Assembly (NCBI GenBank): GCA_012839705.1
Contig: DUMT01000064.1
Coordinates: 1 to 33,540, forward strand
Direction of reading: 5' to 3'
DNA from: Clostridiales bacterium
GTDB taxonomy: Bacteria; Bacillota; Clostridia; Oscillospirales; Acutalibacteraceae
DNA: 33,540 nt
Part shown: in pieces, positions 1 through 33,540 of the stretch
How the letters are laid out: every line of letters starts with the position of its first letter
Numbering within the stretch: position 1 is the first letter of the stretch
Translations under genes and position numbers: made by a program
Notes under the pieces: model-generated
Databases searched by the model: none
The model's input: the letters and a program-made list of their open reading frames with translations, nothing else
Told to the model about the DNA's origin: nothing

Positions 1-104
1 ACTGCAAGCCCGGTTTTAACCGAATTTGAGCTTTCCTTTGAGCAACCGGCAAAAACTGATATAACCAGAATCGCGCAGATTGCCAATGCAAGGATTTTTT
101 TCAT
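1..104 (-). CDS. Partial lipoprotein (N-terminus only), possibly PplA-like FMN-binding lipoprotein of the EET locus
   Basis: Minus-strand ATG at 104 gives MKKILALAICAILVISVFAGCSKESSNSVKTGLAV...: signal peptide plus lipobox (VFAGC), with AGGTGGG RBS upstream; runs off the window edge. PplA assignment rests on genomic context and is tentative. Confidence 0.55.
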   Translation of the reverse strand, partial: MKKILALAICAILVISVFAGCSKESSNSVKTGLA

Positions 105-138
105 AATACCCACCTCTTTTAGATTTTTTCTTTTTTAT

Positions 139-714
139 TTATTTCAACCCCAGCTTGTTAACCGCAGGGATGAAAAAACGCAGTAAAACCGCAGTGACGG
201 CGCCGGTCAGAACCCCGGAAACCAGCAATACCGGAAGATGGACCAGGGCTATCAAATTGGTATAGATGAAGGATACCGCTGCGAGCTGCCCCAGGTTATG
301 GGTTATAGCCCCGAATATGCTTAAAATCAAATAAGAAACCTTATCCCTGAAAATAATTGACAGCAGTATCATAATAATAACCGAAGCCAGCCCGCCGGAT
401 AAGCTTATAATTCCCGCCACCGGGCCACGGGTGATGAAGGCGAAAAGGGCTTTTAACACAGTCAAAACAAAGGCATGCTTTTTGCCGAGGAAAAACAGGG
501 CATACATGACAACTACATTCGCAAGGCCCAGTTTTACCCCAGGGGCAAGTATCGGCAGCTGCAGGGAATTCTCAGCTATCGACAGCACGATAGCGGCGGC
601 AAACAGCAGCCCTGTTAAAACCACACGTATTATTTTTTTCGAAATCGGGTGGATTATTTCATCCGGCTGCCCAAAACACTTAAAAGTGTTTTCCTTAAAA
701 GCATTATCCTTCAA
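139..714 (-). CDS. eetB: Gx transporter family protein (heptaprenyl diphosphate synthase component I-like), EetB-like
   Basis: 191 aa multi-TM protein; LPGxKLGLANVVVMYALFFLG-type motif and GxIISLSGGLASVIIM typical of the Hpre_diP_synt_I/Gx family; adjacent to NusG-domain-II protein. Confidence 0.8.
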   Translation of the reverse strand: MKDNAFKENTFKCFGQPDEIIHPISKKIIRVVLTGLLFAAAIVLSIAENSLQLPILAPGVKLGLANVVVMYALFFLGKKHAFVLTVLKALFAFITRGPVAGIISLSGGLASVIIMILLSIIFRDKVSYLILSIFGAITHNLGQLAAVSFIYTNLIALVHLPVLLVSGVLTGAVTAVLLRFFIPAVNKLGLK

Positions 715-743
715 ATTTTTACCCTTTCTTTTAAAGATTAAGT

Positions 744-1130
744 TTATCCGATTACAATATCCAAATCATCGTCACTGGTTTTCTGCCTGATTATTTTTAC
801 AGAAACCCCGTTAGGCAGGCAAGCAGCACTTTGCCCAACTGTCCTTAGCTTTCCCGAACGGATGCACAGCTTATCCCTGCAATCGGATTTTACAAAAGCA
901 ATGCTGCCATCGCTGTAAAGGCGCAAAACAACATTGCGGTTCTGTCCAATTGAAAAATCCCTCTCCCGGCCACCTTCAAGGCTTATGGTGTCCACAAGTT
1001 CTGAATTGTAATAGATTGCAGCCATCACAGGGGTTTGGGAATAATATGCCTTGTACCACACCCATATGCCCAGGCTTAAAAGCAGTATTGCAGAGATTAC
1101 AACCAAATCGGATTTTTTGAATAATTTCAT
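744..1130 (-). CDS. eetA: NusG domain II-containing protein, EetA-like
   Basis: 128 aa, N-terminal TM anchor, ...VVLRLYSDGSIAFVKSDCRDKLCIRSGKLRTVGQSAACLPNGVSVKI, the CxxxxCxxxG...CLPN pattern of the NusG_II family. Confidence 0.8.
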   Translation of the reverse strand: MKLFKKSDLVVISAILLLSLGIWVWYKAYYSQTPVMAAIYYNSELVDTISLEGGRERDFSIGQNRNVVLRLYSDGSIAFVKSDCRDKLCIRSGKLRTVGQSAACLPNGVSVKIIRQKTSDDDLDIVIG

Positions 1131-1152
1131 TTATCTCGCCTTTAATAAATTG

Positions 1153-2058
1153 TTAGCGGAAAAACCCGCTCGCCGCAATAAGCAGGCAGTCGGCTGCCAT
1201 TATGATTATATAGTTTTTAATAGCCGTTATAAAGGTGGTGGCCTTGTCCTGCTCCTTTAAGAAAATATTGATGTTTTTCTGCACCGGAATCAGGGTCAGT
1301 AAAATCAAAAGGCAAACGGGGTGCAGGATTTTGAGCACAACCATCAAAATGATAGAAAGATAAACCAGATAATAAAGCCCCGCAAAAAGCCATGTGGCCC
1401 TTTTCCTGCCGATAAAATAAGGAAGCGTGTACCTTTTCACCTCAATATCCCGCTCAAGGTCGCAGGTATTGTTTGCCAGCATGATGTTGGCAGTAGTGCA
1501 GAAAGGCGCCACAGAAAGAAGGATTACGGTTAACACCTGAAACACGTCAAAGGAAAATGCAATTGTCTTAAAAGAGAAGCTGTAAGATATATATGTTGAC
1601 GGCGGCATGTTTATATACAGCAGGATAAAGGGTATTACAAACCCGTAGAAAAACCCGGAAAAAACCTCACCCAAAGGGAGCCTTGAAATTGACACCGGGC
1701 CGAAGGAATAAAACACGCCGCAAAGGAAACACAGCCCACCCAGGAGCAAAACTATGACATCGGTTATATATGCCAGATACAGCCCAAGGGCGGCGGCTGC
1801 CAGAAACAAAACTATAATGATTATGAAGGCTATCCGCCTTTCGAACTGCAAAACCTGATGGTTGGTTTTGGTGTCTTCATAGTTGTTGATTGCGGTGGTG
1901 GTCAGATCAAACAAAAACATGGACAGAAAGAAGACAAGGGTTTTTACGAAATCTACCCTCTGCCCCACAGAAAACAGGTAGGACAGGGTCATAAGGAATG
2001 CAAACACACTGGTTATTTTTGTTTTGATTTCGATATAGCTTAAAAACCTCTTAACCAA
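1153..2058 (-). CDS. dmkA: UbiA-family prenyltransferase (DHNA polyprenyltransferase / DmkA-like)
   Basis: Multi-TM protein with NxxxD-type motifs (TAINNYEDTKTNHQ; ANNTCDLERDIEVKRYTLPYFIGR). ORF track begins at 2133, but a TTG start at 2058 with upstream GGTGGGG RBS, overlapping the previous stop by 8 bp, is more plausible. Confidence 0.82.
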   Translation of the reverse strand: MVKRFLSYIEIKTKITSVFAFLMTLSYLFSVGQRVDFVKTLVFFLSMFLFDLTTTAINNYEDTKTNHQVLQFERRIAFIIIIVLFLAAAALGLYLAYITDVIVLLLGGLCFLCGVFYSFGPVSISRLPLGEVFSGFFYGFVIPFILLYINMPPSTYISYSFSFKTIAFSFDVFQVLTVILLSVAPFCTTANIMLANNTCDLERDIEVKRYTLPYFIGRKRATWLFAGLYYLVYLSIILMVVLKILHPVCLLILLTLIPVQKNINIFLKEQDKATTFITAIKNYIIIMAADCLLIAASGFFR

Positions 2059-3037
2059 TGTTAACCCCACCCAATCCGTAATAGGCCTTGTCAAGAATGG
2101 CGGTAAGCCTCGCTTTTTTATCATTATGGGCATTCAGCCTGTTTATAATCTGCCGGGCTTTGTCATAGTATTTTTTTGAAACAAAACGGGTATATTCCAC
2201 ACCTCCGGCATCGTTTACCGCAACCTTTATTTCCTCCTTGGAGATATTGCCTTCCAAAGCCCTTTGCTTTAACCCGGGATTTTTCCTGAAAGCGTATATC
2301 AAAGGCAGGGTGATTACCCCCTGTTCAAAATCCAGGGTCACCGGCTTTTTGGCTTCCTCCTCGGAGGATTCGTAGTCAATGCAGTCGTCGGTAAGCTGGA
2401 ATATCATCCCAACAAAATGCCCAAGCCTTGAATACAGCTTAACCTGTTCCTTTGCCTCATCGCAGAGCATCGCCCCGGCGTGGAACCCGGCTTCAAACAG
2501 CGCCGCCGTTTTTCCGGAAATTATCCTGAGGTACTTCCGCTCGGTCAGGTTGAAATTGCGGTTGTTGACATCCTGCATAAGCTCGCCAAGGCAAATCCTG
2601 CTCATGTAATCCGGTATGTCGTAACCGAAATACTCTTCTTTTCGGGACACTCCATAAGCGGTTTTAAGTGCCAGGCAAAAAAGGTAATCCCCGCAGATGA
2701 CCGCCGGCTTCTTGCCGAATTCCCTGTGCAGGGTGGGAATCCCCCTGCGGACAGAGGAATCGTCTATCACATCGTCATGGACAAGGGTTGCAAGGTGAAG
2801 CAGTTCGATGGATACCGCAAGGCGGACAGCGTCGGGGCTAATCAGCCCTTCGCCGTCCTCTGCACAGGCAAGGAGGGAAACCGCCCTGATGAATTTGCCA
2901 CTGGTTTTTGACAAATGCTCGGTCTGGGCGCGGATTATTTCCGGGGAAGATTTCAGCAGAAAATCCAGCTCTTCCCTTACTTTATTCAAACTGTTTGTAA
3001 AATCCTGCGGTTTTAATTCTATAGGCTTATTAATCAT
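2051..3037 (-). CDS. dmkB: Polyprenyl synthetase family protein (DmkB-like)
   Basis: Aspartate-rich motifs LVHDDVIDDSSVRRG and FQLTDDCIDY typical of trans-isoprenyl diphosphate synthases. Confidence 0.92.
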   Translation of the reverse strand: MINKPIELKPQDFTNSLNKVREELDFLLKSSPEIIRAQTEHLSKTSGKFIRAVSLLACAEDGEGLISPDAVRLAVSIELLHLATLVHDDVIDDSSVRRGIPTLHREFGKKPAVICGDYLFCLALKTAYGVSRKEEYFGYDIPDYMSRICLGELMQDVNNRNFNLTERKYLRIISGKTAALFEAGFHAGAMLCDEAKEQVKLYSRLGHFVGMIFQLTDDCIDYESSEEEAKKPVTLDFEQGVITLPLIYAFRKNPGLKQRALEGNISKEEIKVAVNDAGGVEYTRFVSKKYYDKARQIINRLNAHNDKKARLTAILDKAYYGLGGVNIG

Positions 3038-5069
3038 TGTAGATATATAACTTCCTCACAAACCGGAGATTTTTCCATTGTTTCTTTAAGAAAGGCATTG
3101 CATAGTAGTCAAGGCCGAAAATCCTGCCAGAACCTATCAGGAGGGCTATGGCAGCAAATACCATCCAGAAAGTTCCGAAATACAGCCCTGTGGTGCAGAC
3201 AAACATCACCTGCAAAACAAGGGATGCCGCGGTAGAGGCAGTAGTAAACAATCCCGAAATCAGGGAAAGGCCGATTAAAATCTCAGCAATAACGATAAAA
3301 ATCTGCATGAACAGCTGCATGCCGTTATAAGGAATAATCAGAGTGTTAATAAACCAGTTGAGTATCGGGATATCAATCCTGAAGGCAAGGTCGTTGAGTG
3401 TGGAATGGGCAAGGTCCTTGCCGCTTACCGCAATCAGTTTGAAAAGGCCCAGGAAATCAAAATTAATCAGTACCTGCCCAACCTTTTCAACTGTGTCTAC
3501 AGCCCCGCCTGTGGCGGAAGATACAGCATCAGCCACCGCATTCGAGGCGGAGGAAACAGCGTCAGCCACCGCGCTGGCGGCAGGCGTGGCGGAACTTCCG
3601 CCGTCGCTTGTCGCAACGCCTTTAAGGATTGATTCATACCACTGGTTGGCGCCGCCGAAAAAGCCTTTGAGCTTGGGCTCAACCAGCCATTTTTCGACTA
3701 TCTTCATCACGCCTTCAAACACCCATACGGCGCCGAGCCAAAGCCTTAAAGGTACAAGCAGGAAGCTGGGGGTCTTGTTTGAGAAATGCCCGCCCACAAA
3801 GCTCCTGTTGTGGCGGATGGTGAAGAACTCGTGTTTTAAATAGCTGAAGATTTTATTCCAGCCCAGAACCTGCACGAAATATACAATATTGATGAAATGC
3901 TTTGTGAACATCGCGAAGAAGGACGCCAGGGAAAACTTGCGATTTGCGGTGCCCACATAGGCAACACCATAGCGCCCGCCCACGCTTACCATAAACCCGT
4001 GGAATTTCGGGTTATACTCTTTCATGTCGCCTTCGCCCTTAATGGCGCAGGTGATATTGTGGGCAGCGACCGCGGCGCTCTGCTCGCAGTTCTCAACTAT
4101 CTGGGGAACCGGGGTTTCCTGCCCTTCTGGGATATAGAATATATTGTCACCGGTGACGTATACGCTTTCATCGTTCAGGGAGCGCAGGTACTTGTCGGTC
4201 TTAATCCTGCCCCTGCCAGCCGACTCCAGCTTTTCAGCCGCACTGGCAGCCAGTTCTGAGCTTTCGGTACCTGCCGCCCAGATAACAGTCTTTGATTCAA
4301 TCCGCTTGTCTTCCCCGCCGTGCTGAAGCTCGATATAGCCTTCGCCGATTTTAACTACCTTAGCCCCAAGGAAAAGCTGCACGCCGGTTTTTTCAAGCCT
4401 GCGCTCAATCTTTTTCGACAGTTTTTCAGGCAAGGTAGGGACTGTGCGGGGGAGTACGTCGGCAATGTAAAGGCTGACCAAAGACCTGTCAACTTCAAAT
4501 TCCTCGCACAGAATCGGGACATATTCGGCAAGCTCGCCTGCCATTTCGGTGCCTGTAAAGCCAGCTCCCACCACAAAGAAGGACAAAAGCTTTTTCTTTT
4601 CCTCAAGGTTTGTTTCCCTTGTGGCTTTGCGGAAACAATCAAGAATATGATCCCTGAGTATTACCGCATCGTCATAGGACCATAGCTTGTACGAGTATTC
4701 CGCAGCGCCTTCAACCCCGAAATAAGTGGGGCGGCAGCCTGTGGCGATTACCAGATAATCATAATCATAGCTGCCATTTTTCCCTAACGCCTTTTTCCCG
4801 TCGAAATCAATGCCGGTGATGGTGTCCTGGATTACGTTAACCTTTCTGCCGGCAAAAATCTTTTTAAGGCTGAGCTTAATGCTGTCCTCGCTGACACGTC
4901 CCGCTGCAACCTCGTGCAATTCGGTCAGCATGGTATGGAACGGGTTCTTGTCCACGATGGAAATGCTGACGTTTGGATTTTTCTTAAACCGCTTTGCCAG
5001 CTTTTTGGCAGTCAACACACCTGAATAACCGGCACCTATAACCAAAATCTTCTTCGCATTATCCTGCAT
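3030..5069 (-). CDS. ndh2: Type II NADH dehydrogenase (FAD-dependent oxidoreductase) with C-terminal DoxX-like membrane domain
   Basis: N-terminal GAGYSGVLTAKKL Rossmann motif, second GAGFTGTEMAGEL motif, VTGD FAD motif; C-terminal multi-TM region with DoxX-like LLVPLRLWLGAVWVFEGVMKI; Ala/Ser-rich linker in between. Confidence 0.9.
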   Translation of the reverse strand: MQDNAKKILVIGAGYSGVLTAKKLAKRFKKNPNVSISIVDKNPFHTMLTELHEVAAGRVSEDSIKLSLKKIFAGRKVNVIQDTITGIDFDGKKALGKNGSYDYDYLVIATGCRPTYFGVEGAAEYSYKLWSYDDAVILRDHILDCFRKATRETNLEEKKKLLSFFVVGAGFTGTEMAGELAEYVPILCEEFEVDRSLVSLYIADVLPRTVPTLPEKLSKKIERRLEKTGVQLFLGAKVVKIGEGYIELQHGGEDKRIESKTVIWAAGTESSELAASAAEKLESAGRGRIKTDKYLRSLNDESVYVTGDNIFYIPEGQETPVPQIVENCEQSAAVAAHNITCAIKGEGDMKEYNPKFHGFMVSVGGRYGVAYVGTANRKFSLASFFAMFTKHFINIVYFVQVLGWNKIFSYLKHEFFTIRHNRSFVGGHFSNKTPSFLLVPLRLWLGAVWVFEGVMKIVEKWLVEPKLKGFFGGANQWYESILKGVATSDGGSSATPAASAVADAVSSASNAVADAVSSATGGAVDTVEKVGQVLINFDFLGLFKLIAVSGKDLAHSTLNDLAFRIDIPILNWFINTLIIPYNGMQLFMQIFIVIAEILIGLSLISGLFTTASTAASLVLQVMFVCTTGLYFGTFWMVFAAIALLIGSGRIFGLDYYAMPFLKKQWKNLRFVRKLYIYND

Positions 5070-5162
5070 GTGATTTCGTATCCTTTCAAAAAAATTATAT
5101 CATCGGGAAGAAATAACTTGTTGGAATTCTATAATTTTCATAAAAAAAAATAAATTATAGTA

Positions 5163-5191
5163 ATTATATAATCTGTTTGGCGGCTAGTCAA
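5163..5191 (-). promoter_or_regulatory. Sigma-A type promoter for the ndh2/EET operon
   Basis: Minus strand TTGACT-17 nt-TATAAT, about 95 bp upstream of the ndh2 ATG. Confidence 0.6.
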
Positions 5192-5416
5192 TAAACCATT
5201 TTGTTAATTATATGTCAATTGTATCCCATAGTTTTTGTATGATTTAACTTTTTTACAGAATAATCGGGAAAAAATATAATCCGTTATTATAATTACACAA
5301 AAAATCAACTATAATAATTATAAGAAAAATTTATATCCGGATATTTTAATAACATTTTTAAAATGCCGATAATTTATTTGAAAGCCTGATTTTAACCTGA
5401 TTGGAAGGATAACCCT

Positions 5417-6013
5417 ATGAAAATACATATAAGAGAGTTGCAAAGGCAAAGCCGGAAACACAGGCGGCAGGCGGCGGAGATACTGCTGGAAAACCCCGAA
5501 TTCTGGCCAGCCGCGGAAATCGCCCGCTCTGTGGTAAACACCCTTCTGGCGCCAAACAGGGTGCTTTTGTGCGCTTATGACGAAAACGACAATATAGTTG
5601 GGATGATAGGCGGGCTGCCGGACTATGACGGGATAGTCTGGGAAATGCACCCGCTGGTGGTTAAAAAATCCCACCGGGGGCAAGGTATCGGCAAGAAACT
5701 GGTTAAAGCGCTGGAAAAGGAAGCCTCCGCAAGGGGCGCCCATACGATAATCCTCGGTACCGACGATTTGACCGGTTCCACAAGCCTTTCCGGAACCAAC
5801 CTTTATGAAAACCTGGGAGATAAAATAGATAACATAGTCTGCCGGGACAGGCACCCTTATACTTTCTTTAAAAAATGCGGATATAATATCATAGGAGTCA
5901 TTCCAGATGCCAACGGGCCTGGCAAACCCGACATACTCATGGGTAAAAGTATTCCCAAAAAACGCAGCAATAAAACCAAACTCACAACACTGGAAGGCGG
6001 AAAATCAATATAA
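5417..6013 (+). CDS. GNAT family N-acetyltransferase, aminoglycoside 6'-N-acetyltransferase-like
   Basis: Acetyl-CoA motif RGQGIGKKLVKALEKEA, then GTDDLTGSTSLSGTNLYENLGDKIDNI...HPYTFFKKCGYNIIGVIPDANGPGKPDILMGKSI, which resembles AAC(6')-type GNATs; RBS GGAAGGAT upstream. Confidence 0.8.
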   Translation: MKIHIRELQRQSRKHRRQAAEILLENPEFWPAAEIARSVVNTLLAPNRVLLCAYDENDNIVGMIGGLPDYDGIVWEMHPLVVKKSHRGQGIGKKLVKALEKEASARGAHTIILGTDDLTGSTSLSGTNLYENLGDKIDNIVCRDRHPYTFFKKCGYNIIGVIPDANGPGKPDILMGKSIPKKRSNKTKLTTLEGGKSI

Positions 6014-6038
6014 AAAGCAGGGGAAACCCCTGCTTTTT
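6012..6038 (+). terminator. Rho-independent terminator after the GNAT gene (possibly bidirectional)
   Basis: AAAAAGCAGGGG-AAA-CCCCTGCTTTTT. Confidence 0.85.
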
Positions 6039-6057
6039 TAATTAAATACATCTTTTA

Positions 6058-8322
6058 TCAGTTGCACTTTGAATATCCGCAGTTGCGGCAGATGACACAG
6101 CCGCCCTCATGCTCAACCTTTGCTCCGCATTCAGGGCAGGTGCGCTGTTTGTCGTCCTCGCCTGGCTGCTCATTAGCCCTGTATTTTTCCGCCACTTCCG
6201 CAAAATGCGCACCGGCTTCCTTAAAGCCGTTGGTGGCAACCACCTTTTCAATTACCCGGGCTATCGCATCGGGGCAGGAGGTGCATTTCATGCCTTTCTG
6301 CCTGATGGTGGAGGGGCAACGGATTCCCCTGAGCTGGCTGACAATTGTCTTTACATCAATTCCGGAGCGCAGGGCTACGGATACAAGCCTTGCGGTAGCC
6401 TCTGACTGGGACGGGCATCCGCCGGCTTTGCCCGTGTTGGTGAACACCTCGCAAATGCCGTGGTCGTCGTAATTTACGGTGATATACAGGTTGCCGCAGC
6501 CTATACCCATCTTTTCGGTGATACCCTGGGTGATATCCGGGCGCGGACGGGGTACGATGGGCCTTGCAGGCATAACCTCAGGCGCCGCTTCCTTTTTCTC
6601 CTCGCTGTCGCTCTTCTTTGACGCAAGGTTTAAAACCTGGGAATCGCGGCTGCCGTCGCGGTAAATGGTAACGCCCTTGCAGCCGAGCTTGTATGCCAGC
6701 TTGTAAACCTGTGCAACATCCTCGACAGTAGCCTTGTTCGGGAAGTTGACGGTTTTGGAAACCGCGTTGTCGGTGTGGTTCTGGAATGCCGCCTGCATTT
6801 TGATATGGTACAGCGGGGAAATGTCGTGGGCGGCAACAAACACCCTGCGGATTTCTTCGGGGATTTCCTCGATATGGGCGATGGTCCCTTCCTCGGCTAT
6901 GCGGCGCATAAGCTCATCGGAGTAAAGGCCGCGTTTTTCAAGGACTTCCTTAAGGACAGGGTTAACCTCCAGCATTTCGGTGCCGTCCATAACACGGCGG
7001 ATATATACATAGGAAAATACCGGCTCGACTCCGGAGGATACGCCGCCTATGATAGACAGGGTACCGGTGGGAGCGATGGTGGTAACGGTAGCGTTGCGAA
7101 GGGGCACGCCGTCTTTGTATATGCTTTCCCCAAACAGCGGGAAGGCGCCGCGTACTTTGGCAAGTTCGGCACTCGCCTTCCTGCCGCAGTCGGTAATAAA
7201 CTTCATCAGGCGGTCCGCCAGGGCAACAGCCTCCTCGGAGTTATACGGGATACCGAGATACAAAAGCATGTCCGCCCAGCCCATGACGCCAAGGCCGATT
7301 TTCCTTGTCATCCGGGTAGTCTCGGCGATTTTCTCCAGCGGGAATTTGTTGGCGTCAATTACATTGTCCAGGAAATGCACGGCTTTTTCAACCGTTCTGG
7401 CAAGCTTGTCCCAATCCACCGCCGCCTTGCCTCTGGTGTATTTTATCATCTTGACCAGGTTTATTGAGCCCAGGTTGCAGCTTTCATAGGGCAAGAGCGG
7501 CTGCTCGCCGCAGGGGTTGGTGGATTCAATCTCCCCAATGGAGGGCACCACGTTGTCACGGTTCAGCCTGTCAAGGAAAATGATGCCAGGCTCACCGTTG
7601 CGCCATGCTGAATATACTATCTTATCAAAAACTTCCCGGGCATTGAGCTTACCCGTCACCTTTTTGGTGCTGGGGTCCACAAGGTCATAATCTTCGCCAT
7701 TTTCAACAGCCTGCATGAATGCCTCGGTAATGCCCACCGAGATATTAAAGTTGGTTATGTCGGCATTATTCTTTTTGCAATCGATAAACTCCATTATATC
7801 CGGATGGTCAACCCGCAGAATACCCATGTTGGCGCCGCGGCGGGTACCTCCCTGCTTGACTGCCTCGGTTGCCATGTTAAATACACGCATAAAGCTTACA
7901 GGGCCGCTGGCAACGCCGCCGGTGGTGTTGACGGTGCTGCCCTTCGGGCGCAGCCTTGAGAATGAAAATCCGGTGCCTCCTCCGGATTTATGTATAAGGG
8001 CAGCCTGCTTTACCGCCTCAAAAATAGCCTCCATACTGTCGTCTACAGGAAGTACAAAACAGGCAGAAAGCTGGCCAAGGGGGCGCCCCGCATTCATCAG
8101 CGTCGGGGAATTGGGCAAGAATTCCAAACTGGTCATCAACTCGTAAAATTCTTCTTCTACAGCCTTAATATCCTTGTCAGGCTCGTAATTTAAATCAGGC
8201 TGCGCGATTGTATGAGCAACCCGGCGGAACAAATCCTCGGGAGTTTCCAGCAGCCTTCCATCCTCTCCTTTTGCCAAATATCTGCGTTCGAGCACTGTCA
8301 GTGCGTTCTGCGTCAGATTCAT
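6058..8322 (-). CDS. nrdJ: Vitamin B12-dependent (class II) ribonucleoside-diphosphate reductase
   Basis: Long RNR large chain with N-P-C-G-E-Q (ESTNPCGEQPLLPYESCNLGSINL), TIAPTGTLSIIGGVSSGVEPVFSYVYIRR, C-terminal zinc-ribbon CPECGAKVEHEGGCVICRNCGYSKCN. ATG at 8322 preceded by AAGGGGAATTGACA (RBS); the ORF track start at 8340 is less likely. Confidence 0.93.
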   Translation of the reverse strand: MNLTQNALTVLERRYLAKGEDGRLLETPEDLFRRVAHTIAQPDLNYEPDKDIKAVEEEFYELMTSLEFLPNSPTLMNAGRPLGQLSACFVLPVDDSMEAIFEAVKQAALIHKSGGGTGFSFSRLRPKGSTVNTTGGVASGPVSFMRVFNMATEAVKQGGTRRGANMGILRVDHPDIMEFIDCKKNNADITNFNISVGITEAFMQAVENGEDYDLVDPSTKKVTGKLNAREVFDKIVYSAWRNGEPGIIFLDRLNRDNVVPSIGEIESTNPCGEQPLLPYESCNLGSINLVKMIKYTRGKAAVDWDKLARTVEKAVHFLDNVIDANKFPLEKIAETTRMTRKIGLGVMGWADMLLYLGIPYNSEEAVALADRLMKFITDCGRKASAELAKVRGAFPLFGESIYKDGVPLRNATVTTIAPTGTLSIIGGVSSGVEPVFSYVYIRRVMDGTEMLEVNPVLKEVLEKRGLYSDELMRRIAEEGTIAHIEEIPEEIRRVFVAAHDISPLYHIKMQAAFQNHTDNAVSKTVNFPNKATVEDVAQVYKLAYKLGCKGVTIYRDGSRDSQVLNLASKKSDSEEKKEAAPEVMPARPIVPRPRPDITQGITEKMGIGCGNLYITVNYDDHGICEVFTNTGKAGGCPSQSEATARLVSVALRSGIDVKTIVSQLRGIRCPSTIRQKGMKCTSCPDAIARVIEKVVATNGFKEAGAHFAEVAEKYRANEQPGEDDKQRTCPECGAKVEHEGGCVICRNCGYSKCN

Positions 8323-8400
8323 TGTCAATTCCCCTTTCATTCTCTTTGCTAGTCCTGGTAACTTTTAACCGCTGATTTATTACATCTAGTATAAACTGCG

Positions 8401-8448
8401 CTCCAATATAAAGTATTGTAATATTGGGCGTCATACTATATATTGTAT
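8401..8448 (-). promoter_or_regulatory. Tandem NrdR boxes upstream of nrdJ
   Basis: Box 1 (plus strand 8433-8448) ATACTATATATTGTAT; box 2 (8401-8416) CTCCAATATAAAGTAT; both fit the acaCwAtATaTwGtgt consensus core and start exactly 32 bp apart. Confidence 0.8.
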
Positions 8449-8470
8449 TTGCGGCACCGTAAACTGTCAA
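8442..8470 (-). promoter_or_regulatory. nrdJ promoter
   Basis: Minus strand TTGACA-17 nt-TACAAT; the -10 lies inside NrdR box 1. Confidence 0.75.
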
Positions 8471-8633
8471 GTATGAATATAACCAAAATTTTTCAAATTT
8501 TTGCATTAATACGGACGAAATAATTCTCCCGACAATAATCTTGATATTGCAATAAAATTCGACGGGTGATATACTGAAAATTAGTTAAAATACCATCAAA
8601 TTTTATTATAATTTTTTTTGGAGCCGTGAGCCT

Positions 8634-10037
8634 ATGCTGGAAGTATCGGCATCACTTCGATTTAAGCTTTGGATATCAAAAGTTTTAGACCGGTACTTAT
8701 CCGGCGAGCATTTGAATTACCGGCAGGTAATCGCAATAATCATACCACTGTTTTTTGACCAGCTTTTCAACGGTATCATATCGATGCTTAACACCGCCAT
8801 GATAAGCTCCTCCGGCACCGCAGCAGTAGCGGCCGTCAGCATGGTGGATTCGTTAAATGTCATCATGCTGAATATCTTTATCGGCATAGCCACCGGAGGC
8901 ACGGTTATAGTAGCCCAGTACTACGGGGCGGGCAAGGCGGAATCGGTCACAAAGGCCGCTGCCAACGCCGTTGCCGCTGTGATTTTTTCCGCTGTAATTA
9001 TTAGCATTGTCCTGACAGGGTTTCACGATTCTGTTTTAACCCTGCTGTTCAAAAGTGCGGAACCGGATGTCTTTGCCAATGCCAAGATTTATCTTATCGG
9101 CAGCGCCCTGTCTTACCCTTTTGTGTCGGTGATTGACGCGATAAGCGGCGTGTTGAGGGGCATTGGTAATTCAAAGTCATATTTCTGGCTTTCCCTGATA
9201 AAGAACGGCTCAAACCTGCTCTTTAATATAATTTTCCTTAAAATATTCAATTTTGGAATCATCGGGCTTATTCTATCCATTATTTTATCCCGTTTCCTGG
9301 GAATGTGCTGTGCATTTATCTACATAAGGCTTCTAAACAGGCAGATTGTACTGCATTTCAGGGATTTGCTGAAAATCGACTGCAAAATGCTAAGGCGAAT
9401 TATGTTTATCGGCATCCCCTCGGCAGGGGAGCAGGTATTTTTCAACGCCGGAAAGCTTATTACCCAGTCCTTTATCGTAACGATGGGGACCGGAGCCCTT
9501 GCGATAAACGCTATCTGCAATTCACTGATGGTGCTGATGGAAACCGGCGGGCTGGGCCTTAGCCTGGCGATTGTAACCGTTGTGGGAATATCCTTAGGCC
9601 ATGGGGATTACAAAAGCGCAAAGAAATATGTACGGGTATTCTTAATTCTGGGTTCCATTTCGGTTGCGCTTACCTGTTTGATAATGTTGCCTTTGCTATC
9701 CCCCCTGATCGGTTTCTTTTCACCGGAACCGCAGCTTTTGCCGGAAATAATGAGGATTTGCTATATTTGCTCAGTCACAACCCCGCTGTTCTGGTGTTTA
9801 AGCTTCGTCAGCCCCGCCGCCCTCAGGGCCGCGGGCGACGGGCGGTTTGTATTAGTCTCCTCCCTGATAAGCATGTGGACCCTCAGGGTAGTGCTGGGAT
9901 ATGTCCTGGGCATTGTTTTCAAGCTCGGCATCCTTGGCGTATGGCTTGCGATGTTTATTGAATGGGTGCTGCGGGGGCTGATGTACAATATAAGGCTTAT
10001 GGGCAAAAAATGGCTTTCCCACAAGCTGATAGATTAA
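8634..10037 (+). CDS. MATE family efflux transporter
   Basis: 467 aa 12-TM protein; IPLFFDQLFNGIISMLNTAMISSSGTAAVAAVSMVDS... and GIPSAGEQVFFNAGKLITQSFIVTMGTGALAINAICNSL typical of MATE. Confidence 0.92.
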   Translation: MLEVSASLRFKLWISKVLDRYLSGEHLNYRQVIAIIIPLFFDQLFNGIISMLNTAMISSSGTAAVAAVSMVDSLNVIMLNIFIGIATGGTVIVAQYYGAGKAESVTKAAANAVAAVIFSAVIISIVLTGFHDSVLTLLFKSAEPDVFANAKIYLIGSALSYPFVSVIDAISGVLRGIGNSKSYFWLSLIKNGSNLLFNIIFLKIFNFGIIGLILSIILSRFLGMCCAFIYIRLLNRQIVLHFRDLLKIDCKMLRRIMFIGIPSAGEQVFFNAGKLITQSFIVTMGTGALAINAICNSLMVLMETGGLGLSLAIVTVVGISLGHGDYKSAKKYVRVFLILGSISVALTCLIMLPLLSPLIGFFSPEPQLLPEIMRICYICSVTTPLFWCLSFVSPAALRAAGDGRFVLVSSLISMWTLRVVLGYVLGIVFKLGILGVWLAMFIEWVLRGLMYNIRLMGKKWLSHKLID

Positions 10038-10047
10038 ATAAATTAGT

Positions 10048-10084
10048 AAAATCCCATCCGCTTTATTTGCGGATGGGATTTTTT
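10048..10084 (+). terminator. Rho-independent terminator (MATE gene / facing DUF3298 gene)
   Basis: AAAATCCCATCCGC-loop-GCGGATGGGATTTTTT. Confidence 0.85.
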
Positions 10085-10097
10085 AACGGCACAAAAT

Positions 10098-10790
10098 CTA
10101 TACTGTGAGGATGTCAATTAAATACCTGTTTAGATTTTTTAAAGGGATTGCAAACTCCACAATGCCCGCTTCCCTTGAAAACCAGGTCAGTTCGGGGATA
10201 ATCACCACTAAATCTGTATCGGTGATATAAAAATCGCAATCTTCGCAAACTTCGGGTTTCAGTTTTTGAATGGATTTTGAAAGCCCCCGCTCATTGATTT
10301 GGGCTGCTATCTCACTGTTTACGCATCCAAGCCCCTCCTCGCTGTTTTTGAACAAATCGGAAATTTTTAATATTTTGCCGCTGGAGGTATAAAAGGTAAA
10401 GCCCTTTTTAGCCTGGGATTTGTAGGAATCCCCACAGCTTAAAGTTTCCAACAGCAAAAGGCTTGCTATCCCGCCGCTGTTTCTTTTGACTTCGTAATCA
10501 AAAGTGCCTTCAGCTTTTGATTGCCCCGGCCTGTCGCCGGACGGCAACCTTATAGACAAGGCTTTTGTGCGGTAGAGGGACTGCTGCGCAATCTCGTAAA
10601 TCTGGGCGTTAAGGGATTTTTGGGCATTGCTGTCCCCTATTCCAAAAAAGCGGGGATAACTGGCGTTAAAAACAAAATTTTCACCGGCTGTGCCTTCGCT
10701 GACCGAGCTTATTGCAATATCCCCGATATTGGTCAGCGTTGCGGTGGACAGAATTACCGCAGCAAAAATCTCAAATAACCGCCGCATCAA
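10098..10790 (-). CDS. DUF3298/RsiV-like extracytoplasmic protein
   Basis: Signal peptide; TFYTSSGKILKISDLFKN... and CEDCDFYITDTDLVVIIPELTWFSREAGIVEFAIPL resemble RsiV/DUF3298 C-terminal domain. Confidence 0.7.
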   Translation of the reverse strand: MMRRLFEIFAAVILSTATLTNIGDIAISSVSEGTAGENFVFNASYPRFFGIGDSNAQKSLNAQIYEIAQQSLYRTKALSIRLPSGDRPGQSKAEGTFDYEVKRNSGGIASLLLLETLSCGDSYKSQAKKGFTFYTSSGKILKISDLFKNSEEGLGCVNSEIAAQINERGLSKSIQKLKPEVCEDCDFYITDTDLVVIIPELTWFSREAGIVEFAIPLKNLNRYLIDILTV

Positions 10791-11070
10791 CTCCCTCCTT
10801 TAAGCCGAAGTCAATGCGCCTTTTGGTTTTGTGCCGGGGAAACTTAATAGTTCCCATTCTTATCTTAACCTGATTTGCCCGGTGTTTTTATGGAAATTAC
10901 TTTCGTGAATAATTTACAATGATTAATTTGGGTTTTATGGAAAAATTATTTTTCAAAAGCCTTTTTCCAGCCTTTTTGGGGTATTTTAACTTTCCTGATC
11001 TCATAAATATATAAACGGTTATTGTTTTAAGGTTAGTCCCTGCAACTGTGAAAGAAAGGCGTGAATTCAT

Positions 11071-12117
11071 ATGGTGCTTGTTGTCCGCCAGAAGAAGCTG
11101 GTTCATGCCGCTGCAATTTTTTTTGCAGCAATTTTATTTATTAGCTCAGCCTGTTTTATTTATTCGCAGACGGTTGCAGCCAATACCAGCCAAGCAGAAG
11201 AGGAACAGAAGGATGACTTTATCAAATGGGTTGATTTCAACGTTACATACGAGGCGCTGGATTACGCCATAAAGCTGGATATAAAATACCACGACAGCGA
11301 AACGCCGGTGAGCTTTATCAGCCTTTTGGCGTATATGGCGGCAAAGAACGGCAACAATTTTAAAAAATTCAAAACCTCGCAGCTGGACGCGGTGGTAGAA
11401 CAGTTAAAAGCCGGCAAGACAATGGAGGAACTGGCGGCAAACCTCAAATACTATGACTACTACCTTGAAGCCTTCACCGCCGCCCTTTCGGGGCTTGTGG
11501 GAACATATGAAATCGAGGTGAAGGACGAAAACACCGACACCGGCAAGAGGTGGGAGCGAAGATACGGGATTAAGGCTTTTTCCCCCATTGCTAAGGGGTT
11601 TTATTACAACGATTTTGACGATTTCGGGGTCAGCAGGACTTACGGGTTCAAGCGCCGGCACCTGGGGCACGACATGATGGGCTCCGTCGGCACCCCGATA
11701 ATCGCCGTTGAAGGCGGCAGGGTGGAAGCCCTCGGCTGGAACCAGTACGGAGGTTGGCGCATCGGCATACGCAGCCACGACAATAAAAGGTATTACTACT
11801 ACGCCCATCTCAGAAAAGATTTCCCTTTCAACAAATCCCTTAAAGTGGGCTCAATTGTAAAGCCCGGTGATGTCATCGGGTATATGGGAAGGACGGGGTA
11901 CAGCATAAAGGAAAACGTCAACAATATCCGCCAGACCCACCTTCACATCGGGCTGCAGCTTATATTTGACGAATCCCAGAAGGAATCCACCAACGAAATC
12001 TGGATTGACATATACCCGATTATTCAGCTCCTCAGCCGCCACAGGAGCGAGGTTGTAAAGGACCCCGAAACCAAGGAATACAAAAGGGTTTACGATATCC
12101 GCGAAATATTGGAATAA
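11071..12117 (+). CDS. M23 family metallopeptidase
   Basis: HxxxD: RRHLGHDMMGSVGTPIIAVEGGRVEALGWNQYGGWRIGIRS...YYYYAHL...GDVIGYMGRTGYS...QTHLHIGLQL, the LytM/M23 pattern; N-terminal TM. Confidence 0.9.
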   Translation: MVLVVRQKKLVHAAAIFFAAILFISSACFIYSQTVAANTSQAEEEQKDDFIKWVDFNVTYEALDYAIKLDIKYHDSETPVSFISLLAYMAAKNGNNFKKFKTSQLDAVVEQLKAGKTMEELAANLKYYDYYLEAFTAALSGLVGTYEIEVKDENTDTGKRWERRYGIKAFSPIAKGFYYNDFDDFGVSRTYGFKRRHLGHDMMGSVGTPIIAVEGGRVEALGWNQYGGWRIGIRSHDNKRYYYYAHLRKDFPFNKSLKVGSIVKPGDVIGYMGRTGYSIKENVNNIRQTHLHIGLQLIFDESQKESTNEIWIDIYPIIQLLSRHRSEVVKDPETKEYKRVYDIREILE

Positions 12118-12121
12118 AACC

Positions 12122-12155
12122 AACAGGGCATATCCCTTTCCGGATATGCCCTGTT
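12122..12155 (+). terminator. Rho-independent terminator after M23 peptidase gene
   Basis: AACAGGGCATATCC-CTTTCC-GGATATGCCCTGTT. Confidence 0.8.
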
Positions 12156-12169
12156 TAAATATAATTTTC

Positions 12170-13018
12170 TTATTTTGCTATAAATGCTATACCAGTACAC
12201 CCAGGGCCTGCATGGGTGCCCACTATCGGGCCGATATCCGAGGCGTGGATTTCCCCGTTTTCCCAACCCTCAAACTCCTGTTTATACAGCGAAATCAGCT
12301 CCTCCATCCCGCCGGGAAAATCGGAGTGGCCGAAGTACACAGGATAGCTGAAATCTATGCCGTCCTTCTTTGCGTAGGACAAAACAGCCTGGTATCCAGC
12401 CTTAATCCCCCGCGCCTTGTCGATGCCTATAACCTTTCCTTCCTGTATGCAGATTATGGGTTTGATTCCAAGCAGGGTACCCACCACGGCTCCTGCCGAG
12501 GAAAGCCTGCCGCCCATTTTCAAATACTTCAAATCGCCCACTACGGCATAAAGCCTTACACGCTCCTTAATGCTTTCTATCTGCTCGGCAATGCTTTTCG
12601 CGTCCAAACCCTGGTTTCTCAAACGCACTGCGATTTCTACCAACAGCCCCAAACCAAAGGTGACGTTCAGGGTATTAACTACATAAATCGGTGCGCCGGG
12701 GAACTGTTCCTTTGCCACCAGGGCGTTATTATATGTACCGCTCATATGCCTTGAGATAGGCAGTACAACTATTTCATCCCCGGCATCCAGATATTCTTTA
12801 AAAACTTCCTCAAATTCAATCGGGTTTATCTGGACGGTTTTGGGCAGCTCCGTGGCAGTATACATCAATTGATAAAACTGCTGGATGGTAAGGTCCTGCC
12901 CGTCCACATACTCGTCATCCCCGAATATCACCTTAAAAGGCATTATTTTAATGTCCCATTCCTTTTGAATGGAAAACGGATGATCGCAGGAACTGTCTGT
13001 AATTATCCTAACAGCCAT
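12170..13018 (-). CDS. DegV family fatty-acid-binding protein
   Basis: MAVRIITDSSCDHP start, PISRHMSGTYNNA, GRLSSAGAVVGTLLGIKPII, IGPIVGTHAGPGCTGIAF hallmark motifs. Confidence 0.95.
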   Translation of the reverse strand: MAVRIITDSSCDHPFSIQKEWDIKIMPFKVIFGDDEYVDGQDLTIQQFYQLMYTATELPKTVQINPIEFEEVFKEYLDAGDEIVVLPISRHMSGTYNNALVAKEQFPGAPIYVVNTLNVTFGLGLLVEIAVRLRNQGLDAKSIAEQIESIKERVRLYAVVGDLKYLKMGGRLSSAGAVVGTLLGIKPIICIQEGKVIGIDKARGIKAGYQAVLSYAKKDGIDFSYPVYFGHSDFPGGMEELISLYKQEFEGWENGEIHASDIGPIVGTHAGPGCTGIAFIAK

Positions 13019-13185
13019 ACCTAACCTCTTTTCATATTGTAATTATTCAATCACCGAAAGCTGCGGCGTTTAAAACCCTTAAGCCCTCGGTGTTTTACTA
13101 AAGTTATCATAAATTAGTTTGATTGTCAAGATAATTTGTTCAGGCTACTACATTCTATTATATGATGAGGTTTATGTATGATATG

Positions 13186-13236
13186 AAAAAACTTTAAAAC
13201 ATCCGTATCTGCCGTTCGGATGTTTTAAAGTTTTTT
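13186..13236 (-). terminator. Terminator of the amino acid ABC transporter operon
   Basis: AAAAAACTTTAAAACATCCG-loop-CGGATGTTTTAAAGTTTTTT, 20 bp perfect inverted repeat. Confidence 0.85.
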
Positions 13237-13237
13237 A

Positions 13238-14005
13238 CTATCTCTGGCTGAATCTTGATAAGAAGGCTTTTGTGCGCTCGCTTTGGGGGTTTTCGATTAC
13301 CTGTTTTGGGTCCCCCTGTTCCACAATTACCCCTTCGTCCATGAATATTACCCTGTCGGAAACATCCCTGGCAAATGCCATTTCGTGGGTGACGATTATC
13401 ATGGTCATTTTTTCCTCTGCAAGGTTGCGTATAACCTTTAAAATCTCGCCGGTAAGCTCCGGGTCCAGGGCGGAGGTAGGCTCGTCAAAAAATAGTATGT
13501 CGGGGTGCATCGCAAGGGCGCGGGCAATTGCGACCCGCTGCTGCTGACCTCCCGAAAGCTCGCAGGGATAGGCGTTCGCCTTTTCTGCCAGCCCAACCTT
13601 GTCTAATAGCGCCATGGCTTCCTTTTCCGCCTCATCCCGGCTTTTGCCCGCCACATGGATGGGCGCCTCGGTTATATTCCTCAATACTGAAAAATGGGGA
13701 AACAGGTTGAAATTCTGGAACACCAGCCCAAATTTCCGCCTAATCTGCTGCAAAACAGGGGCAGGGCTGTAAACCGCTTTGCCGCTTGCAGCATCATTCT
13801 TCGCCATCACCAAATCCTCATAGGCAATATACCCTGAATCAATCCTCTCAAGAAGGGTAAGGCAGCGAAGCAGGGTGGATTTTCCCGAACCGGAGGGGCC
13901 AATAATGGACAAGACCTCCCCCTGGGAAATGTCAAAGGATATGCCCCGCAGCACAGGGTTTTTCCCAAAGGATTTTTGAATATCTGTTGCTTGTAATACC
14001 TTCAT
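13238..14005 (-). CDS. Amino acid ABC transporter ATP-binding protein (GlnQ-type)
   Basis: Walker [10 protein letters not shown], signature [15 protein letters not shown], Walker [15 protein letters not shown]. Start set at 14005 ([14 protein letters not shown]) instead of ORF-track 14086. Confidence 0.95.
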
Positions 14006-14033
14006 GGCCAAACCAAACCTTTCAATAACCCGT

Positions 14034-14714
14034 TTAACTGTAATACCCAAGGCGTTTTTCGGCTGCGGCAAAGCATCTGGACACAACCGCGTTCATTAAA
14101 AGATAGAATATGCCGGCAATCACCACTGGCAGGACAGACACATAGAATGCCTGCATTTTCTCGGCATAGGAGGTAATCTCCACAACACCGATAATCCGGG
14201 CAAGGGCGGTGTCCTTAACAAGGGTCATAAACTCGTTTCCCATGGGCGGCAGGATTTTCCGCACCACCTGGGGCAAGATTATCCTGAAAAATGTCTGCTT
14301 TTTTGAAAACCCCAGCACGTTGGCGGCTTCCCTCTGCCCTGCGGGGATGCTTTCTATACCACCGCGGTAGATTTCCGCAAAATAGGCAGCATAGTTTAAG
14401 GTAAAGGAGAATATCGCAACCTGAAGGCGGGAGAAAGTCACACTGGCCCCGAACGCATTGAAAAGCAGATTCTCAATGGCGGGCTTTACCCCATACATAA
14501 AGAATATAAGCTGCAGCATAAGGGGGGTTCCACGCATCACAAGCAGGTACCCCCTCATTATGTAGGACACCGGGCGGATGCGGGACATCCTGATAACAGC
14601 CGTCAGCAGCCCCAATGGCAGGGCAAAAAGCAGGGTCATAAAAAACAGTTGGAGGGTCGTTAAAGCATTCGACGTCAACTGCAGTGTAAAATTCAGGATT
14701 TTATCCCAAGTCAT
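14034..14714 (-). CDS. Amino acid ABC transporter permease
   Basis: HisM/GlnP-type permease; ...[50 protein letters not shown] loop. Confidence 0.95.
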
Positions 14715-14771
14715 AAGCTAACCTCACAAACAAATTTCCAATAAATGTATTATTTTCTATACAAGCATTTA

Positions 14772-14800
14772 AACACCTGCCGCAAAATGCGGCAGGTGTT
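14772..14800 (-). other. Intercistronic stem-loop between SBP and permease genes
   Basis: Perfect 12 bp inverted repeat AACACCTGCCGC-AAAAT-GCGGCAGGTGTT without a U-tract. Confidence 0.65.
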
Positions 14801-14827
14801 GGGCAATTAAAACAATTGTGAAATATT

Positions 14828-15688
14828 TTATTTCTCCGCTGCGTTTGCAACTTCTTCAAGCTCGGCCAGGTGGGCGATGTAGTAGCGGGCTACAATTTCA
14901 TCCATAACCACCGCGTGGCCGGAACCATTCCTTAATTCAAACATGGCATTGACGTTATTGTTAACTTCAATTGCTTCCTTAACTATGTTTTTAATATCGG
15001 ATTTTTCAAAAGCCTCAACAGCAGTCGAGCCAGCCTGAAGAACAACGGTTTTTCCTTTCAAATCATCAAGCTTTGTAATACCGGTTCTCTTTGTGGTTAC
15101 GACAACCTGGCGGTTGTTCATGTAAGGCTCGGACAGGCACATTTTCTCTTTCCGCTCGTCGTTGATGGTCATACCGTTCCAGATGCAGTCAATATTGCCG
15201 GCGTTCAGCTCATTCACGTTCTGGGACCAGACAATGGGCTGAAGTTTAAGCTCAACACCCATCCTCTTGCAAACCTCTTTGGCAAGGTCGATGTCATAGC
15301 CAATGATTTCGCCATTATCCGTCTCGTAACCCATGGGCGGGAAGGAGGAGTCAAGGCCCAGCACCAGTACGCCCTTTTCCTTTATCTTATCAAGAGAATC
15401 ATCGTTTGTCTCGATGGGGGTGAAGGTGTCGGGAACGGTTGAAGTATCCTCTCCAAACCATTTCTTTGTAATCTCGGCAAGGGTGCCGTCTTTTTTCATC
15501 TCAACAAGGATTTTCTGAACTTCATTCCTGAGTGCCACATCAGCTTTGCGAAATCCGATGCCGTATTGCTCGTCCGCCAGCACCTCGTCCAGGATTATGT
15601 ATTCAACTTTTCCGCCGCTGCATCCAACGATTAAAGCCACTGCGAAAACTGCTGCGATTATCAAAGCAGCTATTCTAACCAGTTTCAT
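14828..15688 (-). CDS. Amino acid ABC transporter substrate-binding lipoprotein, apparently circularly permuted SBP_bac_3 fold
   Basis: Lipobox LIVGCSGG; then the segment normally at the C-terminus (YIILDEVLADEQYGIGFRKADVALRNEVQKILVEMKKDGTLAEITKKWFGED) precedes the normal N-terminus (LDKIKEKGVLVLGLDSSFPPMGYETDNGEIIGYDIDLAKEV...VVMDEIVARYYIAHLAE...). Confidence 0.9.
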   Translation of the reverse strand: MKLVRIAALIIAAVFAVALIVGCSGGKVEYIILDEVLADEQYGIGFRKADVALRNEVQKILVEMKKDGTLAEITKKWFGEDTSTVPDTFTPIETNDDSLDKIKEKGVLVLGLDSSFPPMGYETDNGEIIGYDIDLAKEVCKRMGVELKLQPIVWSQNVNELNAGNIDCIWNGMTINDERKEKMCLSEPYMNNRQVVVTTKRTGITKLDDLKGKTVVLQAGSTAVEAFEKSDIKNIVKEAIEVNNNVNAMFELRNGSGHAVVMDEIVARYYIAHLAELEEVANAAEK

Positions 15689-15749
15689 AATTTTTCATCC
15701 TTTCTATATTCCGTACAAAATCTGCATAATCCAAAAACCTTATATCGTT

Positions 15750-15778
15750 ATTATACACTATCATGCTAACAAAGTAAA
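15750..15778 (-). promoter_or_regulatory. Promoter of the ABC transporter operon
   Basis: Minus strand TTTACT-17 nt-TATAAT about 60 bp upstream of the SBP ATG. Confidence 0.55.
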
Positions 15779-15917
15779 GTATTAAACCGCGCTGGCAATA
15801 TATTTTGTGATATATGTGAGATTTCATAGATTGCAGATGTACGGTTATGAGAAATTAACGACAAAAACAGGGCGAATCCGTCAAATAATGACACTAAAGC
15901 CCCGGAAAAGGCAATTT

Positions 15918-16751
15918 TTATTTAAGTTTATTTAAGCCGCGGTATATTTCTCCCTTTTTAATCCCCGTAACAGCCGCCGCCTGCTTTGCGGCTTCGGATG
16001 CCGACATACCCTCATCCATAAAATTCTTTGCGATTTCCACCGCCTGCTGGATGGTATATTCCTGCACAACCGTTTCCTCCGCTGCTCCTTCCACCACCAG
16101 AACGATTTCGCCCCTGGGGTTTTCGGTTTTAAACCTTTCCACCGCAGCGGAGAGCGTTGTCCTGATAACCTCCTCATGAACCTTGGTGAGTTCCCGTACA
16201 ATCGCAATTCTCCTGTCACCCAGTGTTGACAGAAGGTCATTCAGTGTTGAGGGCAGCTTGTGGGGGGCTTCGTAAAAAATCATAGTCCTCCGCTCATTGA
16301 TTAAGGATTCGAGGTGTTCCCTGCGGTTTTTGCGGTTCATGCTTAAGAATCCTTCAAAGGTAAACCTGCCGGTGGGAATGCCGGAAACAGCCAAAGCGGC
16401 AATCAGGGCGCTGGGTCCCGGCACCACACCGACGGAAATCCCCTCCTCATAACACAGGGCCACAATATCCTCGCCGGGGTCGGATATGGCGGGCATTCCG
16501 GCGTCAGTTACAAGGCAGCAGGTTTCTCCCGCTTTTATCCTTTCAACAATCTGTATGCCCCGCTCCCGCTTATTGTGCTCAAAGTAGCTTACCATCGGCT
16601 TTTTAATTTCAAAATGGTTCAGCAGTTTTAAGGTTACGCGGGTATCCTCGGCGGCAATAAAATCGCATTCCCTGAGGGCCTGAACCGCCCTTGGGGAAAA
16701 ATCCGACAGGTTCCCTATGGGAGTGCCAACCAAAATCAGCTTACCCGGCAT
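15918..16751 (-). CDS. rsmI: 16S rRNA (cytidine(1402)-2'-O)-methyltransferase
   Basis: LILVGTPIGNLSDFSPRAVQALRECDFIAAEDTRVTLKLLNHF, VTDAGMPAISDPGE, VVPGPSALIAALAVSG motifs. Confidence 0.96.
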   Translation of the reverse strand: MPGKLILVGTPIGNLSDFSPRAVQALRECDFIAAEDTRVTLKLLNHFEIKKPMVSYFEHNKRERGIQIVERIKAGETCCLVTDAGMPAISDPGEDIVALCYEEGISVGVVPGPSALIAALAVSGIPTGRFTFEGFLSMNRKNRREHLESLINERRTMIFYEAPHKLPSTLNDLLSTLGDRRIAIVRELTKVHEEVIRTTLSAAVERFKTENPRGEIVLVVEGAAEETVVQEYTIQQAVEIAKNFMDEGMSASEAAKQAAAVTGIKKGEIYRGLNKLK

Positions 16752-16757
16752 AAAACA

Positions 16758-17552
16758 TCACCTTTCAAGGTCATACACTTTTTTATAATCTTCAGTATAA
16801 TTCCCATCATAATCCCTGGCTATGAAAGGGGGAAGGATTTTAATGCCCTTTGACACCCCTTTTCTGGCTTCGCAAAGGAAAAGCCAGGGGGAAGAATTCG
16901 GGGTATGGTGGGCGAAAAGGATGCGTTTTGGCACCAGCCGCGCCTGGCTCAAAATTTCAAGTACATCCGCCAGCCTTTCGGGCCTGTGGCAAAAGCAAAA
17001 CCTTCCGCCCTGTTTTAACAGCCCGAAGGCGGCGTTTGCCACGTCAAGGAAGCTGCAGCCTTCCCCCTCGTGCCGGGCAATCCGGGCGGCGGGTGATTTG
17101 CTGAGTTCCCCGCTGCCGGCAGGAAAATACGGGGGGTTCATGGCTACAAGGTTCTGGGTGTTGGGCCCAAGGATTTCTTTCCAGTCCCTTAAATCAGCAT
17201 GATAAACTGTAATTCTGTCCTCTACTCCGCAGCGGCTCGCCGAGCGGCGGGCAAGTTCCACCGCCTCTTTCTGTATCTCAATGGCGGCAACAGACAGGGC
17301 CGGCTGCCTTCTGCACCACAGCAGCGGTATTATACCGCAGCCGGTGCCAAGGTCGCAGGCCTGCTCATTAGGTTTTGGGGACGCAAACCAGGCAAGGAGG
17401 TAGGAATCCGTCCCAAAACTGTGGTCCCGGGTAACCTCAGCCTGAAACCCGCCGCCTATATTTTCAATCCGTACTTCGCAGTTCAACGTAATCCCCCGCA
17501 TATCTTTTTCGGATACAATAATGCCGGGCAGCCAAAACAGCAAGCCCGGCAA
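16758..17552 (-). CDS. tRNA1(Val) (adenine(37)-N6)-methyltransferase-like (YabB/TrmN6)
   Basis: DLGTGCGIIPLLWCRR SAM motif and NPPYF catalytic motif; neighbour of rsmI. Start uncertain (ATG at 17501 is an alternative). Confidence 0.85.
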   Translation of the reverse strand: MPGLLFWLPGIIVSEKDMRGITLNCEVRIENIGGGFQAEVTRDHSFGTDSYLLAWFASPKPNEQACDLGTGCGIIPLLWCRRQPALSVAAIEIQKEAVELARRSASRCGVEDRITVYHADLRDWKEILGPNTQNLVAMNPPYFPAGSGELSKSPAARIARHEGEGCSFLDVANAAFGLLKQGGRFCFCHRPERLADVLEILSQARLVPKRILFAHHTPNSSPWLFLCEARKGVSKGIKILPPFIARDYDGNYTEDYKKVYDLER

Positions 17553-17576
17553 ATGCCAACCTTATAAATTTATGAT

Positions 17577-17747
17577 TTATTCCGGCTGGGGAGCACCTAC
17601 TGGACAAACATCAGCGCAAGTTCCGCATTCGGTGCAAGCATCCGCAGAGATTTCGTACTTGCCGTCACCCTCGGAGATGGCAGAAGTGGGGCACTCAGGC
17701 TCACAAGCTCCGCATGCAATGCAGTCGTCGTTGATAATATATGCCAT
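17577..17747 (-). CDS. 2[4Fe-4S] ferredoxin, 56 aa (not in supplied ORF track)
   Basis: Translation MAYIINDDCIACGACEPECPTSAISEGDGKYEISADACTECGTCADVCPVGAPQPE with two CxxCxxCxxxCP motifs; GGAGGTGC RBS upstream. Confidence 0.95.
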   Translation of the reverse strand: MAYIINDDCIACGACEPECPTSAISEGDGKYEISADACTECGTCADVCPVGAPQPE

Positions 17748-17870
17748 GGAAACGCACCTCCTTCGTATGTACCATTCAAAGGCTCAGGTTACCCTAAGCG
17801 CTCTATTAAATAATAACATACGAGGAGAAAAAATCAATGTTTTTTCTAAGATTTTTAAACTTGAATCTGC

Positions 17871-18740
17871 TTAATCATCCTCCAGGGCAAGAAGGTCCTC
17901 CACTTCCTCCTGGTCGATTTTGATCTGGGAATCCTTAATGACCGTTACATCCCGCCTGTGGACGGTCACCGGCGGTGAATCGGGAGCCCTGTCCAATACC
18001 ACTTTCAAACTGCCGGTCAGCAGGTTTGCTTCTGTCACCACTCCCCTGCCGTCCTTTGTATTGACAATGGCGCCCACCTTGGGGGTAATTTTGAGCAGTT
18101 CGTCATAGGTTTCCTGCTCATATTTAAGGCAGCACATCAGCCTGCCGCAGGAGCCGGATATTTTAGTGGGGTTGAGGGAAAGCCCCTGTTCCTTCGCCAT
18201 CCTGATGGAAACCGGCTGGAAGTCACTCAAAAACTGGGTGCAGCAGAATGACCGCCCGCAAATACCCAGCCCTCCCATCATTTTAGCCTCGTCCCTGACT
18301 CCGATTTGCCTGAGTTCTATCCGGGTGCGGAAAACCGAAGCCAAATCTTTAACAAGCTCCCTGAAATCAACCCGCCCGTCGGCGGTAAAATAAAAGAGTA
18401 TTTTGGAGTTGTCAAAGGTGTATTCCACATTAACAAGCTTCATTTCAAGACCGTGGGCCTTGATTTTCTCAAGGCAGATGCCAAAAGCCCGTTTTTCCTT
18501 CTCCATATTCTCTTTCAGGTGTTCAATATCCTCCGGCAGGGCAGGGCGGATCACCTTCTTTAATGGCTTTACCAGATCCGCATCGTCAACCTCCCTGTTT
18601 GTCAGTACAATTTCGCCGCATTCCAGGCCATGGGAGGTTTCCACAATAGCCATATCCCCCCGCTGGAACTGATGACCGTCGGGGTCAAAATAATAGAGCT
18701 TGCCCATGTTCCGGAATCGGATTCCTATTATTTCCGCCAT
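17871..18740 (-). CDS. ricT: PSP1 domain / stage 0 sporulation family protein (RicT, YaaT)
   Basis: Conserved GIRFRNMGKLYYFDP..., VDFRELVKDLASVFRTRIELRQIGVRDEAKMMGGLGICGRSFCC, SGSCGRLMCCLKYE. Confidence 0.95.
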   Translation of the reverse strand: MAEIIGIRFRNMGKLYYFDPDGHQFQRGDMAIVETSHGLECGEIVLTNREVDDADLVKPLKKVIRPALPEDIEHLKENMEKEKRAFGICLEKIKAHGLEMKLVNVEYTFDNSKILFYFTADGRVDFRELVKDLASVFRTRIELRQIGVRDEAKMMGGLGICGRSFCCTQFLSDFQPVSIRMAKEQGLSLNPTKISGSCGRLMCCLKYEQETYDELLKITPKVGAIVNTKDGRGVVTEANLLTGSLKVVLDRAPDSPPVTVHRRDVTVIKDSQIKIDQEEVEDLLALEDD

Positions 18741-18819
18741 GCGGTATACCTTACCTTTCTATTTTAATGCAGTGCCTGCCCTTAAGGCAAACCCCGCAGC
18801 TTAAATTCTAATTTATTCT

Positions 18820-19809
18820 TTATCTCCCCGCAGCCTCCCTGAGCCGGCTGCACATCAATGTAACAAACAGCGTCTGGTTCATGTTTGAAAGCCGGGCGCG
18901 TTTCAGCCTGTCCACTTCCTCAACCAGCGCCGCTAGCTGCCCTTTTGTAAGGAGTTTTGAAATCGAGGCGGCAGTATCCGGGCTTGAGGAAATGCTGCTG
19001 TTATAACCGGAGCGCAAAACTAGCGCGTCACGGAATATCAGGGACAATGTATTTAAAACGCCGTCACAGGCGGCTTTGTCCTTCTCAATTTTCCCGGTAA
19101 GCCTTAACAAATCAATTTCATTCGGCGCCGCCACCGCAAGGGCAATCTGCGGTGCCAGCCCCACAACCTGTTTAAATGTGCCGTCCGAAATCCCGTTTAC
19201 CGCCTGGCCGATAATCCCGCCGAAAACCGCCGCAGCCTGCCTTGCTTCCTCCGGGCTTGTTTCGGGAAGTATGCGCATTATGGCATTTACGGCTAAATCC
19301 ACATCAACCGCGCCCACAGTCAGGCATACGGTACGGGACTGTATGGTGGGCAGCAGTTGGGACCTGCTTTCACAGGTCAAAATGAATATCAGATGTTTTG
19401 GAGGTTCTTCAAGGATTTTAAGCAGGGCGTTTTGCGCCTGCTCGGTCATCCCTTCAGCCCCCGCAAGTATAAATACCTTATGTTCCGCTTCATTTGGCAG
19501 TATATAGGCGCTTTCCCTTAACTGCCGCACAGCATCTATATGAAACGACCTGGAGGAGCCATCGCCTCCCGCCAGAATAATGTCGGGATGGTTGCCGCTT
19601 AACGCTTTCCTGCAATGGCTGCAAACCCCGCAGGGCTTTTCATCCCCGGAGGAGCAAACCGCCGCCTGGGCAATTATTTTCGCCAGCGTCCTTCTCCCGC
19701 TTCCCTGTGGGCCTTCAATTAAAATCGCATGGGGAATCCTCCCCCTATCCACAAAAGAGGAGAGCAGATTTTTGGTATCCTGGTTCCCTTCAAATCCTAT
19801 AAAGCGCAT
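18820..19809 (-). CDS. holB: DNA polymerase III subunit delta'
   Basis: GPQGSGRRTLAKIIAQ, C-x8-CxxCxxC zinc site (CSSGDEKPCGVCSHCRKA), MTEQAQNALLKILEEPP, SRS-like QSRT. Confidence 0.92.
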   Translation of the reverse strand: MRFIGFEGNQDTKNLLSSFVDRGRIPHAILIEGPQGSGRRTLAKIIAQAAVCSSGDEKPCGVCSHCRKALSGNHPDIILAGGDGSSRSFHIDAVRQLRESAYILPNEAEHKVFILAGAEGMTEQAQNALLKILEEPPKHLIFILTCESRSQLLPTIQSRTVCLTVGAVDVDLAVNAIMRILPETSPEEARQAAAVFGGIIGQAVNGISDGTFKQVVGLAPQIALAVAAPNEIDLLRLTGKIEKDKAACDGVLNTLSLIFRDALVLRSGYNSSISSSPDTAASISKLLTKGQLAALVEEVDRLKRARLSNMNQTLFVTLMCSRLREAAGR

Positions 19810-19844
19810 AACCCTCAGCCATCCCCGATTGCTTTACGAGCAAG

Positions 19845-20165
19845 TCAGAGCCTTTCGTAACGCTCGACATTCAACACAAACACAGTTGCGCCGCCAACAG
19901 TAACCTCCACCGGGATTGACGCATAAGCATTGTTGTTGTAAGTGGTGCTTGGAATCATCTGGCTGCGCTTTTTGGAATGCTTTTCGATAATGTTTATAAC
20001 CTCATCCACCCGGCTGTCATCAACACCCACAAGGATAGATGTGTTGCCGGACATTAAAAAACCGCCGGTAGACGCTATTTTTGTTACCGAAAACCCCTCT
20101 TTAGTAAGTGCAGCCAAAACTGTTCCGCTGTCGTCTTTGTTGACAATCGCCAAAACCAGTTTCAT
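19845..20165 (-). CDS. darA: Cyclic-di-AMP receptor (DarA/PstA/YaaQ)
   Basis: MKLVLAIVNKDDSGTVLAALTKEGFSVTKIASTGGFLMSGNTSILVGVDDSRVDEV: canonical family sequence; start at 20165. Confidence 0.95.
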   Translation of the reverse strand: MKLVLAIVNKDDSGTVLAALTKEGFSVTKIASTGGFLMSGNTSILVGVDDSRVDEVINIIEKHSKKRSQMIPSTTYNNNAYASIPVEVTVGGATVFVLNVERYERL

Positions 20166-20312
20166 CCTGATACCCCCCGTAATCATGATTGGTTTTATTC
20201 CTCTGTTTAATACAGCTTATGACATAAAATGTTGATCTATTCTAAAAAAATTGATCTCTAAAGCTATTATATTACATAAACAGCCTTGTTACAAGTAAAT
20301 TTGCCGATTTTG

Positions 20313-21686
20313 CTATCCCTTTACAACCACCATACTGTTTATTCCAATACTTAAAAGCTGCTGCGCAACCTCCGGTGTTATCTCCTCCCCAGGGACTACC
20401 GCCGCTATACCCGGCGGGCAAATACTTGCGGCAGTGGCTGAAATCCTGCCCACTGCATTTAAGGTATCCACCGTTTCATTAGGCTGCAAAACCGCTTCCC
20501 TTGGCGTCATAACAGCTTTTGGGCGCTCAAAGTCCTGCCCGTATATACCGTAGAACCTTTTCCTCTTTAGTTTTTTCAAAAACCTACCCCGCCTGATTTC
20601 CGCCGACAATTCTTTAACCGCATTTTCAAGCCGTCGCAAATGCTCGGGAGTATTAAAAGGTGTTACAATGAACACTGCAAAGCAGGAATCGGCATATTCA
20701 GGCTCGCAGCCCCGTTCCCGTAAAAACTGAGCCGCCTCGAATCCGTCCACCCCATCCTCACGCAACTCAAGGGTAAACCGTGCCGGGTCATGCAACCCGC
20801 CTTTTAACACATGGATTCCAAAATCCTCTGCAGTTTTTTTAAGCTGGCTTACCGCCCCGGCGGTAAGGTTGTACGCTTCTACCCCCGCCCGCTCCCACCA
20901 GTCCCGGGCTAAATCCAAAGACGCCATAACCGGGAATGACGGGGAGGTGGAGCCAAACAGCGCCATGGCAGCCTTTGCGGAATGCCGGCATATATTAATA
21001 TCCTCACCTGCCCTGCCGATATGCAGCATTGCCCCGCCTGTGAGCACCGGCAATGTTTTGTGGCATGAATCGGCGGTCATGTAAGCTCCAAGGTGCAGCG
21101 GGTGAAGGCCGAAGGCGCCCAAATGGCTGCCGTGGGCGTTGTCCACCAGCAGGGGGACCCCCGCCTTTTCGCAAATCCGGGATATTTCCCTTACATCCGC
21201 GATATTGCCATAGTAATCCGGGCTGGTTATGTAAACCGCCCTGATGCCCGGCTCCTTTAAAGCGATTTCTATATCCCCGGGCGTAATCTGCCCGTTTTCA
21301 CCGGTGGGCCATGCCCAAACCGGCTCAATGCCTAATAAGGCAGCCGCATGCACCGCGCTTTTGTGGGAATTTCGGGCAAATACAACCTTTCCGCCCTCAC
21401 CCGAGAGTTTGAGCATGGTTTGAATGCAAAGGGTGCAGCCTCCGGCGCTGAACAGGGTAAGCCCCGAACCAAAAGCCGCGGCGGCAAGGCGCTCCGCCTC
21501 CTCGATGGCATCCCCGCCGTCAAACAGGCTGGCGGTTTCGGGCAGTTCGGTTAAGTCAAACTGCAAGGGCGCAAGGCCTGAAAGCAATCCCGCCCTTCCC
21601 TTATGCCCGGGCGTGTGGAATGAAACCCTGCCTTTTGACAGGTATTTTTGAAGCATATCATAAACAGGAGCGCCTGTGGCAGGCAT
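20313..21686 (-). CDS. PLP-dependent Orn/Lys/Arg decarboxylase-family protein (YaaO-like)
   Basis: SFHTPGHKGR, AVYITSPDYYGNIADV, LVDNAHGSHLG, MTADSCHKTLPVLTGGAMLHI (PLP lysine) motifs. Confidence 0.94.
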   Translation of the reverse strand: MPATGAPVYDMLQKYLSKGRVSFHTPGHKGRAGLLSGLAPLQFDLTELPETASLFDGGDAIEEAERLAAAAFGSGLTLFSAGGCTLCIQTMLKLSGEGGKVVFARNSHKSAVHAAALLGIEPVWAWPTGENGQITPGDIEIALKEPGIRAVYITSPDYYGNIADVREISRICEKAGVPLLVDNAHGSHLGAFGLHPLHLGAYMTADSCHKTLPVLTGGAMLHIGRAGEDINICRHSAKAAMALFGSTSPSFPVMASLDLARDWWERAGVEAYNLTAGAVSQLKKTAEDFGIHVLKGGLHDPARFTLELREDGVDGFEAAQFLRERGCEPEYADSCFAVFIVTPFNTPEHLRRLENAVKELSAEIRRGRFLKKLKRKRFYGIYGQDFERPKAVMTPREAVLQPNETVDTLNAVGRISATAASICPPGIAAVVPGEEITPEVAQQLLSIGINSMVVVKG

Positions 21687-21774
21687 TGGACATACCTCCT
21701 GAAATGTTAAAGATAATCTTCGCCTTGTTTATTATATTGGGTTTAAACCCGCTTGTCCAGATTAAAACCAAAAT

Positions 21775-21817
21775 AAAAAGCCGATTGCAATGCAACTTAA
21801 TGCAGCGCAATCGGCTT
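21775..21817 (-). terminator. Terminator downstream of tRNA-Leu
   Basis: AAGCCGATTGC...GCAATCGGCTT followed by T-rich tract on the minus strand. Confidence 0.8.
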
Positions 21818-21823
21818 ATTGAA

Positions 21824-21910
21824 TGGTGCCGGTGGCCGGGGTCGAACCGGCACGGTGTCGCCACCACTGGATTTTGAGTCCAGCACGTCTGCCAATTCCA
21901 TCACACCGGC
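21824..21910 (-). tRNA. tRNA-Leu (anticodon CAA)
   Basis: Minus strand GCCGGTGTGATGGAATTGGCAGACGTGCTGGACTCAAAATCCAGTGGTGGCGACACCGTGCCGGTTCGACCCCGGCCACCGGCACCA: acceptor GCCGGTG/CACCGGC, anticodon loop CTCAAAA, variable arm, T-arm GGTTCGACCCC, encoded CCA. Confidence 0.96.
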
Positions 21911-21930
21911 ATATTTTCGGAACGTTAAAC

Positions 21931-21959
21931 AGTATACAATATTCGCCGTCAAAAATCAA
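21931..21959 (-). promoter_or_regulatory. tRNA-Leu promoter
   Basis: Minus strand TTGATT-17 nt-TATACT, 20 nt upstream of the tRNA 5' end. Confidence 0.6.
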
Positions 21960-22075
21960 GTGCAATTTTAGGAATACAAGCAGTTCTATATATAAAGCAA
22001 CAGGACATATATAATAGTGTGGAGGGGATAAGCTGTTATAACAAATCTCCCTTAATTCGGAAGGTCGATGCCGAG

Positions 22076-24208
22076 ATGAGTATAAAGATTGCACTGGCGG
22101 GCAACCCCAACAGCGGTAAAACAACCCTGTTCAACCACTTAACCGGCAGCAGCCAGTATGTGGGCAACTGGCCGGGGGTTACAGTGGAGAAAAAGGAAGG
22201 CAGGCTGCATAGCTTTGACAATGCCGTAATATCAGACCTGCCGGGGATATATTCCCTGTCGCCCTATTCCCTTGAAGAGGTTGTAACACGGGATTACCTG
22301 TTAAATGGCCGCCCCGATGTCATCCTGAACATAGTGGATGCCTCAAACCTTGAGCGGAACCTGTATCTCACCACCCAGCTTATGGAAACCGGAATCCCAA
22401 TGGTTATAGCCCTCAATATGATGGACGTGGTTGAAAAAAAAGGCGACCACCTTGATATCGAAACCCTTTCCGCGTATTTAGGCTGCCCGGTGATTGCCAC
22501 TTCGGCAGTAAAGGGGAAGGGGGCCGGCGAAGCAGCAAAATGCGCTTTGAAACAGTCGAAATTCAGACCGCCCACCCCAATAAAGTTCAGCCCAGCATTG
22601 GAAGAGGCATTAAGCGAAATCCAAAGCCTTGCCTTAAAATACATTAAGGACCAAAGGCTTCTCAGATGGTATGCCATAAAACTTTTTGAGCGGGATAAAA
22701 ACGTACAAAATCAACTCAGGTTGCCGGAACAGATAAAAGCAATGATTGAACACATCATTAAAATTTGCGAAGCCGTGATGGGCGACAGCAGCGAAAGCAT
22801 TGTCATTGGTGAAAGATACGCATATATTGAAAAGGTAGTGAATAAATCCCTGCGGAAAAACCCGCGCCATTCCTCCCTTACAGGGAAAATTGACAAAATC
22901 GCCACCAACCGCTTTTTAGCCTTTCCGGTTTTCGCGGCGGTTATTTTCACCGTGTATTTTATTTCGGTAAGCACGGTTGGTACATACCTTACCGACTGGA
23001 CCACAGACATATTTTTCGGAAAATGGGTGTCGGGAGCCGCTAAAACTATTCTTGAAAATACAGGTGCTGCCCAGTGGCTTGTAAACCTTATCACCGAAGG
23101 GATAATAGGCGGTGTCGGGGCTGTGCTGGGGTTCGTGCCGCAAATGGCGCTGTTGTTTTTGCTCCTCTCCTTTCTGGAGGACTGCGGTTACATGGCACGG
23201 GTGGCATTCATCATGGACAGGGTTTTCAGGTCTTTCGGGCTGTCGGGCAAATCCTTTATACCAATTCTTGTGGCCTCGGGCTGCGGAGTTCCCGGCATTA
23301 TGGCAAGCCGTACTATAGAGGACGAAAATAAGCGAAAAATGACCATTATGGTTACCACATTCATTCCCTGTGGAGCAAAACTGCCCCTTATCGCCCTGAT
23401 ATCGGGGGCTGTTTTCCCCGAGGGCTCCTGGTGGGTTGCGCCGTCAATATACTTTTTGGGGATTCTGATGATATTCCTGTCGGCACTGATTCTGTCAAAA
23501 ACCAGGCTGTTTAAAGGGGATGCTACTCCCTTTGTGATAGAACTGCCGGATTACCACCTACCTTCACCAAAGGTATTATTCTTGCAGGCGTGGAAAAGAA
23601 TCAGGGCATTTATAGTAAAAGCCGGGACTGTAATATTCATCGCCAGCGGCGTTATATGGTTTTTGGGAAATTTCAGCTTTAACCTTGATTTAAGCCGGGA
23701 AAACAGCATATTATCCCATTTCGGGCACATCTTAAGCCCGCTCTTTTCGCCCCTGGGCTTCGGGGACTGGAGAGCCGCTGTTTCGGCAGTGGCAGGCCTT
23801 GCCGCCAAGGAAAACATCGTCAGCACCCTCAACATACTTTTAAACGCGGAAGATGCCGGTGCTGAGTTTGCCGAGGCTGTTTCGAAGGTTTTCAACCCCG
23901 TTAGCGGGTATTCCTACGCTGTTTTTAATATCCTATGTGCCCCCTGTGTCGCCGCAATAGGGGCGATACACAGGGAAATGGGAAGTTTAAAGTGGACTTT
24001 AATCGCTACAGGGTACCAGACCCTTCTGGCATATTCGGTATCCTTTGTGATATACCAGATAGGGCGGGTGGTTGTTTTAGGCGCCACATTCAACATTTTC
24101 ACATTTCTTGCAATTGCAGTGGCTTTGCTGATTTTGTGGCTCATAATCAAACCTGCTGAAAATCAGACCCCAGCGCATATAAAAAGGCCGGCTAAAAATG
24201 CTTCGTAA
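22076..24208 (+). CDS. feoB: Ferrous iron transport protein B
   Basis: G1 AGNPNSGKTTLFN, GVTVEKKEG, DLPGIYSLSPYSLEE, ALNMMDV; membrane domain with MARVAFIMDRVFRSFGLSGKSFIPILVASGCGVPGIMASRTIE. ORF track start is GTG 22019; ATG 22076 fits the usual N-terminus better. Confidence 0.95.
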   Translation: MSIKIALAGNPNSGKTTLFNHLTGSSQYVGNWPGVTVEKKEGRLHSFDNAVISDLPGIYSLSPYSLEEVVTRDYLLNGRPDVILNIVDASNLERNLYLTTQLMETGIPMVIALNMMDVVEKKGDHLDIETLSAYLGCPVIATSAVKGKGAGEAAKCALKQSKFRPPTPIKFSPALEEALSEIQSLALKYIKDQRLLRWYAIKLFERDKNVQNQLRLPEQIKAMIEHIIKICEAVMGDSSESIVIGERYAYIEKVVNKSLRKNPRHSSLTGKIDKIATNRFLAFPVFAAVIFTVYFISVSTVGTYLTDWTTDIFFGKWVSGAAKTILENTGAAQWLVNLITEGIIGGVGAVLGFVPQMALLFLLLSFLEDCGYMARVAFIMDRVFRSFGLSGKSFIPILVASGCGVPGIMASRTIEDENKRKMTIMVTTFIPCGAKLPLIALISGAVFPEGSWWVAPSIYFLGILMIFLSALILSKTRLFKGDATPFVIELPDYHLPSPKVLFLQAWKRIRAFIVKAGTVIFIASGVIWFLGNFSFNLDLSRENSILSHFGHILSPLFSPLGFGDWRAAVSAVAGLAAKENIVSTLNILLNAEDAGAEFAEAVSKVFNPVSGYSYAVFNILCAPCVAAIGAIHREMGSLKWTLIATGYQTLLAYSVSFVIYQIGRVVVLGATFNIFTFLAIAVALLILWLIIKPAENQTPAHIKRPAKNAS

Positions 24209-24220
24209 ACTCGCATTTTT

Positions 24221-24312
24221 AAAAAAGCCGCAGCTTTCGCTGCAAAAAAGCCGCAGCTTTCGCTGCAAAAAAGCCGCAGCTTTCGCTGCAAAAAAGCCGC
24301 AGCTTTCGCTGC
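24221..24312 (+). repeat. Four perfect tandem copies of 23 bp AAAAAAGCCGCAGCTTTCGCTGC
   Basis: Units at 24221-24243, 24244-24266, 24267-24289, 24290-24312, read directly. Confidence 0.97.
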
Positions 24313-24318
24313 GGCTTT
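24293..24318 (+). terminator. feoB terminator formed by the last repeat unit plus flank
   Basis: AAAGCCGCAGC-TTTC-GCTGCGGCTTT, 11 bp stem. Confidence 0.75.
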
Positions 24319-24558
24319 GGAAAGAAACAATCCTCAACCCCCTTATCATTACAGCATGATAATTCTGCGGAATGCGGTTAGCGGAACCGAAAGCGAAAAC
24401 GAGATTCTGAAGGTGTACGTCCTGATCATGCTGATAGGAACAACATTCAAATGCTGAGCAACCCCACCTTCCGCCTTTAATTTTGATTAAATTGTTTTTT
24501 TAATTGCGGCCGCAATATTCACAATACATATTTATGCGCTGTGGGTTTGATAAATACT

Positions 24559-24592
24559 AAACCGCTGCCAGCTTTTTGCTGGCAGCGGTTTA
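24559..24592. terminator. Terminator (serves the sugar isomerase gene, possibly bidirectional)
   Basis: AAACCGCTGCCAGC-TTTTT-GCTGGCAGCGGTTT. Confidence 0.8.
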
Positions 24593-24597
24593 ATTCT

Positions 24598-25428
24598 TTA
24601 AAGTATTGACTTAAGATAATCTATACCCATTTTCATGCATTCCATCGGGGTTTTGCCCATACTCGGGTTATCCTGTTCGATGACAAACCACTGGGTACCC
24701 GCCTCGACGGCAGCTTTGACAATCGCAGGCACATCCTGAACTCCATAGCCTAAGGGCCGAAGCTCGAATTTTTCGGTATCGGATTCATCCTGGGGCTCAT
24801 TATCAGTTCCAATCAAATCATAGAGCCTGGCAGGCTTTTTGCCCGGCATAACGAAATCTTTCAAATGCACAACAGGTGCCCGTCCGGAGTATTTCCTTAC
24901 ATAATTTGCAGGGTTTTCTCCGCCCACATTTACCCAGCAGGTATCAAGCTGAGTCTGGAGCAGGTCCGCAGGGATATCCCTGTAAAGTATATCCAGTATG
25001 TACTCCCCATCCACCTTTTCAAACTCAAAATCATGGTTGTGGTACAGCAGCGTCATGCCCTGCTTTTTAGCTTCTTCGCCAATTGCCTTGAAATCCTCCA
25101 CCGTCTGGCTATACAGGGGCCTGCCCGGGCGCCGCTCCTCCGCAAGCCAGGGTATTGCAATGTAACGGCAGCCAATTGCCTTGTAATCGCTTATAACCTT
25201 TGGAATATCAGCCAGAATTTCATTCAAAGCCACATGGGCGCTGATGGCAACAATCCCGATTTCATCAAGCATTGCTTTTACATCCGACGGGGAATTTCCA
25301 AAAAGCCCGGCAAACTCCACTCCGTCATAGCCCATTTCCTTAACTTTTTTTAACGTCCCTTTAAAATCTTTTTCCATTTCATCCCTTATTGAATATAGTT
25401 GAATCGCAATTGGCAGCTTCTTATCCAT
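24598..25428 (-). CDS. Sugar phosphate isomerase/epimerase (xylose isomerase-like TIM barrel)
   Basis: QLYSIRDEMEKDFKGTLKKVKEMGYDGVEFAGLFG, LLYHNHDFEFEK, LDTCWVNVGG, VHLKDF motifs; start set at 25428. Confidence 0.92.
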   Translation of the reverse strand: MDKKLPIAIQLYSIRDEMEKDFKGTLKKVKEMGYDGVEFAGLFGNSPSDVKAMLDEIGIVAISAHVALNEILADIPKVISDYKAIGCRYIAIPWLAEERRPGRPLYSQTVEDFKAIGEEAKKQGMTLLYHNHDFEFEKVDGEYILDILYRDIPADLLQTQLDTCWVNVGGENPANYVRKYSGRAPVVHLKDFVMPGKKPARLYDLIGTDNEPQDESDTEKFELRPLGYGVQDVPAIVKAAVEAGTQWFVIEQDNPSMGKTPMECMKMGIDYLKSIL

Positions 25429-25537
25429 AATGTTCACCCTTCCATTTATATTTAACTTTAAGCTTAGTATAAACTTGAAATTATGCCAATTCAATAAACT
25501 AATCATAAATCTTTTTCAACTATCTTTATAAATACAA

Positions 25538-25584
25538 AAAAGAGGCGGTAAAACCGCATCTAATGCGATTTTACCGCCTCTTTT
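25538..25584 (-). terminator. Terminator of the hydrogenase operon
   Basis: AAAAGAGGCGGTAAAA...TTTTACCGCCTCTTTT. Confidence 0.85.
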
Positions 25585-25597
25585 ATTTTATCCAGCC

Positions 25598-27343
25598 TTA
25601 TTTGTATTTCGGACGGGCTGTATATTTGGTATGGAGGATTTCGTGGGCTTTATGGCTGCCATATTCGCCGAAGAACTCCTCATAAATAGCCTTTACAGCC
25701 GGGGATTTGTGGGATTTACGGATTGCCATGGATGCATCCTGGTCATAGAGGGCTTTTGAGCGCAGAGCCTTAATATCGGTGAAGTTGCGCACCGATGCAG
25801 GCTGCAGCGGCTGTCCGCCGCCGTTGATACATCCGCCCGGGCATCCCATAATCTCAACAAAGTGCCAGTCAGCGGTGCCATCCTTAATGCGGCTCATGAC
25901 ATAATTGGCGTTTTCGGCGCCGCTTGCCACGGCAACCTTGACTTCCATGCCGGCGATATTGTAAACAGCTTCCTTAAGGCCAGCGGTACCCCTGACTTCC
26001 TTGAACTCGATAGCATCGTTGTCCTTGCCTGTCAGCAGGTCGTTGGCAGTACGCAGCGCAGCCTCCATAACGCCGCCGGTGGCGCCGAAGATAACGGCTG
26101 CACCGGTGTCGTCGGACAGCGGGTTGTCGAAATCCTCGTCAGGAAGGTTTACAAAATCAATTCCTGCCATCTTAATCATGCGGGCAAGCTCGCGGGTTGT
26201 GATTGCAATATCAACATCAGGAACACCTGCGGCGCTCTCGTGCTCGCGGCCAATCTCAAACTTCTTGGCGGTGCAGGGCATAACGGATACGCTGACGATA
26301 TCTTTCGGGTCGATATTGTTCTTCTTTGCGTAGTATGTCTTAATGATAGCGCCCATCATCTGCTGGGGAGATTTGCAGGTGGAAAGGTTGTCGAGCAGTT
26401 CGGGATAATACAGCTCTGCAAACTTGACCCATCCCGGTGAGCAGGATGTAATCATTGGCAGAACACCGTTGTTCTTAACCCTCTCGATAAACTCGGTGGC
26501 TTCCTCAACAATGGTCATATCAGCGCTGAAATTGGTATCAAACACCTTGTCGAAGCCTAAGCGGCGGAGGGCTGCCGCCATTTTGCCCTCAACATTTGTG
26601 CCGATGGGCATGCCGAAACATTCGCCCAAAGTAACACGAATTGAGGGAGCAGCCTGGACAACCACATGTTTTGTGGGATCCGCCAGGGCTTCCCAAACCT
26701 TGTCGGTATCGTCCTTCTCAACAAGGGCAGCGGTGGGGCAAACCACGGTGCACTGGCCGCAGGATATACAGGGAACCTCATCAAGGGGCTTTTCAAAGGG
26801 GGTTCCGATATGGGTGTGAATACCGCGGTCGTTTGCGCCGATTACCGATACATACTGCTGATTGCAGACCGCAACGCAGCGGCGGCAGAGGATACATTTA
26901 TTGTTGTCACGGACAAGGTGGGGTGCTGACTCGTCAATTTCATATTTGGGAGTGTAGCCCTCAAACCTGCCGGTGTATTCAACGCCCAAATCGTGGCAGA
27001 GCTTCTGCAGCTCGCAATCCTGGGAACGGACACAGGACAGGCACCTCTTGTCGTGCATTGAAAGAATCAGCTCAAGGGTGGTTTTGCGCGCCTTCTGGAT
27101 AGCCGGTGTATTGGTCCTGACCTCCATGCCTTCCGCTACGGGGAAAACGCAGGCGGCAACCAGCCCCCTGGCGCCGGTAGCCTCAACAACGCAGATACGG
27201 CAGGCGCCGATTTCGTTTATCTCTTTAAGATAGCACAGCGTGGGGATTTCCACGCCGGCAGCACGGGCGGCTTCAAGTATTGTACTACCTTTGGGCACGC
27301 TGACTGCGATTCCGTTAATTTTGACGTTTACCATATTTTCCAT
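25598..27343 (-). CDS. hydA: NADH-dependent [FeFe]-hydrogenase catalytic subunit, group A6-like
   Basis: N-terminal 2Fe-2S domain, two 4Fe-4S sets (CILCRRCVAVC, CISCGQCTVVCP), H-cluster motifs TSCSPGWVKF, MPCTAKKFE, MGCPGGCINGGGQP. Confidence 0.96.
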   Translation of the reverse strand: MENMVNVKINGIAVSVPKGSTILEAARAAGVEIPTLCYLKEINEIGACRICVVEATGARGLVAACVFPVAEGMEVRTNTPAIQKARKTTLELILSMHDKRCLSCVRSQDCELQKLCHDLGVEYTGRFEGYTPKYEIDESAPHLVRDNNKCILCRRCVAVCNQQYVSVIGANDRGIHTHIGTPFEKPLDEVPCISCGQCTVVCPTAALVEKDDTDKVWEALADPTKHVVVQAAPSIRVTLGECFGMPIGTNVEGKMAAALRRLGFDKVFDTNFSADMTIVEEATEFIERVKNNGVLPMITSCSPGWVKFAELYYPELLDNLSTCKSPQQMMGAIIKTYYAKKNNIDPKDIVSVSVMPCTAKKFEIGREHESAAGVPDVDIAITTRELARMIKMAGIDFVNLPDEDFDNPLSDDTGAAVIFGATGGVMEAALRTANDLLTGKDNDAIEFKEVRGTAGLKEAVYNIAGMEVKVAVASGAENANYVMSRIKDGTADWHFVEIMGCPGGCINGGGQPLQPASVRNFTDIKALRSKALYDQDASMAIRKSHKSPAVKAIYEEFFGEYGSHKAHEILHTKYTARPKYK

Positions 27344-27363
27344 AATCTCAGCGTACTCCTTTC

Positions 27364-29151
27364 TTATCTGATGACAATAGCGTCGAATTTACATTTCTCT
27401 ATGCAGGCGCCGCATTTCAGGCATGCTGACTTGTCGATGACATGCGGCTGTTTGACTTCGCCCGAAATTGCGTTTGCCGGGCAGACGCGCTTGCAGGCGG
27501 TGCAGCCCCTGCACTTGTCGGCAACAATCTCATAGCTCAGCATGGACTTGCAAACCCTTGCCGGGCACTTCTTATCCCTAACGTGGGCGATATACTCGTC
27601 ACGGAAGAAGCGAAGTGTAGACAGGACAGGGTTAGGTGCGGTCTGTCCCAAACCGCAAAGGGAATTTGCCTTGATGTAATGGCACAAATCCTCAAGCTCG
27701 TCAATATCCTCCATGGTGCCGTTGCCGCTGGTGATTTTCTCAAGCTTTTCGAGAAGCCTCTTTGTACCGATACGGCAGGGCGTGCACTTGCCGCAGGACT
27801 CGTCAACGGTGAATTCAAGGAAGAACTTGGCTATGTCAACCATACAGGTGTCTTCGTCCATTACGATAAGACCGCCGGAACCCATCATGCAGCCGATTTC
27901 GGTCAGGTTGTCGTAATCAATCGGTGTATCGATAAGGTCAGCCGGGATACATCCGCCGGAGGGGCCGCCGGTCTGGGCAGCCTTGAACTTCTTGCCGTTG
28001 GGTATGCCGCCGCCGATTTCCTCGATAATCTCCCGCAGTGTTGTGCCCATGGGGATTTCAACAAGGCCGGTGTGCTTGATTTTTCCGCCCAGGGCGAAAA
28101 CCTTGGTTCCCTTGGAGCGCTCGGTGCCCATGGATGCAAACCATTCCGGGCCGTTGAGAATAATCGGCGGGATGTTTGCCAGGGTTTCAACGTTGTTTTC
28201 AACCGTCGGGCAGCCAAACAGGCCCTTTACAGCCGGATAAGGCGGACGGGGGCGGGGCTCTCCGCGGTTACCTTCGATAGAAGTCATCAAAGCGGTTTCC
28301 TCGCCGCAGACAAAGGCGCCGGCGCCAAGGCGGATTTCAACGTCGAAATCAAAACCGGAGCCAAAGAGATTTTTGCCAAGCAGGCCATATTCACGGGCCT
28401 GGTCGATAGCAATCTGAAGGCGCTTTACAGCAATGGGGTACTCAGCGCGGACATAAACATAGCCCTTGGTAGCCCCTACCGCGTAACCGGCAATAGCCAT
28501 GGCTTCGATAACGGTGTGGGGGTCGCCTTCAAGAACCGAGCGGTCCATAAATGCGCCCGGGTCCCCTTCGTCGGCGTTGCAGACGATGTATTTCTGGGGA
28601 GCCTTGTTGGGAGCGGTAAGCGCCCATTTGCGCCCTGTGGGGAACCCGCCGCCTCCGCGGCCGCGGAGCCCGGAATCGGTTACAATCTGGATTACCTGCT
28701 CTGGGGTATATTCGGTAAGGCATTTTGCCAATGCCTGATAACCGTCCATTGCGATATATTCTTCTATGTTTTCGGGGTTAATCACGCCGCAGTTGCGGAG
28801 TGCCACGCGAACCTGCTTTTTATAAAAGTCGGTTTCATTGAGGGATTTGATCTGATCCTCGTCAACTGTTTCCTGATACAGCAAGCGTGTAACAATCCTT
28901 CCCTTGAGAAGATGCTCGGAGACGATTTCGGGAATATCTTCGGGCTTTACAGAAGAGTAAAAGCTTCCCTCGGGATAAACAATCATGATGGGGCCCAAAG
29001 CGCAAAGGCCGAAACAGCCAGTGGTGACCACTTTAACTTCATCAGCCAGGCCCTGTTTTTCCAGTTCCTTGTTCAGTGTTTCTACTATCAAAGCGCTGTT
29101 TGATGAGGTACATCCTGTACCGCCACAAACCAGTACATGAGAACGAGCCAT
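27364..29151 (-). CDS. hydB: NuoF-like NADH-binding subunit of the bifurcating hydrogenase
   Basis: Thioredoxin-like 2Fe-2S N-terminus, SGLRGRGGGGFPTGRKW, FMN/NADH GAGAFVCGEETALMTSIEG, ESCGKCTPCRIGTKR, C-terminal 2x[4Fe-4S]. Confidence 0.96.
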   Translation of the reverse strand: MARSHVLVCGGTGCTSSNSALIVETLNKELEKQGLADEVKVVTTGCFGLCALGPIMIVYPEGSFYSSVKPEDIPEIVSEHLLKGRIVTRLLYQETVDEDQIKSLNETDFYKKQVRVALRNCGVINPENIEEYIAMDGYQALAKCLTEYTPEQVIQIVTDSGLRGRGGGGFPTGRKWALTAPNKAPQKYIVCNADEGDPGAFMDRSVLEGDPHTVIEAMAIAGYAVGATKGYVYVRAEYPIAVKRLQIAIDQAREYGLLGKNLFGSGFDFDVEIRLGAGAFVCGEETALMTSIEGNRGEPRPRPPYPAVKGLFGCPTVENNVETLANIPPIILNGPEWFASMGTERSKGTKVFALGGKIKHTGLVEIPMGTTLREIIEEIGGGIPNGKKFKAAQTGGPSGGCIPADLIDTPIDYDNLTEIGCMMGSGGLIVMDEDTCMVDIAKFFLEFTVDESCGKCTPCRIGTKRLLEKLEKITSGNGTMEDIDELEDLCHYIKANSLCGLGQTAPNPVLSTLRFFRDEYIAHVRDKKCPARVCKSMLSYEIVADKCRGCTACKRVCPANAISGEVKQPHVIDKSACLKCGACIEKCKFDAIVIR

Positions 29152-29164
29152 CGATTAAACCTCC

Positions 29165-29536
29165 TTATTTCATCACGCTGCCGATGGTGTATTCCATCAC
29201 CGGATTGCCGTTTACAAGATGGTCCGCAACAATACGCGGCACCTTTTCAGGGGTAACCTTTGCGTATGTTACCTTATCCTTGCCCGGCACAAAAACCTCA
29301 ACGATAGGCTCAAACTGGCACATGCCTATGCATCCGGTCTGTGTCACCACCACATTCTCAAGACGGCGTTTTTCAATTTCCTGCACAAATGCGTTGAGGA
29401 CCGGCCTTGCCCCGGCGGAGATACCGCAGGTAGCCATTCCTATAACAACACGGATAGCTTCACTGTTGTCCTTGCGCATTTGCATCTGCATACGGGCTTT
29501 ATCCCTAATGGCTTGCAACTCTGCCAATGATTTCAC
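29165..29536 (-). CDS. (2Fe-2S) thioredoxin-like ferredoxin domain protein
   Basis: VVIGMATCGISAGARPVLNAF...VVTQTGCIGMCQFEPIVEVF: CxxxxA...CxGxC pattern of NuoE/Trx-like ferredoxins. Confidence 0.9.
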   Translation of the reverse strand: MKSLAELQAIRDKARMQMQMRKDNSEAIRVVIGMATCGISAGARPVLNAFVQEIEKRRLENVVVTQTGCIGMCQFEPIVEVFVPGKDKVTYAKVTPEKVPRIVADHLVNGNPVMEYTIGSVMK

Positions 29537-29554
29537 GACGCTAACCTCCTAATT

Positions 29555-30115
29555 TCAAATTGTTTGGTCCGTTTCACCGGACAAAAGCTCTGACTGTTCA
29601 TTAAAGTAGCCGGCTATCCAGGACATCACATCCGGGTTATCCAGGGGGACATCCCCTAAAATCCGGCGAAGCTCCGAAGTGTCTATCGAAAAGCTCCTTC
29701 CGTCCAGCGACTGCATGTAGCAAAAATCAAGGTTTGGGTTAAGCCTGATTAAAGCCGTAAGTGTCCCGCAGACATCCCCCAAAGGAAGGCGGTTCACATG
29801 GGAGCGGACAAACCGGGCTGAAACTCTGGTGCCTTTTCCCGGCTCGGAACTGATTTCAAGGCTTCCGCCAGACTGCTCGGCTGCAAGGCGGAACAGGGGA
29901 ATCCCCATCCCGACACGGCGGGTAGTGCGGGTTGTGTAAAAGGGGTCGGAAACCCGCTTTAACTGTTCTTCTGTCATGCCGCAGCCGTTATCTGAAATTT
30001 CAATGGCGAGGGTATCGGCAGCTGTGTCCTCATCCACAGAAATTTCAATCCTTGAAGCGCCGGCCGATATCGAGTTTTGGACAATGTCCAGGATATACAG
30101 CGAAAGTTCCTGCAT
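29555..30115 (-). CDS. Orphan GHKL/HATPase_c ATP-binding protein
   Basis: N box DIVQNSISAGASRIEISV, G1 ISDNGCGMTEEQLKRVSDPFYTTRTTR, G2 GMGIPLFRLAAEQSGGSLEISSEPGKGTRVSARF; no DHp domain. Confidence 0.9.
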   Translation of the reverse strand: MQELSLYILDIVQNSISAGASRIEISVDEDTAADTLAIEISDNGCGMTEEQLKRVSDPFYTTRTTRRVGMGIPLFRLAAEQSGGSLEISSEPGKGTRVSARFVRSHVNRLPLGDVCGTLTALIRLNPNLDFCYMQSLDGRSFSIDTSELRRILGDVPLDNPDVMSWIAGYFNEQSELLSGETDQTI

Positions 30116-30118
30116 AGC

Positions 30119-30616
30119 TTAATCGTTGTATTTTTCCAGGATTTTGTCGATATCGTCTACTGTGATTTTTCCGTAAACATCCTCATTCACCGTCATAACC
30201 GGTGCAAGGCCGCAGGCGCCTATGCAGCGTGTAGCCACCAGTGAGAACTTGCCGTCCTCGGTGCACTCGTCCGCGCCAATCCCCAGCTTTTCGCTGATTT
30301 TGTTGAAAATATCACCCGAGCCTTTAACATAACAGGCTGTGCCAAGGCAAACGCCAATATTGTATTTGCCCTTGGGCGACAGTGAAAACTGGGCATAGAA
30401 TGTGGCAACCCCGTACACCTTCTCAAGCGGGATATTCATGCCGTCGGCAATCATCTTCTGAACCTCAATCGGCAGATACCCGTAAATCTCCTGAGCTTCC
30501 TGCATAACGGTCATCAGGCGGCTTGGGTCGTCACGGTAGGTTTCGATTACTTCTTTCAGCCTTTTTTCCTGTTCGGCAGTGCCTTTAAAAGGAAGGTTGC
30601 TGATTTTTTTCTGCAT
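30119..30616 (-). CDS. hydC: NuoE-like 24 kDa [2Fe-2S] subunit of the hydrogenase
   Basis: YGVATFYAQFSLSPKGKYNIGVCLGTACYVKGS...ATRCIGACGLAPVMTVNEDVYGKI. Confidence 0.96.
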   Translation of the reverse strand: MQKKISNLPFKGTAEQEKRLKEVIETYRDDPSRLMTVMQEAQEIYGYLPIEVQKMIADGMNIPLEKVYGVATFYAQFSLSPKGKYNIGVCLGTACYVKGSGDIFNKISEKLGIGADECTEDGKFSLVATRCIGACGLAPVMTVNEDVYGKITVDDIDKILEKYND

Positions 30617-30811
30617 TTTCCCTTTTCCTCCTTACGGGTTGTGGTTTGCGTAATCGCAATTGCCAGAACCGGTTTTTTCGGTTCCAACAGTATATATAAT
30701 CACATTGGACTAATAAAAAGTTGGAAAGCTATTAGTCAATGCAATAGGCTAATATTATCAACCCTTTTGACAGGCAATATAGAAGGTGGCAAAATTAGAC
30801 AAAATTTTTGC

Positions 30812-30829
30812 TTGTTATTTTTTTAACAA
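30812..30829 (-). promoter_or_regulatory. Rex operator candidate upstream of the hydrogenase operon
   Basis: TTGTTATTTTTTTAACAA versus consensus TTGTTAANNNNTTAACAA: 13 of 14 defined positions. Confidence 0.7.
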
Positions 30830-30847
30830 TTTTGTTCGCTATAAAAT

Positions 30848-30906
30848 CTGCGGAAAAGCAGGCGCAACTTCGCGCTTCGTTTCCGCAGTTCTGCATCTTC
30901 GCAGAA
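30848..30906. other. Two adjacent stem-loops (probable terminator region of the HD-domain gene)
   Basis: CTGCGGAAA(30848-30856)...TTTCCGCAG(30880-30888), then TTCTGC-ATCTTC-GCAGAA (30889-30906). Confidence 0.6.
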
Positions 30907-31015
30907 AGCAAAAAACTAATCACACATTTTATATATTAACATTTTAGCTTTTTAACGTCAATATTAAATAAGTATAAATTCACACCAAATTAGTAAGAGA
31001 TAAACAAGGAAGAAA

Positions 31016-31600
31016 TTAGTAATCCTGCTCGTCCAGGGTCAGGGAGTAGGATGGCAGGAACTCCTCCAGAAAACAGTTGGCGGCGGGAAGGTTTAATTCC
31101 CTGACTGCCTTTTCGGTGGCCCTTTTGGCTTTTTCAAACTCCCGGTTGCCCTGGCTTTCCTCCTCAATGCATTTTATCAGCGCGGAAAGCTTATCCGCCG
31201 CCCGGACAATTTTCAGCTCCTCACTGTATCTGTCATCGTGGATTAAAAGGGGGCTGTATTCCTCCCTTAAATCCTCCGGCAGCATTCTCAGCAGCTTTTC
31301 TCCCGAAACCCTTTCAATCTGCTTGTAGGCATCCCGGATTTCGGGATTGAAATATTTCACAGGAGTGGGAAGGTCGCCAATGAGTATTTCGGGCATGTCG
31401 TGGTAGAGGGCAAGCAGCACGCAGCGGCACACGTCCACATTCCCGCCAAACCGCTTGTTTGTTAGCAGCGCCAGGGCGTGGGCAAGGACAGCCACGTCGT
31501 GGGAATGCTCAGAAATGTTTTCGGTGCGGGTGTTGCGCATCAGCGACCATCTGTTTATATACTTCATTCTCGAAATCATCGCAAAAAAATGAAAACCCAT
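31016..31600 (-). CDS. YfbR-like 5'-deoxynucleotidase (HD domain)
   Basis: MKYINRWSLMRNTRTENISEHSHDVAVLAHALA...LYHDMPEILIGDLPTPVKYF; start 31600 with AGGAG RBS. Confidence 0.92.
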   Translation of the reverse strand: MGFHFFAMISRMKYINRWSLMRNTRTENISEHSHDVAVLAHALALLTNKRFGGNVDVCRCVLLALYHDMPEILIGDLPTPVKYFNPEIRDAYKQIERVSGEKLLRMLPEDLREEYSPLLIHDDRYSEELKIVRAADKLSALIKCIEEESQGNREFEKAKRATEKAVRELNLPAANCFLEEFLPSYSLTLDEQDY

Positions 31601-31625
31601 ATTGCAAACTCCTATGTAAAAAAAA

Positions 31626-32192
31626 TTATATCTCAATCTTTCCGATAAGGCTCCTCATGGCAAGGATTGTTTTTTCTATCAGCTCTTCCAGCGTCCAACC
31701 CAGCATTTCGGCGCCGCTGGAAATAACCTCCCTTGAACATCCTGCGGCAAAGCCTTTGGATTTAAACTTCTTCATAACCGATTTTACCTCAAGGTCGGCA
31801 ACGCTGCGGGAGGGGCGCATTATTGCGACAGCGCCAATAAGCCCGGTAAGCTCGTCTACTGCGTATAGCACCTTTTCCATTATATGCTCAGGCTTGATAT
31901 CCACGGTTATATTATACCCATGGCTCGCGGTGGCGCGGATAATCCTTTCATCCAGCCCCAGCTCGCGCATTATTTCCTGGCTCTTTATGCAATGCTGGCC
32001 GGGATAAAGCTCGAAATCCAGGTCATGCAGCAATCCTACAACTTCCCAGAACCCCCTGTTTTCGGGGTCTAATTCTTCGGCAAACCATCCCATAACCCCG
32101 GAAACAATCACCGCATGGCGGATATGGAACTCCTCCCTGTTATATTTTTTCAAAAGCTCCATGGCTTCGTCGTAATTAGGAACTTTCCCCAT
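31626..32192 (-). CDS. HD domain-containing hydrolase
   Basis: HIRHAVIVSGVMGWFAEEL...GLLHDLDFELYPGQHCIKS...AVDELTGLIGAVAIMRPSRSVADLEVKSVMKKFKSKGFAAGCSRE. Confidence 0.9.
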   Translation of the reverse strand: MGKVPNYDEAMELLKKYNREEFHIRHAVIVSGVMGWFAEELDPENRGFWEVVGLLHDLDFELYPGQHCIKSQEIMRELGLDERIIRATASHGYNITVDIKPEHIMEKVLYAVDELTGLIGAVAIMRPSRSVADLEVKSVMKKFKSKGFAAGCSREVISSGAEMLGWTLEELIEKTILAMRSLIGKIEI

Positions 32193-32362
32193 CCTTCACA
32201 TCCCTTTCCGAACATATAAATAATATTGCTTTTTAATAAAGTTTATCAGTTTTTTTGTATAAGTAAAGGGTATTTTGAAGTATCTTTTATCTATAATACA
32301 TTTTATAACCCTAACAGTAAAGACTAACAACACAATACAGGATAAAAGGTGTTGGGAATTAT

Positions 32363-32722
32363 ATGAAAAATACGTCTAAAAGCATTATAACCGGCGCCCT
32401 GGCGGGGTTCGCAAACGGTTTTTTCGGCGCGGGAGGCGGGATGTTTTTAGTCCCCCTGTTCGTGCGGTGGTTAAAGCTCGACGAAAAAAAGGCTTTTGCC
32501 ACATCCGTTGCGGTCATTTTCCCCCTGTCGGCGGTTTCGCTGATAATTTATTATTTTAAAGGGGATGTGGATATCGGCTCGGTCTGGCCCATACTTTTAG
32601 GCGGGCTTGCGGGCGGAATTATTGCCGGAAAGGTGTTTTGCAAAGTCCGCGTCACATTTCTAAGAAGGATATTCGGGCTGCTGATTATTTACGGGGCGAT
32701 AAAGGCGGTATTCCTGCTATGA
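32363..32722 (+). CDS. TSUP (TauE/SafE) family half-transporter 1
   Basis: 119 aa, GALAGFANGFFGAGGGMFLVPLFVRWLKLDEKKAFATSVAVIFPLSAVSLIIYY. Confidence 0.88.
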   Translation: MKNTSKSIITGALAGFANGFFGAGGGMFLVPLFVRWLKLDEKKAFATSVAVIFPLSAVSLIIYYFKGDVDIGSVWPILLGGLAGGIIAGKVFCKVRVTFLRRIFGLLIIYGAIKAVFLL

Positions 32723-33087
32723 ATTATATTATAGATTTTGTTATAGGGCTTGCCACCGGGGTTTTAAGCGGATTTGGTATAGGCGGCGGCTCCCTTTTGA
32801 TTTTATACCTCACAATATTTGCCGGCACGCCCCAGTTTGCCGCCGCCGGCATTAACCTGATGTATTTCCTGTTCTGCGCGCCTTCGGCCCTTATTTCCCA
32901 TTGCAAAAATAAAATGATAGAGCGGAAAACCGCCCTTATATGCATATGCGCCGGGATTCCGTCGTCAATAGCGGCTTCTTTACTTGCAGCCTATATAGAT
33001 GTTAACCTCCTTCGGCGAATTTTTGGCGTTTTCCTATTATGTATTGGTATTAAGGAGTTATTTGTTAAAAAGGACGGTAAAGCATAA
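32719..33087 (+). CDS. TSUP (TauE/SafE) family half-transporter 2
   Basis: MNYIIDFVIGLATGVLSGFGIGGGSLLILYLTIFAGTPQFAAAGINLMYFLFCAPSALISH; ATGA overlap with previous gene, so start 32719 rather than 32638. Confidence 0.88.
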   Translation: MNYIIDFVIGLATGVLSGFGIGGGSLLILYLTIFAGTPQFAAAGINLMYFLFCAPSALISHCKNKMIERKTALICICAGIPSSIAASLLAAYIDVNLLRRIFGVFLLCIGIKELFVKKDGKA

Positions 33088-33129
33088 ATTAAAGTCTAAA
33101 CATTTTTTGACAATATGTAGTATTAATCC

Positions 33130-33158
33130 TTGACAGCCGCCACAAGCAGGGCTATAAT
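33130..33158 (+). promoter_or_regulatory. Perfect-consensus sigma-A promoter
   Basis: TTGACA (33130-33135)-17 nt-TATAAT (33153-33158). Confidence 0.85.
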
Positions 33159-33164
33159 AAACAA

Positions 33165-33295
33165 AAAATAGGAGTTGTAGGTTTGTTTTACTGCCCGCTG
33201 ATTTATTAGTTTTTTATTTCCCGGCGAGCTATAAGGCGGCTAAATCGAAAATTCTGGGCGGAAACTCTTTTTTAGGGAGGTTTCTGCCCTTTTTG
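33165..33295 (+). ncRNA. Candidate structured small RNA or leader (class not recognised)
   Basis: Follows the consensus promoter, no ORF inside, ends in a terminator; alternative pairings GAGTT/AACTC and CTGCCCG/TGGGCGG. 5' end estimated from the -10. Confidence 0.55.
33256..33295 (+). terminator. Intrinsic terminator of the candidate RNA
   Basis: GGGCGGAAACT...GGTTTCTGCCC followed by TTTTT. Confidence 0.75.
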
Positions 33296-33466
33296 TTACC
33301 GGTTTATTAACCGGTTTGCGCTGTTAAAAAAAAGGCGGCCGGACTCCATTTCAAGACATTCAAAAAAATTTAAATATATGCTGCATTTTACAGAAAATTT
33401 TACATTATTTGCAGCGGCTCTGTAAAGATAACATGAAAGAATAGCGCCCGAAACCGAACAAAAGCT

Positions 33467-33538
33467 TCATGCCACAAGCAGAAACTCCCGTTTTTGTTTT
33501 TTGGAAAGTTTAAGACCAGCAACCTGCGCCGGTGTCAT
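33467..33538 (-). CDS. C-terminal fragment, possibly of a DDE-type transposase
   Basis: Minus-strand reading MTPAQVAGLKLSKKQKREFLLVA*; the TPAQxAGL tail resembles ends of rve/DDE transposases; truncated by window edge. Confidence 0.3.
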   Translation of the reverse strand: MTPAQVAGLKLSKKQKREFLLVA

Positions 33539-33540
33539 AC

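Follow-up and report, generated by a model that had tools for sequence, protein, structure and literature searches.

A circularly permuted, putative amino-acid-binding lipoprotein of an ABC importer and its permuted relatives in Clostridia

The permuted gene and its operon

The window (the whole stretch of DNA that was analyzed, 33,540 nucleotides) carries on its minus strand a gene for a putative amino-acid substrate-binding protein (SBP), behind which a permease gene and an ATPase gene lie on the same strand (Table 1), as the original prediction had described. The SBP frame is unbroken, again as predicted: a single intact ORF of 286 aa spans the minus strand between 15688 and 14828, where the plus strand carries stops. 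The permease, encoded by a single gene, presumably acts as a homodimer, and the true start of the ATPase is probably an internal ATG at 14002. The neighbors are ordinary, all on the minus strand: a DegV protein downstream of the operon (12170-13018) and, upstream (15918-18740), a TP_methylase (RsmI-like), an MTS methyltransferase, and a PSP1-domain protein.

Table 1 Features of the window gene and its operon, followed by further loci named in the text.
Feature	Position	Strand	Details
Circularly permuted, putative amino-acid ABC substrate-binding lipoprotein	14828..15688	(-)	286 aa, ATG start, stop 14830..14828
Signal peptide and lipobox, residues 1-23	15620..15688	(-)	From translation; lipidated Cys is residue 23
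Segment S3, residues 29-87	15428..15604	(-)	71% identity to L200 240-298 (of 300)
Segments S1 and S2, residues 88-273	14870..15427	(-)	63% identity to L200 48-234
New C-terminal tail, residues 274-286	14831..14869	(-)	Short predicted helix H252-263 (mature model), lower confidence
Arg179	15152..15154	(-)	Invariant in 40 site-A permuted proteins
Asp263	14900..14902	(-)	Invariant in 40 site-A permuted proteins
Cognate permease, single gene	14034..14714	(-)	BPD_transp_1 E 3.8e-26; 62% identity to L200-side permease
Cognate ATPase	13238..14086	(-)	ABC_tran E 1.1e-34; closest NCBIfam model TcyN, under its cut-off
L082, site A, distant paralogue of the window gene	G000 contig 17, 1327-2193	(-)	Permease downstream
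L083, site B (S2-S3-S1)	G000 contig 85, 847-1725	(+)	Permease directly after
L194, site C, cut inside lobe II after first helix region	L194:596-1417	(-)	
L195, site C, as L194	L195:486-1448	(+)	
L196, site C, as L194	L196:635-1498	(-)	
Two near-identical canonical SBP units and permease	L099:598-2958	(-)	787 aa
(S2-S3-S1)x4-permease	L116:617-4288	(+)	1224-aa frame; ATPase frame overlaps its end

We describe the SBP_bac_3 fold as three segments, whose lobe and hinge assignment we take to follow the established GlnBP and LAO structures: S1 runs from the lobe-I N-terminal part to hinge 1 and the first lobe-II strand, S2 is the lobe-II body, and S3 leads from the last strand of lobe II through hinge 2 to the C-terminal part of lobe I. 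The canonical order is S1-S2-S3. The orders S3-S1-S2 and S2-S3-S1 are called site A and site B, and a cut inside S2 is called site C.

The window protein begins with a signal peptide and lipobox (the GC is residues 22-23), continues with YIILDEVLADEQYGIGFRK...KKWFGED and then LDKIKEKGVLVLGLDSSFPPMGYE..., and ends at VVMDEIVARYYIAHLAELEEVANAAEK. What follows the lipobox is S3, which ends with the old C-terminal tail and corresponds to the canonical C-terminus; the remainder holds the old N-terminal tail, the lobe-I N-terminal part, hinge 1, and lobe II up to the last helix. Since its order is S3-S1-S2 (site A) and not the canonical one, we file the protein as a permuted variant of SBP_bac_3.

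The proposal that the canonical C-terminus stands right after the lipobox cysteine was confirmed by the translation and by comparison with a profile, solved structures, and an orthologue. SBP_bac_3 (PF00497) matches the protein with 137.4 bits, against a curated cut-off of 26.4, and does so in two stretches, the split match that had been suggested as a check. In a phmmer search of solved structures, residues 93-272 matched residues 5-188 of the 4ohn chain (i-Evalue 7e-37) and residues 29-84 matched residues 195-250 (i-Evalue 3e-5), in swapped order; 4ohn, a histidine-bound SBP, is the closest solved structure among the matches listed. A canonical-order orthologue, L200, was found beside an orthologous permease in genome G411, of the same family as the window genome, and BLAST aligned it with S3 (E 8e-25) and with S1-S2 (E 5e-83), L200 ending two residues past the match. 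At 71% and 63% identity and these E-values, a chance match is excluded. The two BLAST segments abut at window residues 87/88 with zero unmatched residues, and the linker is therefore made of the old C-terminal tail STVPD and, directly after it, ...DDSLDKIKEKG, the N-terminal tail of the old mature chain. At the sequence level, such a joining of old C-tail to old N-tail is the signature of a head-to-tail fusion.

Predicted structure, cut site, and function

AlphaFold2 was run on the mature window protein with 40 site-A proteins. The structure prediction proposed as a check gave a confident fold for the window protein (pLDDT 94.4, pTM 0.89), with S3 residues mostly at 96-99, and with the new C-terminal tail, which varies between homologues, at 76 dropping to 67. 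The model and its Foldseek alignment to 4ohn (186 columns, rmsd 1.8) agree on a two-lobed fold with two hinge crossings; the alignment is limited to S1-S2 because the aligner depends on chain order. A BFVD fold search returned nothing relevant.

In the mature model, residues 8-24 form a single strand without a break (E8-24); alignment with canonical SBPs predicts that it starts in lobe II, crosses at hinge 2, and continues in lobe I. Since its course takes in the last strand of lobe II, the hinge, and the next strand of lobe I, the new N-terminus would precede the last lobe-II strand. The model thus places the new termini within lobe II, in the loop between the last helix and the last strand, and with the termini inside lobe II both hinge crossings would be kept. 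The original prediction of a natural circular permutation stands, while its cut between the lobe-crossing segment and the last lobe-I strand gives way to this lobe-II loop. Nor is the moved N-terminal piece made of lobe-I material only, as had been thought: in the model, it also takes in the last strand of lobe II and the hinge, ahead of the C-terminal part of lobe I.

The hinge residue Tyr42 and residues Arg179 and Asp263 are invariant in 40/40 proteins from two distant site-A groups. From GlnBP and LAO structures, we take Arg179 to be the carboxylate-binding arginine and Asp263 the ammonium-binding aspartate of amino-acid SBPs. The ratio of nonsynonymous to synonymous proportions is ~0.1-0.25 in both S3 and S1-S2, with synonymous sites saturated, and nonsynonymous change is likewise low in the linker. 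The window gene is under purifying selection. In nearly every permuted locus of the window subfamily whose flanks are long enough, the SBP gene sits next to those for the permease and the ATPase; the adjacency check gave no match at L015 and L028. The nearest NCBIfam model for the ATPase is that of the cystine importer TcyN, with a score under its cut-off.

Because the fold is predicted with confidence, the operon is kept, selection is purifying, the ligand residues are conserved, and a canonical orthologue exists, the locus is best read as a permutation that has kept its function, and the functional topology first proposed draws support from the same evidence. The order is a natural circular permutation of a protein that, judged from sequence, almost certainly still functions. 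We put at roughly nine in ten the probability that the gene encodes a lipid-anchored, naturally circularly permuted SBP (SBP_bac_3, Type II / Cluster F) that serves an ABC importer for polar amino acids. We infer that the protein would bind an amino acid, close like a normal SBP, and feed the adjacent permease.

Other explanations were weighed against this reading. A permutation could be mimicked by an inversion or misjoin in the assembly, or by two partial genes taken for one, and the source assembly is fragmented (160 contigs). However, 11/12 genomes of the genus and dozens of assemblies besides show the same order, and the gene is one intact frame that starts with a signal peptide and changes little at nonsynonymous sites in S3, S1-S2, and the linker. 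Misassembly, which had been named as a ground for rejecting the prediction, and a frame break are ruled out by these independent assemblies, and we give an artefact of assembly or annotation next to no weight. A permuted protein could also have decayed or been repurposed, for example as a chemoreceptor or a scavenged fragment that no longer feeds a transporter, since SBP function is deduced here from sequence. The adjacency of permease and ATPase, the invariant ligand residues, and the purifying selection make this very improbable, as does a genome without a canonical SBP_bac_3 protein as a replacement. The order might instead serve oligomerization, with S3 of one chain completing lobe I of its neighbor. 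Domain swapping is known from Thermotoga ArgBP, and the linker of ~25 residues could permit it, but the monomer model is confident throughout and the linkers of other groups go down to 16-20 residues. Such short linkers favor closure within the chain, and we regard a domain-swapped dimer as improbable.

Spread and number of origins

All three SBP_bac_3 proteins of the source genome are permuted (two at site A, one at site B). Across the 12 genomes of the genus, 18 of the 24 SBP_bac_3 genes are permuted and 6 are canonical, and a window-type permuted gene is present in 11 of these genomes. Orthologues of the distant site-A paralogue L082 occur in several families of the order, and site-B forms in several other families of the phylum; a site-B relative, L122, was modeled by AlphaFold2 with pLDDT 92.8 and pTM 0.88. 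Further site-B permuted SBPs were seen in families f40 (L182-L184) and f79 (L185), possibly with separate origins. The three site-C loci have a permease-like frame downstream. All cuts seen, at the three sites, fall in lobe-II loops. The loci fetched hold 86 canonical, 54 site-A, and at least 13 site-B frames, counts that include duplicates and come from a sample biased to relatives.

The proposed homologue search found the same order in many independent assemblies, and for the proposed phylogeny a tree was computed from 67 rows of the window subfamily with the segments reset to canonical order. This tree requires six changes of order. A single clade of all subfamily site-A rows was rejected by the AU test both with S3 (p 8e-5) and with S1-S2 only (p 1.7e-11). 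In pairwise one-clade tests, the window group was rejected as a clade with L020/L023 (p 0.017) and with L015/L026/L029 (p 0.007), and the Merdivicinus-type group was narrowly rejected with L020/L023 (p 0.04), while the window group was not rejected as a clade with the Merdivicinus-type group (AU p 0.33) or with L097 (p 0.27); these p-values are optimistic since the groups were defined only once the tree was known. Set against each other, the pairwise rejections and non-rejections support about three or more switches within the window subfamily. Further switches are supported besides, in the contig-17 group, which belongs to another branch, and at the other cut sites. When the canonical L200 row was added to the tree, it was placed among the window group with 100/99 support, as either a sister or a reversion.

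One ancient permutation might still underlie all site-A proteins, the canonical forms lying outside the true clade or having been re-created later, and the compatibility of the window and Merdivicinus-type groups with one clade fits such a history. It is unlikely, given the position of L200 inside the window group and the rejection of a single site-A clade with and without S3, which disposes of a single-origin tree for the subfamily; a return to canonical order would, moreover, itself be a permutation. The permuted subgroup envisaged at the outset exists, but not as a single odd subgroup: it is one of several recurrent permutations in Clostridia.

Tandem duplication, known systems, and implications

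The best-supported route to the window gene, we infer, is tandem duplication followed by trimming. A canonical gene would have been duplicated in frame, so that the C-tail of the first copy was fused to the mature N-part of the second, and deletion of S1-S2 from the first copy and of S3 from the second would then have left the order S3-S1-S2. Depending on the position of trimming, site A, B, or C could arise from one tandem canonical pair, and the cut would move the lipid anchor from lobe I to lobe II. In-frame fusions of tandem SBPs to a permease are plausible candidate intermediates. They include (S1S2S3)x2-permease fusions (L099, L189), (S2S3S1)x2-permease fusions (L117, L191), and the fourfold L116, alongside (S2S3S1)x1-permease fusions (L118, L190, L193). 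L099 reflects a recent duplication in frame, an event that might precede a permutation, and it is the closest tandem fusion to the window gene, though in another branch. In none of the genomes searched did we find the exact duplicated form from which the window gene would derive. Unequal crossing-over between two paralogues would leave traces similar to those of tandem duplication.

The known GlnPQ-type tandem SBP-permease fusions (6h30) carry head-to-tail units, and a site-A protein reads like S3 of unit 1 through S2 of unit 2; a permuted paralogue indeed aligns colinearly over the tandem-domain junction of 6h30. Unlike the window protein, these fusions are unpermuted and join at least two complete domains to the permease. 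With canonical SBP_bac_3 proteins (PF00497; GlnH, HisJ, ArtJ), the window protein shares the family, the predicted bilobed fold, the Arg/Asp pair, the hinge Tyr, and the operon, but its order is S3-S1-S2, and its termini and lipid anchor are predicted to lie on lobe II. Among the structure matches examined for the window protein, L082, L083, and L052 (the best 60 of 81-173 per query, with alignments for the best 2-3), no solved permuted Type II SBP was recognized.

The nearest parallel is TpMglB-2 (Tp0684) from Treponema pallidum, a Type I sugar SBP with a naturally permuted chain, whose structure has been solved and whose ligand binding has been shown; it defines a class named 'Type Ic / Cluster Bc', with relatives in Gram-positive gut bacteria, and its authors suggest that tethering may favor permutation (PMC4990184). 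The likeness is one of kind, not of membership, both being lipidated ABC binding proteins with a natural circular permutation. TpMglB-2 has the Type I sugar-binding fold, a different SBP class, whereas the matches listed for the window protein are Type II SBPs, mostly amino-acid binding, and not of the Type I (Cluster B) fold with sugar specificity. TpMglB-2 is also cut elsewhere and adds a fourth lobe crossing, while the window protein is predicted to keep both hinge crossings; and its moved segment shares little sequence with canonical proteins, in contrast to 71% identity here. The window case differs from TpMglB-2 in its fold class and its cut site, and in having a readable junction and recurring. 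We found no report of circular permutation in Type II amino-acid SBPs in the open-licence literature, and subscription papers could hold one.

Taken together, these results indicate that gut and anaerobic Clostridia have apparently permuted this SBP repeatedly and at several positions while keeping its fold and its transporter. Tentatively, and with somewhat more doubt than confidence, we hypothesize that the Type II amino-acid SBPs of Clostridia undergo recurrent, convergent permutation through cuts in lobe-II loops at three sites, driven by frequent tandem SBP duplication and by selection, in tethered receptors, for a shift of the lipid anchor or of the point of permease fusion to lobe II instead of lobe I, and that together they may form an undescribed permuted class. 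To our knowledge, few natural circular permutations have near relatives in both orders. Here, an orthologous locus is known in both orders at ~65% identity with a readable junction, so that duplication followed by trimming can be tested directly on a textbook fold. Since the membrane anchor would shift between lobes, the finding is relevant to the docking of tethered receptors on homodimeric permeases, and since Pfam and NCBIfam register these proteins only as split, partial hits, changes of order must be allowed for in profile searches and in the design of biosensors.
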